Assembly: GCF_025772985.1 (NCBI RefSeq)
Contig: NZ_JAKMTB010000003.1
Coordinates: 124,001-188,000, forward strand
DNA from: Campylobacter sp. CNRCH_2014_0184h
GTDB taxonomy: Bacteria > Campylobacterota > Campylobacteria > Campylobacterales > Campylobacteraceae
DNA: 64,000 nucleotides
Reading direction: 5' to 3'
Shown here: piece by piece, positions 1 through 64,000 of the stretch
Layout: each line of letters opens with the position of its first letter
Position numbering within the stretch: the stretch's first letter is position 1
The notes under the pieces: model-generated
Told to the model about the DNA's origin: nothing
Seen by the model: only the letters and a program-made list of their open reading frames with translations
Databases searched by the model: none
Position numbers and translations under genes: made by a program

Positions 1-2
1 TT

Positions 3-3000
3 TGTGATATCTTTAAGATGAGTATAGAATTAAATGGATTCAAAAAAATAAAACTGCATGAATTTGGATTATCAGATAAAAAAGAAACAGCAATTTTAGA
101 TAATCTAAATCCAGAAAATTTAGGAGGTCAATCTTTAAAAATTAAAGATTCTGGTAATATTGTTTTATATCCTCTTGATGATATAAAATTTGAAAAAGAT
201 ATTTCTGTATTAAAAATAGATGTAGAGGGAATGGAAGTTAAAGTTTTAAATGGTGCAATCAATACTATAAAAAAACATAGACCATTTTTATATATAGAAG
301 CTATTAGTAATGTTGAATTTAGAAAAATTAATGTTATACTAGAAAAATTAGATTATGTTTATTGGAATACTTTTAATGCAACCCCAACACACTTGTATTA
401 TCCAAAAGAGCAGCTAAAGGATAAAGATATATTATCCAATATATCTTATCATAAAACCTTAGAATCATATAGGATTACTCAGTCTTTAAATTACAGTAAA
501 AGAATATCTTCAGAAATTTCTAAAATTGCTGAAATTGTTTCCAAAAATAGCACTGATCTATATGCAAAAATAAATGCTCTAGAATCTCAAAAAGAGAAAT
601 GGAATGAAATAGAATTGGAGCAAATTAAAGAAATTAGTCAACTCCAATCACAAAAAGATAAGCTTGAACAAGATTTGCAATTTCATAAAGAGAAACTAGA
701 TACAACATTGGTAAATTATGCAGGTATGATGGCAAGATTTAAAAAACAAGAAATCTTGCAGAAAAAACTTTTAGTAGATAATAAAATTTACCAAAGAAAA
801 GCAAACGAAGCTTTGAGTAACTTTAAAGACATGAGTGCAAGGAGTGAAAAATATCGTCAAGAAATAATTTTTAAAGATAATGAAATAAAAAGACTAGAAA
901 ATACTTTATCTTATAGAATAGGTAATCGTATTGTAAATGCTAAAAACATAAAAAATGTTATCTTACTACCTTATCATTTATATATGGAGTATAAAAGTTT
1001 TAAATCAAGGCGAAAGAATAAAAATACATTAAAACAAACTAATAAAATAAGAAAAACAATAGCAAATAGCCCAAATGCTATAAAACAACAATTTATCAAT
1101 AAATTTGATGATATAAAAAATATGAAAATTGCTTGCATAATGGATGAATTCACATACACTTCTTTTAAATATGAGTGTGATTTGTTACAGTTAAGTCCAG
1201 ATAATTGGAGAAACGAAGTTATCGCTTTTAAACCTGATTTATTATTTATAGAATCAGCTTGGCAAGGAAAAGATTCTTTGTGGAAGTTAAAAATCTCAGG
1301 ATTTTCCACAGAGCTCCAAGAACTTATAAAATATTGTAGAGAAAATGGTATCGCTACTGTATTTTGGAGCAAAGAAGATCCGGTTCATTTTAATACTTTT
1401 CTATCTATAGCTCGCTCTGTTGATTTTGTTTTTACAACTGATATTGATTGTATTCCAAAGTACAAATTTTATGTCGGACATGAAGATGTATATTGTTTAC
1501 CTTTTGCAGCTCAAACAAAAATACATAATCCCATAGAAGAATTTGATCGTAAAGATGAATTTAATTTTGCAGGGTCGTATTATTTACGATATCCTCAAAG
1601 ACAATTAGATTTTGAAAATCTTATAAGTGCAATAAAGTTATATAAAAATATTAGTATTTATGATAGAAATTTCAATAATTTTCATCCTCATTACTCTTTT
1701 CCAGATTGCTATAAAGATATGATTATAGGAAATTTACCTTTTAATGAGATTATAAAAGCATACAAAGGTTATAAATTTGGGATAACAATGAACACTGTCA
1801 AGCAATCTCAAACAATGTTTGCCAGAAGAGCTTTTGAGCTTATAGCATGCAATACTTTTGTTGTGAGTAATTTCTCTAGAGCTTTAAGAAATTTTTTTGG
1901 TGATTTAGTGATATCATCAGATGATACGAATGAGTTAAAAAATAAATTAAAGCTAGCATGTGAAGATGAGATGTATTATAAGAAAATAAAATTAAATGCT
2001 TTGAGAAAAGTGATGAAAGAGCATACATATACAGATAGATTAAATTTTATAGCTTCTGTTGTTTACAAAGAACAATTTGAATCCAAGCATAAATTTTATA
2101 TATTAATACATGTAAATTCACAAGAGGAATATATAAAGGCATTGGATATTTTTTATTCTCAAAAAGAAAACCAAGGACTTCAATTATTAATTTATAATGA
2201 TAAAAAATTGAAATTTCAACCCAATGATCAATGTATATATTTTTCAGAATTAGAAGAATTATTTAAATATATAAAAAATGATAAACAAGCTTATTTTGGA
2301 ATGATGGATATTAAAGATTATTATAATGAAAATTATTTACTAGATTTAACTTTAACCTTGAAATATTCTAACTTTAATGCTTTTGGAAAATATAGTTTTT
2401 ATAGTTTCAATGATGGAGAGGTATACTTAGAAAATAAGGATCGCGAATATAAAAAAGTAAAACAACTTTTTATTACTTCATCTTTTGTAAAAGTAGAATA
2501 TATAAATAAAGGGTTATTGTCAGCTTTTCTTAATAAAGAATTTTCATATCAAATCGAAAATATGTTTGCTACCGATTGTTTTAATTATTGTAAAAATGGT
2601 ATTTCACTTACCAAAAATCAACAAGAATATGTGTCTAGTATGGATAAAGTATATTCTGGAATAAGTATTAAAGATCTTAACATATCATCAAATTTTAAAG
2701 GTGTATTGAAGGAAGCTTATGAAACTCCTGATTTGATTAAAATGGATGCTAAATTTATATATGATAATATAGAAAAACCGATAAGTTCTAAAGTCAAATT
2801 TTCATTTGATGATAAAAGTAAATTTATAATTGAATCAAAATTATCCAGTGAAGCACATAAATATTTTTATTTTAAAAATTCTTTTACAAGAGAAACTTTT
2901 AATATGGTAAAAAATTCTCAATTTTTACTCCAAGGTATTTTCTCAAACGAAGATTTTAAAACAGTCTTTGAATTTCAAGATAAAAATTATCAAAAAATTT

Positions 3001-4286
3001 CTCATAGTATTAACAAAGCTGGAGATATTCAAACTTTAGCCATACCTAAAGAATGTAAATTTATCCGATTTGGTTTGCGCATTCAAGGTGTTGGTAAATT
3101 TCAAATAGACAATCTGGTTTTAGATTTTCTAACCCCCCAGCCTTTTGCACTTCTTTCTAGAAGTAAAAAATTGGTATTAACTAAACAGTATCCTTCTTAT
3201 GATGATTTATATAAATACGGCTTTTTGCACTCAAGAATAAAGGCATATAAAGAAAAGGGTGTTTTGGTTGATGTATTTAGACTTAGCAATACACAAAGGT
3301 ATGAATGTAGAGAATTTGAAGATATTGATGTAATGACAGCCTCTAATGATGTTTTAGAAGAAACTTTGGCAAGTGGACAATATGACCATATTTTGATTCA
3401 TTTTTTAGATAAAAATATGTGGAATGTTCTAGAGAAATTTGTAGATAAAATCAAAATTACTGTTTGGATTCATGGTGCTGAAATTCAAATTTGGCAAAGA
3501 AGAGAATTTGAATTCGAAAGATATAGCGAAATGGAAATTCAAAGACAAAAAAAACTTTCTGATCAAAGAGTGAAATTTTGGACAAAAATTTTCAATGCAA
3601 ATTATAAAAATATGCATTTTATTTTTGTAAGTGAGTATTTTAAAAATGAAAGTTTAAGTGATTTGAGAGTAGTGTTAAAGCCCAATCAATACACTATTAT
3701 ACATAATCCTATAGATACTTCAATGTTTGATTATTTGCCTAAATCTCCAAATGATAGAAAAAAAATTCTTTCTATCCGCCCTTTTACCTCGAGAAAATAT
3801 GCAAATGATTTAAGTATCGAGGCTATTTTTGAGCTTAGCAAAAGAGATTTTTTTAAAGATTTGGAATTTTTTATAGCTGGTGATGGGGTCTTGTTTGATG
3901 AGTTAACTAGCAAATTAAATTCTTTTAAAAATATTATCATATATAGAGGTTTTTTAACCCAAAAAGAAATATCAAATTTACATAAACAATATGGTATATT
4001 TTTAAATCCTACAAGAATGGATGCTCAAGGTGTCTCTAGAGATGAGGCTATGTCGAGTGGTTTAGTTCCGATCACCAATAACATCGCAGCAGTTCCAGAA
4101 TTTGTAGATAATGAATGTGGAATTTTAGTAGAGCCTGAAAATGCAAAAGCATTAGCTGATGTAATCGAGTTTTTATATAAAAACCCAGATGAATTTATGA
4201 AATTATCTACAAATGCTGCAAAAAGAGTTAGAAAACAATGTGATAAAGATATGATTGTATCTAAAGAATTGGATATAATATTATGA
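3..4286 (+). CDS. FkbM methyltransferase / multi-domain glycosyltransferase fusion (5' end missing)
   Basis: The frame is open to the left window edge, so the first in-frame ATG at 18 is probably internal and the gene is truncated by the window. Residues are counted from that ATG. Residues 1-100 resemble the second half of an FkbM-type SAM-dependent methyltransferase (a 'DVEGME' strand followed by 'FLYIEA'). Residues about 155-300 are coiled coil, ending in a short 'LSYRIG' segment like the tail module of other proteins here. From about 369 ('MKIACIMDEFTYTS') lies a CgeB/DUF3880-like glycosyltransferase domain, clearly paralogous to the protein at 17767-18768. A beta-rich stretch near 930-1040 may be a carbohydrate-binding sandwich. 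From about 1043 to the end is a GT4-like glycosyltransferase with a 'NPTRMDAQGVSRDEAMSSG' donor-site motif. It overlaps the next gene by 4 bases. Capsule assembly is inferred from context; exact sugars are unknown. Confidence 0.75.
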   Translation, partial: CDIFKMSIELNGFKKIKLHEFGLSDKKETAILDNLNPENLGGQSLKIKDSGNIVLYPLDDIKFEKDISVLKIDVEGMEVKVLNGAINTIKKHRPFLYIEAISNVEFRKINVILEKLDYVYWNTFNATPTHLYYPKEQLKDKDILSNISYHKTLESYRITQSLNYSKRISSEISKIAEIVSKNSTDLYAKINALESQKEKWNEIELEQIKEISQLQSQKDKLEQDLQFHKEKLDTTLVNYAGMMARFKKQEILQKKLLVDNKIYQRKANEALSNFKDMSARSEKYRQEIIFKDNEIKRLENTLSYRIGNRIVNAKNIKNVILLPYHLYMEYKSFKSRRKNKNTLKQTNKIRKTIANSPNAIKQQFINKFDDIKNMKIACIMDEFTYTSFKYECDLLQLSPDNWRNEVIAFKPDLLFIESAWQGKDSLWKLKISGFSTELQELIKYCRENGIATVFWSKEDPVHFNTFLSIARSVDFVFTTDIDCIPKYKFYVGHEDVYCLPFAAQTKIHNPIEEFDRKDEFNFAGSYYLRYPQRQLDFENLISAIKLYKNISIYDRNFNNFHPHYSFPDCYKDMIIGNLPFNEIIKAYKGYKFGITMNTVKQSQTMFARRAFELIACNTFVVSNFSRALRNFFGDLVISSDDTNELKNKLKLACEDEMYYKKIKLNALRKVMKEHTYTDRLNFIASVVYKEQFESKHKFYILIHVNSQEEYIKALDIFYSQKENQGLQLLIYNDKKLKFQPNDQCIYFSELEELFKYIKNDKQAYFGMMDIKDYYNENYLLDLTLTLKYSNFNAFGKYSFYSFNDGEVYLENKDREYKKVKQLFITSSFVKVEYINKGLLSAFLNKEFSYQIENMFATDCFNYCKNGISLTKNQQEYVSSMDKVYSGISIKDLNISSNFKGVLKEAYETPDLIKMDAKFIYDNIEKPISSKVKFSFDDKSKFIIESKLSSEAHKYFYFKNSFTRETFNMVKNSQFLLQGIFSNEDFKTVFEFQDKNYQKISHSINKAGDIQTLAIPKECKFIRFGLRIQGVGKFQIDNLVLDFLTPQPFALLSRSKKLVLTKQYPSYDDLYKYGFLHSRIKAYKEKGVLVDVFRLSNTQRYECREFEDIDVMTASNDVLEETLASGQYDHILIHFLDKNMWNVLEKFVDKIKITVWIHGAEIQIWQRREFEFERYSEMEIQRQKKLSDQRVKFWTKIFNANYKNMHFIFVSEYFKNESLSDLRVVLKPNQYTIIHNPIDTSMFDYLPKSPNDRKKILSIRPFTSRKYANDLSIEAIFELSKRDFFKDLEFFIAGDGVLFDELTSKLNSFKNIIIYRGFLTQKEISNLHKQYGIFLNPTRMDAQGVSRDEAMSSGLVPITNNIAAVPEFVDNECGILVEPENAKALADVIEFLYKNPDEFMKLSTNAAKRVRKQCDKDMIVSKELDIIL

Positions 4287-5011
4287 AAAAAATTTGTATT
4301 TTTGGATCTTGTGTTAGTAGGGATATATTTGAGTATGATAAGCAAAAAAACTTTGAATTAATTGGTTATTATGCTAGAAGTTCTTTTGCTTCTTTATCTT
4401 CTAATGCTATGATAGAGCAAGATGTTCTTGATAATATACAATCGTCTTTTCAAAGACGCATGGTATTGCAAGATATGAATAAATCTTTTATTGATAATAT
4501 AAAAAGAAGTGATTTCGATTTTCTACTGATTGATTTTATCGACGATCGATTTCATTTCTATAAAATATCAAAAAATAATGTAGTTACAGTTTCAAATGAA
4601 TATAAAAAAGCAAAAGGAAAGTTGTATAGTTCTAATATGATTTATTCCCAAAGTCAAGAACATATTGATTTGTGGAGGAAAGGTATTGAAAAAATATATG
4701 ATGATTTATATATTATTCAAGATAAAATTATTTTAAATAAAGTATATTGGTCGGATGTTTTTTATAATGGAGATAAATTTTTAATTAATCAAGAAGAATT
4801 GATTAGTAATAATAATTTTTTAAAAGAACGATATGATGATTTTGTTAAATTCTTTCCTAAAATTAAATGCATAGAATATCCTAAAGATATGTTAGTTTTA
4901 GATCATGAACATAAATGGGGGGGGGCTCCTATGCATTATCATAGTGATGTTTATAAATATGCACTTAAAAAAATAGATTGGTTAAAAAGGGAAATTAATG
5001 ACAAACTATAA
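4283..5011 (+). CDS. DUF6270-like protein, phase-variable by a G9 tract
   Basis: This 242-residue protein begins with 'ICIFGSCVSRDIF', the signature start of the DUF6270 family, whose GSC-type motif recalls SGNH hydrolases. Near the C-terminus 'HEHKWGGAPMHYH' supplies conserved histidines likely to belong to the active site. The G9 tract at 4917-4925 encodes the WGG part of this motif. Adding or losing one G brings an early stop and removes the last histidines and about 25 residues, so the gene is ON at the length shown. It overlaps the genes on both sides (ATGA at the left, 14 bases at the right), which implies one transcript. The biochemical reaction is not known to me; modification of a capsule sugar is an inference from the neighbourhood. 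Confidence 0.75.
   Translation: MKKICIFGSCVSRDIFEYDKQKNFELIGYYARSSFASLSSNAMIEQDVLDNIQSSFQRRMVLQDMNKSFIDNIKRSDFDFLLIDFIDDRFHFYKISKNNVVTVSNEYKKAKGKLYSSNMIYSQSQEHIDLWRKGIEKIYDDLYIIQDKIILNKVYWSDVFYNGDKFLINQEELISNNNFLKERYDDFVKFFPKIKCIEYPKDMLVLDHEHKWGGAPMHYHSDVYKYALKKIDWLKREINDKL
4917..4925 (+). repeat. G9 homopolymer tract (phase-variation site)
   Basis: Nine consecutive G in an AT-rich background, within the coding region of the DUF6270-like gene. Only G9 (or changes by multiples of three) keeps the frame; +1 and -1 both reach stops within about 20 codons. Tracts of this kind are the standard phase-variation switches of Campylobacter surface-structure genes. Confidence 0.85.
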
Positions 5012-8000
5012 GGGTGTTTTTAAACAGATTGATTTAAAAAAAATTGATCATTATGATATAAAAAAAGATAAAGAAAGTTTTATTATAAATTTAAACAACA
5101 TTTTTCATATAGAATTTGTCGAATTTGAAATTCTCAATATGTTTGATATAAAGATATATTTTAGTGTAGATAAAGCAACTTGGATAGAATTTAAAAAAGA
5201 AGAATGTTTATTAATAAATGCCAATAAATATTCTTTAACATGTAGTGATAGGGAAAAATATCAATATATAAAAATTAATACTAAATTAAACAATATAAAA
5301 AATAAAAAAATTAATATATTTGTAAGAAAATTTCCTGGTTTAATGGTGGCGGCAAGAAGCGATGGTTTTGGTGCTAGATTAATGCCAATACTTAATGCAA
5401 TGTATTTAGCTGAGTATACAGGCTTTAAATTTGGTTTTGTGTGGAAAAGAAATGATAGGGATACTATTTTATCTGATGGTAATCAACACCAAGAAGTTGC
5501 TAAAACCCATCTCTTAGGTGAAAGCGATATCTTCTCTAGTGATTTTATTAAGCAATATTCATATACAGATAAGCTGGGTGTATGCATTAGAACTAAAACA
5601 AGTGTTGCTATTGAAGATTGGATGAATGAATTAAGTTGTGTTTGGGGTGAATATGTTAATTATGATACAGCTAGAAGAATTTTTGGAACTAAACCAATAA
5701 GACATTATCCAAAGCTTTGGAAAAAAATAAAATTTTCAGATTATATTCAAAAGGCTATTGATAAGGCGAATAATATAGTAAAAATTAATTTTCCAAATAA
5801 ATTTATTGCTATTCATATACGAAGTGGAGATATTGTTTATGATGAAAGAATAAAAAAGCTTGGTGTTGGTTTTGGTAAAGCAATGCCATTAGAAATTGCA
5901 ATAGAGCTAATAGAAGAAAATTTAAATAAAAATGAAAAAATAGTTTTATTCGGTGATGATTTCACGAGTTTGAGAGAATTAAAAAATCAATATAATATCA
6001 ATATAATCGAAGATTATATTGATGAACAATTTACAAATATTCAAAGAATGTTATTTGAAATAGTTTTTATGTCTAATGCAAAGGATATTTTTTCTGGACA
6101 TAGTAGTTTTTCTAGAGTTGCAAGTTATATTGGTTTAGGTAGGGAACCATCGTTTTATTTCCATATTTTTAATACAAATCAACAACTCAAAATACTGCAA
6201 AAACATACTTTATCTTGTTTTAGTAATTTACAAAAAGCGCATTCGTTATACCATTCTGCTATGTTGCATATTACAACAAAAACAAATTTTTCTAGCGCTA
6301 TTACTTTTTTAGAAAAAGCATCAAAAATAGACAGAAACAATTGTCTTTATATTTTATTGATGCTTTTTGTTTATTTGAAAATATTTGCTTTTGAAAAAGC
6401 AGAGAAAATTTTAAGTGAGAGTTTTTTTACTTATGAAGATTTTATAGAAAATTTACAATGTGGTATTTTATGTCTTGAAATAAAAAAAGAAATAGCAAAA
6501 TTAAGAAAAATTGAGCATTTTACAAAATTATCTGATTTTGCTTCTAATATCAAAAAGTATTTTGAGCAAAATTTTGAACAAATAGAAAAAGAAATAGTTA
6601 ATGATTTGATTGATGAATTAAAGCTGTTAAATCAAAATATAAATGATAAGAATAAAGAATATGCAATATTAAAACTAGAATTTCAAGAACAATCAGAAGA
6701 AAAGTGTTTATTAAAAAAGGATCTATTTAAAACGCAAGATTTATATAACTTTTTTGCTAGATACGGCTCAGCCAAAGCAAGAATTCAAAATCAACTCTCC
6801 TATAAACTAGGTCAAGCTATGATAGTAAATTCTAAATCTATACTAGGTTATATAAGAATGCCTTTTGTATTATCTTATATAAAAGATAAACACAAACAAG
6901 AACAAAAAAACTATCAAGAAAAAATAAAAAAAAATCCTTCTTTAAAGCTACCTCCATTAGAAGATTATCCTGATTATCAAGAAGCCTTAAAAGAAAAAGA
7001 ATGTTTAACTTATAAACTTGGTCAAGCTCTTATACAAGCTAACAAAAATTGGTATGGGGGGGGGTATATCAAGTTGCTGTTTAGTATAAAAAAATTAATA
7101 TCTCAATTTTCTAAATTTACATTAATAAACTATAAGGGTGTTTTTAAACAGATTGATTTAAAAAAAATTGATCATTATGATATAAAAAAAGATAAAGAAA
7201 GTTTTATTATAAATTTAAACAACATTTTTCATATAGAATTTGTCGAATTTGAAATTCTCAATATGTTTGATATAAAGATATATTTTAGTGTAGATAAAGC
7301 AACTTGGATAGAATTTAAAAAAGAAGAATGTTTATTAATAAATGCCAATAAATATTCTTTAACATGTAGTGATAGGGAAAAATATCAATATATAAAAATT
7401 AATACTAAATTAAACAATATAAAAAATAAAAAAATTAATATATTTGTAAGAAAATTTCCTGGTTTAATGGTGGCGGCAAGAAGCGATGGTTTTGGTGCTA
7501 GATTAATGCCAATACTTAATGCAATGTATTTAGCTGAGTATACAGGCTTTAAATTTGGTTTTGTGTGGAAAAGAAATGATAGGGATACTATTTTATCTGA
7601 TGGTAATCAACACCAAGAAGTTGCTAAAACCCATCTCTTAGGTGAAAGCGATATCTTCTCTAGTGATTTTATTAAGCAATATTCATATACAGATAAGCTG
7701 GGTGTATGCATTAGAACTAAAACAAGTGTTGCTATTGAAGATTGGATGAATGAATTAAGTTGTGTTTGGGGTGAATATGTTAATTATGATACAGCTAGAA
7801 GAATTTTTGGAACTAAACCAATAAGACATTATCCAAAGCTTTGGAAAAAAATAAAATTTTCAGATTATATTCAAAAGGCTATTGATAAGGCGAATAATAT
7901 AGTAAAAATTAATTTTCCAAATAAATTTATTGCTATTCATATACGAAGTGGAGATATTGTTTATGATGAAAGAATAAAAAAGCTTGGTGTTGGTTTTGGT

Positions 8001-8687
8001 AAAGCAATGCCATTAGAAATTGCAATAGAGCTAATAGAAGAAAATTTAAATAAAAATGAAAAAATAGTTTTATTCGGTGATGATTTCACGAGTTTGAGAG
8101 AATTAAAAAATCAATATAATATCAATATAATCGAAGATTATATTGATGAACAATTTACAAATATTCAAAGAATGTTATTTGAAATAGTTTTTATGTCTAA
8201 TGCAAAGGATATTTTTTCTGGACATAGTAGTTTTTCTAGAGTTGCAAGTTATATTGGTTTAGGTAGGGAGCCATCGTTTTATTATAAATATTATAGTAGA
8301 TATAAAATGTATAACATAGTAAAACAAAAAATACAATGTCATACGATGCATAGTTTACAGAAATCGTTTTCGTATTATTTTTTATTTCGTTTAGGTTATG
8401 CTTTGGAAAGAAAACAAACGGAGTTATTTCAATGGATTTTTAATGCCTGGAATTGTAATCAAAATAATGATTTATATAGGATCGGATTAGTTTTATTGGG
8501 TGTATTGTGCAATAAACATCAACAAGTGGAAAAAATTCTATCGCAGAAATTTATTAGTGATAATTTTTGGAATAACTATTATAAAAAAAGTTTTTTTAGA
8601 GAAATTTTTTTAGAGAAAATTAATGTGCAAAAAAATAATCAAAATACATTTCCAAATATTTGTAATGTAATAAAAAAAATGGTATAA
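4998..8687 (+). CDS. Tandem-duplicated GT11-like glycosyltransferase fusion protein
   Basis: This 1229-residue protein holds two copies of a 385-residue unit (residues about 3-387 and 711-1095). Each unit starts with a small beta-sandwich that resembles a discoidin-type fold and continues with 'ARSDGFGARLMPILNAMYLA' and 'IHIRSGD', reminiscent of the HxRxGD motif of GT11/O-fucosyltransferase-like enzymes. Between them lie a helical/TPR-like stretch, a coiled coil and a two-part 'SYKLGQA' module. The second unit has its own, different C-terminus. The halves are joined in frame only because the tract at 7056-7064 is G9; G8 or G10 would stop translation within about 10 codons and yield a roughly 695-residue single-unit protein. 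The ATG at 4998 follows 'aaaaaggga'. Transfer of a deoxy sugar in capsule synthesis is likely but the substrate is not shown. Confidence 0.7.
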   Translation: MTNYKGVFKQIDLKKIDHYDIKKDKESFIINLNNIFHIEFVEFEILNMFDIKIYFSVDKATWIEFKKEECLLINANKYSLTCSDREKYQYIKINTKLNNIKNKKINIFVRKFPGLMVAARSDGFGARLMPILNAMYLAEYTGFKFGFVWKRNDRDTILSDGNQHQEVAKTHLLGESDIFSSDFIKQYSYTDKLGVCIRTKTSVAIEDWMNELSCVWGEYVNYDTARRIFGTKPIRHYPKLWKKIKFSDYIQKAIDKANNIVKINFPNKFIAIHIRSGDIVYDERIKKLGVGFGKAMPLEIAIELIEENLNKNEKIVLFGDDFTSLRELKNQYNINIIEDYIDEQFTNIQRMLFEIVFMSNAKDIFSGHSSFSRVASYIGLGREPSFYFHIFNTNQQLKILQKHTLSCFSNLQKAHSLYHSAMLHITTKTNFSSAITFLEKASKIDRNNCLYILLMLFVYLKIFAFEKAEKILSESFFTYEDFIENLQCGILCLEIKKEIAKLRKIEHFTKLSDFASNIKKYFEQNFEQIEKEIVNDLIDELKLLNQNINDKNKEYAILKLEFQEQSEEKCLLKKDLFKTQDLYNFFARYGSAKARIQNQLSYKLGQAMIVNSKSILGYIRMPFVLSYIKDKHKQEQKNYQEKIKKNPSLKLPPLEDYPDYQEALKEKECLTYKLGQALIQANKNWYGGGYIKLLFSIKKLISQFSKFTLINYKGVFKQIDLKKIDHYDIKKDKESFIINLNNIFHIEFVEFEILNMFDIKIYFSVDKATWIEFKKEECLLINANKYSLTCSDREKYQYIKINTKLNNIKNKKINIFVRKFPGLMVAARSDGFGARLMPILNAMYLAEYTGFKFGFVWKRNDRDTILSDGNQHQEVAKTHLLGESDIFSSDFIKQYSYTDKLGVCIRTKTSVAIEDWMNELSCVWGEYVNYDTARRIFGTKPIRHYPKLWKKIKFSDYIQKAIDKANNIVKINFPNKFIAIHIRSGDIVYDERIKKLGVGFGKAMPLEIAIELIEENLNKNEKIVLFGDDFTSLRELKNQYNINIIEDYIDEQFTNIQRMLFEIVFMSNAKDIFSGHSSFSRVASYIGLGREPSFYYKYYSRYKMYNIVKQKIQCHTMHSLQKSFSYYFLFRLGYALERKQTELFQWIFNAWNCNQNNDLYRIGLVLLGVLCNKHQQVEKILSQKFISDNFWNNYYKKSFFREIFLEKINVQKNNQNTFPNICNVIKKMV
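5003..6159 (+). repeat. Copy 1 of a 1157-bp direct repeat
   Basis: Matches 7127-8283 at an offset of 2124 bases. The only difference I noticed is 6146 A versus 8270 G, which is silent. It covers the whole beta-sandwich plus GT11-like unit and ends abruptly at 6159, after which the two C-termini are unrelated. Confidence 0.9.
7056..7064 (+). repeat. G9 tract at the fusion joint of the duplicated glycosyltransferase
   Basis: Nine G encode three glycines at residues 687-689. At G9 the two units are read as one protein. At G10 the frame reaches TAG, and at G8 TAA, each within about 10 codons. The tract therefore decides between a one-unit and a two-unit product. Confidence 0.85.
7127..8283 (+). 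repeat. Copy 2 of the 1157-bp direct repeat
   Basis: Second copy of 5003-6159. Its left edge reads 'attaataaac' where copy 1 has 'attaatgacaaac', so a 3-base difference removes the ATG that starts copy 1 and keeps the fusion frame open. Near-identity at the DNA level implies a recent duplication or ongoing gene conversion. Confidence 0.9.
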
Positions 8688-8688
8688 T
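8683..8688 (+). promoter_or_regulatory. Candidate -10 box for the manC operon
   Basis: TATAAT at the very end of the preceding gene, 28 bases before the manC ATG at 8717, with a strong 'agaggaaag' ribosome binding site between them. It could start a separate transcript for the GDP-sugar genes, independent of the phase-variable genes upstream. Confidence 0.45.
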
Positions 8689-8716
8689 TTAAATGTAGTT
8701 AAGTATAGAGGAAAGT

Positions 8717-10084
8717 ATGAAAAACATTATTCTTTGCGGTGGTAGTGGCACAAGACTTTGGCCACTTAGTAGAACACTAATGCCAAAACAATTTTTAAAA
8801 TTATTTGATGGTAAATCTTTATTTGAGCTGACTGTACAAAGAAATTCCAAATTTTGCTCTAATACTTTAATAGTATGCAACGAAGAGCAGTATTTTCTAG
8901 CTCTTGATCAAATTTCAAACACAAGTAAAACTAGGTTTATTTTAGAACCACTAGCAAAAAATACTGCAGCAGCTATCACTTTAGCATGTTTATCTTTGCC
9001 TAAAGAAGAAATAGTTTTAATTACACCAAGCGATCACTTAATCAAAAATGAAAAAGCATATCAAGAAGCAATAGCTAAAGCTTTAGAATTTGCAAATGAT
9101 AACTATCTTGTAACCTTTGGTATAAAACCTGATAATCCACATACTGGATATGGCTATATTAAATCCAAAAACACTTATGATGTTGAAGCTTTTATAGAAA
9201 AACCAAATTTTAAAAAAGCTAAAGAATTTTTAGAAGATGGAAGTTATTTATGGAATTCTGGTATGTTTATGTTTAAAGTTGGTTTTTTCTTAGAGCAAAT
9301 GCAAGCTTATTCAAAAGAAATATATGATTTTTGTTTAAAAGCGCATAAAAATGCTTTAATACAAAATGATTTTATCAAAATCAAATCAACAGACATGGAA
9401 AAAATTCCAGAACTAAGCATAGATTATGCCTTGATGGAAAAATCAAACAAAGTAAAAGTGATACCTAGTAACATTTCTTGGAGTGATGTAGGAAGCTTTG
9501 AAAGCTTAGCTAAAGAGTTTAATAATGGTAATAATTATTCTAATGTTAATACCAAATTTTTAGATTCTAATAATATCTTTTGCTATGCAAGCGATCAAAA
9601 GAAATTTATAGCCACAATTGATCTTGATGATATATTTATCATAGATACTCAAGATGCACTTTTAATTAGTAAAAAATCATCCTCTCAAAAAGTAAAGCAA
9701 ATTTATGAAACTATTCAAGAAAATGAAAATCTAAGTAAAAATCATCTTTGCACGCATAGACCTTGGGGAAGTTTTACTATACTTGAAGATGAAAAAGGAT
9801 ATAAAATTAAACGTATAGAAGTTAAACCTGGTAAAAGACTTTCTTTACAAAAACATTTTCACAGAAACGAACATTGGATAGTTTTAAGTGGTACGGCAAC
9901 TGTAGAAATAGATGGAATGGAAAATTTAGTAAGACCTAATGAGTCAATCTATATAAAAATGGGGCAAAAACATCGTTTAAGTAATTATGGCAAAATTCCT
10001 GTTGTGATTATAGAAGCTCAAGTGGGTGAATACACAGGTGAAGATGATATAGTAAGATTAGAAGATGATTATAAAAGGATATAA
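8717..10084 (+). CDS. manC: Mannose-1-phosphate guanylyltransferase / mannose-6-phosphate isomerase
   Basis: Bifunctional type II enzyme of GDP-mannose synthesis. The N-terminal nucleotidyltransferase domain has 'GGSGTRLWPLSR' at residues 6-17 and 'FIEKPN' near 155. The C-terminal cupin isomerase domain has 'RPWGSF' and the metal-binding region 'SLQKHFHRNEHW'. At 455 residues it has the usual length for the fused family. It forms mannose-6-phosphate from fructose-6-phosphate and GDP-mannose from mannose-1-phosphate; a phosphomannomutase, needed between the two steps, is not in this window. The stop codon is immediately followed by the gmd ATG, so the two genes are co-translated and feed the same GDP-sugar pathway. 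Confidence 0.93.
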   Translation: MKNIILCGGSGTRLWPLSRTLMPKQFLKLFDGKSLFELTVQRNSKFCSNTLIVCNEEQYFLALDQISNTSKTRFILEPLAKNTAAAITLACLSLPKEEIVLITPSDHLIKNEKAYQEAIAKALEFANDNYLVTFGIKPDNPHTGYGYIKSKNTYDVEAFIEKPNFKKAKEFLEDGSYLWNSGMFMFKVGFFLEQMQAYSKEIYDFCLKAHKNALIQNDFIKIKSTDMEKIPELSIDYALMEKSNKVKVIPSNISWSDVGSFESLAKEFNNGNNYSNVNTKFLDSNNIFCYASDQKKFIATIDLDDIFIIDTQDALLISKKSSSQKVKQIYETIQENENLSKNHLCTHRPWGSFTILEDEKGYKIKRIEVKPGKRLSLQKHFHRNEHWIVLSGTATVEIDGMENLVRPNESIYIKMGQKHRLSNYGKIPVVIIEAQVGEYTGEDDIVRLEDDYKRI

Positions 10085-11224
10085 ATGAAAAAAGTGGCAT
10101 TAATAACTGGAGTTACTGGACAAGATGGGGCGTATTTGTCTGAATTTTTGCTCAATAAGGGCTATGAAGTACATGGTATAAAAAGAAGATCTTCTTTATT
10201 TAACACAGATAGAATAGATCATTTATTTGAAGGTCATCATGGCAAAAAAAATGATTTTTATTTACACTATGGTGATATGACTGATTCTATGAATTTAACT
10301 AGAATAATAGCTGAGATTAAACCTGATGAGATTTACAATCTTGCTGCTATGAGTCATGTGCATGTTAGCTTTGAAACACCAGAATATACAGCAAATGCTG
10401 ATGGTATAGGTACACTTAGAATACTTGATGCGGTGAGATTTTTAAATCTAACTCAAAAAACTAAAATTTATCAAGCCTCTACTTCAGAGCTTTTTGGAAA
10501 AGTACAAGAAACTCCACAAAGTGAAAAAACTCCATTTTATCCAAGAAGTCCTTATGCGGTAGCAAAAATGTATGCATATTGGATTACGGTAAATTACAGA
10601 GAAGCTTATAATATGTTTGCATGTAATGGAATTTTATTTAATCATGAAAGTCCCGTTAGAGGAGAAACATTTGTAACTAGAAAAATCACCCGCGCGGCTG
10701 CAAAAATAGCTTTAAATTTAGATGATATACTTTATCTTGGTAATTTAGATGCTAAAAGAGATTGGGGTCATGCAAAAGATTATGTAAAAATGATGTGGAT
10801 GATACTTCAGCATGAAAAGGCCGATGATTGGGTTATAGCTACTGGAAAAACTACTACAGTAAGAGACTTTGTGAAGCTTGCCTTTGAATACTGTGGGATA
10901 AAATTAAATTTTAAAGGAAGCGGAGTGGATGAAGAAGGTTTTATAGAAGATTTTGACCAACAAAGAGCTAAAGAGCTTTCTTTAAATTTTAACCATCTTC
11001 AAAAAGGTCAAGTGGTAGTAAAAGTAAATCCTAGATATTTTAGACCTACTGAAGTTGATTTGCTTTTGGGCGATCCTTCTAAAGCTGAAAAAGAACTAGG
11101 CTGGAATAGAGAATATGATCTTAAAAATTTAGTTGATGATATGATGGAAAGCGATTTAAAACTTATGAATAAAGATGTCTATCTTAAACAAGGTGGATAT
11201 AAAATAATGAGGTATTACGAGTAA
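10085..11224 (+). CDS. gmd: GDP-mannose 4,6-dehydratase
   Basis: Extended SDR enzyme that converts GDP-mannose to GDP-4-keto-6-deoxy-mannose. The N-terminal Rossmann motif is '[16 protein letters not shown]', typical of GMD. The catalytic region has 'STSELFGK' and '[10 protein letters not shown]' (YxxxK), and '[16 protein letters not shown]' is a hallmark GMD segment. The length of 379 residues is normal. It lies directly behind manC and overlaps the next gene by one base. Its 4-keto product is the natural substrate for the DegT aminotransferase at 15105 and possibly for the cupin epimerase that follows. Confidence 0.94.
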
Positions 11225-11760
11225 TGGCTATAGAATTTAATATAGAAGAATCCAAAAAAATTAAAGGGGTTTATATTATAACTCCAAATATTTCAACTGA
11301 TTTGAGAGGAAATATTTGGACTTCTTTTTTAAAAGATGAAATAGAAAAATTACTACCCAAAGGATTATATTTTAAACATGATAAATTTTCAAAATCATGT
11401 CAAAATGTATTAAGAGGTATACATGGAGATTATAAGTCTTGGAAATATGTAACTTGTGTTTATGGAGATATTTTTCAAGTGGTGGTAGATTGCAGAAAAA
11501 ATTCTTCTACCTATCTTAAATGGGAAAGTTTTGATATCAATAAAGATAATCAAAGAATGATTTTAATCCCACCTAATATGGGTAATGCATATTATGCTAA
11601 AAGCAAAGAAGTGATATATCATTATAAATTAGCGTATGATGGAGAATACCTAGATGCTAAAGAACAATTTACTTTTGCTTGGAATGATGATAAAATCAAC
11701 ATAAATTGGCCTACAAATAATCCTATTTTATCAGATAGAGATATGTTAAGTGAAAATTAA
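11224..11760 (+). CDS. dTDP-4-dehydrorhamnose 3,5-epimerase-like cupin protein
   Basis: This 178-residue protein resembles the RmlC family: 'STDLRGNIWTSF' near the start, 'VLRGIHGDYKSWKYVTCVYG' in the core with the RGIH histidine, and 'LIPPNMGNAYYA' where RmlC has its proline-glycine strand. In RmlC enzymes this fold epimerises C3/C5 of nucleotide 4-keto sugars. Coming straight after gmd, it may act on the GDP-4-keto-6-deoxy sugar, changing its configuration before amination. The family also includes isomerases and non-catalytic members, so the exact reaction is unproven. It is co-translated with gmd (TAATG overlap). Confidence 0.72.
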   Translation: MAIEFNIEESKKIKGVYIITPNISTDLRGNIWTSFLKDEIEKLLPKGLYFKHDKFSKSCQNVLRGIHGDYKSWKYVTCVYGDIFQVVVDCRKNSSTYLKWESFDINKDNQRMILIPPNMGNAYYAKSKEVIYHYKLAYDGEYLDAKEQFTFAWNDDKININWPTNNPILSDRDMLSEN

Positions 11761-11771
11761 GGGAGATAATG

Positions 11772-12170
11772 ATGAAAGAGATAGTCAAAGACGGAATTAT
11801 TTTAGCAAAACATATTCAAGCTTCAGAATGGGAGCAAGGACTCAAATTTTATTCCAATGATGATGAATTTATACAAGTTGGTACTTGGAATTATGATGCA
11901 AATAAAGAATTGCTAGCACATACTCATAATGAAGTGGAAAGAAAAGTATATTGGACTCAAGAAGTTTTATATATAAAACAAGGCTCTATAAGTGCGAAAA
12001 TTTATGATATAAATGATAATTTTATAGAAGAATTAATTGCAAAAGACGGTGATGTTTTAATTCTACTTAGAGGTGGACATGGTTACACTATACTTGAAGA
12101 TAATACTCAAGTTTTAGAAATAAAAAATGGCCCTTATGTGGGTGCGGATAATGATAGAAGAAGATTATGA
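11772..12170 (+). CDS. Small cupin-domain protein of the capsule cluster
   Basis: This 132-residue protein has a single cupin fold suggested by 'HTHNEVERKVYWTQEVLYI' and the later 'GDVLILLRGGHGYTI' strand. ATG codons occur at 11769 and 11772; I chose the second because 'gggag' at 11761-11765 then has a 6-base spacing instead of 3. It sits between the epimerase-like cupin and the hexapeptide acyltransferase. Small cupins in nucleotide-sugar clusters can be keto-isomerases of the FdtA/QdtA type, but I cannot see the residues that would prove this, so the function stays open. Confidence 0.65.
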   Translation: MKEIVKDGIILAKHIQASEWEQGLKFYSNDDEFIQVGTWNYDANKELLAHTHNEVERKVYWTQEVLYIKQGSISAKIYDINDNFIEELIAKDGDVLILLRGGHGYTILEDNTQVLEIKNGPYVGADNDRRRL

Positions 12171-12760
12171 TGGCTTTTGATTTGGAAGAAATGTTTTATA
12201 CAAGAGAAGAACTTGAAAATATGAATTTTAAAAGTTTAGGTGAAAATGTTTTGATTGATCGTTTAACCCAAATTTATAAACCAGAAAAAATCTCCCTGGG
12301 AAATAATGTGCGTATAGGAAGTTACTGTATATTATCAGGAGATATTAACATAGGTAATTATGTTCATATAGCCTCATATAGCTTTTTAAATGGTAATAGT
12401 GGAATTGATATTGGAGATTTTGTAGGGATTGCAAGTTATGCAAGAGTTATCACAGAGTCTTCAGATTTTTCTGGTGAGAGTATTGCAGTTCCTACTGTAG
12501 ATATTTCTTACAGAAAAGATATAAAGAAAAAAATACATCTAAAAAAGCACAGCTTATTGGGAACAGGGTCTGTTATTTTACCGGGTGGAAATTTAGAAGA
12601 AGGAGTTGCTGTTGGTGCAATGAGTATGATTTGTAGACCAACAAAAGCTTTTGGTATTTATTTTGGTATACCAGCAAAAAGAATACAAGAGAGAAGTAGA
12701 AATATGGTAAAATTGGAACAAGATATTTTAAAAGGAGAAATAAATGCAAGAGAAAATTAA
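12167..12760 (+). CDS. Left-handed beta-helix (hexapeptide) acyltransferase
   Basis: This 197-residue protein shows the irregular [LIV]Gxxxx hexapeptide periodicity of LbH acyltransferases, for example 'ISLGNNVRIGSYCILSGDI' and 'INIGNYVHIASYSFL', followed by a 'GTGSVILPGGNLEEGVAVGA' coil and the 'GIYFGIPAKRI' end typical of sugar O/N-acetyltransferases. Two adjacent ATG codons (12167, 12170) are possible; the first overlaps the stop of the cupin gene. Family members use acetyl-CoA or acyl-ACP. Because the next gene encodes an acyl carrier protein, this enzyme is the best candidate for moving a carrier-bound acyl group onto the amino sugar made by this cluster. That assignment is inference. 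Confidence 0.8.
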   Translation: MMAFDLEEMFYTREELENMNFKSLGENVLIDRLTQIYKPEKISLGNNVRIGSYCILSGDINIGNYVHIASYSFLNGNSGIDIGDFVGIASYARVITESSDFSGESIAVPTVDISYRKDIKKKIHLKKHSLLGTGSVILPGGNLEEGVAVGAMSMICRPTKAFGIYFGIPAKRIQERSRNMVKLEQDILKGEINAREN

Positions 12761-13040
12761 AAATATGATTGTTATGTCATTAAAAAATTTGGCTGATGAA
12801 TTAGAAAATGACAATTTAAGAAATCCTAGCGTAGAAACAAAAATTTATGGTATAGGTGGAAATTTAGATTCTTTAGCCTTGGTAAATTTAGTTTCTGATT
12901 TGGAGGAAGCTTTAAGCGGAGAGTTTCAAAAAGAAATTGTATTAGCCAATGATAGAACAATGAGTGCTAGAAATTCTCCATTTAAAGATGTTGAAAGCTT
13001 GACTGATTATATAGTTAAAAAACTCCAAGAGCAAGAATAA
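12744..13040 (+). CDS. Acyl carrier protein of the capsule cluster
   Basis: This 98-residue protein is acidic and helical, and carries 'GGNLDSLALVNLVSDLEEAL', the phosphopantetheine attachment region (the serine of the DSL motif, near residue 39). It is longer than the housekeeping ACP and has a divergent N-terminal helix. It overlaps the acyltransferase gene by 17 bases and the reductase gene by one base, so the three are tightly co-translated. The likely role is to hold an acyl group that is activated by the ligase at 13755, reduced by the SDR at 13040 and transferred by the LbH enzyme at 12167. Confidence 0.85.
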   Translation: MQEKIKNMIVMSLKNLADELENDNLRNPSVETKIYGIGGNLDSLALVNLVSDLEEALSGEFQKEIVLANDRTMSARNSPFKDVESLTDYIVKKLQEQE

Positions 13041-13762
13041 TGCAAAAAATCATCATTATCACAGGAACTAGAAAAGGCATAGGTAAAGAACTGAGTGAAT
13101 ATTATTTAGTAAAAAATCATATAGTTTGTGGTTGCTCAAGAGGTAAAGCAAGTATAGATCATAAAAACTACAGACATTTTGAATTAGATGTTTGCGATGA
13201 AAAAGATGTAGTTTCTATGGTAAGAAGCGTAAAGAAAGAATTTGGAAAAATTGATATTTTAATTAATAATGCTGGTGTAGCAGCTATGAATCATATATTA
13301 ACAACTCCATTTAAAAGTTTAGATAATATTTTTAAAACTAATGTCTATGGTAGTTTTTTGTTTATAAGAGAAGTTTCAAAGATTATGAGTCAAACTTATA
13401 AAAAAGAACAAGTTGCTATGCCTTATAGGATTGTAAATTTTTCTACTGTTGCGGTTGCTTTAAGGTTAGAAGGGGAAGCTATATATGCTGCATCAAAAGC
13501 AGCTATTTGTAATTTAACTCAAGTTTGTGCTAAAGAATTAAGTTCATTTGGTGTTACTTGTAATGCCATAGGACCTACTCCAATTCCTACTGATTTAATT
13601 AAAAATGTCCCAAAAGATAAAATACAAGATTTACTTAATAAGCAAGCTATAAAAAGATTTGGTAATTTTCAAGATGTTGTTAATGTGGTTGATTTTTTTA
13701 TTAATGAAAAAAGTGATTTTATAACAGGACAAGTAATATACTTAGGCGGAGTAAATGGATAA
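13040..13762 (+). CDS. SDR-family oxidoreductase, FabG-like
   Basis: Classical short-chain dehydrogenase of 240 residues. 'TGTRKGIGKELSEYYL' is the TGxxxGIG cofactor loop, 'NNAGVAAM' the NNAG motif and 'YAASKAA' the YxxxK catalytic pair, with an upstream serine in 'NFSTVAV'. The C-terminal 'SDFITGQVIYLGGVNG' is typical of 3-oxoacyl-ACP reductases. Being placed directly after an ACP gene suggests reduction of a carrier-bound 3-keto acyl group to a 3-hydroxy acyl group, but a sugar substrate cannot be excluded. Its end overlaps the start of the ligase gene by 8 bases. Confidence 0.87.
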   Translation: MQKIIIITGTRKGIGKELSEYYLVKNHIVCGCSRGKASIDHKNYRHFELDVCDEKDVVSMVRSVKKEFGKIDILINNAGVAAMNHILTTPFKSLDNIFKTNVYGSFLFIREVSKIMSQTYKKEQVAMPYRIVNFSTVAVALRLEGEAIYAASKAAICNLTQVCAKELSSFGVTCNAIGPTPIPTDLIKNVPKDKIQDLLNKQAIKRFGNFQDVVNVVDFFINEKSDFITGQVIYLGGVNG

Positions 13763-15092
13763 GTTTAAAAATGTCTTTTTAAATAAAATTTTTAGTGAAA
13801 ATCAAGAGCAATATGCTTTAATCTATGAAGAACAAAAATATACTTACAATGATTTATGCAATAATGTGATTAATAAAATCAGCTTATTAGCAGATCTTAA
13901 AAATATAGACATTGTAGGTATTGTAGGTGATTATGATTTTGAAAGTATAAGTTTATTTTTAGCATGTATTGAGCTTAATAAAATAATTATTCCATTTATT
14001 AATGAAAGTGAGATTGATAACAAACTTACCGAAGTTAATTGCGATATTTTATTTAAAAATAATCAATATAAGCTACAGGAAAAACATTATAACAATCATG
14101 ATTTAATTCAAAAACTTATAAATGATAATAAACCTGGTTTGATTTTATTTTCAAGTGGTAGCACAGGTAAACCTAAAGCTATGATACATGATCTTGATAA
14201 GATTTTAAATACTTATCTTAGTAAAAAACCAAAAAAACTTAATATTTTATTATTTTTAATGTTTGATCATATAGGTGGTTTAAATACTTTGTTTAACTGT
14301 CTTAGTATGAATGCTTGCGCAATTGCTATAAAGGAAAGAAAAAATATTGAAGCTCTAGCTCAAACCATAGAAAAATATCAAATTTCACTCTTGCCTGCTT
14401 CACCTTCTTTACTTAGTTTAATGTTGGTAACAAATGTAGTTGAAAAATATAATTTAAACTCTTTAAAGCTTATTAGTTATGGCACAGAAAGAATGTCAGA
14501 AACTTTACTTGCAAAATTAAAACAAAGTTTTCCAAAGGTTAAATTTCATCAAACCTTTGGCACAAGTGAAGTAGGTATTGCTCAAACAAAAAGTTTTGGA
14601 AACTATTTTAAATTAGAAAACATAGCATATAAAATTATCAATAATGAGCTATTTTTAAAAAGCAATATGCAAAGTTTGGGTTATTTAAATGCCGATAACT
14701 CTGTTTTTACAGATGATGGATACTTTGCTACTGGGGATTTAGTTGAAGTGATCAATGAAAATGGTGAAGAATATATTAAAATTATCGGAAGAAATAAAGA
14801 AGTTATTAATGTTGGTGGAGAAAAAGTATTACCCCAAGAAGTAGAAGGTGTATTAATGCAAATACCATTTATACAAGATTGTTTAGTCTATGGACAAAAT
14901 AACCCTCTAACAGGCCAAAGTGTTTGTGTAAAGATTGTGTTAGAACAAAATGAAAATTTTAGCACATTAGAAGCTAAAAAAAAGATAAGAATGTTTTGTA
15001 AAGATAAACTAGCTAATTATAAAATACCAACTAAAGTGGAAATCGTTCAAAGATTGGAAATTAGTGAGAGGTTTAAGAAGATTAGAATATAA
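13755..15092 (+). CDS. AMP-dependent acyl ligase (ANL superfamily)
   Basis: This 445-residue adenylate-forming enzyme has the P-loop-like 'LILFSSGSTGKPKAMIHD', the 'QTFGTSEVGIAQT' motif, 'YFATGDLVE' and the hinge region 'IIGRNKEVINVGGEKVLPQE'. Members activate a carboxylic acid with ATP to an acyl-AMP and pass it to CoA or to a carrier protein. It is shorter than many acyl-CoA synthetases, mainly in the N-terminal half. With the ACP two genes upstream, loading of an acid onto that carrier is the simplest model. The organisation recalls the tetronate genes of the Vibrio cholerae O1 O-antigen, which also pair an AMP ligase, carrier, reductase and transferase with GDP-perosamine synthesis. Confidence 0.87.
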   Translation: MDKFKNVFLNKIFSENQEQYALIYEEQKYTYNDLCNNVINKISLLADLKNIDIVGIVGDYDFESISLFLACIELNKIIIPFINESEIDNKLTEVNCDILFKNNQYKLQEKHYNNHDLIQKLINDNKPGLILFSSGSTGKPKAMIHDLDKILNTYLSKKPKKLNILLFLMFDHIGGLNTLFNCLSMNACAIAIKERKNIEALAQTIEKYQISLLPASPSLLSLMLVTNVVEKYNLNSLKLISYGTERMSETLLAKLKQSFPKVKFHQTFGTSEVGIAQTKSFGNYFKLENIAYKIINNELFLKSNMQSLGYLNADNSVFTDDGYFATGDLVEVINENGEEYIKIIGRNKEVINVGGEKVLPQEVEGVLMQIPFIQDCLVYGQNNPLTGQSVCVKIVLEQNENFSTLEAKKKIRMFCKDKLANYKIPTKVEIVQRLEISERFKKIRI

Positions 15093-15104
15093 GAAGGATA
15101 AAAA

Positions 15105-16199
15105 ATGAAATTTATAATGCAAATGAAGCCATGGTTTGGTAAGGAAGAAAAAGAAGCTATATGCTCTTATATGGATGAAGACGGTTTTATAACAGAATTT
15201 AAAAGAACTACTTTGCTAGAAGAAATGATAGCTAAATATACTAATGCAAGGCATTGTATAATTGTAAATAATGGAACTATAAGTTTAACTTTAGCAGCTC
15301 TTGCTTTAGATATAGACTATAATGATGAAGTGATAGTTCCCAACTATACTATGATAGCTACTCCAAATTCTGTCAAAATGATAGGTGCAAAACCTGTTTT
15401 TGTTGATGTAGAAAAAGAAACTTTATGTATGAATATAGAAAAAGCTAAATCAGCTATTACTTCAAAAACCAAGGCTATTATTTTAGTCAGCGCAAATGGT
15501 AGATATCCCAAATCAGGTATAGAAGCATTTGAAAAATTATGCAAAGAAAAAAACATATATCTTATAGAAGATGCTGCACAATCTCTAGGCTCTTTTTACC
15601 CTGATAAAAGACATATTGGAACCGCAGGATGTATAGGCAGTTTTTCTTTTTCAGCACCAAAGATTATTTCCACTGGTCAAGGTGGAGCGTTAATAACAAA
15701 TGATGATACTTTGGCTACAAAACTTAGAAAACTAAAAGATTTTGGTAGAAGTGGTGGTGGAAATGATTTCCATGATAGTATAGGATATAATTTTAAATTT
15801 ACCGAACTTCAAGCTTGCATAGGTATAGAGCAAATGAAAAAACTTGATTTTAGAGTAAAAAGAAAAAAAGAAATTTACATAATGTATAAAGAACTATTGC
15901 AAGATATAAAAGAAGTAAAATTATTTGAGCAAGATATTATAAACACTACTCCATGGTTTTATGATATTTTGGCTGAAAATAGAGATGAGCTTCAAAATTA
16001 TTTAAAGGATAAAAATATAGGAACAAGATTAATGTATGGGCCAATCAATAAACAAATAGCTTATCAAATTCCTGGTGAACATGAAGTTTCAAATTTAATT
16101 GGAAAAAAAGGACTTTGGTTGCCTTCATTTACACAAATTAGTGATGAAGAAATAGGATATATTTGTAAAATGATTAGAAAATTTTACGACAAATCATGA
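15105..16199 (+). CDS. DegT/DnrJ/EryC1-family sugar aminotransferase
   Basis: PLP-dependent aminotransferase of 364 residues. 'VNNGTISLTLAALALDI' is the cofactor phosphate region, 'EDAAQSLGSFY' contains the PLP-contacting aspartate, and the internal aldimine lysine is in 'SFSAPKIISTGQGGAL'. The presence of lysine argues for transamination and against a ColD-type 3-dehydratase, where histidine replaces it. Behind manC and gmd the most likely reaction is amination of C4 of GDP-4-keto-6-deoxy-mannose to a perosamine-type sugar, though the epimerase-like gene could shift the configuration. It has a good 'aagaagga' ribosome binding site and its stop overlaps the ATG of the decayed sulfotransferase gene. 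Confidence 0.87.
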   Translation: MKFIMQMKPWFGKEEKEAICSYMDEDGFITEFKRTTLLEEMIAKYTNARHCIIVNNGTISLTLAALALDIDYNDEVIVPNYTMIATPNSVKMIGAKPVFVDVEKETLCMNIEKAKSAITSKTKAIILVSANGRYPKSGIEAFEKLCKEKNIYLIEDAAQSLGSFYPDKRHIGTAGCIGSFSFSAPKIISTGQGGALITNDDTLATKLRKLKDFGRSGGGNDFHDSIGYNFKFTELQACIGIEQMKKLDFRVKRKKEIYIMYKELLQDIKEVKLFEQDIINTTPWFYDILAENRDELQNYLKDKNIGTRLMYGPINKQIAYQIPGEHEVSNLIGKKGLWLPSFTQISDEEIGYICKMIRKFYDKS

Positions 16200-17715
16200 C
16201 AGCTTATGTGCATATAGGAATACTTAAAACGGGAACAACAAGTATTCAGAATTTTTTACATTACAATAATGAAGCTTTAGCAAAGCAAAATGTTATATAT
16301 TCACAGAGTGTTGTCTTTGAAAATAAAACAGAAAATGAATATTAGCATTGGTTTTTTGTATCAGTTGTAGATAGTATACTAAAAAATAACAATGAATATT
16401 TAGTTATATTAAGTGATGAAATAAAAATTGCAAATTATTTAACTGGATATTTAGCGGTAAAATGGAAATGATTACAGGATGAAATTAAAAAACATTGATG
16501 TAGTTTTTAATTTCATCAGAGGGAATTTTATTGAGAATAAGTAATTATCAAAATGAATACATAGTGTAAATATTCAATAAAATTTTTATTGAGCTAGGTT
16601 TTAAGAAAGTTAAATATGTATATATTATACCTTAGATCTCAAGCTGATATGAAAACTAGTTGGAATTCTACAGTCCTGTATACGGGTGAAAAATAGATAG
16701 AAATTACTTTATAAATTTTGCACAAGATATGAAACATTAAAATCACTTGATTATCAAAAAATGACTTCTTGTTTTAATAAAACTCAATTAATAGTAAGAC
16801 TCTTTGATAAAAACAAATTCTATCAGGGAGATTTACTAAAAGATTTTATACATAGAGCATAGGTTTAAAATGGGATGATAATTTTACAATACCTTTAAAA
16901 CAGAATGAAAGTTAAGATTTAATAGGTTTTGAGTTGAGAATAAGATTAGATTAAATGATTTATAAATCTAGGGAAGAATTCGTGCTATCTAAAATTATTT
17001 GTGTTCTAGGGATCATTGTGTAAAATATGCACCTCCTAAAAGAAATTATTAATCTTATATAGATTATTTTGAAGAATCAAATGAATGGGTAAGAAAAGAA
17101 TTTTTTTCCATATAAAGAAAAATTATTTCCCAAGAAAGATTTAGCTAATTATAAAGAAAATTATGAACTTAAAGAAATGAAATAAAATAGCTGAATTTAT
17201 AGCTGATATGGTTAAACCTAAAAACCAAAGTATTGTAGATAAGCATCATATTATCCAAAACCTAAATAATACTCTTAATAAAACCATAAAAAAGACAATA
17301 TTATAAATTTCAATATAAACCATATCAATCAATTGCAAAGTAATATACAAGAAAAATCAACTCAACTTAATCAAATCCAATCAAAACTATCTTTTCAAAT
17401 TAAATATGATACAGCCAAATCTCGTATCCAAAACCAACTCTCCTGTAAAATAGGTCAAGTTATGATAGTAAGCTCAATCTTTCTTAGACTACTTAATAAT
17501 TTCATACAAACAAGAACAAAAAAATTATCAAGAAAAAAATAAAAAGATTCTTCTTTAAAATTATCCCCCCCCCCGCTAGAATCTTATCTTGATTGTCAAG
17601 AAGCTTAAAACTTAAAAACCATCTTTCTTATAAACTAGGACAAACTCTTATACAAGCTAATAAAACTTGGTATAAGGGTTGGTATATCAAATTTGTATTT
17701 GAAGTCCGGAAATTA
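16196..17715 (+). pseudogene. Decayed sulfotransferase-like gene with a remnant SYKLGQA tail
   Basis: The start is intact: an ATG overlapping the previous stop, then 'HIGILKTGTTSIQNFLHYNN', the PAPS-binding KTGTTSIQ motif of sulfotransferases. A TAG at about 16343 interrupts it, and more than ten further stops and frameshifts follow. Still readable pieces include 'VRLFDKNKFYQGDLLKDFIH' (near 16798) and 'YFEESNEWVRKEFF' (near 17070). From about 17400 the sequence aligns with the two-part module found at residues about 590-700 of the protein at 4998, again with broken frame and with a C10 tract at 17565-17574. This is an old loss: the gene once encoded a sulfotransferase with the shared tail. 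No intact gene lies between 16200 and 17766. Confidence 0.8.
17565..17574 (+). repeat. C10 homopolymer tract in a decayed gene
   Basis: Ten consecutive C, within the remnant module of the pseudogene. Its position in the module (before the 'LES..D.QEA' part) differs from the G9 tract at 7056. It can no longer switch a product, because the frame is broken at many other points. Confidence 0.8.
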
Positions 17716-17766
17716 AGAAAATATAATATATAATTTATATTAAAAAATATTTTAGTGTGAGTAAGC

Positions 17767-18768
17767 ATGTTAAAAATAGCCTTAATTACCGATGAATTAA
17801 CCTATGCTTCTTTGGAAGCAGAGGATGGAGTAATTATAAAAAATATAACTCCATTGAATTATAAGTTTATATTTTATTTTTGGAAACCTGATTTTTTATT
17901 TGTTGAGTCAGCTTGGCATGGCTTTAAAAATAAATGGAAGTATAAAGTCGCTTCATACCCTGATTATCCAAGAAGAAATAATAGAAAATTACAAAAGCTT
18001 GTTAATTTTGCAAAAATGTTAGATATTCCTACGGTATTTTGGAATAAAGAAGATTATGTGCATTTTGATAGATTTATAGAAAGTGCGAAATTGTTTGATT
18101 TTATATTTACCGTTGATGAAAATTGTATATCAAAATATAAATCTTATGTAGGAGAAAAATCTTATGTGGATGTTTTGCCTTTTGCTGTTCAATCCAAATT
18201 TCATAATTTTACCGGATTTAATTTTATATCCACTAAGGCTAATTTTGTTGGAAGTTATTCAAAGCATATACACAAAAAAAGAAGATTTTATCAAGATATG
18301 ATGTTTAAATTATCGTCCAAGATTAATCATCTTGATGTTTATGATAGAAATTCAAATAGAAAATCTATAAATTATAGATATCCAAATTTTAAAGGTATGC
18401 AAATTTATTCTTCGGTTGAGTATGAAAAAACTGCAGAAATATATAAAAAATATCTAATTTCTTTAAATGTTAATACTATAGAAAATTCCCCCACTATGTT
18501 TTCAAGAAGACTTATAGAGATTATAGCTTGTGGAGGTGTAGCTATTACTAATCATACACTAGCTGTTGAAAAATATTTCAAAGACTATTGCTATTCATTT
18601 CAAACCGAGGAAGAATTAAAAGATTTGCTGTATAGGTTTAAAAAAGATGGTTTGAATGAAGATGATAAGATAAGGTTAAAAAAAGGAGCAGAATTTATCG
18701 CAAAAAATCATACGTGGAAGCAAAGATTGGAACAAATTATAGATACTATAGGTATAAAAAAATGCTAA
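17767..18768 (+). CDS. CgeB/DUF3880-like glycosyltransferase
   Basis: This 333-residue protein is alignable along its length with the middle domain of the large protein at 3-4286: 'IALITDELTYASLE', 'KPDFLFVESAWHG', 'IPTVFWNKEDYVHFDRF' and 'TMFSRRLIEIIACGG' all have counterparts there. The C-terminal 'MFSRR..E..ACGG' plus 'HTW..R' end is typical of the CgeB/DUF3880 glycosyltransferase group. It is separated from the pseudogene by a very AT-rich stretch with several TATAAT-like boxes (17720-17745), so it may have its own promoter. It overlaps kpsC by 7 bases. The transferred sugar is unknown. Confidence 0.77.
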   Translation: MLKIALITDELTYASLEAEDGVIIKNITPLNYKFIFYFWKPDFLFVESAWHGFKNKWKYKVASYPDYPRRNNRKLQKLVNFAKMLDIPTVFWNKEDYVHFDRFIESAKLFDFIFTVDENCISKYKSYVGEKSYVDVLPFAVQSKFHNFTGFNFISTKANFVGSYSKHIHKKRRFYQDMMFKLSSKINHLDVYDRNSNRKSINYRYPNFKGMQIYSSVEYEKTAEIYKKYLISLNVNTIENSPTMFSRRLIEIIACGGVAITNHTLAVEKYFKDYCYSFQTEEELKDLLYRFKKDGLNEDDKIRLKKGAEFIAKNHTWKQRLEQIIDTIGIKKC

Positions 18769-20747
18769 ATGGTTATTGTTTTTATATAAACAATTTTATT
18801 CAAATATTTTACAAAAAAAACTTCATAGGATGGGGAAGAAAACGTACTGGCAGATGGGCTTCTTTTTTATATAAAAAATTTAATGGTTCTTTGATTTTGC
18901 TAGAAGATGGCTTTTTGCGCTCATTAAATTTAGGTGTAGAAAATAGTCCAAGTTTTTCTATCGTCAAAGACGATATAGGAATTTATTACGATGCGAATGC
19001 ACCATCTAAACTTGAAAAGATTTTAAATACTTATGAGTTTAGCTCTGAAGAGCTAGAGCAAGCAAAAAAAGCTATAGAGCTTATAAAAACAGAAAAACTT
19101 AGCAAGTATAATAATAATCTTTGCGTGCCAAAAGAGCTTTTTAACACTAACGAAGAACGCGTATTGATCATCACTCAAGTAGCAAATGATGCTTCATTAA
19201 AATTTGGCTTAGCTGATAATTTCTCAACTCAAGATATTATAAATGAAGCTATCAAAGAAAATCCAAATGCTAAAATATATATTAAAATTCATCCTGATGT
19301 ATTAAGCGGTAAAAAACAAAGTGATTTTGATGTACAAGATTTACCAAGCAAATGTGTAGTTATAAAAGAAAATTATAATCCCATAGAATTGCTAAGTCAT
19401 TTTAAGAAAGTCTATACTAAAACTTCTGGCATGGGTTTTGAAGCTTTGATGTTAGGATGTGAATGCGTGTGCTATGGTATGCCATTTTATGCAGGCTGGG
19501 GTTTAACTCAAGACAAGCAAGCATGTAAAAGAAGGCTTAAAAAAAGAACCCTAGAAGAGGTTTTTTATGCTACTTATATTTTATATAGTGAGTATTTTAA
19601 TCCTTATTTAAATCAAAAAAGTGATATTTTTGATACTATTCATACCCTAGCAAAGTATAAAAAGATAGAACAAGCTAATTCAAATACTTTGTATTTTTTA
19701 GGTTTTTCTAAATGGAAAAGAGAGTTTATAAAACCATTTTTTAAAGCAAAAAGCAATAAGATTATTTTTTTAAATTCACTTGATGAACTTTATAAAGTAA
19801 ATTTAAATTCTGAAGATAAAATTTTCATTTGGGGTAAAAAATATGATAAAACTTTACTAGCTAAAGATTTTAGCAATGAAATTTTCTTAGTAGAAGATGG
19901 CTTTTTACGCTCAGTTTTTTTGGGTTCAGATCTTACACGCCCTTTTTCTTTAATAGTAGATAGCAAAGGTTTGTATGTTGATCCAAGCAAGCCAAGCGAT
20001 TTAGAAGATATTTTGCAAAATCACATTTTTGATGAGAGTTTAAAACAAAGAGCCAAAAAATTAATTACTACCATCACGCAAAATAAATTTTCAAAGTATA
20101 ATGGCTTAAAACATGAAAAATTAAATTTTAATACAAGTAAAAAAATCATCTTAATCCCTGCTCAAGTAGAAGATGATGCTTCTATGATCTTAGGTGGTGC
20201 AGGTTATGATACCTTAAAACTTTTACAAAGTGTAAGAAAGGCCAATGAAAACGCCTTCTTAGTTTTTAAACCTCACCCTGATGTTTTAAGCGGTAATCGT
20301 AAGGGTTTAAAAGATAAAAGCATTATTTTAAAATACTGTGATGAAATTATAGAAAATGTTAGTATAGATAGTGCTATCAATGCGAGTGATGAAGTACATA
20401 CTATAACCTCTACAAGTGGTTTTGACGCTCTTTTGCGTGGTAAAAAAGTAGTGGTGTATGGCAAGCCTTTTTATGCAGGTTGGGGTTTGACAAGTGATTT
20501 ACATGAAATTCCAAGACGCACAAGAATGCTTAGTTTAGAAGAGCTTGTTGCTGGCGTTTTGATCCTTTATCCAAGATACATCCATCCAAAAAGTAAAAAT
20601 TTATGTGAAGTTGAGCTTGCATTAGATATAATGTTAAAAATGCAAAAAGATTATTTTTCTAAATTTTATTTGCGTTGGTTTATGGATATAAGAATTTATA
20701 TATTAAGAAAAATAAGAAGATTAATAGAATTTATTTTAATTAGATGA
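18762..20747 (+). CDS. kpsC: Capsule polysaccharide beta-Kdo transferase KpsC
   Basis: KpsC builds the poly-Kdo linker between phosphatidylglycerol and the capsule chain in ABC-transporter-dependent capsules. The 661-residue protein shows the expected two glycosyltransferase modules: 'GWGRKRTGRWASF' and 'LLEDGFLRSLNLG' in the first, and 'IWGKKY' and 'LVEDGFLRSVFLG' in the second, each followed by a 'PFYAGWGLT' motif. I chose the ATG at 18762 because it overlaps the end of the upstream gene in the usual way; the GTG at 18714 would add 16 residues read from inside the upstream gene. It is followed by kpsS with a 4-base ATGA overlap. Confidence 0.92.
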   Translation: MLNGYCFYINNFIQIFYKKNFIGWGRKRTGRWASFLYKKFNGSLILLEDGFLRSLNLGVENSPSFSIVKDDIGIYYDANAPSKLEKILNTYEFSSEELEQAKKAIELIKTEKLSKYNNNLCVPKELFNTNEERVLIITQVANDASLKFGLADNFSTQDIINEAIKENPNAKIYIKIHPDVLSGKKQSDFDVQDLPSKCVVIKENYNPIELLSHFKKVYTKTSGMGFEALMLGCECVCYGMPFYAGWGLTQDKQACKRRLKKRTLEEVFYATYILYSEYFNPYLNQKSDIFDTIHTLAKYKKIEQANSNTLYFLGFSKWKREFIKPFFKAKSNKIIFLNSLDELYKVNLNSEDKIFIWGKKYDKTLLAKDFSNEIFLVEDGFLRSVFLGSDLTRPFSLIVDSKGLYVDPSKPSDLEDILQNHIFDESLKQRAKKLITTITQNKFSKYNGLKHEKLNFNTSKKIILIPAQVEDDASMILGGAGYDTLKLLQSVRKANENAFLVFKPHPDVLSGNRKGLKDKSIILKYCDEIIENVSIDSAINASDEVHTITSTSGFDALLRGKKVVVYGKPFYAGWGLTSDLHEIPRRTRMLSLEELVAGVLILYPRYIHPKSKNLCEVELALDIMLKMQKDYFSKFYLRWFMDIRIYILRKIRRLIEFILIR

Positions 20748-21922
20748 ATTTAAGTAAAAAGTTAAAAAAATTTTCTGGTAAAAATGTTTTATTGCTCCAA
20801 GGACCTGTGGGAGGATTTTTTCGTAAAATTGCTACAAAAATTCCAAAAGCTAAGGTTTATAAAGTAAATTTTAATGGTGGAGATTTTTTCTTTTATCCTT
20901 TTAAGAGTATTAATTATACTAAAAGTTTAGCCAAGCTTGAAGACTTTTATAAAAAGCTTTTTGAAGAAAAACAAATTCAAGTTATCTTAATGTATAATGA
21001 TTGTAGAAAAGTACATGAAATAGCCATTAATGTAGCTAAACAAATGGGTATTGAAGTATGGATTTTTGAAGAAGGTTACATAAGACCAAATTTTATTACT
21101 TTTGAAAAAGATGGAGTGAATGCAAACTCAACTCTACCAAGAGAAAAAGAATTTTATCTAAGTCAGAAAAAATTTGATAAAGATTTTAAATTTAAAACTT
21201 TCTCAAGCACTTTTAGAAATATGGCCTTTTCTTCATTTTTATACTGGCTTTTTGCTTTTTTATTTTCTTGGTATTTTAATAATTCTTTACATCATAGAAG
21301 TTTAAAATTATTTGACTTTTTACCTTGGCTTTGTTCAGTATATAGAAAAAACAAATACAAAATCACAGAAAAGAGTTTAAATGAAAAAATTCTTTCCCTA
21401 AAACAAAAGTATTTTTTAGCTATTTTACAAGTGCATAATGATACTCAACTATCTCATCATTATAAAAAAACTACAGAAAAATTTATAGAAGAGGTAATCA
21501 TCTCTTTTGCTAATCATGCTAAAGCAAAGTCTTATCTAGTTTTTAAGCACCATCCTATGGATCGTGGCTATAGGGACTATGCTAAACTTATAGAAGATTT
21601 GAGCTTAAAATACAATGTCGAGGGTAGAATTTTATATGTACATGACTTACACTTACCTACGCTCTTAATCAATACAAGAGGTACTATAGTCATAAATAGC
21701 ACAGTAGGACTTTCTGCTTTATATCACAATAGTCCTTTAAAGGTTATGGGAAAAGCTTTTTATGATATAGAAGGTTTGACTTATCAAAAAAGCTTGCATG
21801 CTTTTTGGAAAGAATGCAGAGCATATAAACCTGATGCAGTTTTACATGCTAAATTTAGAAATTATGTGATATATAAAACCCAAGTCAATGGGAATTTTTT
21901 CAAAAATACTAGTTTAGATTAA
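20744..21922 (+). CDS. kpsS: Capsule polysaccharide Kdo transferase KpsS
   Basis: KpsS adds the first Kdo to phosphatidylglycerol, after which KpsC extends the linker. The 392-residue protein has 'LLLQGPVGGFFRKIA' at the start, 'EEGYIRPNFIT', 'LQVHNDTQL', 'KHHPMDRGYRDY' and 'NSTVGLSALYH', all typical of the KpsS/capsule biosynthesis family. It is cytoplasmic or peripheral to the inner membrane. It ends the plus-strand capsule operon and overlaps the convergent gene at 21919 by four bases. In C. jejuni the kpsC-kpsS pair (Cj1414c-Cj1413c) lies at the same edge of the capsule locus. Confidence 0.92.
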   Translation: MNLSKKLKKFSGKNVLLLQGPVGGFFRKIATKIPKAKVYKVNFNGGDFFFYPFKSINYTKSLAKLEDFYKKLFEEKQIQVILMYNDCRKVHEIAINVAKQMGIEVWIFEEGYIRPNFITFEKDGVNANSTLPREKEFYLSQKKFDKDFKFKTFSSTFRNMAFSSFLYWLFAFLFSWYFNNSLHHRSLKLFDFLPWLCSVYRKNKYKITEKSLNEKILSLKQKYFLAILQVHNDTQLSHHYKKTTEKFIEEVIISFANHAKAKSYLVFKHHPMDRGYRDYAKLIEDLSLKYNVEGRILYVHDLHLPTLLINTRGTIVINSTVGLSALYHNSPLKVMGKAFYDIEGLTYQKSLHAFWKECRAYKPDAVLHAKFRNYVIYKTQVNGNFFKNTSLD

Positions 21923-23427
21923 ATTTTCTTTTTATAGTTTTTTGCAATTTTTTTCAGTTTAAAAGGCAAGCTTAAATAGCCTATTTTAAAAGGAGTTCTT
22001 GAAGCTTGTAAAAGTGCATTACCTAAAAGATAAGGCAAGTGTGTTTTGGCTATTTGAGCGTGTTTATAGTCTGCATAAGCTTTTAGTGGTGGTAAGTTTT
22101 TTTGATCTTTTTGATTTTTAAAATGCTCTTTTTTGATTTTTTTTAGTTCAAAAGGTATTTTAAAATACCCTAGACAACTTTTGCTATTTTTCATGATAGC
22201 TTCCCCAAGTTTATAGCTTAGTCTTTCTTTTATCCTTAAGCTAGCTCCATAAAGTTTATTGTTTTGATGGATAAATATCTCATATTCGTTTTTTAAGCCT
22301 TTGTGATTTAAAAAACGCAAAAGATTATGATTTTGACTTTGTAAAAATGTTTGCATATCAAGTTTTTTTAGTTCATGGTATTCTAGCACTAATTCTTTAT
22401 AAAATGCTATAGGTGGTATCAAAAGCTCATAAGCATTTGTAAGTTGAATTTTACATTCAATTTTTTTATTATTATCATTTTCTAAAAGTAAAATTCCTAT
22501 TAAGTCCACATAATCAAGTCTTGGTGTTTTTTCATTTGCTATGCTTAAGCCCGAACTTTCCTCGCTTTGCTTGATAATTTGTGTATTAACATACAAAAAG
22601 GTTTGCTCATCACAAATTGCTTTTTCATTTTGTATATCTTGAAAAGTATTGATAAGTCCAAAATTTTTTACTAATTTAAAAGATGAGTTTTCAATGCTTA
22701 TAGATGATATAGCATGAGTTGATGAGTTAGTGTGATTCCAAGTGTGTATACCTAAGATTTGATAGTTTTTTAACTCTTTTGGAAAAATGATTTTTTCATT
22801 AGCTTTAATCTTTGTAGTTTTTTCACAAAAAAATGAGTTTTTATGCTCTATTTTAGTTGAACTTGAGGGCGCAAAGATGTGAAATTTTCTTTTTGAGCAA
22901 ATGATCTTTTCTTTGGATTTTTTAAAGTTATGTAAATTTTTAATGATGTTTTTACCAAGCTCTTGCATAGCTAGTGGCATAGGGTGGAATTTATAGTTTT
23001 GATCAAAATCATAAAGATTATTTTTTTGATAGTAAAAGTCTACATCGATTAGATTAAAACCATAATAAGCACAATTTTTCCTATGAGCTTCATTGATAGC
23101 TTTTGATTTGTCATTGTAAGCTGGTATGGGGAGTATAAGCACTATGATAATTTTGTTTGCTTTGTAAAGTTCTTCGTAAAAATAATCAATATTTCTAAGT
23201 ATAATATTTAAACTCATAGGGCTTAAATAATCATTGATATTTGATTCACTGACGAGAAAATCACTTTTGTTTATAGTTTTTTCATGGCGTATTAATTCAT
23301 AAAGATTTTGTAAAGAAGTGCTAAGTCCCAAAGCGTAATTATGTAGTGTAATGTCTTTATTTTCAAGACCTATTCTAAGACCATTTTTAACTACACTATT
23401 GCTGCCACCTAGTAAGATTATATTCAT
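21919..23427 (-). CDS. SGNH-type protein with a two-part SYKLGQA tail module
   Basis: This 502-residue protein begins 'MNIILLGGSNSVVKNGL', a GxSN block, and has 'SESNINDY' and, near residue 155, 'DFDQNYKFHP', which together resemble the GDS/N/DxxH blocks of SGNH hydrolases and acyltransferases. The middle is beta-rich. The last 110 residues repeat the module 'LSYKLGEAIMKNSKSCLGYF' and 'LPYLLGNALLQASR', also found in the protein at 4998 and in the pseudogene at 16196. It runs against kpsS, with convergent ends overlapping by four bases. A role in capsule modification (acyl or phospho ester) is inferred from the module and position only. Confidence 0.65.
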   Translation of the reverse strand: MNIILLGGSNSVVKNGLRIGLENKDITLHNYALGLSTSLQNLYELIRHEKTINKSDFLVSESNINDYLSPMSLNIILRNIDYFYEELYKANKIIIVLILPIPAYNDKSKAINEAHRKNCAYYGFNLIDVDFYYQKNNLYDFDQNYKFHPMPLAMQELGKNIIKNLHNFKKSKEKIICSKRKFHIFAPSSSTKIEHKNSFFCEKTTKIKANEKIIFPKELKNYQILGIHTWNHTNSSTHAISSISIENSSFKLVKNFGLINTFQDIQNEKAICDEQTFLYVNTQIIKQSEESSGLSIANEKTPRLDYVDLIGILLLENDNNKKIECKIQLTNAYELLIPPIAFYKELVLEYHELKKLDMQTFLQSQNHNLLRFLNHKGLKNEYEIFIHQNNKLYGASLRIKERLSYKLGEAIMKNSKSCLGYFKIPFELKKIKKEHFKNQKDQKNLPPLKAYADYKHAQIAKTHLPYLLGNALLQASRTPFKIGYLSLPFKLKKIAKNYKKKI

Positions 23428-23528
23428 AAGTTCTTTCTTGATTTTATAATTTTTTATTTATTTTATAAAATATTTTTTAATGAATAATTTCAGAGTAAAA
23501 ACACCTCATTTTGCCTTTAAATAAGCAT

Positions 23529-23557
23529 TTGACAAAGATAACAACTTTAGCTATATT
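23529..23557 (+). promoter_or_regulatory. Sigma-70-type promoter of the membrane hydrolase gene
   Basis: TTGACA at 23529-23534, a 17-base spacer, and TATATT at 23552-23557. The predicted transcript starts near 23564, which makes the TTG at 23570 an unlikely start codon and favours the ATG at 23591. Confidence 0.65.
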
Positions 23558-23590
23558 TTTAAATTCATTTTGAGTTTATTTGGGATTTTA

Positions 23591-24721
23591 ATGGATAAAT
23601 TGTGTCAAAAAAGAGATGTTTTTTATATAGCTGGTTATGATCCTAGAGGATATAGGCATTATTATGCTATGTTTAAAAAAAATTTAGCTGAGCAAAATAC
23701 ACTTTTAAATTATGATTATACTTTATCAAAAGCTCAAGTTAATGCTTATCCTTCTTGGCAAATTCAAACCCCATATACAAACACCACTTATACTTTTTTA
23801 GGTTGGAATGATATAGTCAAAAAAAACTGGTCAGAGGGTATAAAAGATGCTTTGAGTGATTGTTATAGTTTTTTTAGAATTTATACCATCACAGGGCTTT
23901 TTTTAAAATTCGGTAAAGAATCCCCGCACCAACTTATCACAGGTTATTATCCATTTTTTTATGTACTTTTGAGTTTGATTTTTACTTTATTTTGTGCTTT
24001 TGGAAGTTTGTTATATTTGCAAAATTTTCATATTGTTTTGGGAATTTTAGCTTTTATTTTATCATTAGTATTTTTACCAAAAATGCTTTATAAATTAGGC
24101 AAGAAATTAGCTGTTTTTTGGATAGCTAGAATTTGTTCTTTTTGTGCAAACTGGGAGAAAAATTCTCAAGGTGAGCTTGAGTTAAGAATAGATGATTTTG
24201 CTAGAGTTATTTTTGAAAAATTAAAAGAAAATGTAAATGATAAAAACTATGAGATCATCTTAAGCGCACATAGCGTAGGAACGGTGCTTTGCATAAATGT
24301 TTTAGCAAAAGTACTTAGAAAATGCGAAAAAGAAAATGTTTCTTTTAAAAATTTAAAGGTTTTAACTTTAGGTGAATGTATACCTTTAGTAAGCTATCAA
24401 AAAAGATCTTTTAGGTTTAGAAAAGATTTAGAGTATTTAGGAAGTAAAAATTTAATATGGTATGATTTTACTTCTATTATTGATGGAGCTTGTTTTGCAC
24501 AAGTTGATTTCATACGTACAAGCGGGGTAAAAGCACAATTTAGCCCAAAATACCTTTCGGCTAAATTTCATACCTTATATAAAAGCAAAGATTATAAAAA
24601 AATCAAAAAAGACAAATATAAAGCACATTTTTTATATTTATTTGCTACACAAATTCAAGGGGTATATGACTTTTTTGAATTTATCATAGGTAAAAATAAA
24701 TTAGAAGAAAAAATCAAATAG
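23591..24721 (+). CDS. Membrane-anchored alpha/beta-hydrolase-like protein (Cj1412c-like)
   Basis: This 376-residue protein has a hydrophobic hairpin near residues 125-180 (two membrane segments) and then 'IILSAHSVGTVLCINVLA', a nucleophile elbow (SxG with serine in the HSVG context) like that of lipases. The neighbours kpsS on one side and cytochrome P450 on the other match the C. jejuni order Cj1413c-Cj1412c-Cj1411c. I chose the ATG at 23591 over the TTG at 23570 because of the promoter at 23529-23557. The substrate is unknown; an esterase on a lipid or polysaccharide is possible. Confidence 0.72.
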   Translation: MDKLCQKRDVFYIAGYDPRGYRHYYAMFKKNLAEQNTLLNYDYTLSKAQVNAYPSWQIQTPYTNTTYTFLGWNDIVKKNWSEGIKDALSDCYSFFRIYTITGLFLKFGKESPHQLITGYYPFFYVLLSLIFTLFCAFGSLLYLQNFHIVLGILAFILSLVFLPKMLYKLGKKLAVFWIARICSFCANWEKNSQGELELRIDDFARVIFEKLKENVNDKNYEIILSAHSVGTVLCINVLAKVLRKCEKENVSFKNLKVLTLGECIPLVSYQKRSFRFRKDLEYLGSKNLIWYDFTSIIDGACFAQVDFIRTSGVKAQFSPKYLSAKFHTLYKSKDYKKIKKDKYKAHFLYLFATQIQGVYDFFEFIIGKNKLEEKIK

Positions 24722-24730
24722 GAGAAAAAC

Positions 24731-26104
24731 ATGGGTCAGTGTCCCTTTCATCCAAAGCCTTATAAAAATAAAGCTTCTACATTAACCACTTTTTTACTAA
24801 AAAGAAGATCATGGCTTGATGGGCTTTATGAGCGAAGCTATAAGATGATGATGGGCAGAGTAAAAATGCCTGGATTTGATCTATATGTGGTAAATGATCC
24901 AAAAGAAGTTAGACGCATTATGATAGATGAGGTTAGAGAATACCCAAAAAGCCAACTTTTACATGAGCTTTTAGAGCCACTTTTGGGCATAAGCATTTTT
25001 ACAACTAACGACAGAGTATGGGAAAAGCAAAGAGAGCTTTTAAGACCTTCTTTTGAAATGACAAGGATTTCTAAGGTTTTTAATTTAATGAGTGAAGCAG
25101 CTTCTGATATGATGGCAAGATTTGCAAAGTATGAAGATAAAGCGATTATAGAAGTAGATGAAGCTATGACTTTTGTAACTGCAGATGTGATTTTTAGAAC
25201 TATCATGTCATCAAAACTTGATGAGCAAAAAGGCAAACTTGTTTTAGATGCTTTTGTAACTGTGCAAGAAGAAACAGTTAAAACAGCTATGCGAAGAATG
25301 TTTCGCTTCCCAACTTGGCTTTCAAATCTTTTGGGCGAGAGAAAAAGACTTAAAGCAGGCACTACTATACGCAAGGTTTTATCAGATATTATAAAACCAA
25401 GATATGACAATGCTCTAAATGATCAAGGAAAATATGAAGATATTTTATCATCATTGCTTATGGTAGTCGATGCAGATACTAATGAGAGATTTTCTTTTAA
25501 TGAAATTTTAGACCAAGTTGCCATGCTTTTTTTAGCAGGTCATGAAACCACTGCAAGCTCACTAACTTGGACGCTATATATTTTAAGTATTTCTCCAAAA
25601 GAACAACAAAAAGCCTATGAAGAAATCATACAAGTTGTAGGTGATGAAGAGTTTAAAATAGAACATATTAGAGCGATGAAATATCTTACAAATGTGTTTA
25701 AAGAAAGTTTAAGACTTTATCCACCAGTTGGCTTTTTTGCTAGAGAAGCAAGAAATGATAACAAAATGAGAGATAAACTTATCAAAAAAGGTTCAGGTGT
25801 AGTGGTAGCTCCATGGCTTATCCATAGACATGATAGTTTTTGGGAAAATCCGCATGAGTTTGATCCAAGTCGCCATGAAGATAAAAGCAAGATTAAAAAA
25901 GACACTTATATGCCTTTTGGTATGGGAGAGCGTGTGTGTATAGGGCAGGGCTTTGCTATGCAAGAGGCTGTTTTGATTTTAGCTAATATTTTAAGGACTT
26001 ATAAGTTAGAATTAGAAGAAAATTTTGTACCTGATATAGTAGGAAGACTGACTATAAGATCAGCAAATGGTATGAATATAAGATTTATAAAAAGGCAAAA
26101 ATGA
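24731..26104 (+). CDS. Cytochrome P450 (Cj1411c-like)
   Basis: Haem monooxygenase of 457 residues. It has the I-helix oxygen-binding motif 'LFLAGHETTASSLTW', the K-helix ExxR in 'KESLRLYPPVGFF', and the haem-cysteine loop 'PFGMGERVCIGQGFAMQE'. There is no membrane anchor, as is usual for bacterial P450s. It starts 9 bases after the hydrolase gene with 'aggagaaa', and overlaps the next gene by four bases, so the three form an operon. The closest analogue I recall is the single P450 of C. jejuni, which sits in the same context; its physiological substrate is not established, to my knowledge. Confidence 0.93.
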   Translation: MGQCPFHPKPYKNKASTLTTFLLKRRSWLDGLYERSYKMMMGRVKMPGFDLYVVNDPKEVRRIMIDEVREYPKSQLLHELLEPLLGISIFTTNDRVWEKQRELLRPSFEMTRISKVFNLMSEAASDMMARFAKYEDKAIIEVDEAMTFVTADVIFRTIMSSKLDEQKGKLVLDAFVTVQEETVKTAMRRMFRFPTWLSNLLGERKRLKAGTTIRKVLSDIIKPRYDNALNDQGKYEDILSSLLMVVDADTNERFSFNEILDQVAMLFLAGHETTASSLTWTLYILSISPKEQQKAYEEIIQVVGDEEFKIEHIRAMKYLTNVFKESLRLYPPVGFFAREARNDNKMRDKLIKKGSGVVVAPWLIHRHDSFWENPHEFDPSRHEDKSKIKKDTYMPFGMGERVCIGQGFAMQEAVLILANILRTYKLELEENFVPDIVGRLTIRSANGMNIRFIKRQK

Positions 26105-26454
26105 AAGAAAAATTAGCAGGAACCATACTACTTTGTGCTATCGTTCCTTTAGCGGTGATTAGTTATCTTTTTATTGTTATAGTGGGTACTTTTGGCAATC
26201 CTGCTAGGGTTAGACAAGGTGTGAGAGCGCTTGATCATTTTGTCAATGCTACTTTATTTAATGGTTATGCTTGGGAGTCTTTATCATCTCATGCTTGGAG
26301 AGAACGCGATAAAAGATGGGCTAAAATAGTTATTAAAATTACAGATTTTTTTGACAAAAATCACTGCCAAAAGGCAAATAAAAGAGAACAACCTATAGTA
26401 GATTTAGTTTTAGAAAGAAAACTTACCGAACAAACTGTCGGTAAGCAGCTTTAA
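26101..26454 (+). CDS. Small membrane protein (Cj1410c-like)
   Basis: This 117-residue protein has one clear N-terminal membrane helix at residues about 8-30 and then a basic, tryptophan-containing cytoplasmic part ('SSHAWRERDKRWAKIVIKI'). It is co-translated with the P450 (ATGA overlap) and keeps the same place in C. jejuni. I do not recognise a known domain. A helper or membrane anchor for the P450 is conceivable but unsupported. Its last codons contain a hairpin that probably terminates the convergent nusA transcript. Confidence 0.7.
   Translation: MKEKLAGTILLCAIVPLAVISYLFIVIVGTFGNPARVRQGVRALDHFVNATLFNGYAWESLSSHAWRERDKRWAKIVIKITDFFDKNHCQKANKREQPIVDLVLERKLTEQTVGKQL
26422..26445 (-). terminator. 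Hairpin terminator for nusA, inside the convergent gene
   Basis: Perfect 8-base stem (26422-26429 with 26438-26445, loop of 8). Read on the minus strand it is followed by TTTTCTTTC, as expected of an intrinsic terminator. It lies just after the nusA stop but within the last codons of the plus-strand gene. Confidence 0.55.
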
Positions 26455-27542
26455 TTTTCTCCAAATAAAGCTTTAAGATTTTTAAATGCTTCTTCTTGGT
26501 TATTAGTTTTATCTTCATTGTTTACTTCATTAAGCTCTATCTCATATCCAAGAAGCATGCTAGCTAAGCGTATATTAATACCACTTTTTCCTATGGCTTT
26601 GCTTTTTTGCTCACTATTTAGTGTTACAATAGCTTTTTTATCTTCAATAATAACTGAGTTTATAATGGCTGGAGCTAAGCTTCTAGTGATTAAAATTGCC
26701 ATTTCATTAGAATACTCAATGCAGTCAATGTTTTCATTTTTTAATTCTTTGCTTACAGCATTGATTCTAACTCCTTTTATACCCACAGTTGCTCCTACTG
26801 CATCAACACTTGGGCTATTAGCTTGTAAGATGATTTTTGCTCTCTCGCCTGGAATTCTTGCACTTGCATAAATATTTATAAAACCATCTTTGATTTCAGG
26901 AACTTCAGCTTTTAATAAAGCTTCTAAAAATTTAGGACTAGTTCTGCTAAGCTCCATTCTCATACCTGATTTATCAATATATACATGTCTAATAACAGCT
27001 TTAATCACATCGCCAACTTTAAATTTTTCACCTTTGATACGATTTTTTCTAGGTAAATATGCACGAAACTCATCAATTTCTACATAAGTATTTTCTTCAC
27101 TATCTACTCTTACTACGCTACCAAAAACCATATGTCCTACCATTTTTTGGTATTTTTCATAGATTTTTTCTTCTAAGAGTTTTTGTATATTGTATTCTAA
27201 TTCTTTATGTAAGATATTTACAGCAGTGCGGCCTAAATTTTCTAAAGAGCATTCATAAGTTAGCTCATCGCCAATTTCTACATCTTTAGCTTCTGCTCTT
27301 GCTTTACTTAAAGCGATAAAATGCTCATTTTCATTTTCTAATCTTTCATCATTATCAGCTACTACGATGATTTTTTGATAAAGTTGTAAATTTTTACCTG
27401 AATCAACAAAAAATTCATATTTATCACCATAAATTTTCTTAGCAGTATTAATAAGTGCTTTTTTAACTCTTTCTCTTACATCTTCTATTTGTAAATTTTT
27501 CTCATTAGCAATGGATTCAATTATATCTGTGATTTTTTCCAT
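26451..27542 (-). CDS. nusA: Transcription termination/antitermination factor NusA
   Basis: NusA of 363 residues. The N-terminal RNA-polymerase-binding domain covers roughly residues 1-125, followed by an S1 RNA-binding domain ('GSVVRVDSEENTYVEID', 'AYLPRKNRI') and two KH domains ('GERAKI', 'GVRINAVSKEL' and 'AIGKSGINIRLASMLLGYEI'). The acidic C-terminal repeats of E. coli NusA are absent, as in other epsilon-proteobacteria. It is transcribed away from the operon starting at 27666. Its end meets the small membrane protein gene with a 4-base overlap. Confidence 0.95.
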   Translation of the reverse strand: MEKITDIIESIANEKNLQIEDVRERVKKALINTAKKIYGDKYEFFVDSGKNLQLYQKIIVVADNDERLENENEHFIALSKARAEAKDVEIGDELTYECSLENLGRTAVNILHKELEYNIQKLLEEKIYEKYQKMVGHMVFGSVVRVDSEENTYVEIDEFRAYLPRKNRIKGEKFKVGDVIKAVIRHVYIDKSGMRMELSRTSPKFLEALLKAEVPEIKDGFINIYASARIPGERAKIILQANSPSVDAVGATVGIKGVRINAVSKELKNENIDCIEYSNEMAILITRSLAPAIINSVIIEDKKAIVTLNSEQKSKAIGKSGINIRLASMLLGYEIELNEVNNEDKTNNQEEAFKNLKALFGEN

Positions 27543-27624
27543 AATGACAATACAACCTTAATTTTGGATTTTAAAAGTTCGAAGAATAAAATTATATCTT
27601 TAATAAGTTTAATTAAAAGTAAAA

Positions 27625-27635
27625 TTTGCTATAAT
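27625..27635 (+). promoter_or_regulatory. Extended -10 promoter of the small protein-miaB operon
   Basis: 'tttgctataat' is a textbook Campylobacter extended -10 box (TATAAT at 27630-27635 preceded by TTTGC). It lies 30 bases upstream of the ATG at 27666, between the divergent nusA and this operon, and marks the TTG at 27564 as an unlikely start. Confidence 0.7.
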
Positions 27636-27665
27636 TTCAGATTAAAAAAACTTGAGGATGATGAT

Positions 27666-27908
27666 ATGGATTTAAAAATAGCAAGAACCTCTGTTGATGA
27701 AAAGCCAAAAAGTATAAGTTTAGAAAGTATTGAAAAGGCTGTAGATAAAGAAGGTCAAAAATTTTTCTATTTTGATAAAGACAATGCACATAAGCAATTA
27801 ATCGCTTTAGTAGAGCATTTTGAAAAAAAAGGAAAATGTGTTTATCATAGAACAATCAAATATGGTTTAGATGATACAGATTTTATGTATGAGGTACACA
27901 TTCTTTGA
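27666..27908 (+). CDS. Conserved small protein (Cj0459c-like)
   Basis: An 80-residue soluble protein starting '[18 protein letters not shown]' and ending '[13 protein letters not shown]'. I chose the ATG at 27666: it follows 'cttgagg' at a normal distance and lies downstream of the promoter at 27625-27635. The longer frame from TTG 27564 would begin upstream of that promoter. I recognise no catalytic motif. It overlaps miaB by 4 bases, and the same pair occurs next to nusA in C. jejuni, which suggests a conserved but undescribed role. Confidence 0.75.
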
Positions 27909-29203
27909 GTAAAAAACTTTTTATACAAACTTTAGGTTGTGCTATGAATGTGCGTGATTCAGAGCATATGATAGCTGAACTTAAAGAAAAAGAAAATTAT
28001 GAATTAACTCAAGATGCAAAAGAAGCAGATTTGATTTTAATCAATACTTGTTCAGTGCGTGAAAAGCCTGTACATAAGCTTTTTTCAGAAGTTGGAAGTT
28101 TTGAAAAAATCAAAAAAAATGGAGCTAAAATAGGAGTTTGTGGTTGCACTGCTTCACATTTAGGAGATGAGATTTTTAAGCGTGCTCCTAATGTGGATTT
28201 TGTTTTGGGTGCTAGAAATGTTTCTAAAATCACAAAGGCTGTAAATACTCCAAAATTTTTAGGTAATGATATAGATTTTGATGAGAGTAACTATGCTTTT
28301 GCAGATTTTAGAAATAGCCTTTATAAAACCTATATTAATATCTCCATAGGTTGTGATAAACATTGTACTTATTGTATAGTGCCTCATACAAGAGGAGATG
28401 AGATTTCCATACCTTTTGAGATTATTAAAAATGAAGCATTAAAAGCTGTTTCCAAAGGTGCTAAAGAGATTTTTTTGCTAGGACAAAATGTTAATAATTA
28501 TGGCAAAAGATTTTCTAATGCACATGAAAAGATTAATTTTTCAGATCTTTTAGAAAGACTAAGTGAAATTGAAGGTTTAGAGCGTATCCGTTTTACAAGT
28601 CCACATCCATTGCATATGGATGATAGATTTTTAGAGGTTTTTTCTAAAAATCCTAAAGTTTGTAAGTCTATGCATATGCCTTTACAAAGTGGTTCGAGTG
28701 AAATTTTAAAGGCTATGAAACGCGGTTATACTAAAGAGTGGTATTTAGATAGAGCATTGAAACTTCGTTCTATGTGTAAAGATGTGAGCATTTCTACTGA
28801 TGTGATTGTAGCTTTTCCAGGTGAGAGTGATAAAGATTTTGAAGATACTATGGATGTACTTGAAAAAGTGCGTTTTGAGCAAATGTTTTCTTTTAAATAC
28901 TCTAAAAGACCACTAACTAAAGCTGCAACTATGCCAAATCAAATTCCTGATGATATAGCTTCAAAACGCTTGAGTATTTTACAAGCAAGACATACAGAAA
29001 TTTTAGATGAAATTGTTGCAAAACAAAAAGATAAAGAATTTGAAGTTTTATTTGAAGAATTAAGAAGTGAAGGTTTTGTAGCAGGTAGAAGTGATAATAA
29101 CTTTTTGATTCAAGTTAAAGGCAGTGAAGAGTTATTAGGACAAATGAAAAAAGTAAAAATCACCAATCCTAGGCGTATGGTGTTAAATGGCGAAATCCTT
29201 TAA
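27905..29203 (+). CDS. miaB: tRNA-2-methylthio-N6-dimethylallyladenosine synthase MiaB
   Basis: Radical-SAM methylthiotransferase that adds the 2-methylthio group to i6A37 of tRNAs. The 432-residue protein has the N-terminal UPF0004 domain with '[15 protein letters not shown]', 'NTCSVREK' and 'GVCGCTASH' (cluster cysteines), the radical-SAM motif '[16 protein letters not shown]' (CxxxCxxC), and a C-terminal TRAM domain. The start is a TTG overlapping the previous stop (TTGA); no ATG is available before the conserved N-terminus. Its end overlaps the next gene by 17 bases. Confidence 0.94.
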
Positions 29204-29810
29204 GATTAATCTTTTAGCTTTTGGAATTTTTTTATTACAATGGCTGATTTTTTTAACTTGTAGAAAGGTTTATTTAGGGCAAAATCTTCCAAAAAGATCA
29301 TGTGTGATACTTTTTTGGCATGGGCGTCTTGCTCTAATGCCTTTTGCCTATCGTAAAATGGGTATTAAAGGAAAAAAGGCTTATGTGATGATTTCACACC
29401 ATAAAGATGGAGAAATCATTGCTAGAAATATTGCCTTTTTTGGTTTGGATACTTTAAGAGGTAGTACAAGTAAAGGTGCTTTGGCTTTATTAAAACAATC
29501 TTTTAAAATTTTAGATCAAGGCGATGATGTGATTATCACTCCAGATGGGCCAAGAGGACCTTATCATAGTGTTTCAGATGGTTCTGTGATGATAGCTTTG
29601 AAAAAAAATGCTCCACTTTTTTTGCTAAATTATGAAGCAAGTTCTTTTTGGGAATTTAAAAGCTGGGATAAAATGATCTTACCTAAACCTTTTTCTAAGA
29701 TTACCTATAGACTAAGTGAAGAAATCAAAATACAAAATTTAAATTTAGAAGAAGCTAAAGTATTGATAAAAGAAAAATTTGATATGATAAGTCAAATAGA
29801 CAAAGGATAA
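29187..29810 (+). CDS. DUF374 lysophospholipid-acyltransferase-like membrane protein (Cj0457c-like)
   Basis: This 207-residue protein has an N-terminal membrane helix (residues about 5-25), the '[16 protein letters not shown]' block and '[15 protein letters not shown]', the signature of the DUF374 group of the LPLAT acyltransferase superfamily. Members act on glycerol-lipid or lipid A-like acceptors at the inner membrane, but the acceptor of DUF374 proteins is not settled. The gene begins inside miaB, so translation is coupled. It continues the conserved run nusA - small protein - miaB - DUF374. Confidence 0.8.
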
Positions 29811-29815
29811 ACACT

Positions 29816-30781
29816 ATGTTATCTTTTTTTAGAAAGTATATTTTACAACTTTTAGTTTGTATTTGCTATGATGAAAAACAATACATTATAAGATGTCATA
29901 CTTGGAAAAAATCTCAAGCTGTGGATACTTTTGAAAAAAGCTTTGAAGACAAAGAAAAAGCTATAGAATATGTAAAAAATTTAACTAAAGATTTTCAAAT
30001 TTATTATATATGTACTTTTTTTACTCCTATTGCCCAAGGCGTTGTGCCAAGCTCAAATTTTAAAGATCTTTCCAATTTTGGTGTCGATGCAAGTAGTGTT
30101 AAGTGCATTTCTTTTAACAATGGCTTATTGTATGCATCTAATCATTCTTTAAGCTCATATGAGCAAGATTATGAGGCTTTTGGCGGTTTAGATCTACTTT
30201 ATTCGCCTTTTTCTTTGCTTTATCATTGTATGACAAATAGAGGTTTTGAAGAAAAAATAGGCCTTTATGTGTATAGATACCATGATTTTGTTGCGATGTT
30301 AATTTGTAAAAATGAAGCTATATTGTTTGGAAGTTATTTTAATATAGCTAATCAAAATTATGATGAAGATGATTTTTTTGATGATATTAAAGAAGAATTT
30401 GATTTACAAATTGATGATGAAAATCAAGAAGAAGAAAATGAGCAAAATTATGATTTAAAAAGTTTAGAAGAAATGAGTCAAGAGCTTGATAAACTTGAGG
30501 AATTAGATGAAGAAAAAGAAGAACTTCCTATTGAGTCTTTAGAAAATTTTAGCTCAGATATGAAAATGATAGAATACATCATTTCAAGTGTAAAAGAATT
30601 TTATCAAAATCCTTTGTATGATAATAGCTTTTTGGAAGAAATTGTGATTTTTGATGAGGAAAGTTTTAGTCCGACCTCGCTTGATTATTTAGAAAATGAG
30701 CTTTTTATAAAACCTAAAGTAGAACTTGTAGATACTTTAAATTTGATGAATGAACTTATGGTGAAGGACTTAAAATTATGA
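29816..30781 (+). CDS. Conserved hypothetical protein, possibly PilM/GspL-like (Cj0456c-like)
   Basis: This 321-residue protein has no signal peptide. The first 200 residues form an alternating alpha/beta pattern ('YIIRCHTWK', 'YICTFFTPIAQG', 'LYVYRYHDFVAMLICKNEAI', 'LFGSYFNIA') that could be an actin-like fold of the PilM/GspL kind. A very acidic stretch follows at about 185-245 and a helical end. The next two genes each encode one membrane helix followed by a coiled coil, as PilN and PilO do. This three-gene order is the main reason for the suggestion; no ATP-binding motif is clear, so the call is tentative. Confidence 0.6.
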   Translation: MLSFFRKYILQLLVCICYDEKQYIIRCHTWKKSQAVDTFEKSFEDKEKAIEYVKNLTKDFQIYYICTFFTPIAQGVVPSSNFKDLSNFGVDASSVKCISFNNGLLYASNHSLSSYEQDYEAFGGLDLLYSPFSLLYHCMTNRGFEEKIGLYVYRYHDFVAMLICKNEAILFGSYFNIANQNYDEDDFFDDIKEEFDLQIDDENQEEENEQNYDLKSLEEMSQELDKLEELDEEKEELPIESLENFSSDMKMIEYIISSVKEFYQNPLYDNSFLEEIVIFDEESFSPTSLDYLENELFIKPKVELVDTLNLMNELMVKDLKL

Positions 30782-31332
30782 GATATAGTCTAATCAAACC
30801 TAAGATAAAACCTGTTTTTAATCTTTTTACTAGAATTTGGATTTATTTTACTAGTATTAGTGTTGCTTTGATTTTTGTAGTATTTATTGTGGTTGTTTTT
30901 AAAAGTTATTATGCGTCTGTGCAACTTGATAATAAAAAAGAAGAATTAGCTCAAATTATCGCACAAATTAATGCTAATAAGCTTAAATATCAAGAATTAG
31001 TAAGACAAAATGATAAAGCAGAGTTGATTTTGGGAGATTTAGAGCAAGAGCAAGAAAATGGTAAAAATAAAGTTTTATTAAAAAGTATTCAAAATCTTTT
31101 TACTTTAGTGCCTAAAAACATATCTTTAGATGAGGTTTTAATGGAAGATAGATCACTTATTTTAAGAGGTATTACACCTACTAAAGAAATGTTTGCGTTA
31201 TTATTAGAGGCTCCATTAAGAAGTATTTTTTCCAATTCTCAAACAAGTTATTATCAATTAGAAAATGGGTGGTATCGCTTTGTAAGTGTAAATATCACTA
31301 TACCAGAGGAAATGTATGAGCAAAAACGATAA
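30778..31332 (+). CDS. Bitopic membrane protein, PilN-like (Cj0455c-like)
   Basis: This 184-residue protein has a short basic cytoplasmic N-terminus, one membrane helix at about residues 20-43, a coiled coil at 45-95, and then a small alpha/beta domain ('LFTLVPKNISLDEVLMEDRS', 'LILRGITPTKEMF'). The 'VPKNISLDEV ... LRGITPT' pattern resembles the ferredoxin-like periplasmic domain of PilN. It is co-translated with the genes on both sides (4- and 17-base overlaps). It may be an inner-membrane part of an envelope-spanning assembly. Confidence 0.65.
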   Translation: MRYSLIKPKIKPVFNLFTRIWIYFTSISVALIFVVFIVVVFKSYYASVQLDNKKEELAQIIAQINANKLKYQELVRQNDKAELILGDLEQEQENGKNKVLLKSIQNLFTLVPKNISLDEVLMEDRSLILRGITPTKEMFALLLEAPLRSIFSNSQTSYYQLENGWYRFVSVNITIPEEMYEQKR

Positions 31333-31855
31333 GAGCTTAGAAGAAGCTGATGTATTAAAAATCTTGATTTATTCTTTTTCATTTGTAGCGCTTTGTGCGA
31401 TTTTGATTTTATTTTTAATCGTGCCTTTTTTGAAAGATTATAAAATCGAGCATTCAAGATTAGCAACCCAGCAAATTCAAAACACTAAAGCAATAAATGA
31501 GTTGCAAGCTTTAGAAAAAGTTATTGATGAGTTTCAAAAGGTGAATGCGCAAAATTTAGCTCAAATCAATGCAGAATTTTCACAAAAAGAATTATTAGAA
31601 TTTATGAAAAATTACTTTGATGATGTTAAAATCAATCTCATTCCTATTAAAAAAGAGCAAGAGTATTTAAAATACCAATTTGGAGCTAATGTAAAGATGA
31701 AAAATCCTCAAGCTTTTTACTCTTTTTTAAATGATTTGCAAAGATATAAAAATTTAATAGAAATTAGCACTCCTGTAGAGTTTAAATCCGAAGAAAAACA
31801 CATCAATCTTAAATTTAAGATCAAAGTGTTTTACGCACAAGCTATTCAAAAATGA
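31316..31855 (+). CDS. Bitopic membrane protein, PilO-like (Cj0454c-like)
   Basis: This 179-residue protein has the same layout as its upstream neighbour: a membrane helix at about residues 15-38, a coiled coil to about 90, and a C-terminal alpha/beta domain with 'NPQAFYSFLNDLQRYKNLIE' and 'HINLKFKIKVFYA', a pattern found in PilO-type proteins. It ends the operon and overlaps the convergent lipoprotein gene by 14 bases. A partner of the PilN-like protein is the natural guess. Confidence 0.65.
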   Translation: MSKNDKSLEEADVLKILIYSFSFVALCAILILFLIVPFLKDYKIEHSRLATQQIQNTKAINELQALEKVIDEFQKVNAQNLAQINAEFSQKELLEFMKNYFDDVKINLIPIKKEQEYLKYQFGANVKMKNPQAFYSFLNDLQRYKNLIEISTPVEFKSEEKHINLKFKIKVFYAQAIQK

Positions 31856-32639
31856 TTACTTCATTATTTTGATAAGGAGTAGCTTTTTCTTCTTTTTTAT
31901 CATCTTGTTTTGCATCTTGAACTTCTGAGTTTTCTTGTGTTTTTGGTTTTTCTTTGATTTCTTTTATACTCGTTTTTAAACTAGATGCGATTTCTTTATA
32001 AAAAGCAACAAAAACTTTATCAATTTCTAAAGCACTTGCTGCAAGACTTTCATTAACTTGGGTTGGAACAGCACTGTATACCTCTCTAAAGCTTTCTATG
32101 CTTGCTTGTCCTTTTATAGGATAATTTAAAATAATAGGATCGTTTAATTTTGCTGAGCTTGTTGTACTTTGGAAAGTATCTTCTTGGTGCAAATTGTTTA
32201 AATGACTTTGAGCTTCTAAAATAATCATAAAAGAAGATTCCACACTATCGCCTCCAAGACTTGAATTTCTTGTAACCTTATCTTCATATAAACTAGCATT
32301 GATAACTATATTAAAAGCATAATCAGGATTTTCATTATCTATAATATATCCTTTACTTTGAAGCAATGCTTTGCTATCTTCTAAAAGTTGTTTTTTGAGT
32401 AATTCTAAGCTTTTATTAATTCTTTGATTTAGGGTAGATTGCTCAAAATATGAACTATAAAAAGTATTTTTTATAATTTCTACATCATTGATTTTGACTT
32501 TAGGACTATTAGCATTTGTGTTGTTGTGTTCTTCAAAAGTACTTTTAAAATTTGGCATAGAAATATAATAAGTTTTTTGATTACCAGTGCAAGCACTTAA
32601 AAATAAAATTATGCTAAAAAATAATAATATTTTTTTCAT
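31842..32639 (-). CDS. Outer-membrane lipoprotein (Cj0406c-like)
   Basis: This 265-residue protein has a clear lipoprotein signal, 'MKKILLFFSIILFLSACTG', with the lipobox cysteine at residue 17. The mature part is alpha/beta with a lysine/glutamate-rich tail. The 'LLQSKGYIIDNENPDYAFNI' section is reminiscent of the HpaA/neuraminyllactose-binding lipoproteins of Helicobacter, but the match is too loose to name it. It is divergent from lgt, the enzyme that lipidates such proteins. Its ribosome binding site 'aaggagag' is strong. Confidence 0.75.
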   Translation of the reverse strand: MKKILLFFSIILFLSACTGNQKTYYISMPNFKSTFEEHNNTNANSPKVKINDVEIIKNTFYSSYFEQSTLNQRINKSLELLKKQLLEDSKALLQSKGYIIDNENPDYAFNIVINASLYEDKVTRNSSLGGDSVESSFMIILEAQSHLNNLHQEDTFQSTTSSAKLNDPIILNYPIKGQASIESFREVYSAVPTQVNESLAASALEIDKVFVAFYKEIASSLKTSIKEIKEKPKTQENSEVQDAKQDDKKEEKATPYQNNEVIIFE

Positions 32640-32670
32640 TTTCTCTCCTTTTGATTTTTATAATTATAAC

Positions 32671-32686
32671 AATTTTTTGCTATATT
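32671..32686 (+). promoter_or_regulatory. Extended -10 promoter of lgt
   Basis: 'aattttttgctatatt': TATATT at 32681-32686 with the TTTTGC extension, 26 bases before the lgt ATG. It fits the Campylobacter sigma-70 consensus. Confidence 0.55.
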
Positions 32687-32711
32687 ATATGTTTTATAAT
32701 AAGGGTTTTTT

Positions 32712-33527
32712 ATGGAATTTTGGCAAAATATTTATGCAAATTTTGATGTGGTAGCTTTTGAAATTTTTGGTTTAAAAGTGCATTGGTATGGCATTATGTA
32801 TGTGTTAGCTTTGCTTGTTGCTTTAATGGTTGCAAAATACTATGCGATTAAAGACAATATGGGAATTTCTAAAGCTATGCTTGATAGCTATTTTATATGG
32901 GTAGAAATAGGGGTGATTTTAGGTGCAAGATTGGGTTATATTTTAATTTATGATGCGCATACTTTATGGTATCTTACTCACCCTTGGCAAATTTTTAATC
33001 CCTTTTATAATGGAGAATTTGTAGGGATTAGGGGTATGAGTTACCATGGAGCTGTTGTTGGATTTTTAATAGCAACTTATGCTTTTTGTAAAAAAAATAA
33101 GCAAAATTTATGGAAATATTTAGATTTAGTTGCTATTAGTGTACCATGTGGATATATTTTTGGTCGTATTGGAAATTTTTTAAATCAAGAGTTATTCGGT
33201 AGAGCTACGGAAGTACCTTGGGGTATTTATGTAGATGGGATATTGCGTCACCCATCGCAGCTTTATGAGGCATTTTTAGAAGGTTTTGTAGTTTTTGCTA
33301 TTTTATTACTAATAAAAAAATATAAAAAATACAATGGAGAATTGATTGCTTATTATACGATTTTGTATGCTCTAGCGCGCTTTGTATGTGAGTTTTTTAG
33401 AGAGCCTGATTTTGGCATAGGCTTTGTTGCTTTTGGTATGAGCATGGGTCAGATATTAAGTTTATTAATGTTTTTATTAGGACTATTTTTATCTTTTTAT
33501 TTAAGAAATATTAAAAAAAATTTATAA
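32712..33527 (+). CDS. lgt: Prolipoprotein diacylglyceryl transferase
   Basis: Integral inner-membrane enzyme that moves diacylglycerol from phosphatidylglycerol onto the lipobox cysteine of prelipoproteins. The 271-residue protein has about seven hydrophobic segments, the '[14 protein letters not shown]' signature with the essential histidine, '[14 protein letters not shown]' and '[12 protein letters not shown]'. The N-terminal '[14 protein letters not shown]' is also typical. It lies between the lipoprotein gene and the frd operon as in C. jejuni (Cj0406c-Cj0407-Cj0408). Confidence 0.95.
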
Positions 33528-33556
33528 ATTTTTATTTATTTTAAGAATAAAAGTTC

Positions 33557-33562
33557 TATAAT
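33557..33562 (+). promoter_or_regulatory. -10 box of the frdCAB operon
   Basis: TATAAT 42 bases upstream of the frdC ATG, in the only gap of note between lgt and frdC. The frdC ribosome binding site is 'aaaggagt' at 33593-33600. Confidence 0.55.
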
Positions 33563-33604
33563 TGCTCCGATATTAAAACTTATCAACTTTTAAAAGGAGT
33601 AAAT

Positions 33605-34384
33605 ATGAGCCAACTCATTGAAGGTTTTTTAGGCAAGAGTATTGATGGCAAAAAAAGCAAAATGCCAGCAAAACTTGACTATATTCAAAGTGCGACAGGC
33701 TTAATTTTAGGCTTGTTTATGTGGGCACATATGTTGTTCGTTTCTACCATTTTGGTTAGTGATGATTTTTTTGATTCAGTGGTTCACTTTTTAGAACTAA
33801 AATTTATCATTAATAGCCCTATGATGAGCTACATCACTTCTTTCTTGGCTGCCTGTGTTTTGGTTATTTTCTTTGTGCATGCGGGTCTTGCAATGAGAAA
33901 ATTTCCTATTAATTTCAGACAATACCAACTTTGTAGAACACACTTAAAATATATGAATCATGGTGATTCTTCTTTATGGTGGGTTCAAGCTGCAACTGGT
34001 TTTGTAATGTTTTTCTTGGGTTCTGCGCACTTAATTTTTATCATTACTAATGCAGATAAAATCAGTGCTGATATGTCAGGTGATAGAGTAGTGAGCCATT
34101 TTATGTGGTTATTTTACATTGCCTTATTAATCTGTGTTGAGTTGCATGGTAGTATTGGTCTTTATAGATTATGTGTAAAATGGGGTTGGTTTGAAGGTAA
34201 AGATGCAAAAGAAAGTCGTAAAAAACTTAAAAAAGCAAAATGGTTTATTAGTATTTTCTTCTTAGTTTTGGGTGTATTAAGCTTAGCTGCTTTTGCAAAA
34301 ATAGGCTTTAATAATTACCAAAACAACTCTGTAGCGCAAATAGTAAAAACTTATGATGGAGCTAAATATGAACATACAATATAG
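33605..34384 (+). CDS. frdC: Fumarate reductase/succinate dehydrogenase cytochrome b subunit
   Basis: Membrane anchor of 259 residues with five hydrophobic segments and conserved histidines within or beside them ('LFMWAHMLF', '[13 protein letters not shown]', '[13 protein letters not shown]', '[13 protein letters not shown]') that bind two b haems. This is the di-haem, single-anchor type known from Wolinella and Campylobacter. It exchanges electrons with menaquinone. In C. jejuni the frdCAB enzyme (Cj0408-0410) works as both fumarate reductase and succinate dehydrogenase. It overlaps the frdA start region by 17 bases. Confidence 0.94.
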
Positions 34385-36359
34385 TGATGCTTTAGTTATT
34401 GGTGGCGGTCTTGCAGGTTTAAGAGCTGCTATTGAAGTTGCAAAAAGTGGTCAAAGTGTAACTTTATTAAGTATTTGTCCAGTTAAAAGATCTCACTCAG
34501 CTGCTGTACAAGGTGGTATGCAAGCGAGTTTAGGAAATAGCGTTAAAGGTGAGGGAGATAATGAAGATGTGCATTTTGCTGATACAGTAAAAGGATCTGA
34601 CTGGGGCTGTGATCAAGAAGTTGCAAGAATGTTTGCACAAACTGCTCCAAAAGCTGTGCGTGAGCTTGCTGCTTGGGGTGTGCCTTGGACTAGGGTTACA
34701 AAAGGACCTAGAACTGTTGTTATAAACGCTCAAAAAACTACTATTGAAGAAAAAGAAGAAGCACATGGTCTTATAAATGCAAGAGACTTTGGTGGTACTA
34801 AAAAATGGAGAACATGTTATATCGCTGATGCAACAGGACACTGTATGCTATATGGTGTGGCAAATGAAGCGATTAAACATCAAGTTAAAATCATCGATAG
34901 AATGGAAGCAGTGAGAATTATCCATGATGGTAAAAAATGTTTAGGGGCTATTGCTAGAGATTTAACTAATGGGGAATTAATCGCTTATGTTGCTAGAGGA
35001 ACTATGATTGCAACAGGTGGTTATGGTAGAATTTATAAACAAACTACAAATGCTGTTATTTGTGAAGGTACAGGAGCTGCTATTGCTTTAGAAACTGGAC
35101 TTTGTAGACTTTCAAATATGGAAGCAGTACAATTTCACCCAACTCCAATCGTACCAAGCGGTATCTTACTAACTGAAGGTTGTAGAGGTGATGGTGGTAT
35201 CTTAAGAGATGTTGATGGTTACCGCTTTATGCCTGATTATGAGCCTGAGAAAAAAGAACTTGCAAGTAGGGACGTTGTAAGTCGTAGAATGATGGAGCAC
35301 ATTAGAAAAGGTAAAGGTGTAAAAAGCCCTTATGGAGATCATTTATGGCTTGATATTTCTATCCTCGGTCGTGCTCATGTTGAAAAAAATCTTCGCGATG
35401 TTCAAGATATTTGTAAAACATTTAATGGTATTGATCCTGCTGATGAGGGTCCAAAAGGCTGGGCACCAGTTTTACCTATGCAACATTACTCAATGGGTGG
35501 TATTAGAACTAAACCAACCGGCGAAAGCCAATGGTTAAATGGTCTTTTTGCGTGTGGTGAAGCAGCTTGCTGGGATATGCACGGATTTAACCGCTTGGGT
35601 GGAAATTCATGTTCAGAAACTGTTGTTGCAGGTATGATCGTAGGGGATTATTTTGCGCAATATTGTAAAGAAAATGGTAATGATATTGATACAAATATCG
35701 TTAAGTCTTTTCTTTCTAAAGAGTATGATTACTTAAAATCTCTTGTTAGCAAAGAAGGAAAACATGATGTATTTGAAATCAAAAATAGAATGAAAGACAT
35801 TATGTGGGAAAAAGTAGCTATCTTTAGAACAGGTCAGGGTCTTGAAGAAGCGGTTAAAGAGCTTGAAGAGTTATACCAAAAATCACTTGATCTAAAAGTA
35901 CATGATAAAGAATTAAAATGTGCAAATCCAGAGCTTGAAGAAGCTTATAGGGTTCCAAGAATGTTAAAAATTGCTTTATGTGTTGCTTATGGTGCGCTTT
36001 TAAGAACAGAAAGCCGCGGGGCTCATTATAGAGAAGATTATCCAAAAAGAGATGATTTAAATTGGATGAAAAGAACAAATACTTACTGGGTAGAAGGTGA
36101 AAGTATGCCTAGAGTTGAGTATGAAGATCTTGACATTATGAAAATGGAAATCCCACCTGCATTTAGAGGTTATGGTGCTAAAGGAAATATCATTGAAAAT
36201 CCATTAAGCGAAAAACGTCAAGCTGAAGTTGATGCAATCCGTGAAAAAATGGAAGCAGAAGGCAAAGGTAGATATGAAATTCAACATGCTTTAATGCCTT
36301 ATGAATTACAAGCTAAATTTAAAGCACCAAATCAAAGAATAGGAGTTGATTATGAGTAG
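34368..36359 (+). CDS. frdA: Fumarate reductase/succinate dehydrogenase flavoprotein subunit
   Basis: Catalytic subunit of 663 residues. '[18 protein letters not shown]' is the FAD-binding Rossmann motif, '[14 protein letters not shown]' carries the histidine for covalent FAD, '[20 protein letters not shown]' and 'HYSMGGIRT' line the active site, and 'LGGNSCSE' is at the C-terminal side. I chose the ATG at 34368, which has GGAG at 34358-34361; the frame upstream from 34353 has a poorer context. It is the middle gene of frdCAB and overlaps frdB by 8 bases. Confidence 0.95.
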
Positions 36360-37077
36360 AAAATTAACAATAAGAGCATTTAAATATAATCCATTAAGTA
36401 AAATTTCTAAGCCTCATTTTGTTACTTATGAGCTTGAAGAAACTCCATTTATGACGATTTTTGTGTGCTTAACTCAAATCAGAGAAAAAATGGATGCGGA
36501 TTTGAGTTTTGACTTTGTATGTAGAGCAGGGATTTGCGGAAGCTGTGCTATGATGATCAATGGTAAGCCAAAACTTGCTTGTAAAACATTGACAAAAGAC
36601 TATCCAGATGGTGTTATAGAACTTATGCCTTTACCTGCATTTAGACACATTAAGGACTTAAGTGTTAATACAGGTGAGTGGTTTGATGGTATGTGCAAAC
36701 GCGTTGAAAGCTGGGTGCATAATGAAAAAGAAACAGATATTTCTAAACTTGAAGAACGTATTGAACCAGAAGTTGCTGATGAGACTTTTGAGCTTGATCG
36801 TTGTATAGAGTGTGGAATTTGTGTTGCTTCTTGTGCAACTAAGTTAATGAGACCTGACTTTATCGCAGCTACTGGGCTTTTAAGAACAGCTAGATATTTA
36901 CAAGATCCACATGATCACAGAACCATAGAAGATTTTTATGAATTAGTGGGTGATGATGATGGTGTGTTTGGATGTATGTCTTTACTTGCATGTGAAGATA
37001 ATTGTCCAAAAGAACTACCTTTACAAAGCAAAATCGCTTATATGAGAAGACAGCTTGTCGCTCAAAGAAACAAATAA
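36352..37077 (+). CDS. frdB: Fumarate reductase/succinate dehydrogenase iron-sulfur subunit
   Basis: Electron-transfer subunit of 241 residues. It has the [2Fe-2S] motif '[21 protein letters not shown]', the [4Fe-4S] motif '[11 protein letters not shown]' and the [3Fe-4S] motif '[16 protein letters not shown]'. The ATG at 36352 follows 'aggag' directly. Together with frdA it forms the cytoplasmic part of the complex that is anchored by frdC. The end of the gene overlaps the predicted TTG start of the first dynamin-like gene. Confidence 0.95.
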
Positions 37078-39280
37078 TCCTAGCCCCCAAGAAAAGGGGG
37101 CTCTTAAAACCTTACTAAAACAAATTTGGCAAAATCATAGCGTTTATCTTGACACAAATACACTTTTTGATGAAAGTTTGATTGATACTCAAAAAGCAGC
37201 AATTCTTTTAAGTACTAATCTTGATAATTATGAAAGATTTAGCGCTTTGAATGAATTTAAAAATTTGATGAAAAGTTTAAATTTACGCTTAGATCTTTAT
37301 GGTATTCAGTATGCACAGGTTTGTTTTATTAATGCTTTAAATTTAGGAATTTTAGACAAAAATGAGCTTTTAAAAGCCTTGGAAAAACTTCAAAAAATCA
37401 CTGATAATACTTTAATATATGCTTTTGTATCTAGGCAAAAAATTATTCAAAAAGATTACAAGCAAGAAGTTAAAAACTCACATCAAACATTAGATTTTAT
37501 TAACCAAAACTTACAAGAGCTTTGCGAGGATGAAAAAGCTCAAAAACTCTTACAAGAAGCTTTGGTTAAATTTAGCAATATTGATTTTTCTATCGCAGTA
37601 ACAGGTGTGGTAAATGCAGGTAAATCAAGCATGCTAAATGCGCTTTTAAAAAAAGATTTTTTAGGTGTATCTAATGTGCCTGAAACTGCAAATTTGAGTG
37701 TTTTAAAATACGGCAAAGAACAAAAGGCTAAGATGTATTTTTGGAGTGAAGAAGAATGGCAAGATATTTTAAAAAGTTCTAAAGATAATCAAGATATGCA
37801 AGAACTTATAAAACAATTAGAACAAAATTTTAATCTAAATGAATATATCAAAAAAGAAAATAAAAATATAGAAATAAAAATTGAAGAATTAAAAAATTAC
37901 ACTAGTGCAAAAAACAAAATCTCAGCACTTATTAAAAAAATAGAGCTTTTTTCATCGCTTGATTTTTTAAAAGATAATGTTTGCATAGTTGATACTCCAG
38001 GACTTGATGATGTGATCATCCAAAGAGAGCTTTTAACAAAAGCGTATATAAGCAAGGCTGACTTTTTAATCCACCTTATGAATGCTTCTCAAAGTCTTAG
38101 CCAAAAAGATTGTGATTTTATTATAGAATGTTTGGTAACTTCAAGGGTAAGTAAGCTTTTGATTGTGCTTACCAAGGCTGACTTGCTTAGTCAAAAAGAC
38201 TTGCAAGAAGTAATTAACTATACTAAAAATAAGCTCAAAGAAAATTTAGCACAAAAGCAGCTTAGCCAAGAATTATTAGATAATGTAGATTTTGTGTGTA
38301 TTTCTTCAAAACTAGCTAATGATTTTTATCAAAAAAAAGGTGGAAATTTAGAACAAAGTAATATTTTAACACTAGAAGAACTTATAGCTAAAAGCTTATA
38401 TGATAAAAACAAAATCGCTCTAAGTGCTTATAAAAAAGAATTATTATTGCATTTAGAAAAAATAGAAGAAAAAATTAAATTTTCTAATAAAATGCTAAAT
38501 TATGAAAGCTTTGAGTTTGATAAACAAAATCAAACTATTATCAATGATTTTAAAGCAAAAAAAGAAAAATTAATGCAAGTAAAAGCAGAGCTAAGTGCTA
38601 TTTTTAGCACAAAAGATGAAAATACTCAAGAAATTTTAACGCTTTTGCATTTGCTAGCTAAGAAATTAAAAGAAAAACTTATAGATGAGCTAAAATATAA
38701 TCAAAATAATAAAATCAAAAACAACACTCAAAGATTAAACACTATCATTGATACGACTTTAAAAGATGGAATTTTTGATCTTTTAAGAGAGTTAAAACAG
38801 CAAAGTGAGTATAAGGTCAATGAGTTTAAAAACACTCTAAGTGTGAAATATGATTTTTTAAAAGCTATTTTAGAGCAAAATTGTGATGATTTTAAAAGTA
38901 AGGTTGAAACAAAAATAGAAAGCATTTTCACTAATGATCTTTTTATGACATTAAAAGCGGAGCTTTTAAAAAATTTAGAATCAACTCAAGATATTTATAA
39001 ACTAGAAAGCTCTTTAGAAAATCAAATTTTAGAAAAATTACAAACATTTAATATAGAAAAAATTGCCTTAGATTTAAAAAATAATCAAGAATTTTTTACT
39101 AATTTAGAGCTTAGTTTAAATTTATACGAAAAAGAACAAGAAGAACAAATCAAAGACTTAAAAGACTTGATTTTACAAATAGAGCAAAATGAACAAAACT
39201 CCAAAGAGCTTTTAGAAAAAAACAATACAAAATTACAAAGTTTAAAGACTTTAAAAACGGAGCTTTTAAATGCAAAATGA
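37055..39280 (+). CDS. Dynamin-like GTPase 1 (Cj0411-like)
   Basis: Large GTPase of 741 residues. The G domain has the P-loop '[14 protein letters not shown]' (about residue 185), 'DTPGLDDVI' and 'VLTKADLL'; long helical regions follow that would form the neck and trunk. In C. jejuni the products of Cj0411 and Cj0412 form a membrane-tethering dynamin-like pair, and both genes are here in the same order behind frdB. No ATG precedes the conserved part; the only good start is the TTG at 37055, which follows 'gagaaga' and overlaps frdB by 23 bases. A 7-base GC-rich hairpin lies at codons 10-16. The exact start is therefore uncertain. Confidence 0.85.
37082..37102 (+). terminator. GC-rich hairpin just after frdB (possible attenuator)
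   Basis: 'agccccc' at 37082-37088 pairs perfectly with 'gggggct' at 37096-37102, loop of 7. It sits 4 bases after the frdB stop but inside the first codons of the dynamin-like gene. There is no long T run after it, so full termination is doubtful; partial attenuation or mRNA processing is more likely. Confidence 0.5.
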
Positions 39281-41087
39281 TTTGATTAATGATTTTTTAA
39301 AAGCTTATGAAAATGCTTATTGTAAAAGTTTTGATGATAGTTTTGAAGGAAAGATTTTAGCAATAAAAAATGCATTTTTAGAACCGAGTTTGCATTTAAA
39401 TGATGTCTTTTTAAAAGATCTTGAGATGATCATAGCTAGCTATAAAAGAGCCATTAATGTGGCCATTATAGGGCAATTTTCTAGCGGTAAATCCACGCTT
39501 TTAAATTTAATTTTACAAAAAGAATGCCTGCCAACAGGTGTGGTGCCAGTGACTTTTAAGCCTACTTTTTTACGTTATGCTAAGGAGTATTTTTTAAGAG
39601 TTGAATATGAAGATGGTAGTGATGAGATTGTTGATATAGATGAGCTTTCTAAATTTAGCGATCAAAGAAATGAGCTAAAAGAAACTAAAAGTTTGCATCT
39701 TTTTGCACCTATTGAGCTTTTAAAGAATATCACGCTTATAGATACCCCAGGTTTAAATGCAAACACCACCGACACGCTAACTACTTTTAAAGAGCTTTCT
39801 TTTATGCATAGTGCTATTTGGCTTAGTTTGATTGATAATGCAGGTAAAAAAAGTGAAGAAGATGCTATAAAAGCAAATACTAAGCTTTTAGAGCGTGGTG
39901 GGATTTGCGTGCTAAATCAAAAAGATAAGCTAAGTCAAGATGAGCTAGAAAATGTTTTAAATTATGCGCATTTGGTTTTTGATAAGTATTTTGAAAAAAT
40001 CATCGCAATTTCATGTAAAGAAGCAAAATTTGATTTACAAAAGTCAAATTTGCCTTTACTTTATGAGTATTTAAAAGAACTTGATTATGAGTGTATTAAA
40101 AAAGATTTTATTAAAGAAAAACTTAGTAATCTATGCGAACTTTTGTCAAATCAATATGATTTATTTCAAGATGCGCTAGAACAATTAGAGCTTAAATTTA
40201 ATACTATTTTGCAAACTTTCAAAGTAAGTAATCTAGAGCAAAAAATCAAAATTTTAAATCATAACTGTTTAGATAAATTAAAACTTGTTGGAGAAAAAAT
40301 TTCTCAAGAAATTTTAAAATTTATCAAAGAAAAAGATAGTAGTTATTATAAAGAAGCTAAGGGTTTGTTTAAGAAAAATCTTTATGAAAAAGTTGCTTAT
40401 AAAGCACCGTATCTTTCAAGTGATGATGCATTTTTGGCTATGTTTTATAACTCTGAAGCAATGAGTAAGGAATTTAAAAGATTAAAAAATGAAATCACTT
40501 TAGAATTTAGTCAAATCAAAGATGATTTTTCCTTATTTTTTACTCATTTAGAAGAGCAAATTTTGCTTTTTAAAGCTCAATTTTCAAATTTACAAAAAGA
40601 AAATGTCTTAGAAAGTGAAAAAGAATTTGCTAGCTTTAGAAGCTTTGCTAGTGCTAGCGAGGAGCTTTTTTTAAAAGATTTTAAGCAATTATTATTTAAA
40701 AGCCAACTTGAACTTGATTTATTTTTAGAAAAGCTTAATCTAAAAGCTTTAGCAAATTATGAAAGTGCTACTAAGCTTACTTTGGGATTTTTTAGCGCTA
40801 AAATGAATGCGAGTAAAGAATTTTATGAGCTTGATAGTACCGAGTTTAGCTTATATCATCCAAAAGCAAGTGAAGTGCATCAAAGGGTATTAACTGAGCT
40901 TAATGTATATGAATTTGAAGATTTGCTTTTAAATAAGCCTGTAGTTTTAAAAATTTATAAAAACTATATGCAAAGTTTTGTTGATTTTATTGAAGCTAAA
41001 AGACAGATTATTTTGAATTTAAAAAGTGAATTTGAGGCTAAAAAATCAATGATTTCTAGCATCAAATCCCAAATTTCTAAGCTTTAA
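39270..41087 (+). CDS. Dynamin-like GTPase 2 (Cj0412-like)
   Basis: Partner GTPase of 605 residues, starting 11 bases inside the end of the first one. The G domain near the N-terminus has 'IIGQFSSGKSTLLNLIL' (from about residue 65), 'LIDTPGLNANTTDT' and 'VLNQKDKL' in the G4 position. The remainder is predominantly helical with coiled coils, as in bacterial dynamin-like proteins. By analogy with the C. jejuni pair it would assemble with the product of 37055-39280 at membranes. It converges on the quinone reductase gene with an 11-base overlap. Confidence 0.87.
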   Translation: MQNDLINDFLKAYENAYCKSFDDSFEGKILAIKNAFLEPSLHLNDVFLKDLEMIIASYKRAINVAIIGQFSSGKSTLLNLILQKECLPTGVVPVTFKPTFLRYAKEYFLRVEYEDGSDEIVDIDELSKFSDQRNELKETKSLHLFAPIELLKNITLIDTPGLNANTTDTLTTFKELSFMHSAIWLSLIDNAGKKSEEDAIKANTKLLERGGICVLNQKDKLSQDELENVLNYAHLVFDKYFEKIIAISCKEAKFDLQKSNLPLLYEYLKELDYECIKKDFIKEKLSNLCELLSNQYDLFQDALEQLELKFNTILQTFKVSNLEQKIKILNHNCLDKLKLVGEKISQEILKFIKEKDSSYYKEAKGLFKKNLYEKVAYKAPYLSSDDAFLAMFYNSEAMSKEFKRLKNEITLEFSQIKDDFSLFFTHLEEQILLFKAQFSNLQKENVLESEKEFASFRSFASASEELFLKDFKQLLFKSQLELDLFLEKLNLKALANYESATKLTLGFFSAKMNASKEFYELDSTEFSLYHPKASEVHQRVLTELNVYEFEDLLLNKPVVLKIYKNYMQSFVDFIEAKRQIILNLKSEFEAKKSMISSIKSQISKL

Positions 41088-41661
41088 AAATTGTTTCTAA
41101 GTGCGCCTTGTAGTTTGTAAAATATTCTTGTACTTGAGGATTTTTGATTACATCATTTGCTATGAAAGTAGGTAAAGCACTCATTCCTAAAAACTCATGT
41201 GCTTTGTGAAAGTGTAAATACACTCCATCAACCCCAGCTCCATTAAAGAATTCATTCTCATCATCAAAAGCTTGTATTGGAGCATTCCAAGTGAGTGAAA
41301 GCATATATTTTTTATTTTTTAAAAGCCCACCACTTCCGTATTTTTTACTTGCATCATCTCTACTTCTACCATCGTTTTTATAAAATACTCCATGTCCTGC
41401 TGTGAAAACATCGTCAATGTATTTTTTTACTATCCAAGGCTCACCCATCCACCAACCAGGCATTTGCCAAATCAAAACATCCGCATTTAGAATTTTTTCC
41501 ATCTCATCGTTTATATCATAGCCTTGATCTATGTGTGTTTGTTGGGTTTGTGAACCAAGTTCTTGTAAAGTCTTAAGTGCAAGCTCATGCAAGCTCGTGT
41601 TTAGTCTTCCTTTAGAGTGTCCAAAGTCTTTTGCACCGTTTAATAATAATACTTTTTGCAT
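41077..41661 (-). CDS. mdaB: NAD(P)H quinone reductase, MdaB family (Cj1545c-like)
   Basis: Flavodoxin-like fold protein of 194 residues. 'VLLLNGAKDFGHSKGRLN' is the FMN/FAD phosphate region, and 'WQMPGWWMGEPWIVKKYIDDVFTAG' is a signature of MdaB/modulator of drug activity B. The family reduces quinones by two electrons and protects against oxidative stress. In C. jejuni the homologue lies beside the HxlR-lipocalin-alcohol dehydrogenase genes; here a gluconate dehydrogenase-type pair separates them. The promoter carries a -10 box at 41688-41693 and, 36 bases further upstream, the 15-base motif at 41730-41744 shared with the alcohol dehydrogenase gene. Confidence 0.9.
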   Translation of the reverse strand: MQKVLLLNGAKDFGHSKGRLNTSLHELALKTLQELGSQTQQTHIDQGYDINDEMEKILNADVLIWQMPGWWMGEPWIVKKYIDDVFTAGHGVFYKNDGRSRDDASKKYGSGGLLKNKKYMLSLTWNAPIQAFDDENEFFNGAGVDGVYLHFHKAHEFLGMSALPTFIANDVIKNPQVQEYFTNYKAHLETIFKA

Positions 41662-41687
41662 ATTTTATCCTTTTGCGTTTTTTTGAA

Positions 41688-41693
41688 ATTATA
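41688..41693 (-). promoter_or_regulatory. -10 box of mdaB
   Basis: TATAAT on the minus strand, 26 bases before the ATG, in the context 'aaattataatttcaaaa'. The alcohol dehydrogenase promoter has a closely similar core, 'ttattataatttcaaaa'. Confidence 0.6.
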
Positions 41694-41729
41694 ATTTAAC
41701 TATAATTTCATTTCAATACTGAAATTTAT

Positions 41730-41744
41730 GTAAGATACTATACT
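41730..41744. promoter_or_regulatory. Candidate HxlR operator upstream of mdaB
   Basis: GTAAGATACTATACT, identical to 46501-46515. It contains two direct copies of ATACT. The distance from the inner edge of the -10 box is 37 bases in both promoters, which puts the site just upstream of the -35 region, where an activator would bind. Confidence 0.6.
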
Positions 41745-41791
41745 ATAAGAAAGTGTAAAACAAATATGTTACTTTTTATGATTGATTTTTT

Positions 41792-41820
41792 AAAAATAAT
41801 ACAAAAATTGTATTATTTTT
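41792..41820. promoter_or_regulatory. Perfect AT-rich palindrome upstream of the gluconate dehydrogenase pair
   Basis: Thirteen-base arms (41792-41804 and 41808-41820) around a 3-base centre AAA, with core AATACAA/TTGTATT. With only one GC pair per arm, it is a poor terminator and a better candidate for a regulator site in the 235-base gap between mdaB and the dehydrogenase genes. That gap also has a small hairpin (41867-41881) just before the ribosome binding site. I see no gene in it. Confidence 0.4.
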
Positions 41821-41896
41821 TTTATTTAAGACTATATTAAAAAAGCAAGGAATAGAATGAATATAAGTTGATATTGTCAACAAAAAGGAGGAAAAT

Positions 41897-42625
41897 ATGC
41901 AAGATAATGTCATCGATCGTAGAAATTTTTTTAAATTAAGTCTTTTGGGTGGCGGTGTGGTTGCTGCTAGCGCTATGAGTGGTGGAGCTATATTGCATGC
42001 TGCAGAATTAACTCATGCACACAAGAAAACACAAGGAGGTTCAAATAAAATAAGAGGAAAAATGTTTTTTCAAGTGCAGACTGATTTTGATAATCTAAGT
42101 GCAGCATGTGAGAGAATTTATCCAAAAGATGAGCAAGGTGATGGTGCTATAGGCTTAGGCGTGCCTTATTTTATTGATAATCAATTAGCTTCAGCTTATG
42201 GTTATAATGATAGAGAATACCTACAAGGGCCATTTATAGAAGGAATTGCTGAGCAAGGTTATCAAACTCCAATGAAACGCAATGAGATTTTCTTAGAGGG
42301 TGTTAAAGCTTTGGAAATAATATCTCAAAAGCGTTATAAAAAAACTTTTTCATCTTTAAAAGGAGTTGAGCAAGATAAAATTTTAGTTGATTTAGAAAAA
42401 AATAAAATCGATTTCATAGGATTTAAATCTTCTGAATTTTTTACTCTTTTAAGGGATATGACAATAGCTGGAGTTTTATCTGATCCAATTTATGGTGGTA
42501 ATGATAATAAAAATGGTTGGAGAATGATGCAATATCCTGGTGCTCAAATGAGTTATATTGACAAGATCACAAGTGATGAGTTTTTTGACATAGAGCCTAT
42601 GAGCTTAGCTGACATGGAAGGATAA
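41897..42625 (+). CDS. Gluconate 2-dehydrogenase subunit 3-like protein, Tat substrate (Cj0414-like)
   Basis: This 242-residue protein has a twin-arginine signal, 'DRRNFFKLSLLGGGVVAASA', followed by a domain of the gluconate 2-dehydrogenase subunit 3 family ('ACERIYPKDEQGDGAIGLGV', 'GWRMMQYPGAQM'). The subunit travels through Tat with its flavoprotein partner, which lacks a signal of its own. In C. jejuni the Cj0414-Cj0415 pair is a gluconate dehydrogenase that passes electrons to the respiratory chain. The ribosome binding site AAGGAGG (41885-41891) is nearly perfect. Confidence 0.9.
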   Translation: MQDNVIDRRNFFKLSLLGGGVVAASAMSGGAILHAAELTHAHKKTQGGSNKIRGKMFFQVQTDFDNLSAACERIYPKDEQGDGAIGLGVPYFIDNQLASAYGYNDREYLQGPFIEGIAEQGYQTPMKRNEIFLEGVKALEIISQKRYKKTFSSLKGVEQDKILVDLEKNKIDFIGFKSSEFFTLLRDMTIAGVLSDPIYGGNDNKNGWRMMQYPGAQMSYIDKITSDEFFDIEPMSLADMEG

Positions 42626-42628
42626 ATT

Positions 42629-44350
42629 ATGGCAGAAGTATTAAAAAAAGTAGATGTGGTAACAGTAGGAGCTGGTTGGACAGGTGGTATAGTTGCAGCA
42701 GAGCTTACCAAGGCTGGCTTGACTGTCTTGAGCTTAGAGCGTGGTATGATGCAAACTACGGAAAATTTTGCAATGATTCACGATGAGTGGAGATATGGTA
42801 TTAACTATGGTTTAATGCAAGATTGCTCAAAAGATACAGTAACTTTTCGCCATAATGTTAATGGTTTAGCCTTGCCATATAGAAAAATGGGATCTTTTTT
42901 ACTTGGAAGTAATGTTGGTGGTGCAGGGGTGCATTGGAATGGTTGGACCTTTAGATTTTTACCTTATGATTTTGAGATTAAAACAAAAAGTTTTGAAAGA
43001 TATGGTAATAAATTAGGTAATGATTATACTTTGCAAGATTGGGGTTTAACCTATAAAGATATGGAACCTTATTATGATAAGTTTGAAAAAACCTGTGGAA
43101 TTTGCGGAGAAGAAAACCCACTTGCTGAAAAAATGGGTTTGTTTAGATCAAGTCCTTATCCGCAAGAACCTTTAGAAAATACTAAAATGCTTAAACGCTT
43201 CGAAAAAGCTGCAAAAGAAATGAAATTACATCCATTTAGATTGCCTGCGGCTAATTCAAAAGGCGGTTATACTAATCCAGATGGTCAAGATCTAGCCCCA
43301 TGTCAATATTGTGCTTATTGTGAGCGTTTTGGTTGTGAGTATGGTGCTAAGGCTAGTCCTATCAATACTGTCATACCTAAAGCTATGAGCACAGGAAAAT
43401 ATACTATAAGAACTCATAGTAATGTTATAGAAATACTAAAAAAAGATGGTAAAGCTACGGGAGTTAGGTTTGTAGATACAAGAACTATGAAAGAATATAT
43501 TCAGCCAGCAGATATTGTGGTGCTTACAAGCTATATGTTTAATAATGCCAAGCTTTTAATGGTAAGTGATATAGGTGAGCAATATGATCCAAATACAGGC
43601 AAAGGAACTTTAGGTAAAAACTATTGTTATCAAATCAATATGGGAACAACAGCGTTTTTTGATGAGCAATTTAATACATATATGGGTTCAGGTGCTTTGG
43701 GTACAACTTGCGATGATTATAATGGGGATAATTTTGATCACTCAAAAGAGAAGTTTTTACACGGAGCTATGATTTATAGCGTGCAACTTGGAAATCGCCC
43801 TATCCAATCAGTTCCGCTGCCAAAAGGAACTCCAAGTTGGGGAGCTGAATTTAAAAAAGCTTTAAATTATAATTTTACAAGAGCTATTACAGTAGGAGGA
43901 CAAGGCGCATCTTTACCACACAAAAGCAATTATTTGAGTTTGGATCCAACCTATAAAGATGCTTTTGGAATGCCACTTGTAAGACTTACTTATAATTTTA
44001 CAGATCAAGATCGTGCTTTGCATAAATTTATAACAGATAAAACAGCTGAAGTAGCTAAAAAAATGCAAGGAGTGAGATCGATTAAAAAAGGAGCATACTT
44101 GAAAGATTATAGTATAGTGCCTTATCAATCTACACATAATACGGGTGGAACTACTATGGGTGCTGATCCTCAAACAAGTGTTGTTAATACTTATTTGCAA
44201 CATTGGGATATGGATAATCTTTTTGTTGTTGGTGCGGGAAATTTTCAGCACAATAGTGGTTATAATCCTACTGATACAGTTGGAGCTTTGGCTTATCGTT
44301 GTGCAGAGGGTATTTTAAAATATCATAAAAATGATAGACAATTAGTATAG
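42629..44350 (+). CDS. GMC-family oxidoreductase, gluconate dehydrogenase flavoprotein (Cj0415-like)
   Basis: Catalytic flavoprotein of 573 residues. It has the FAD-binding 'VTVGAGWTGGIVAAELTKAG', 'GSNVGGAGVHWNGW', the cysteine-rich insert 'CQYCAYCERFGCEYGA', and the GMC C-terminal segment 'HNTGGTTMGADP' and 'FQHNSGYNPTDTVGALAY', with the catalytic His/Asn region. It lies 3 bases behind the Tat subunit gene, so the two products are likely exported as a complex to the periplasm, where they oxidise gluconate or a related sugar acid. No cytochrome c subunit gene follows. A strong terminator follows the stop codon. Confidence 0.92.
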   Translation: MAEVLKKVDVVTVGAGWTGGIVAAELTKAGLTVLSLERGMMQTTENFAMIHDEWRYGINYGLMQDCSKDTVTFRHNVNGLALPYRKMGSFLLGSNVGGAGVHWNGWTFRFLPYDFEIKTKSFERYGNKLGNDYTLQDWGLTYKDMEPYYDKFEKTCGICGEENPLAEKMGLFRSSPYPQEPLENTKMLKRFEKAAKEMKLHPFRLPAANSKGGYTNPDGQDLAPCQYCAYCERFGCEYGAKASPINTVIPKAMSTGKYTIRTHSNVIEILKKDGKATGVRFVDTRTMKEYIQPADIVVLTSYMFNNAKLLMVSDIGEQYDPNTGKGTLGKNYCYQINMGTTAFFDEQFNTYMGSGALGTTCDDYNGDNFDHSKEKFLHGAMIYSVQLGNRPIQSVPLPKGTPSWGAEFKKALNYNFTRAITVGGQGASLPHKSNYLSLDPTYKDAFGMPLVRLTYNFTDQDRALHKFITDKTAEVAKKMQGVRSIKKGAYLKDYSIVPYQSTHNTGGTTMGADPQTSVVNTYLQHWDMDNLFVVGAGNFQHNSGYNPTDTVGALAYRCAEGILKYHKNDRQLV

Positions 44351-44352
44351 AT

Positions 44353-44379
44353 ATACGTGAAGCATTTTGCTTCACGTAT
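44353..44379. terminator. Bidirectional hairpin terminator
   Basis: Perfect 12-base stem (44353-44364 with 44368-44379) and a 3-base loop, just after the oxidoreductase stop, followed by 'tattttt' on the plus strand. It also lies directly at the end of the small minus-strand gene at 44379-44486, so it probably serves both. Confidence 0.85.
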
Positions 44380-44486
44380 TATTTTTCGCTACTATTTTTT
44401 TCTTTTTTCTTTTTCCATAAATGAAGCGCAGCCCCGCATGCACCACCAACAATAGCAGCAATGATAAGATTTGTGATGAAATCCAT
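44379..44486 (-). CDS. Single-helix membrane microprotein (35 residues)
   Basis: The short frame reads 'MDFITNLIIAAIVGGACGAA' and then 'LHLWKKKKEKNSSEK'. It has one glycine/alanine-rich membrane helix at residues 4-24 and a strongly basic tail, so the C-terminus should be cytoplasmic. Upstream on the minus strand is 'aaaaaggg' six bases before the ATG, a good ribosome binding site, and the stop falls exactly at a 12-base terminator hairpin. These features argue for a real gene in an otherwise empty 226-base gap. The function is unknown. Confidence 0.6.
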   Translation of the reverse strand: MDFITNLIIAAIVGGACGAALHLWKKKKEKNSSEK

Positions 44487-44535
44487 CGAAACCCTTTTTA
44501 ATGTGTATTCATTTTGATAAAAAATGATTTTGGAT

Positions 44536-44541
44536 TATAAT
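44536..44541 (+). promoter_or_regulatory. -10 box of the HxlR gene
   Basis: TATAAT in the context 'ttggattataat', 35 bases before the ATG at 44577. A variant of the shared motif lies just downstream of it. Confidence 0.55.
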
Positions 44542-44552
44542 ATAAAAAAGCA

Positions 44553-44563
44553 TAATACTATAT
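44553..44563. promoter_or_regulatory. Candidate HxlR self-regulation site
   Basis: AATACTATATT, 9 of 11 bases equal to GATACTATACT in the two sites at 41730 and 46501. Located 12 bases after the -10 box, that is at about the transcription start, it is placed for repression by the HxlR protein itself. Confidence 0.45.
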
Positions 44564-44576
44564 TAAAGGAAAGTAT

Positions 44577-44906
44577 ATGGAAGAAAAGTGCGATTTTACA
44601 GAATGTGGGTTTAACTATACCTTATCTTTGATTTCAGGCAAATATAAGATGAGTGTTTTGTACTGTTTATTTCGCTATGAAGTAGTAAGATATAATGAAC
44701 TTAAAAGATATCTTGGCAATATTTCTTTTAAGACTTTGACACATACTTTAAGAGAGCTTGAAAATGATGATTTAATCACGCGTAAAGAATACCCACAAAT
44801 CCCTCCAAAAGTAGAATACCGCCTTGCTAAAAAAGGTCAAAGCTTGATCCCTATTTTACAAGCGATGTGTGATTGGGGTGAGGCAAATCAAAAGGAAGAA
44901 AAATGA
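44577..44906 (+). CDS. HxlR-family transcriptional regulator (Cj1546/RrpA-like)
   Basis: A 109-residue winged-helix regulator. 'LSLISGKYKMSVLYCLF' and 'RYNELKRYLGNISFKTLTHT' followed by 'LRELENDDLITRKEYPQIPP' and 'VEYRLAKKGQSLIPIL' are diagnostic of HxlR. Cysteines at residues 4 and 9 could serve as redox or electrophile sensors, as in other members. The C. jejuni homologue Cj1546 (RrpA) is linked to stress resistance. The gene is followed by a lipocalin gene with a 4-base overlap, then by a convergent alcohol dehydrogenase. Shared upstream motifs suggest that it controls mdaB, the dehydrogenase and itself. Confidence 0.92.
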   Translation: MEEKCDFTECGFNYTLSLISGKYKMSVLYCLFRYEVVRYNELKRYLGNISFKTLTHTLRELENDDLITRKEYPQIPPKVEYRLAKKGQSLIPILQAMCDWGEANQKEEK

Positions 44907-45355
44907 TAGAATTATTAGATGGTATAAATTTAGAAAAATACATGGGCACATGGTTAGAAATGGCTAGAAAACCTGCTTTTTTTCAAAAAACTTGCAAAAG
45001 TGCTAAAGCAGAATATGAGCTAGAGTATGAAGGCTCTACACCTATAATTAAAGTCAAAAATATATGCACTAAAGAAAATGGAGAAATCTCTCAAGCAAAT
45101 GGCAAAGCTAGGGTAAAATCACCAAGAGCTTTGGCGGTTAAATTTAGTATTTTTATGAATATTTTTAACAAGCCAAATTATGAGATTATTTACATTGATA
45201 CAAATTATCAAGTTTCTATCGTAGGTAGTCCTGATAAAAAATATCTTTGGATTTTATCAAGAGAGATTTTAGCAAAAGAGCAAATAAACTCTTTGCTTGA
45301 AATAGCCAAGCAAAGAGGTTTTGATACTAGCGATGTGATTTTTGATGAGTATTAA
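44903..45355 (+). CDS. Lipocalin-family protein (Cj1547-like, Blc-type)
   Basis: This 150-residue protein has the lipocalin signature 'YMGTWLEMARKPAFFQK' and later 'NYEIIYIDTNYQVSIVGS' and 'KYLWILSREILAKEQINSLL', the typical Blc end. Bacterial lipocalins bind fatty acids or lysophospholipids and usually carry a lipoprotein signal; none is present here, so this form should be cytoplasmic. It is co-translated with the HxlR gene and meets the dehydrogenase gene end to end with a 4-base overlap. Confidence 0.87.
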   Translation: MIELLDGINLEKYMGTWLEMARKPAFFQKTCKSAKAEYELEYEGSTPIIKVKNICTKENGEISQANGKARVKSPRALAVKFSIFMNIFNKPNYEIIYIDTNYQVSIVGSPDKKYLWILSREILAKEQINSLLEIAKQRGFDTSDVIFDEY

Positions 45356-46434
45356 TTTTCTGCACTCATATCGATTACATAGCGGAATTTGGCTTTTCCT
45401 GAAGTGAGATTTTCATAAGCTTTGTCAATCTCGCTTGGTTTGATGAGTTCAATTTCAGGATAAATTCCATGTTCTAAAGAAAAATCAAGCATTTCTTGAG
45501 TTTCTTTAATGCCTCCAATAAGTGAACCATATACTTTTTTACCTGCTTTAAATACAAAATGAATGATGTTAATGCTAGGGCTTACTTCATGCGGAGGTAA
45601 TCCTACTATAGCCATCTCACCACCAAATTTTAACAAATCCATATAAGCTAGCGGATCATAAGGGGTTGGTATAGTAGAGATGATGAGGTCAAATCTTTCT
45701 TTTACCACGCTTTTGTCTGTACTAGTATAAAAATTACTCACACCCATAGCTAGAGCTTGCGCTTTTTTGTTTTCATTTCTTGCAAAAACACTTACTTTTG
45801 CACCCATTTTCACAGCATATTTAACTGCCATCATACCAAGTCCACCAAAACCTGCTATGGCTACACTTGAGCCTTCTTTGATATTTGAAAATTTAAGCGG
45901 TGAGTAGGTAGTGATACCCGCACAAAGTAAAGGCGCTACTTTGTCAAGTGGTGCATTTTGTGGCACATTGATAGCAAATTTTTCACTTACTACGATGTTG
46001 TTTGAGTAGCCTCCATAGGTGTTTTCATTATCATGAAATACATCTTTGCAGTTATAAGTGTAGATGGTTTTGCTATTTTCGCAAAATTGCTCTTGAGATT
46101 TTTTGCATGCTTCGCACTCTCCGCATGAGTTTACCATGCACCCAACCCCAGCATAATCGCCTACTTTAAATTTACTCACATTTTCACCCACTGCGATAAC
46201 TTCTCCTGTTATTTCATGACCAGGTACGCAAGGGTAAGTTGCCTCGCCCCATTCGCTTCTTGCGGTATGTATGTCACTATGACAAATTCCTGCGTATTTG
46301 ATAGCGATTAAGATGTCGTTTTTGCCTACTTTATGGCGTGTAAATTCAAAAGGCGTGAATTTAGAATCTTTGCTAAGCATAGCATAGCCTTTACTTTTAA
46401 CACGACCATTTTCCAAAAAGATTTTTGAGTCCAT
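45352..46434 (-). CDS. Zinc-dependent NADP alcohol dehydrogenase (Cj1548c-like)
   Basis: Medium-chain dehydrogenase of 360 residues. The catalytic zinc is held by 'YAGICHSDIHTARSEWG' and 'PGHEITGEVIAVGENV', the structural zinc by 'CGECEACKKSQEQFC', and the cofactor by 'AIAGFGGLGMMAVKYA' near residue 195. It belongs to the YahK/cinnamyl-alcohol-dehydrogenase group that reduces aldehydes with NADPH, so aldehyde detoxification is plausible. The -10 box (46459-46464) and the motif at 46501-46515 mirror those of mdaB with identical spacing, pointing to shared control by the HxlR protein. Confidence 0.93.
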   Translation of the reverse strand: MDSKIFLENGRVKSKGYAMLSKDSKFTPFEFTRHKVGKNDILIAIKYAGICHSDIHTARSEWGEATYPCVPGHEITGEVIAVGENVSKFKVGDYAGVGCMVNSCGECEACKKSQEQFCENSKTIYTYNCKDVFHDNENTYGGYSNNIVVSEKFAINVPQNAPLDKVAPLLCAGITTYSPLKFSNIKEGSSVAIAGFGGLGMMAVKYAVKMGAKVSVFARNENKKAQALAMGVSNFYTSTDKSVVKERFDLIISTIPTPYDPLAYMDLLKFGGEMAIVGLPPHEVSPSINIIHFVFKAGKKVYGSLIGGIKETQEMLDFSLEHGIYPEIELIKPSEIDKAYENLTSGKAKFRYVIDMSAEN

Positions 46435-46458
46435 TTTCTCTCCTTTGTGGTTTTTGAA

Positions 46459-46464
46459 ATTATA
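46459..46464 (-). promoter_or_regulatory. -10 box of the alcohol dehydrogenase gene
   Basis: TATAAT on the minus strand in 'tttattataatttcaaaa', 24 bases before the ATG. The core is closely similar to that of the mdaB promoter. Confidence 0.6.
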
Positions 46465-46500
46465 ATAAAGCTAGGTTTTTATTGCAATAGGGAAAATGAA

Positions 46501-46515
46501 GTAAGATACTATACT
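46501..46515. promoter_or_regulatory. Candidate HxlR operator upstream of the alcohol dehydrogenase
   Basis: GTAAGATACTATACT, identical to 41730-41744, with the same 37-base offset from the -10 box. The rest of the two upstream regions differ, so the match is not simply a duplicated promoter. Confidence 0.6.
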
Positions 46516-46531
46516 CAAGGTGTGTAGAATT

Positions 46532-46566
46532 AATATGTTAAAAATTTTTGATTTTTTTAACATATT
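46532..46566. promoter_or_regulatory. Palindromic operator 1 upstream of fic
   Basis: Perfect 13-base arms (46532-46544 and 46554-46566) with a 9-base centre; the core half-site is ATGTTAAAA. A second palindrome with the same half-site lies 40 bases downstream, centre to centre, and the fic -10 box (46571-46576) falls between them. Confidence 0.6.
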
Positions 46567-46570
46567 TTTT

Positions 46571-46576
46571 TATAAT
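46571..46576 (+). promoter_or_regulatory. -10 box of fic
   Basis: TATAAT directly at the left edge of the second palindrome. A protein bound to the palindromes would cover it. Confidence 0.5.
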
Positions 46577-46603
46577 GTTAAAAAATTTTATAAATTTTAA
46601 CAT
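46575..46603. promoter_or_regulatory. Palindromic operator 2 upstream of fic
   Basis: Nine-base arms ATGTTAAAA/TTTTAACAT (46575-46583 and 46595-46603), centre of 11 bases. It overlaps the end of the -10 box and the expected transcription start, which is a typical repressor position. Confidence 0.6.
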
Positions 46604-46614
46604 ATGGAAAAAAT

Positions 46615-47685
46615 ATGAAAGAGTTTATACCACCAAAACTACCTTTAGATATAAAATTAAACGCAAATATTTATAACCTTATCATCAAAGCTTCAAGAAA
46701 ATTAGCCGAATTAAACGGACTTAGTAAAAGCATTCCAAACCCAAATATTTTAATCAATGCTTTAATTTTGCAAGAAGCTAAAGATTCAAGTGAGATAGAA
46801 AATATTATTACTACTCACGATGAGCTTTTTTTATCTAAAATTGATGAAAAGAAACTCACAAGGGCAACAAAAGAAGTAAAAGACTATGAAAATGCTTTAA
46901 AAAAAGGATATGAGCTTTTAAAAAAAGAGCAATTATTAAGAAATGCTCATATTTTAGAAATTCAGAAAAGGTTAGAAGGGAATGATGCAGGTTTTAGAAA
47001 ACAAAGTGGAACCATGCTCAAAAATCCTATTACAGGTGAAATCAAGCATATACCACCACAAAATTTTGATGATATACAAGAACTTATGAACAATTTAGAG
47101 CAATACATTAACGATGATACTCTAGATGAACTTGATTTTTTAGTAAAAATGGCAATCATTCATTATCAATTTGAAAGCATACATCCTTTTTATGATGGAA
47201 ATGGTAGAACAGGTAGGATTATAAATATACTTTATTTAGTGTATAAAGGGCTTTTGGATTTGCCTATTTTATATTTAAGTGCTTATATAGTTAAAAATAA
47301 AGATGAATATTACACTCTTTTGCAAAAAGTACGCGATGAAGGGGCAATTTTAGAATGGACAGAATATATACTAAAAGGTGTAGAGCAAACCGCCATAAAG
47401 ACAATTGAAACTATCATTATAATAGAAAAAATAATGAACGATGTAAGCGATATTTTACAAAATAAAACAAATTTTTATAGTAAAGATTTTGTGGAACTTT
47501 TGTTTTCTCACCCTTATACAAAAATAGATTTTTTAATAAAAAAATTAGATATTTCAAGACAGAGTGCTTCAAAATATCTTAAAATTTGTGAAAAATTAGG
47601 GGTTTTAGAATGTGTTAAAATGGGTAGAAATAATTATTACATTAATACAAAACTTTTAGGACTTTTTAGAAAAGGAATTTTTTAA
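46615..47685 (+). CDS. fic: Fic-family adenylyltransferase with autoinhibitory helix and winged helix
   Basis: This 356-residue protein carries the full Fic motif 'HPFYDGNGRTGR' at residues 190-201, so it should be catalytically competent for AMP transfer. An N-terminal inhibitory motif, SxxxEN, is present at residues 58-63 ('SSEIEN'), which makes it a class II Fic protein. A C-terminal winged helix ('IDFLIKKLDISRQSASKYLK', from about 303) suggests DNA binding. The two palindromes in front of the gene would fit self-regulation. It stands alone, with different strand neighbours, at the left edge of an accessory island. Its target is unknown; defence or toxin activity is possible, but class II Fic proteins are also found as solitary housekeeping enzymes. 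Confidence 0.9.
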   Translation: MKEFIPPKLPLDIKLNANIYNLIIKASRKLAELNGLSKSIPNPNILINALILQEAKDSSEIENIITTHDELFLSKIDEKKLTRATKEVKDYENALKKGYELLKKEQLLRNAHILEIQKRLEGNDAGFRKQSGTMLKNPITGEIKHIPPQNFDDIQELMNNLEQYINDDTLDELDFLVKMAIIHYQFESIHPFYDGNGRTGRIINILYLVYKGLLDLPILYLSAYIVKNKDEYYTLLQKVRDEGAILEWTEYILKGVEQTAIKTIETIIIIEKIMNDVSDILQNKTNFYSKDFVELLFSHPYTKIDFLIKKLDISRQSASKYLKICEKLGVLECVKMGRNNYYINTKLLGLFRKGIF

Positions 47686-47719
47686 ATGCAAAATAAAATA
47701 TAAAATTATATATTATTGA

Positions 47720-47725
47720 TATAAT
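47720..47725 (+). promoter_or_regulatory. -10 box of the Zorya-like operon
   Basis: TATAAT in 'ttgatataat', 32 bases before the zorA-like ATG. The next genes follow closely, so it probably drives all four. Confidence 0.5.
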
Positions 47726-47757
47726 TGCATTTCTAAAAAAATAAAAGGTATAAAATT

Positions 47758-49056
47758 ATGTATGATTTGCCAATACTTGTTATTCAAAATTTATCAGGAC
47801 ATATTTTAGAGGGAACAATAATAATTGTATTTTTCTTTGTATTATTTTTAATTCTCTTGTATAAAAGGAAAAGTCTTCATAAATCTGCCACTAGTCTTCT
47901 TATTACTATAGGAATTTGTTTTACTTTTTATGGCATTTCTAAAGGACTTTCAAATTTTGATGCTAATAATATTGAAGAAAATTTACCACAACTTATAGAT
48001 GGTATCAAAACAGCTTTTTTAGTTTCTGTAGAAGCCGTGTTTTTCGCTATTTTACTTAAGATCATTGCGCTTTTTCTGGAAAAACCTTTTTCAGATAAAG
48101 AAAATATCGAAGATGACATAGGAATAGAAGATGTAGTTGCACTGCAAAAAGAAAACCTTAAAATAAATCAAGAAAATTTAAGCTCTTTTAGTCAACTTTT
48201 GAATGCTGTAAAAGAAACTAATGATAATATAAAATTATTAAGAATGGATAATAAGCAAGGTTTTATGGATATGAAAAATAGTTTTGAAAATTTTTCTAAA
48301 ACAATGGCGGAAAATAATTCTAAAGCTTTTATACAAGCTTTAGAAGAAGTCATAAAAGATTTTAATAATAAAATAACAGAACAGTTTGGAGATAACTTTA
48401 AACAATTAAATTTGGCAGTAGGTGCTCTATTAAGTTGGCAAGAAAATTATAAGAGTTATATAGAAAAGAGTGAATCTAATATGGAGAATTTATTTTCATC
48501 TTTAGATAAAGCTATAAAAGATTATTCTATTGTGGTAGATAATTCTGAAAAATTTTTTAATTACGCTCAATCTTTTGAAAATATCTTAAAGGACATTTTG
48601 AATCAAAAAATTCAAATGCAAAATAGTATAGAAAGTTTAGATAAATTTTTAGAGAATATACAAAATTCTACTTCTTCTTTGATAAAAGAAATCAATGATT
48701 ATAAGGAGCAAAGCTTAAATATTATGGAAAATATTTCTAAATTAAGTTTAAATTTAGAAGAAAGTTATGTGAAAGCTGGTGAAAAATTGATAGCTGATAT
48801 GAGTGAGTATGTTGGGAAATTTAGTACAGAATTATCAAATTATAATGAAAAAATTAATACCCAACTTATTGAAGGGTTAAACAATGCTTCAACTTCTATT
48901 AATTCTCAAATTAAAACTTTAGATCAAGAATTGGAGAATGTATTAAAAAATCTCGGATCTAATTTAGCTTCAATTTCTTCTAAATTTGTAGATGATTATA
49001 ATAGTATTATTTCAAATCTTTCTTCTTTAAATCAAAAGTTGGGTAATTTAAGATGA
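47758..49056 (+). CDS. zorA: ZorA-like MotA/ExbB-family inner-membrane protein
   Basis: This 432-residue protein has three membrane helices (about residues 18-36, 45-64 and 82-107). The third contains 'GIKTAFLVSVEAVFFAILLK', a MotA/TolQ/ExbB-type channel segment. From 110 to the end it is an almost continuous helix, which in ZorA forms the long intracellular tail of the Zorya motor. Next to it lies a MotB-like partner and then an HNH nuclease, the arrangement of Zorya type II. In known systems the ZorAB complex uses ion flow and senses phage entry at the envelope. It overlaps the zorB-like gene by four bases. A TolQ/MotA-like function unrelated to defence is the main alternative. Confidence 0.8.
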   Translation: MYDLPILVIQNLSGHILEGTIIIVFFFVLFLILLYKRKSLHKSATSLLITIGICFTFYGISKGLSNFDANNIEENLPQLIDGIKTAFLVSVEAVFFAILLKIIALFLEKPFSDKENIEDDIGIEDVVALQKENLKINQENLSSFSQLLNAVKETNDNIKLLRMDNKQGFMDMKNSFENFSKTMAENNSKAFIQALEEVIKDFNNKITEQFGDNFKQLNLAVGALLSWQENYKSYIEKSESNMENLFSSLDKAIKDYSIVVDNSEKFFNYAQSFENILKDILNQKIQMQNSIESLDKFLENIQNSTSSLIKEINDYKEQSLNIMENISKLSLNLEESYVKAGEKLIADMSEYVGKFSTELSNYNEKINTQLIEGLNNASTSINSQIKTLDQELENVLKNLGSNLASISSKFVDDYNSIISNLSSLNQKLGNLR

Positions 49057-49760
49057 AATTTTTTAGAAAAAATAAAAAAATCAGCGAAGACGATGATTTT
49101 TTTATAGCATTAAGTGATATAATGACCGCTTTAATGCTACTTTTTTTATTGATTAGTGTTGTTTATATGATTAAAGTGGAAGATAGTGTTAAAATACCTA
49201 AGATCTTTAAAGAGACAACTCAAGGGTTAAGTGAACATTTAAACAAAGAGTTTGAAAAAGATTTAAAAGCTTGGGGTGCTGTGCTTGATAAGGATTTAAC
49301 TATAAGATTTTATCAACCAGATATTTTATTTAAGACAGGATCTGATGTTTTAAGTCCTAAATTTAAAAATATACTTAATGATTTTTTTCCAAGGTATTTA
49401 AAAATTATGATGGATAAACAATTTATTAATAACATAGAAGAGATTAGAATAGAGGGGCATACGAGTTCATTTTGGGGTAATATTAAAGGTGATATAGCTT
49501 ATTTGAATAATATGGAACTTTCTCAAGCTAGAACAAGGGAAGTGATAAAATATTTATTAAATTTAAACTTAAATGAAAAAGAGAAAGAATGGTTAAAAAA
49601 ACATTTTAGGGCTATAGGTTTTTCTTCAGCAAAACCATTAAACGATAAAAGCCAAACTTTGCAATATGGAGAAAAAGAAAATTTTATAAAATCTCAAAGA
49701 GTTGAATTTAGAGTTAGAACAAATATAGAAAACAAAATAGTAGAAGTTGTTGATAAATAA
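49053..49760 (+). CDS. zorB: ZorB-like MotB/OmpA-family protein
   Basis: This 235-residue protein has a short acidic cytoplasmic start, one membrane helix (residues about 20-42) with 'LSDIMTALMLLFLLISVVYM', in which Asp22 occupies the place of the proton/ion-binding aspartate of MotB and ZorB, and a C-terminal OmpA-like peptidoglycan-binding domain ('LFKTGSDVLSPKFKNIL', 'IRIEGHTSSFWG', 'ELSQARTREVIKYLL'). Two such subunits sit in the centre of the ZorA pentamer in characterised systems. It is translationally coupled to the zorA-like gene and lies 2 bases before the nuclease gene. Confidence 0.82.
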   Translation: MKFFRKNKKISEDDDFFIALSDIMTALMLLFLLISVVYMIKVEDSVKIPKIFKETTQGLSEHLNKEFEKDLKAWGAVLDKDLTIRFYQPDILFKTGSDVLSPKFKNILNDFFPRYLKIMMDKQFINNIEEIRIEGHTSSFWGNIKGDIAYLNNMELSQARTREVIKYLLNLNLNEKEKEWLKKHFRAIGFSSAKPLNDKSQTLQYGEKENFIKSQRVEFRVRTNIENKIVEVVDK

Positions 49761-49762
49761 TA

Positions 49763-50578
49763 ATGAATATAGAACTTATATTAAAACCTATAACAGATTT
49801 AAGAATTAAAATTGGAGCAACATTACAACATATAGATATTTCTTATATTAAAAATTTTATTAGTGCAGAAGAAATCAAATTATTAGAAACTCAAGGTATA
49901 GATGTTGGTATAAATGATGTTAAAGTTATTAGTGATGGTACTTTTTCATATAAGAATCGTAGAGTACTGATTTATATAAGAGATGTATCTCCTTTATATA
50001 AAGAAAATGATATTAATAGCTCTTTGCCAAGATATCATTTGTGTTATTGCGATGCATATCAAAAGATGTTGTCTAATAATAGAAAACATAGATATGTAGT
50101 TAGTAGTAGAGATGATGGTATTTTTTGGCTTAATTTTTTTGGTTTTAGTAATAATACTATGATAAAAACTAAGAGTGAAGAAAGAAAATTACAAGTTTGT
50201 ATGTATTGCTTAAGAAAATTAAATTGGTGTAATGTCAATCAGGTTTCAAATGATAAGCGTTTAATGATAAGAAATAATTTTAGTTTAAAAGATTTTTTTG
50301 AAAAATATCCAAAAAATATTATTAACTCTAAAAATCATTTTAGTGATAAAATAGCCCCGTTAAATATCTATTCTGATGATTGGAATAATATTTCTTATGA
50401 TATAAGAAGTAAAGCTCAATGGAAATGTCAAAAATGTCATAGAGATTTTTCAAAAAATCGAATAGGGTTAGATGTGCATCATATTAATGGACAGAAAAAT
50501 GACAATAGATTAAATAATTTAATGGTGTTATGTAAAGATTGTCATTCTAAGGAACCTATGCATGAGCACTATCTATAA
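49763..50578 (+). CDS. HNH endonuclease, candidate Zorya effector (ZorE-like)
   Basis: This 271-residue protein ends in an HNH nuclease: C222xxC225, 'LDVHHINGQKNDNRLNNLMV' with His239/His240, and C257xxCH at 257-261, so metal and structural zinc sites look complete. The N-terminal 200 residues hold a second pattern, C94xC96 and C146xxC149, which could be another zinc site, with 'RHRYVVSS'-like beta-rich segments around it. Directly following zorAB it is best read as the type II effector ZorE, which contains an HNH domain. I could not compare its length and N-terminus with known ZorE, so a new Zorya variant remains possible. Confidence 0.72.
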   Translation: MNIELILKPITDLRIKIGATLQHIDISYIKNFISAEEIKLLETQGIDVGINDVKVISDGTFSYKNRRVLIYIRDVSPLYKENDINSSLPRYHLCYCDAYQKMLSNNRKHRYVVSSRDDGIFWLNFFGFSNNTMIKTKSEERKLQVCMYCLRKLNWCNVNQVSNDKRLMIRNNFSLKDFFEKYPKNIINSKNHFSDKIAPLNIYSDDWNNISYDIRSKAQWKCQKCHRDFSKNRIGLDVHHINGQKNDNRLNNLMVLCKDCHSKEPMHEHYL

Positions 50579-50592
50579 CAGGAACTAAAATA

Positions 50593-51057
50593 ATGTTTAA
50601 AGCAATATTTCAATTTTTATCAGATGTGATTAAAGATATTAATTCAGATAAGATTTGGGACTCTAGGGGTGGAATTTGTAAAACTAGAACTAATGGTAAA
50701 TATGGATTTATGGATGATAAAGGCAAGGTAATTATTAGTCCTTGTTTTGATGCAGTTTATGATTTTAGCGAAGGATTGGCGTTAGTTGAGTTAAATAATA
50801 AATATGGTTTTATCAATAAAAATGGTAAAATTGTTATAGATCTTAAGTTTGATTTAGCGTATCCTTTTCATAGGGGATATGCAAAGGTAAAAATTAAGAA
50901 AAAATGGGGAGTTATTAATAAAGATGGTGATATAGTTTTACAGCCAGTATTTGATAGTGTTCTAGGGCTTGATAAAAGTGGTAAGGCATTTTTTGTTACA
51001 TTTAAAGGTGTGACAGGCTTCATTGACAAAAATGGAAATTTTACTGAATTATATTAA
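50593..51057 (+). CDS. WG-repeat protein, last gene of the Zorya-like operon
   Basis: This 154-residue protein contains four WG/KWG-type repeats at about residues 34-53, 68-87, 102-121 and 138-152 ('GKYGFMDDKGKVIISPCFD', 'NKYGFINKNGKIVIDLKFD', 'KKWGVINKDGDIVLQPVFD', 'GVTGFIDKNGNF'). Such repeats form small beta-meander units thought to mediate binding. There is no signal peptide, so the protein should be cytoplasmic. It starts 15 bases after the nuclease gene, which argues for co-transcription. WG proteins are not a standard Zorya component, so it may be a fourth subunit, an immunity or regulatory factor, or a hitchhiker. Confidence 0.78.
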   Translation: MFKAIFQFLSDVIKDINSDKIWDSRGGICKTRTNGKYGFMDDKGKVIISPCFDAVYDFSEGLALVELNNKYGFINKNGKIVIDLKFDLAYPFHRGYAKVKIKKKWGVINKDGDIVLQPVFDSVLGLDKSGKAFFVTFKGVTGFIDKNGNFTELY

Positions 51058-51110
51058 AATATAATTTTATACATGAAATCTTAGCAAATTATATCTTTTA
51101 CATTTTCACA

Positions 51111-52292
51111 TTAAGGCATTAAAACAATATCCACCAAATCATTTTCTTTTATATTATCATGTGCTATCATAAGTGCGGCTTTGTGGTTAAGGTTGTTGAT
51201 GATGGCACTTGAGCCTTGTTTTTTGCCTTTTAAATTGGCATAAATTTTTCCATCTTTAAATTCTACATTACAAGCTACAAATTCTAAATGCGGACTTTTT
51301 TTCTTATAGTCAGTATTTGCAAATGCTTTAAATACATAGTCTTTTTCTTGTAAAAGCCAAGCATTTAAAAGTTCTCTTACATATAAATTAAACATCACCA
51401 TAGCCGAGTATGGAAAACCCGGTAGGGCAAAGATGAATTTGTCTTCAAATTTGGCTATTTTGATGTGTTTACCAGGCTTTACATTGACTTTGTCTAAGAT
51501 GATTTCATACTCTTTAACAGCTTGCTTTAAAAAGTCAAAATCCCCCATGGAAACTCCACCGGTGGTAACTAAAATATCACACGCATTAAGTGCTTGCTTT
51601 AAAACACTTGGAGTTTTTTGCATATCATCCTTTAAAAGTGGGAAAATTCTAGCTTCAGCACCAAGTTTTTTTGCCATATTAGCTATGGCTACATGGTTTG
51701 ATGAGCGAATTTGTGCAGGGTGCTCTAAGCTTTCGCCCAAGTCTTTGATCTCACTTCCACTACTTAGCACGCCTATGATAGGTTTAGCAAAAACACTAAT
51801 GTGAAAATATCCAAGCTCGGCTAAAAGTGCTATCTCGCTATAGCCTAGTTTTGTACCTTTGGTGAGTAAAATTTCATCTTTGGTGTAGCTCTCACCCACC
51901 TTTCTTACAGCAAAGCCTTGTGGAACTTTTTCTTTTACATAAACCATGTTATTTTTAACTTCTACTTTTTCAACAGGTATTAAGGTATCACAACCCTCAC
52001 TCATCAAAGAGCCTGTAAAGGTTTTAACACATTCTTTATTTTGTATTTTAAAGCTTGGAAAAACTCCCGCAGGTGCTTCACCTATGATAGACAAAGGCTC
52101 ATCTTGCTCACTAAATTTAATCGCATAGCCATCCATAGAAGCTGTGGGAAATTGAGGGTTGTTAGTAGAAGCTTTGATATCTATGGCTAAAATTCTATCT
52201 AAGCACTGTGTTAAAGCGATGTTTTCTATCTTTTCATATGTTTGTATGTGTGAATGAAGTATGTCTAAACTTTGGCTATAAGAAGTTAGCAT
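51111..52292 (-). CDS. moeA: Molybdopterin molybdenumtransferase MoeA
   Basis: Inserts molybdate into adenylylated molybdopterin, the last common step of Moco synthesis. The 393-residue protein has 'NNPQFPTASMDGYAIKF' near the N-terminus, 'TFTGSLMSEGCDTLIPVE', 'GVLSSGSEI' and 'TTGGVSMGDFDFLKQAV', 'LPGFPYSAMVMF', all typical of MoeA. It is the last gene of a minus-strand run moaD-moaE-moeA. The cofactor it makes is needed by the formate dehydrogenase encoded nearby. In C. jejuni the equivalent gene (Cj1519) lies next to the CRISPR-Cas9 locus. Confidence 0.93.
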   Translation of the reverse strand: MLTSYSQSLDILHSHIQTYEKIENIALTQCLDRILAIDIKASTNNPQFPTASMDGYAIKFSEQDEPLSIIGEAPAGVFPSFKIQNKECVKTFTGSLMSEGCDTLIPVEKVEVKNNMVYVKEKVPQGFAVRKVGESYTKDEILLTKGTKLGYSEIALLAELGYFHISVFAKPIIGVLSSGSEIKDLGESLEHPAQIRSSNHVAIANMAKKLGAEARIFPLLKDDMQKTPSVLKQALNACDILVTTGGVSMGDFDFLKQAVKEYEIILDKVNVKPGKHIKIAKFEDKFIFALPGFPYSAMVMFNLYVRELLNAWLLQEKDYVFKAFANTDYKKKSPHLEFVACNVEFKDGKIYANLKGKKQGSSAIINNLNHKAALMIAHDNIKENDLVDIVLMP

Positions 52293-52293
52293 T

Positions 52294-52740
52294 TTAGTCC
52301 TTAGTGCTTAAAATTCCTGCTCCTTGAAGTTTCAAAGAGCGTTCTTTGGCATAAATTTTTTCGCCATTAATGATATCATATTTCCATATAGGTGCGCTTG
52401 CTTTAAAATCTTCTACAAAATCATTAATTAGCTTAAGTCCTAGTTTTCTTTGTTTGCTTAAAACCCCAGCAAAATAAGAACTCTCATGTACCTTAACCTC
52501 GCCGATAGAGTGAGCAAACATCAAGCTTACATTTTCATTTGCAAGTTTTTGGCACCATTTTTCAAACCAAGTTTTTAATAAAGGCTCATATATATCAAAA
52601 CTCAAAGCCTCAATCTCATCTTCGGCCCTCACTATACCGCAAAATGTGATCAAAGCTCCGCAGTTTTTATCTTTAGCATATTCATACCATCTAGCATAAA
52701 TGCTAGGAATTTCTAAGGCTCCTTGATGTAATTCAAACAT
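52294..52740 (-). CDS. moaE: Molybdopterin synthase catalytic subunit MoaE
   Basis: Large subunit of molybdopterin synthase, 148 residues. 'GALITFCGIVRAEDE' and 'LSFDIYEPL', 'MFAHSIGEVKVHESSYFAGV' and 'APIWKYDIINGE', with its lysine, are characteristic. It converts cyclic pyranopterin monophosphate to molybdopterin with sulfur delivered by the MoaD C-terminus. It lies 3 bases behind moaD and 1 base before moeA on the minus strand. Confidence 0.93.
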   Translation of the reverse strand: MFELHQGALEIPSIYARWYEYAKDKNCGALITFCGIVRAEDEIEALSFDIYEPLLKTWFEKWCQKLANENVSLMFAHSIGEVKVHESSYFAGVLSKQRKLGLKLINDFVEDFKASAPIWKYDIINGEKIYAKERSLKLQGAGILSTKD

Positions 52741-52743
52741 AAC

Positions 52744-52965
52744 TCATCCTCCACAAACCGGCGGTAATAAGCATATTTTATCCCCATCTTTTAAGGTAGT
52801 TTCATCATTAAAAACCATTTCATCGTTTAAGGCAACTGCACAAAGCTCAAGCCATTCTTTTAAGCTTTCATCTTGTCCTAAAATTGCTTTTAATTCTTTA
52901 AGATTATTTACATTTAGCTCTAAGCTTTCTTTGTTAATTGGCCCTAGAAATTCAACTTTTACCAT
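52744..52965 (-). CDS. moaD: Molybdopterin synthase sulfur carrier subunit MoaD
   Basis: A 73-residue ubiquitin-fold protein ending in 'DGDKICLLPPVCGG'. The terminal Gly-Gly is the site of thiocarboxylation, and the 'LLPPV.GG' end is typical of MoaD. It is encoded just before moaE, its partner. Confidence 0.92.
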   Translation of the reverse strand: MVKVEFLGPINKESLELNVNNLKELKAILGQDESLKEWLELCAVALNDEMVFNDETTLKDGDKICLLPPVCGG

Positions 52966-52974
52966 TTTTTACCT

Positions 52975-54519
52975 TTATTCTTTGATTTCTAAAATTCCCA
53001 TCATTCCAAGATCTTCATGCTCTAAAATATGGCAGTGAAACATTCTAATACCGGTAAATTTTTGACTCATTCTAAGTCTTAATTCTTCCCCAGGTCTTAC
53101 ATTAATCGTATCTTGTAATGCTCTGAATTTTGCTTTTGTTATTTTACCCTTAAATTTAGAAGATATGAGTTCAAATTGTGTTCCGTGTATATGAAAAGGA
53201 TGATCCATATGTGAAGAATTTTTTACTACCCATTCTTCTACTTCATTTAATTTTGAGGTTAAATCCGTTCTATTCATATCAAATGTTTTACCATTGATTA
53301 AAAACATAAAAGCAAGGCTTTTTTTGATTTCTTCTTCACTTTTTTTACTAATACCATGCATTTGCATATGATCTTCACTCATAATCACTTCTTTAAAGCT
53401 TGTGGCTTCTTTTAAAGGTGGAAATTCGCGTAATTTCTCCGGTATGTTTTCTATAGTTTTTTCTACTTTAAGATCAGCTAACATAAGAGTGTAAGGTTCT
53501 TCTTTAACAAGCATTTTATCGCGGTCATAATAAATGCTTTCAAGTTTAAAATCACCTTTATTTGCTTTGATTAGTACTTCTACTCTTGAAGCAGGACTTA
53601 AAAATAACTCATCTAATTCAATACCTTTTTCTATAAGCCCTCCATCAGTTCCTACTAAAATAAATTTAGCACCTTTAATGCGTAAATTTAAATATCTTGC
53701 CGCACAAAAATTATAAATACGAATTCTTTGAGCTTTGTCAAGTGTTATTTTTGGCTTTAATTGTCCATTGATAAGAACTAAATTTCCTTCTCTACCATTT
53801 AGCCAATCAAATAAATTATTATCAGGAATTTGTGCATTTTCATCTAAACGCAAATCGCTAATCACCCAATCTTGTTCTTGTAAATGCGACAATGCATCTT
53901 TTTTAGCTTTTACTACAAATACCCCTGCTAAACCTTTATAAACTTGCTTTGCTGTGGTATAGTGTGGGTGTGGATGATACCAGTAGGTTCCTGCTGAATT
54001 TTCTCCAAGTTTAAAGCGATAAATTCTTTCTCTACCAGGCATGATAGGATCATGTGGATTACCATCTTGTTCAGGCGGTATGTCAAGTCCATGCCAGTGG
54101 ATAGTAGTTGGTTCTTTTAAGCTATTTTTTACCAAAATTTCTACAGTGTCGCCTTCATAAACTTCTATTTTAGGTCCAGGTATAGAGCCATTATAAGTAA
54201 AGCATTTTGTTTTTTTACCTTTAACAAGTTCTATTTGACTTTCTTTGATTTCTATACTTGATCTAAAGAAATTTTTCTTTGTACTCGTATTTTTTAGAAG
54301 TTTTAAATTTGCTAATGTTTGGTTGCTAGGAAAGTTTTTTGCATCGAGCAGTTTAATATTTGGATTTTCTAGTTTAATAAAAGAAGTATCGATTTCTTTT
54401 ATATCTGTTTGTGTATGTTTTGAGTGCATATTATGATGAGAATGATCTCCCATTGCATAAGCACTACTAATACTTGCTAAACTTAAAGCATTAAATTTTA
54501 AAAATAACCTTCTGTCCAT
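52975..54519 (-). CDS. cueO: Multicopper oxidase, CueO-like (Cj1516-like)
   Basis: Periplasmic copper oxidase of 514 residues with a twin-arginine signal ('MDRRLFLKFNALSLASISSA'). All four copper motifs are present: 'TTIHWHGLDIPPEQDG', 'GTYWYHPHPHYTT', 'HPFHIHGTQFE' and 'RMFHCHILEHEDLGMMG'. A His-rich segment follows the signal ('GDHSHHNMHSKH'). It probably oxidises Cu(I) and protects against copper. It is encoded just before moaD on the same strand, as in C. jejuni, although the functions are unrelated. Confidence 0.93.
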   Translation of the reverse strand: MDRRLFLKFNALSLASISSAYAMGDHSHHNMHSKHTQTDIKEIDTSFIKLENPNIKLLDAKNFPSNQTLANLKLLKNTSTKKNFFRSSIEIKESQIELVKGKKTKCFTYNGSIPGPKIEVYEGDTVEILVKNSLKEPTTIHWHGLDIPPEQDGNPHDPIMPGRERIYRFKLGENSAGTYWYHPHPHYTTAKQVYKGLAGVFVVKAKKDALSHLQEQDWVISDLRLDENAQIPDNNLFDWLNGREGNLVLINGQLKPKITLDKAQRIRIYNFCAARYLNLRIKGAKFILVGTDGGLIEKGIELDELFLSPASRVEVLIKANKGDFKLESIYYDRDKMLVKEEPYTLMLADLKVEKTIENIPEKLREFPPLKEATSFKEVIMSEDHMQMHGISKKSEEEIKKSLAFMFLINGKTFDMNRTDLTSKLNEVEEWVVKNSSHMDHPFHIHGTQFELISSKFKGKITKAKFRALQDTINVRPGEELRLRMSQKFTGIRMFHCHILEHEDLGMMGILEIKE

Positions 54520-54650
54520 TAAATTTTTACTCCTAAATTAATTTTGATTATAACTATTATTTGATTAATGATTGTAAATTATAAAAACAAGATATAATTT
54601 TAATATGATTTGCTATACAAGTGGTTTTAAATCAAAAATTAAGGAAAGAT

Positions 54651-55814
54651 ATGCTAATTAAAAATCATTTAGATAAAGACTTTCAAACTCCTGCTTATAT
54701 TTTAGAAGAAGATAAACTTAGAAAAAATTGTGAACTTTTGGCTAAAGTGAGCGAGCAAAGTGGAGCAAAAGTTTTACTTGCTCTAAAGGGTTTTGCTTTT
54801 TCAGGTGCTATGGATATAGTGGGTGAGTATTTATCAGGCTGTACTTGCAGTGGGCTTTGGGAAGCTAAATTTGCAAAAGAATATATGGATAAAGAAATTC
54901 ATACTTTTTCACCTGCTTTTAAAGATGATGAAATAGATGAAATCATAGATCTTTCACATCATATAGTATTTAATTCTTTTAATCAGTTTAAAAAATTTAA
55001 AGACAAAGCAAGTAAAAAGTCTCTTGGTTTGCGTTGTAATCCAGAGCTTTCAGTGGCTCCAAAAGAACTTTATAATCCTTGTGGTAGATTTTCAAGACTA
55101 GGAATTCGTGCGATTGATTTTGAAAATGAAGATTTAAGTGCTATAAGTGGGCTTCATTTTCATGCTTTATGTGAAGAAAGTGCGCATTCTTTAGAGCTTG
55201 TGTTAAATGCTTTTGAAGCTAAATTTTCAAAATTTATTAAAAATATGAAATGGGTTAATTTTGGTGGGGGTCATCACATTACAAAAGAAGGCTATGACAC
55301 GCAAAAACTAATCGATCTTTGTAAAAAATTTAGCGATAAATATGGGGTGCAAGTGTATCTTGAGCCAGGTGAAGCTATAGGTTGGCAGTGTGGGACTTTA
55401 GTTGCAAGTGTGATAGATATAGTAGAAAATGAGAAAAAAATAGCTATTTTAGATACTTCAAGTGAAGCTCATATGCCAGATACTATCATCATGCCTTATA
55501 CAAGTGAGGTTTTAAATGCTAGAATTTTATCAAGCCGTGATGGGGAAAAATATAGCGAGTTAAAAGAAAATGAATTTGCTTATTTACTTGGTGGTAATAC
55601 TTGCTTAGCAGGGGATATCATGGGTGAGTATGCTTTTAATCAAGAGTTAAAAATAGGGCAAAAAATAGTATTTTTAGATCAAATTCATTATTCTATAGTT
55701 AAAAACACCACTTTTAATGGAGTAAGACTTCCAAATTTAATGTTCTTGGATAAGAATGAAAATTTATCTATGGTAAGAGAATTTGGCTATGAAAATTATT
55801 CAAAAAGAAACTAA
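54651..55814 (+). CDS. nspC: Carboxynorspermidine decarboxylase
   Basis: PLP-dependent alanine-racemase-fold decarboxylase of 387 residues for polyamine (spermidine/norspermidine) synthesis. It shows 'VLLALKGFAFSGAMDIVG' with the PLP lysine, 'CSGLWEAKFAKEY', 'HFHALCEESAHSLE', 'WVNFGGGHHITKEGYD', 'VYLEPGEAIGWQ' and 'LLGGNTCLAGD' with the substrate cysteine. I chose the ATG at 54651, which follows 'aaggaaag'; the GTG at 54621 has no ribosome binding site. It is divergent from cueO across a 131-base AT-rich gap. Confidence 0.93.
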   Translation: MLIKNHLDKDFQTPAYILEEDKLRKNCELLAKVSEQSGAKVLLALKGFAFSGAMDIVGEYLSGCTCSGLWEAKFAKEYMDKEIHTFSPAFKDDEIDEIIDLSHHIVFNSFNQFKKFKDKASKKSLGLRCNPELSVAPKELYNPCGRFSRLGIRAIDFENEDLSAISGLHFHALCEESAHSLELVLNAFEAKFSKFIKNMKWVNFGGGHHITKEGYDTQKLIDLCKKFSDKYGVQVYLEPGEAIGWQCGTLVASVIDIVENEKKIAILDTSSEAHMPDTIIMPYTSEVLNARILSSRDGEKYSELKENEFAYLLGGNTCLAGDIMGEYAFNQELKIGQKIVFLDQIHYSIVKNTTFNGVRLPNLMFLDKNENLSMVREFGYENYSKRN

Positions 55815-55950
55815 AAATTGAGTTTTTTTGTAGTTTTTTGCAAATTTATGTTTTTTAAATAAAACTTTTTTTAAAATAAAAATGGAAACTGAAAATTAAC
55901 AAAACTACAACGCTAAGCTTTGGCTAGTGTGTAATGTTTAGGAGTAATTT

Positions 55951-56880
55951 ATGCATAGGGTTATACTAGCTCTTTTAGCCTGTTTTAACTTTCTATTTGC
56001 TCAAGAAAATTTTGAAGTTAAAAATACTCAAATTTGGGATGTGCAAAGAGTGATGAATATAGAAAGTTATCAAAATTTTGGTGCTTTGTGGACTAAACTA
56101 CAAGGTGAATATATTGCAAGTGCTGTTTTGATTATACTTATAGTGGTAATTTCAGCTTTTGCATTGCATTATATGGTCATAGGTCCAAAGAAATTTTCTC
56201 ATGATGGTAAGAAAATTTATGCCTTTTCGGTATTTGAAAGATTGTTTCATTTTGTAGCGGCAATTTCTTGGATTATCCTTGTGCCAACCGGTCTTATTAT
56301 GATTTTTGGATCATATTTTGGTGGTGGATTTTTTGTAAGAATGTGTAAAAACTTACATGGCATTGCTACTATTTTATTTATCATTTCTATCATTCCTATG
56401 CTTTTATGTTGGATTAAAAGAATGCTTCCTGCAAGTTATGATTTAAGATGGATGATGATGGTTGGTGGATATTTAAGTAAAGAGAAAAAACCTGTGCCTG
56501 CTGGCAAGTTTAATTTTGGTCAAAAATCTTGGTATTATATAGCTGTTTTTGGTGGATTTTTGATGATAATCACCGGTGCGTTTATGTTTTTCCTTGATTT
56601 TAATTCTACTTCTTTACAATCTATTTTTGGAATTTCTCATATAGATATTTTAAGAGCTTCAGCTATCATCCATAATATTTTGGGTATTTTATGTGCGGTA
56701 TTTTTTGCTATTCATATTTATATGGCTGTATTTGCTATTAAAGGAAGTATCCACTCTATGATTAGTGGTTATAAAGAAGAAGAGGAAGTTTATATTTTAC
56801 ATTCTTATTGGTATAAAGAATTAAGCGATAAAAAACAAATCAACCCATCATTTACTTACGATTCTAAAGCAAAATTTTAA
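55951..56880 (+). CDS. fdhC: Formate dehydrogenase cytochrome b (gamma) subunit
   Basis: A 309-residue membrane protein with a cleavable-looking N-terminal signal ('VILALLACFNFLFAQ') and four further membrane helices. Conserved haem-binding histidines are seen in 'FERLFHFVAAISWI', 'MCKNLHGIATILF' and 'IIHNILGILCAVFFAIHIYM'. It takes electrons from the periplasmic FdhAB and passes them to menaquinone. In the C. jejuni cluster the cytochrome gene lies behind fdhB, as I remember it; here it comes first, separated from the chaperone gene by 63 bases. Confidence 0.9.
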   Translation: MHRVILALLACFNFLFAQENFEVKNTQIWDVQRVMNIESYQNFGALWTKLQGEYIASAVLIILIVVISAFALHYMVIGPKKFSHDGKKIYAFSVFERLFHFVAAISWIILVPTGLIMIFGSYFGGGFFVRMCKNLHGIATILFIISIIPMLLCWIKRMLPASYDLRWMMMVGGYLSKEKKPVPAGKFNFGQKSWYYIAVFGGFLMIITGAFMFFLDFNSTSLQSIFGISHIDILRASAIIHNILGILCAVFFAIHIYMAVFAIKGSIHSMISGYKEEEEVYILHSYWYKELSDKKQINPSFTYDSKAKF

Positions 56881-56943
56881 AATCTCACTTGATTTTTTTA
56901 AATTTTCCTTGTTATAATCAAATAAAAATAACAAGGAAAATTA

Positions 56944-57624
56944 ATGATACAAGATATTGATCTTTCGCGTAAATATTTTTATGAATTTTTTTCAAAAGCT
57001 TTTAATTTTATCGATGAAAATGAATTTAAAATTTGGCACGAGCAAGTTTTGGTTTTAGCTCAAAGTCCTTTAGATGATAGTTTAAAATCTGATTTTGAAA
57101 AACTTAGCGCATGCGATTTTGCAAGTTTTAAAGAAGAACAAAATGGAGTATTTTTTGATTTTTCTTACGTGAATGTGCCTATTAGCGCTTCTTTTTATGA
57201 TGAGGGTAGAGATGATGGCAAAATGAAGCTTCAAGCCTGTGAAATCATTAGAAAAACCAAATTTAGAAAAAAAGAAGATTGCAGACAAAGTGAAGATGAA
57301 TTTGGCTTTTTGTTTGCTTTTATGGCAAGTATTATTGAGCATGATTTAAAAGTTGCACAGCAATTATTTCGCTTTGTGATAAATCCTGTAATAGATGAGT
57401 TTATAGAAAAATTACAAATCCATAAAAACTCAAATTTTTACATTGCTATTGCCAATATTATGAAAGTCTTTTTTACAAACGAAAGAGCTTATTTAGAAGT
57501 ACAAGCACCTGTAAAAAAAGAAGGTAAAAGTATAGCAGATGAAGCTTTACAAAGACTTCCTTACGAACCAAGACTTCCTACTAAATTTAGTAAAACAAAT
57601 ATAGAAGAACTTAGCAAATTATAA
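56944..57624 (+). CDS. TorD/DmsD-family formate dehydrogenase chaperone (Cj1514c-like)
   Basis: An all-helical 226-residue protein. 'FEKLSACDFASFKEEQNGVF' and 'VPISASFYDEGRDDGKMKLQ' match the TorD/NarJ-type redox-enzyme maturation proteins (the family Yx..Y/F..E surface). These proteins bind the Tat signal of a molybdoenzyme and hold it back until the cofactor is inserted. The gene lies upstream of fdhA and the small Tat protein, so FdhA is the obvious client. Its own ribosome binding site is 'aacaagga'. Confidence 0.82.
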   Translation: MIQDIDLSRKYFYEFFSKAFNFIDENEFKIWHEQVLVLAQSPLDDSLKSDFEKLSACDFASFKEEQNGVFFDFSYVNVPISASFYDEGRDDGKMKLQACEIIRKTKFRKKEDCRQSEDEFGFLFAFMASIIEHDLKVAQQLFRFVINPVIDEFIEKLQIHKNSNFYIAIANIMKVFFTNERAYLEVQAPVKKEGKSIADEALQRLPYEPRLPTKFSKTNIEELSKL

Positions 57625-57629
57625 AAATA

Positions 57630-57659
57630 AATATGTATTTTGTTACCAAAATACATATT
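57630..57659. promoter_or_regulatory. Perfect palindrome in front of the fdhA operon
   Basis: Thirteen-base arms (57630-57642 and 57647-57659) with a 4-base centre TTAC. It sits in the 176-base gap between the chaperone gene and the small Tat protein gene. It could be an operator, for example for ModE, whose gene is in the same cluster, or a weak terminator; there is no T run behind it. The right arm core AAATACATATTA recurs at 63970-63981. Confidence 0.5.
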
Positions 57660-57800
57660 ATCAAAATCATCTTTTTATGAAAATAGAAATTAAATAAAAT
57701 CTTAAGTGAAAATATGCAAAAGTTATAATGTTTAAGTGTGTAAATACTTTGAAAATAAGTATTTATAGTTATTCTTTACTTTTATTTCAAAGGAGAGAAC

Positions 57801-58004
57801 ATGGAGGCCAATCAAAGAAGGGATTTTTTAAAAAAATCTTTGAAAATTGGTGCTTTAGGGGTAGTAGCTGGAGCGAGCGTTAATGCTTTAGCCAAAGATG
57901 ATTACCAAGAGCAAAATACCGTAGTTTTAGGAAAAAGTACCAAAAAAGAAGTGCTTTATAAAAAAACTATGCATTGGGAAAAATACTACAAAATAGCTTA
58001 CTAA
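57801..58004 (+). CDS. Small twin-arginine protein of the formate dehydrogenase cluster (Cj1513c-like)
   Basis: A 67-residue protein with a Tat-type start, 'QRRDFLKKSLKIGALGVVAG', and a short mature part ('VLGKSTKKEVLYKKTMHWEK'). Very small Tat proteins of this type are found directly in front of fdhA in epsilon-proteobacteria. It is followed 16 bases later by fdhA and has the ribosome binding site 'aaaggagag'. It may be an extra subunit or membrane tether of the dehydrogenase; the role is not established. Confidence 0.8.
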   Translation: MEANQRRDFLKKSLKIGALGVVAGASVNALAKDDYQEQNTVVLGKSTKKEVLYKKTMHWEKYYKIAY

Positions 58005-58020
58005 TTAAGAAAGGAAGAAG

Positions 58021-60843
58021 ATGGCATTAGCAAGAAGAAATTTTCTTAAGCTTGCTGGTATTGCTGGTCTTGGAAGTGCGGCTTTTGGTAGTGAAAACAA
58101 AGCTATTAGAGCTGCAAGCGAACAAGAAGTAGCAAATCCTTATCCAGATTCTAAGATTGTTAGAACAATCTGTAGTATCTGTAGTGCAGGCTGTGGAATT
58201 AAAGCAGAAGTACAAGATGGAGTTTGGGTGCGTCAAGAAAACGCTATAGAACATCCTATTTCTCAAGGATCACACTGCTGTAAAGGGATAGATCAAATCG
58301 ATCTTACTAAATCAAAACAGCGTATTAAATATCCTATGAAAAAAGAAAACGGTAAATGGGTGCGTTTAACTTGGGAGCAAGCTATCAATGAAATTGGTGA
58401 TAAAATGCTTGAAATCCGTAAAGAAAATGGACCTGATAGCGTTATGTTCTTGGGTTCGGCTAAATTTAATAACCAACAAGCTTATTATTTTAGAAAATTT
58501 GCAGCATTTTGGGGTACTAACAATATAGACCACGTTGCTAGAATTTGACACAGCGCAACAGTCGCCGGTGTGGCGAATACATGGGGTTATGGCGCTATGA
58601 CAAATCATTTTGGTGATGTGACTAAACATTCAAAAATGATGATTATTTTTGGTGCAAATACTGCTGTGGCTAATCCTATTGGATTTAAACACTTATTGCA
58701 AGCAAAAGATCGTAATAATGCTAAATTGGTAGTTGTAGATCCTGTATTTACAAAAACTGCAGTACATGCTGATGAATATGTAAGAATTCGTCCAGGTACA
58801 GATATAGCTTTAGTTTATGGTATGCTTCATTTGATCTTCAAAAACGGTTGGGAAGATAAAGAATTAATAAAAACCAGAACTTATGGGGTTGAAGAAATAA
58901 AAGCAGAAGCTGCTAAATGGACTCCTGAAGTTGTAGAAGATGTAACAGGTGTTCCGGCTGCTCAACTTGAAAAAATCACAAGAATGCTAGCTACAATCAA
59001 ACCTGCTACGCTATTTTGGGCTTTAGGTATTACTCAACACTCAGTAGGTAGCTCTAACACAAGAATTCTAGCTATCTTGCAACTTGTTCTTGGTAATATA
59101 GGTAAACCAGGCGCAGGAACAAACATCATCAGAGGACATGATAATGTTCAAGGTGCTACTGATATGGGTTGTTTGGCTGATACTTTACCAGCTTATTATG
59201 GACTTGATGATAATGCTTGGAATCACTTCTCTAATGTATGGAATGTTGAGAGAGAGTATTTAAATTCAAGATTTTATTCTAAAGAATGGATGCATGAAAA
59301 AGGCTTTTCGCTAGCAAAATGGTGGCAAGGCGTTTTACATGAAGAAAAAACTTATTCTAACTCACCTATCCGCGTACTTTGGGTGCAAGGAACAGGTATT
59401 ACTTCTATGGCACATACGGTAAAAATTCAAGAAGCACTTAAAAAACTTGATATGATCGTAATTGCTGAGCCTTTTGTAAATGAAGTAGCAGTTTTAGCAG
59501 ATCGTCCAGATGGTATTTATATTATTCCTGCTTCAACCCAATTTGAAACAGAAGGTTATGTAACAGCGACTAACCGTGCTATGCAATGGCGTTCTCAAGT
59601 AGTAAAACCAATTTATGAAAGTAAAGAAGATCAAGAGATTATGTTTGCTTTTGCTAAAAAATTTGGTTTTTATAAAGAATACACTCGTGGTATGAAAATG
59701 GAATTAAAAGATCATAAACTTGTACAAACAAGAGATGATAATGATGATAATTTCATATGGCCTGATGATGCTACAAGAGAAATGAGTAATGGTCTTTTAA
59801 GTATAGGCTTAAGAGGTATTTCAGCTGAACGTCTAAGAAAACACCAACAAAATTGGGAACATTTTGATCCTGATACTCAAAGAGGTATTGGCGGTGAAGT
59901 TAAAGGTGAATATTATGGTTTACCTTGGCCTTGTTGGGATAAACAACACCCAGGTACTTCTATCATGTGGAATACAGATATTCCTTATGAAGAAGGTGGT
60001 ATGGGCTTTAGAAATCGCTTTGGTTTAGAGCATGATGGGCATTCTCAATTAGCAGATGAGGCCTTTACTCCAAAAGGATGTAAAGTTAAAGGTGGCTACC
60101 CGCAAATCACTAAAGAAAATATCGAAAAAGTGTTTAATATCAAACTAAGCGATAAAGAAAAAGAATTAATGGGCGCTAGCTGGAGCACAGATATTTCAGG
60201 TATAATCTTAGAAAAATGTAGAGAAAAAAGTGCTTGTTGTTTAGGTAATGCAAGAGCGAGAATGAAAGTTTGGGAATTTGCTGATCCTATTCCACTACAT
60301 AGAGAGCCTATTCACTCGCCTCGCTGGGATTTGGTTAAAAAATATCCTACTTGGGGTGATCAAGAGAAAAACTTTAGGGTTGAGAGTAAATTTATTAGCG
60401 AGCAACAAAAAACAGATTGGAGTAAAGAGTTTCCAACTATTATTTCAAGTATGCGCTTAGTAAATTTAAGTGGCGCGGGTATGCTTGAGAGAACTAGTAA
60501 ATATCTTGCTGCAATCACACCTGAGATGTTTGCTAATGTGCACCCTGAACTTGCTTTAAAATATGGTATAAATGATGGTGATATGATGTGGATTCACTCG
60601 CCACAAGGTACTAAGATTAAAGTAAAATGTGTGCATAATCATTCAGTTACACCAGATAGAATTTGCTTGCCTTATAATTTTGCAGGTATTATGCAAGGAG
60701 TGGATTTAAGTTACAATTATCCTGAAGGTACTAAGCCTTATACTATAGGGGAAAGTTCTAACACGGTTACTAACTATGGTTTTGATATAAATACGCAAAT
60801 TTCTGAGTTTAACGCAGGGCTTTGCAGACTTGAAAAGGCTTAA
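58021..60843 (+). CDS. fdhA: Formate dehydrogenase catalytic subunit, selenoprotein
   Basis: The gene reads through an in-frame UGA at 58546-58548 to give 940 residues with selenocysteine at position 176, in the motif 'DHVARI-Sec-HSATVAG', where formate dehydrogenases have Sec or Cys. The N-terminus is a Tat signal ('ARRNFLKLAGIAGLGSAAFG'), followed by a [4Fe-4S] site 'CSICSAGCG' (51-58). The molybdopterin or tungstopterin domains follow ('GANTAVANPIGFKH', 'VVVDPVFTKTA', 'GNIGKPGAGTNIIRGHDNVQ'). A hairpin at 58562-58576 behind the UGA is the likely SECIS. The periplasmic enzyme oxidises formate to CO2. Annotators that treat UGA as stop would split this gene in two. Confidence 0.95.
58546..58576 (+). 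promoter_or_regulatory. UGA(Sec) codon and SECIS hairpin of fdhA
   Basis: UGA at 58546-58548, then 13 bases, then a perfect 5-base stem TCGCC/GGCGA (58562-58566 with 58572-58576) with loop GGTGT. A GGU loop a short distance after UGA is what bacterial SelB recognises. Confidence 0.85.
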
Positions 60844-60853
60844 GGGGTAAGTT

Positions 60854-61423
60854 ATGGCTAGAATGAAATTTTATGTAGATAATAATCGCTGTATTTCTTG
60901 CTTTGCTTGTCAAGTAGCTTGTTCAAGTGCGCATGAAGTACCAGTGGGAATTAATAGAAGAAAAGTAATCACTCTAAATGAAGGTATAGAAGGCAAAGAG
61001 TTTTCAACAACTCTTGCTTGCCAACATTGTACAGACGCTCCATGTGAGCAAGTTTGTCCTGTAAAATGCTTTTATATTAGAGCTGATGGTATTGTTTTAC
61101 ATGATAAAAAAACTTGTATAGGTTGTGGATATTGTCTTTATGCATGTCCTTTTGGCGCTCCACAATTTCCAAGAGATGGTGCTTTTGGCATTAAGGGTGA
61201 AATGGATAAATGTACTATGTGTGCAGGTGGTCCTGAGCCTACTAACTCTCATGAAGAAAGAGAGCTTTATGGACAAAATCGTATTGCAGAAGGTAAAGTA
61301 CCTATGTGCGCTGCGGTTTGTTCTACAAATGCACTTTTGGTTGGTGATGCAGCTGAAGTTAGTGCAATGTATAGAAAAAGAGTTTTACTCAAGGGTCAAA
61401 ACTTAGGACTTGATGCAAAATAA
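60854..61423 (+). CDS. fdhB: Formate dehydrogenase iron-sulfur (beta) subunit
   Basis: Ferredoxin-type electron-transfer subunit of 189 residues with four cysteine groups: 'CISCFACQVAC', 'CQHCTDAPCEQVC', 'CIGCGYCLYAC' and 'CTMC' plus 'CAAVC', enough for four [4Fe-4S] clusters. It has no signal and no membrane helix, so it should be exported with FdhA by hitch-hiking. It starts 10 bases after fdhA with 'aaggggtaag'. A terminator follows directly. Confidence 0.94.
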   Translation: MARMKFYVDNNRCISCFACQVACSSAHEVPVGINRRKVITLNEGIEGKEFSTTLACQHCTDAPCEQVCPVKCFYIRADGIVLHDKKTCIGCGYCLYACPFGAPQFPRDGAFGIKGEMDKCTMCAGGPEPTNSHEERELYGQNRIAEGKVPMCAAVCSTNALLVGDAAEVSAMYRKRVLLKGQNLGLDAK

Positions 61424-61426
61424 CTC

Positions 61427-61453
61427 AAAGGGTGTTTACAAGCACCCTTTTTT
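61427..61453 (+). terminator. Intrinsic terminator after fdhB
   Basis: Perfect 8-base stem AAAGGGTG/CACCCTTT (61427-61434 with 61443-61450), 8-base loop, followed by TTT. It closes the fdhA-fdhB transcript before modE. Confidence 0.8.
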
Positions 61454-61478
61454 ACTACTTATAATCCAAGGTTAATTC

Positions 61479-62207
61479 ATGGAAGAGCTAATTTTACAAA
61501 TTCAAAAAAATCTTGATGAAAATAATAAACTTACTTGTAAAAAAGCACTAGAACTTTTAAAACAATACTCTAAAGAAGATTTTCAAGCCATTATAAAAGA
61601 ATTAGGCGTAAAAATTTCAGATTGTGAGCTAGGTCAATTTGGCAAGTTAAATAAAAATATAGCAAAAAGTGAAATTTTGGAAAAATTAGAAACAAAATTA
61701 GATTCTAAGCGTCGCATATCATGTAAAGATGCTTTAGAATGTGCTAAAGACTTTAACATGGCTGATATGAGAGCTACGCTTAAAACTTATAAGATTGATG
61801 TTAAATACTGTGAACTTGGTTGTTTTGAAGAAAAAAAGGGTAAAAAATTTCATGTAAAAAGTAAAATTTGGGTAGAAAATCCTGATGGAGAATTGCTTTT
61901 TGGTAAAGGTAAAACAGATATTTTAGAATTAGTAGGAGAATGTGGAAGTATTTCTCAAGCAGCTAAACAACTAGGGATTAATTATAAAAAAGCATGGCTT
62001 TATATACAAGATTTAGAAAAAAATATGAAAGAAGAATTACTTATTGCTAAAAAAGGAAGAGGAAGTGAGTCAGGTAGCAAACTTACTCCAAGAGCTTATG
62101 AGTTAATTCAAAATTTTAAAATTTTACAACAAGATGTAGAAGAATACACCAATAAACGCTTTAAAGAATTATTTTTCAAGAAAAATCAAGAAAAAGATAA
62201 AACTTAA
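61479..62207 (+). CDS. modE: ModE-type molybdate/tungstate-responsive regulator with N-terminal repeats
   Basis: This 242-residue protein carries the ModE winged helix at about residues 145-210: 'ILELVGECGSISQAAKQLGI' and 'YKKAWLYIQDLEKNM', then 'GRGSESGSKLTPRAYELI'. The C-terminal TOBE/Mop domains that bind molybdate in E. coli ModE are absent. Instead the first 118 residues consist of two copies of a unit of about 43 residues, 62 residues apart: Cys20/Cys82 in 'CKKALEL'/'CKDALEC' and Cys49/Cys111 in 'CELGQF'/'CELGCF'. The repeats may sense metal or redox state; that is inference. It probably controls molybdate/tungstate uptake or the fdh genes beside it. Confidence 0.83.
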   Translation: MEELILQIQKNLDENNKLTCKKALELLKQYSKEDFQAIIKELGVKISDCELGQFGKLNKNIAKSEILEKLETKLDSKRRISCKDALECAKDFNMADMRATLKTYKIDVKYCELGCFEEKKGKKFHVKSKIWVENPDGELLFGKGKTDILELVGECGSISQAAKQLGINYKKAWLYIQDLEKNMKEELLIAKKGRGSESGSKLTPRAYELIQNFKILQQDVEEYTNKRFKELFFKKNQEKDKT

Positions 62208-62255
62208 TTTGAATACAAGTTATAACAATATATCATTAAATAAAAAAGGTAAAAG

Positions 62256-62834
62256 ATGAAAATTGATTGTAGAGATTTAGCTTGTCCACGTCCTGTGATA
62301 GAAACAAAAAAAGCTTTAGAAGAGTTAAAAGAAAATGAAAATTTAGAAATTCTTTTAAACTCTCAAGCTTCTAAAGAAAATGTAATGAGATTTTTAAAAT
62401 CTTTAAATTTGGAATTTAATGTTAAAGATTTAGATGATGAGAGTATTATTAGCATTGTAAAAGATGGCAATATAGCTCATAATCAAGAACAAAATTTACA
62501 AGAATACAATGTGTTATTTTTAAAAAGCGATAGGGTAGGTGAGGGAGAACTTGGAAAAAATCTAATGCTAGGTTTTTTAAAAACCCTAAAAGATTTACCA
62601 AATAAACCTGCAAAAATCCTTTGTGTTAATGATAGTGTTTTGATGAATACTGATTGCTCTCATATGGCATTTGAAGCCATGAAAGAACTTGAAAATTTAG
62701 GAGTTGAAATTTATAGTTGTGGGGCATGTTTGGAATTTTTTGGCAAAAGCAAAGAGCTTAAAATAGGTAAAATAGGTAATGCTTATGAAATTTTAAATGA
62801 ACTTTTTGGAAAGGCAAAGATTATCTCTTTATGA
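62256..62834 (+). CDS. yedF: SirA/TusA-like selenium metabolism protein YedF
   Basis: A 192-residue protein. Residues 1-70 are a TusA/SirA domain with the CPxP motif in 'IDCRDLACPRPVIETKKAL' (Cys9). The rest is a DsrE-like domain ('NVLFLKSDRVGEGELGKNLM', 'VLMNTDCSHMAFEAMKELEN', 'YSCGACLEFFGKSKEL'). This fused form is the YedF group linked to selenium metabolism. It is co-translated with selD (ATGA overlap), which supports a role in providing or handling selenium for FdhA and SelD. Confidence 0.88.
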   Translation: MKIDCRDLACPRPVIETKKALEELKENENLEILLNSQASKENVMRFLKSLNLEFNVKDLDDESIISIVKDGNIAHNQEQNLQEYNVLFLKSDRVGEGELGKNLMLGFLKTLKDLPNKPAKILCVNDSVLMNTDCSHMAFEAMKELENLGVEIYSCGACLEFFGKSKELKIGKIGNAYEILNELFGKAKIISL

Positions 62835-63862
62835 TATATAAAGATCAAAAACTAACCCAATATGTAAAAGCTGCGGGTTGAGCTGCCAAATTAGACTCGG
62901 TGGGTCTTGACAAAATTCTTGGCATTTTAAAACCGCATGAAAACCTTTTAAGTGGTATTGATAATAATGAAGATGCAAGTGTTTATAAGCTAAATGAAGA
63001 TTTAGCTTTAGTGCAAACTCTTGATTTTATCACACCTGTGGTTGATAGCGCGTATCATTTTGGCGCTATAGCTGCTGCAAATGCCTTAAGTGATGTATTT
63101 GCTATGGGTGCTGAGGTGATTAATGCTTTAAATATTGTAGGCTTTGATACTTGTCATTTTAATAATGAAATTTTACTTGAAGTGTTAGAAGGTGCTAGAG
63201 TTAAGGTTGAAGAAGCTGGTGCTGTGCTAGTAGGTGGGCATACTATAGAAAATGATGAATTTATTTTTGGGCTTAGTGTAACAGGCGTAGTTCATCCTAA
63301 GAAATTTATAGCTAATAATAGCGCAAAAGATGGTGATGTGATTTTACTTACTAAACCTATAGGTAGTGGTATTATTAGTACTGCTATCAAGGCTGGTTTG
63401 CTAGAAAAAGCAAAGATTTTAAAAGCAGTAGAACAAATGAGTTTTTTAAATCTTTATGCAAGTCGTATTTTGAGGGAATTTAACAGTCTTAGTGCTTTAA
63501 GTGATGTTACCGGTTTTGGTCTTTTGGGACATTTAAAAGAAATGCTAAATAAAGAAATTATGATAGAAGTATATAAAAATGAAATTCCTTTAATGGATGG
63601 AGTTTTGTCAATGGCTAATATAGGGATTATCCCAGTGGGAGCTTATAAAAATAAAGATAGTCTAAAAATTTGGGTTGAAAATTTAAATGAAAAAGATGAG
63701 AATATAGTGTATTTTGATCCTCAAACTTCAGGTGGACTTTTAGCTAGTATGAGTGAAAATGAAGCAAATGAAGCTTTAAAAATTTTGAAAGATCACAATA
63801 TAGAGGCAAAGATTATTGCTAGATGTGTAAGAAATACTCATAATTATTTATTATTGCGCTAA
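62831..63862 (+). CDS. selD: Selenophosphate synthetase, itself a selenoprotein
   Basis: SelD makes selenophosphate, the selenium donor for Sec-tRNA. The true start is the ATG at 62831, overlapping the yedF stop; frame-wise reading then meets UGA at 62879-62881, giving 'YVKAAG-Sec-AAKL' with Sec17 at the catalytic position that is Cys in E. coli. The full protein has 343 residues, with 'NEDASVYKLNEDLALVQTLD', 'FAMGAEVINALNIV', 'LVGGHTIENDEFIFGL' and 'SDVTGFGLLGHL'. The hairpin at 62893-62907 is the likely SECIS. A gene caller that stops at UGA would start the gene at the GTG at 62900 and lose the active site. Confidence 0.94.
62879..62907 (+). promoter_or_regulatory. UGA(Sec) codon and SECIS hairpin of selD
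   Basis: UGA at 62879-62881, 11 bases, then a 6-base stem (62893-62898 with 62902-62907, one GU pair) and loop GGT. Spacing and loop match the fdhA element. Confidence 0.8.
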
Positions 63863-64000
63863 TATTTTATTTACAATCAAAAATATATGTTTATATTTGT
63901 TACTTTTTTACATAAAAAAATAAATTACAAATAAATATATGTTGATTTTCGTTGCAATTTTTGTATCATAAATACATATTAACTATTAAAGTGGAGGAAA
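63863..64000 (+). promoter_or_regulatory. Upstream region of a gene beyond the window
   Basis: A 138-base AT-rich stretch without a gene. It ends with GGAGG (63993-63997), a ribosome binding site for a gene that starts just outside the window. It contains AAATACATATTA (63970-63981), the same 12 bases as in the right arm of the palindrome at 57630-57659, and an ATATATGTT-like partner about 25 bases to the left. Confidence 0.4.

Follow-up and report, generated by a model that had tools for sequence, protein, structure and literature searches.

The window, a stretch of 64,000 nucleotides from Campylobacter sp. CNRCH_2014_0184h (contig NZ_JAKMTB010000003.1, positions 124,001 to 188,000), holds a single reading frame in which two nearly identical copies of a putative glycosyltransferase unit follow each other, separated by a tail with a run of nine G. 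The features of this region, in window coordinates, are as follows.

4283-5011, forward strand: upstream DUF6270 gene, with a G9 tract of its own at 4917-4925, truncated by G7, G8, G10 or G11
4998-8687, forward strand: reading frame holding both units, 1229 aa
5003-6159, forward strand: repeat copy 1, predicted CBM32/discoidin-like domain followed by a FUT8/NodZ-like glycosyltransferase domain
6160-6794, forward strand: initial part of tail A, with homology to tail B over about 100 residues, then a linker rich in charged residues
6795-7118, forward strand: KLGQ tail module with two YKLGQ repeats, matching positions 6-122 of NF058596 (CJJ1420_fam)
7056-7064, forward strand: G9 tract between the two copies, placed on the tail's conserved WY(K/G)GGYIK motif
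7119-7127, forward strand: joint, lacking both the stop codon with which tail A would be expected to end and the ATG of unit 2
7127-8283, forward strand: repeat copy 2, same protein sequence as copy 1, without a start codon
8284-8687, forward strand: tail B, homologous to the initial part of tail A but diverged from it, with neither KLGQ module nor tract

The two repeat copies measure 1157 bp each at an offset of 2124, and their sole mismatch (6146 A / 8270 G) falls on a third codon position and is silent (Glu, GAA/GAG); both lie in one frame of 1229 codons. The two copies, the single silent difference and the shared frame are all as a first, sequence-only reading had described them. The rest of the genome yielded no further copy of the unit, and no close relative was confirmed in the GTDB contig collection, from which the genome itself or very near ones may have been left out. 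Unit 1 starts with ATGACAAACTATAAG, its ATG at 4998 overlapping the stop codon of the DUF6270 gene (5009-5011). The latter gene also looks phase-variable from its sequence, every length other than G9 at 4917-4925 cutting its protein near the C-terminus.

Neither Pfam nor NCBIfam gave a family name for the unit. Using a profile built from 26 relatives, we found similarity of the N-terminal ~110 residues to fucolectin/discoidin-type chains (E 2e-4) and of the catalytic part to FUT8 (E 0.003). Consistently with this, the AlphaFold2 model of the unit (pLDDT 84) had FUT8, POFUT1 and NodZ as best Foldseek matches (E 1e-8 to 1e-5), together with CBM32, and the H-x-R-x-G-D region was conserved, with R275 invariant and H273 nearly invariant in the 26 relatives. 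TM-scores of the fold matches reached only about 0.4 over the two-domain model, which makes the superfamily likely but not the exact specificity. The unit is thus likely to consist of a CBM32/discoidin-like domain and a FUT8/NodZ-like (GT23-type) transferase domain, an assignment made at the superfamily level; it resembles the fucosyltransferases FUT8, POFUT1 and NodZ in predicted fold and weak profile similarity, but has about 17% identity to them, carries the CBM32/discoidin-like domain in front and has an activity that is only predicted. GDP-fucose transfer is the activity suggested by the neighbouring GDP-mannose pathway genes (manC-type, GDP-mannose 4,6-dehydratase and GDP-mannose synthesis matches), and these, together with two Capsule_synth (KpsC/KpsS-type) genes at 18714-21922, make a capsule locus with a GDP-6-deoxyhexose donor a reasonable inference. 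The stretch 16200-17766, which has no ORF of at least 90 aa and contains a decayed KLGQ tail (17412-17693, 71% DNA identity) with a C10 tract at 17565-17574, looks like the remains of a polysaccharide gene.

The KLGQ tail module was present in all 49 genus genomes searched and is common to many surface-polysaccharide genes of Campylobacter; it overlaps the NCBIfam family CJJ1420_fam, which is named O-methyl phosphoramidate transferase, and in other species KLGQ segments also link the domains within multi-domain proteins. Aligned tails share the sequence W-Y-K-G-G-Y-I-K, with codons such as AAG GGT GGG for KGG, and in many of them the nine bases of this KGG motif are poly-G. We collected 35 distinct tract-bearing tails, that at 7056-7064 included; in the 34 others, the tract at the KGG motif ranged from G8 to G11, the native (G9-type) frame always stopped 20-32 codons past the motif Trp, and the non-native frames ended after 6-22 codons. 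An exact pattern search recovered 30 tails, among them that of the 4998-8687 gene, in 16 of the 49 genomes (2 with G8, 21 with G9 and 7 with G10), while the reversed-pattern control gave no matches. A G9 run would be expected by chance about 0.008 times per 64 kb at the given composition and is therefore unexpected, and the whole genome has about 19 tracts of at least 8 G or C, as counted from overlapping matches. The tract had been taken for a device of the joint; it is instead a recurrent feature of the tail module. Since the other 34 tails all stop within 32 codons and the stop is absent only here, an ordinary tail tract now gates an extension of 540 codons. A second tail in the same genome (88% DNA identity) has G11 and is out of frame; its gene (L134, 79-1836) has an unrelated N-terminal part that, by eye, resembles the KLGQ-tailed gene at 21919-23427.

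With tract lengths varied in silico, G6, G9 and G12 join both units in a product of 1228-1230 aa, and G7, G8, G10 and G11 stop translation after 694-697 residues, leaving the frame of unit 2 open but unreached, as in a fusion/separation coding sequence. The stop codons lie at 7087 with G8 and at 7082 with G10, in agreement with the earlier statement that these two lengths end the protein after unit 1; the accompanying statement that only G9 connects the units holds among G8-G10, whereas in general the rule is modulo 3. Within the first gene the tract comes late, some 20 codons short of the position at which homologous tails end, and the frames yield different C-termini (...GGGISSCCLV with G8, ...GGGVYQVAV with G10, and a run of 540 further codons with G9), one of them merging with the downstream coding sequence, as in C-terminal phase variation. 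By this frame arithmetic, and with unit 2 devoid of a start codon of its own, the phase of the tract selects between a one-unit and a two-unit product, as had been proposed. Independent translation of unit 2 is unlikely, because no in-frame ATG or GTG occurs before 7263, about 46 codons into the unit, and the in-frame TTG (7074) and CTG (7077) precede the joint, directly behind the tract; judging from the sequence, use of the rarest starts (ATT, ATA) is conceivable.

The closest relative of the unit (about 40% identity), in genome G031, lies directly behind a tail gene with G11; some 20 codons into this relative there is a further G9 tract, which appears to be out of phase. A fused pair was looked for in this genome and not found, the tail gene ending there in an overlapping stop; its KLGQ tail (L033, 10011-10186) overlaps the start of the unit homologue. 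The arrangement is a precedent for placing a unit of this kind, immediately after such a tail, under the control of a tract.

How the two units came to share one frame can be traced in part from the joint. A close tail homologue (L041) ends in ...KNWYKGGYIWLWFEIMKLKKIYRKEID, and the matching ...KNWYGGGYIKLLFSIKKLISQFSKF of the 4998-8687 gene runs straight into unit 2. The counterpart in unit 2 of ATTAATGACAAACTATAAG in unit 1 is ATTAATAAACTATAAG, which would fit a loss of three bases, among them part of the start codon. Aligned with the start of copy 1, the joint reads ATTAAT, a 3-base gap and AAACTATAAG against ATTAATGACAAACTATAAG; this six-base match is suggestive only, since random pairs would show it in about 0.2% of cases if the gap must be exactly 3 and in 1.3% if it may be anything from 0 to 6. 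At the other end, DNA identity drops at once past 6159/8283, from 99.9% to 60%. Tails A and B, described earlier as different, are indeed of unequal length and distinct sequence, yet homologous over the first ~100 residues (local score 67, against 55 for the best of 300 shuffles). The two adjacent near-identical copies, 1157 bp with one mismatch, are what a recent tandem duplication would leave, but the identity stops short of the tails, and a tandem duplication is accordingly uncertain. Such an abrupt end of identity between homologous tails favours gene conversion or a chimera between older paralogues, and homogenised or chimeric paralogues seem to fit the sequence better than a simple duplication. 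Comparable events were found in relatives. In the closed genome G025, a perfect 590-bp repeat forms the 5' parts of two adjacent, separate family genes, followed by divergence (L038, 7174-7763 and 9142-9731, the 3' end of the first gene containing the start of the second copy). In genome G064, neighbouring genes have a common 613-bp 3' part at 98.9%, and the KLGQ tails of three neighbours (L123, 3971-4583, 6215-6826 and 8384-8694) are 97-99% identical, which points to tail homogenisation.

Several known systems share parts of this arrangement. In Helicobacter canadensis HCAN_0660/0661 (PMC2823697) and Neisseria gonorrhoeae NGK_1211/1212 (PMC5320596), C-terminal phase variation with tract-dependent fusion similarly involves a poly-G or other repeat near the 3' end, one of three frames merging with the next gene; the partner there is a different, separately annotated coding sequence (an 82-aa ORF in H. 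canadensis), whereas here it is an identical copy of the catalytic unit without its own start codon. Seven fusion/separation coding sequences of C. jejuni NCTC 11168 (Cj0031/32, Cj0170/71, Cj0628/29, Cj1144/45, Cj1325/26, Cj1335/36 and Cj1677/78; PMC1899501) likewise have a homopolymeric tract in a long frame that decides whether two ORFs are read as one, but these are treated as single genes cut by the tract, while unit 1 is a complete enzyme unit and unit 2 a second copy of it. The adjacent phase-variable MeOPN transferases cj1421/cj1422 (PMC3907429, PMC4965091) are close in other respects, being neighbouring capsule transferases with identical or very similar regions and G9 tracts, and the KLGQ tail matches CJJ1420_fam; unlike the fused units, they remain separate genes, whose tracts both lie at +87, close to the start. 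Among the 29 tracts of NCTC 11168, that of cj0045 is the only one located 3'-terminally in its reading frame (PMC4965091). For the C. jejuni capsule gene cj1426, switching rates of 2-3 per 100 have been reported (PMC8437040). Finally, N. meningitidis pglB2, as cited in PMC5320596 (Viburiene et al. 2013), is described there as fused to a downstream phosphoglycosyltransferase gene, also a tract-mediated fusion of two sugar-transferase coding sequences but by way of a poly-A tract and between different proteins. The parts are thus individually known; what is new is the gating of a partner identical to the first catalytic unit, by a tract that derives from a shared tail.

We consider it moderately probable that the phase-variable tail of a capsule-locus glycosyltransferase gene lost its stop and ran into a second copy of the unit, slippage then producing a mixture of forms with an effect on dose, processivity or anchoring. 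With G9 (also G6 and G12), the ribosome would read the complete KLGQ tail and then unit 2, so that the 1229-aa product has the same catalytic domain twice; at other tract lengths it would meet a stop about a dozen codons or less from the WY motif and release unit 1 with its tail cut short. Strand slippage in this run of G would generate a population mixture of one-unit and two-unit forms. Tract variation in living cells is plausible judging from relatives, the length differences among tails of other genes and species suggesting that the tract may be mutable in the strain studied as well. The arrangement itself would be recent, the product of recombination in which paralogous genes in tandem took part and the exchange ended, on one side, just inside the start codon. 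That one and two units would be different enzymes is weakened by the identity of their catalytic domains, which does not imply a change in chemistry or a new linkage and makes dose or processivity likelier; most likely, what the switch would change in a single fucose-type transfer to the capsule is dose, processivity or anchoring, and not the linkage. There is no obvious gain in two identical catalytic domains.

The strongest rival to this reading, unlikely in our estimate and yet one to be taken seriously, is that the real role of the tract, as in the other tail genes, is to switch the C-terminal tail of unit 1 (its final ~20 residues, which may contact the membrane or a partner), unit 2 being an incidental by-product of recent recombination with no selected function. 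It agrees with the 34 other tract-bearing tails, all of which stop early and gate nothing downstream, and with the 99.9% identity of the copies, which indicates a young event or recent conversion. No second case of two units in one frame was found among the 153 family genomes searched; conservation thus lends no support to a selected function, and the fusion may be a transient by-product. Against this, the frame of unit 2 is intact over 540 codons with its key residues kept, and the unit gene of the nearest relative, behind just such a tail, is itself tract-bearing. A second rival concerns the called tract length. Poly-G runs are error-prone, G8 and G10 occur in other tails of the genus and the second tail of the same genome is out of frame at G11, so that G9 might be a consensus error or a minority state, with most cells at G8 or G10 and unit 2 usually a silent gene fragment; we hold this to be very improbable, the called length being the open one here and the native-frame length in 21 of the 30 tails from the exact search.

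The remaining rival is an assembly artefact. The assembly is a draft of 30 contigs with one 16S gene on a 5949-base contig, which makes collapsed rRNA operons and short reads probable; a repeat of 1157 bp exceeds usual short inserts, and a short-read assembler could on these grounds have duplicated or mis-joined the stretch. Such an artefact is improbable, though less so than a miscalled tract, for the right edges of the copies continue differently, a SNP 13 bases inside separates them, the joint lies between unique sequences, and comparable perfect repeats are found in closed genomes. A left-R-M-R-right graph with one loop has only one linear path, so that the repeat could still be resolved, with a presumed number of R-M passes. 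A search of the genome for MCP domains, meant to reveal further long repeats that the assembler had handled correctly, gave seven genes, a result that weighs neither for nor against an artefact.

Phase variation has mostly been catalogued as ON/OFF, and the outcome predicted for the fused gene is a changed number of catalytic domains in one enzyme. If such tails vary in length in living populations, a whole class of 3'-end tracts that ON/OFF surveys are unable to score properly would need to be read again, and the path from tandem paralogues to a switchable fusion protein would become directly traceable. More generally, and only tentatively, a mobile tail module with its poly-G on a conserved GG codon motif might have spread among Campylobacter surface-polysaccharide genes as a general C-terminal switch that, on loss of the stop through recombination, becomes a switch for the next unit and yields one- and two-domain enzymes at random within a clone; we regard this extension as possible but rather doubtful.

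Two further observations concern other genes. The P450 of the studied genome is 98% identical to that of L114 (NZ_NFOE01000074.1), titled C. jejuni isolate_S4, with C. volucris next at 91%, and the species label of NZ_NFOE01000074.1 may therefore be wrong; by the same P450 identities, the studied strain probably belongs to the C. lari group. At 58021-60843, a gene resembling the formate dehydrogenase alpha subunit appears as two ORFs split at about 58548-58570, presumably by an in-frame TGA that is read as selenocysteine.
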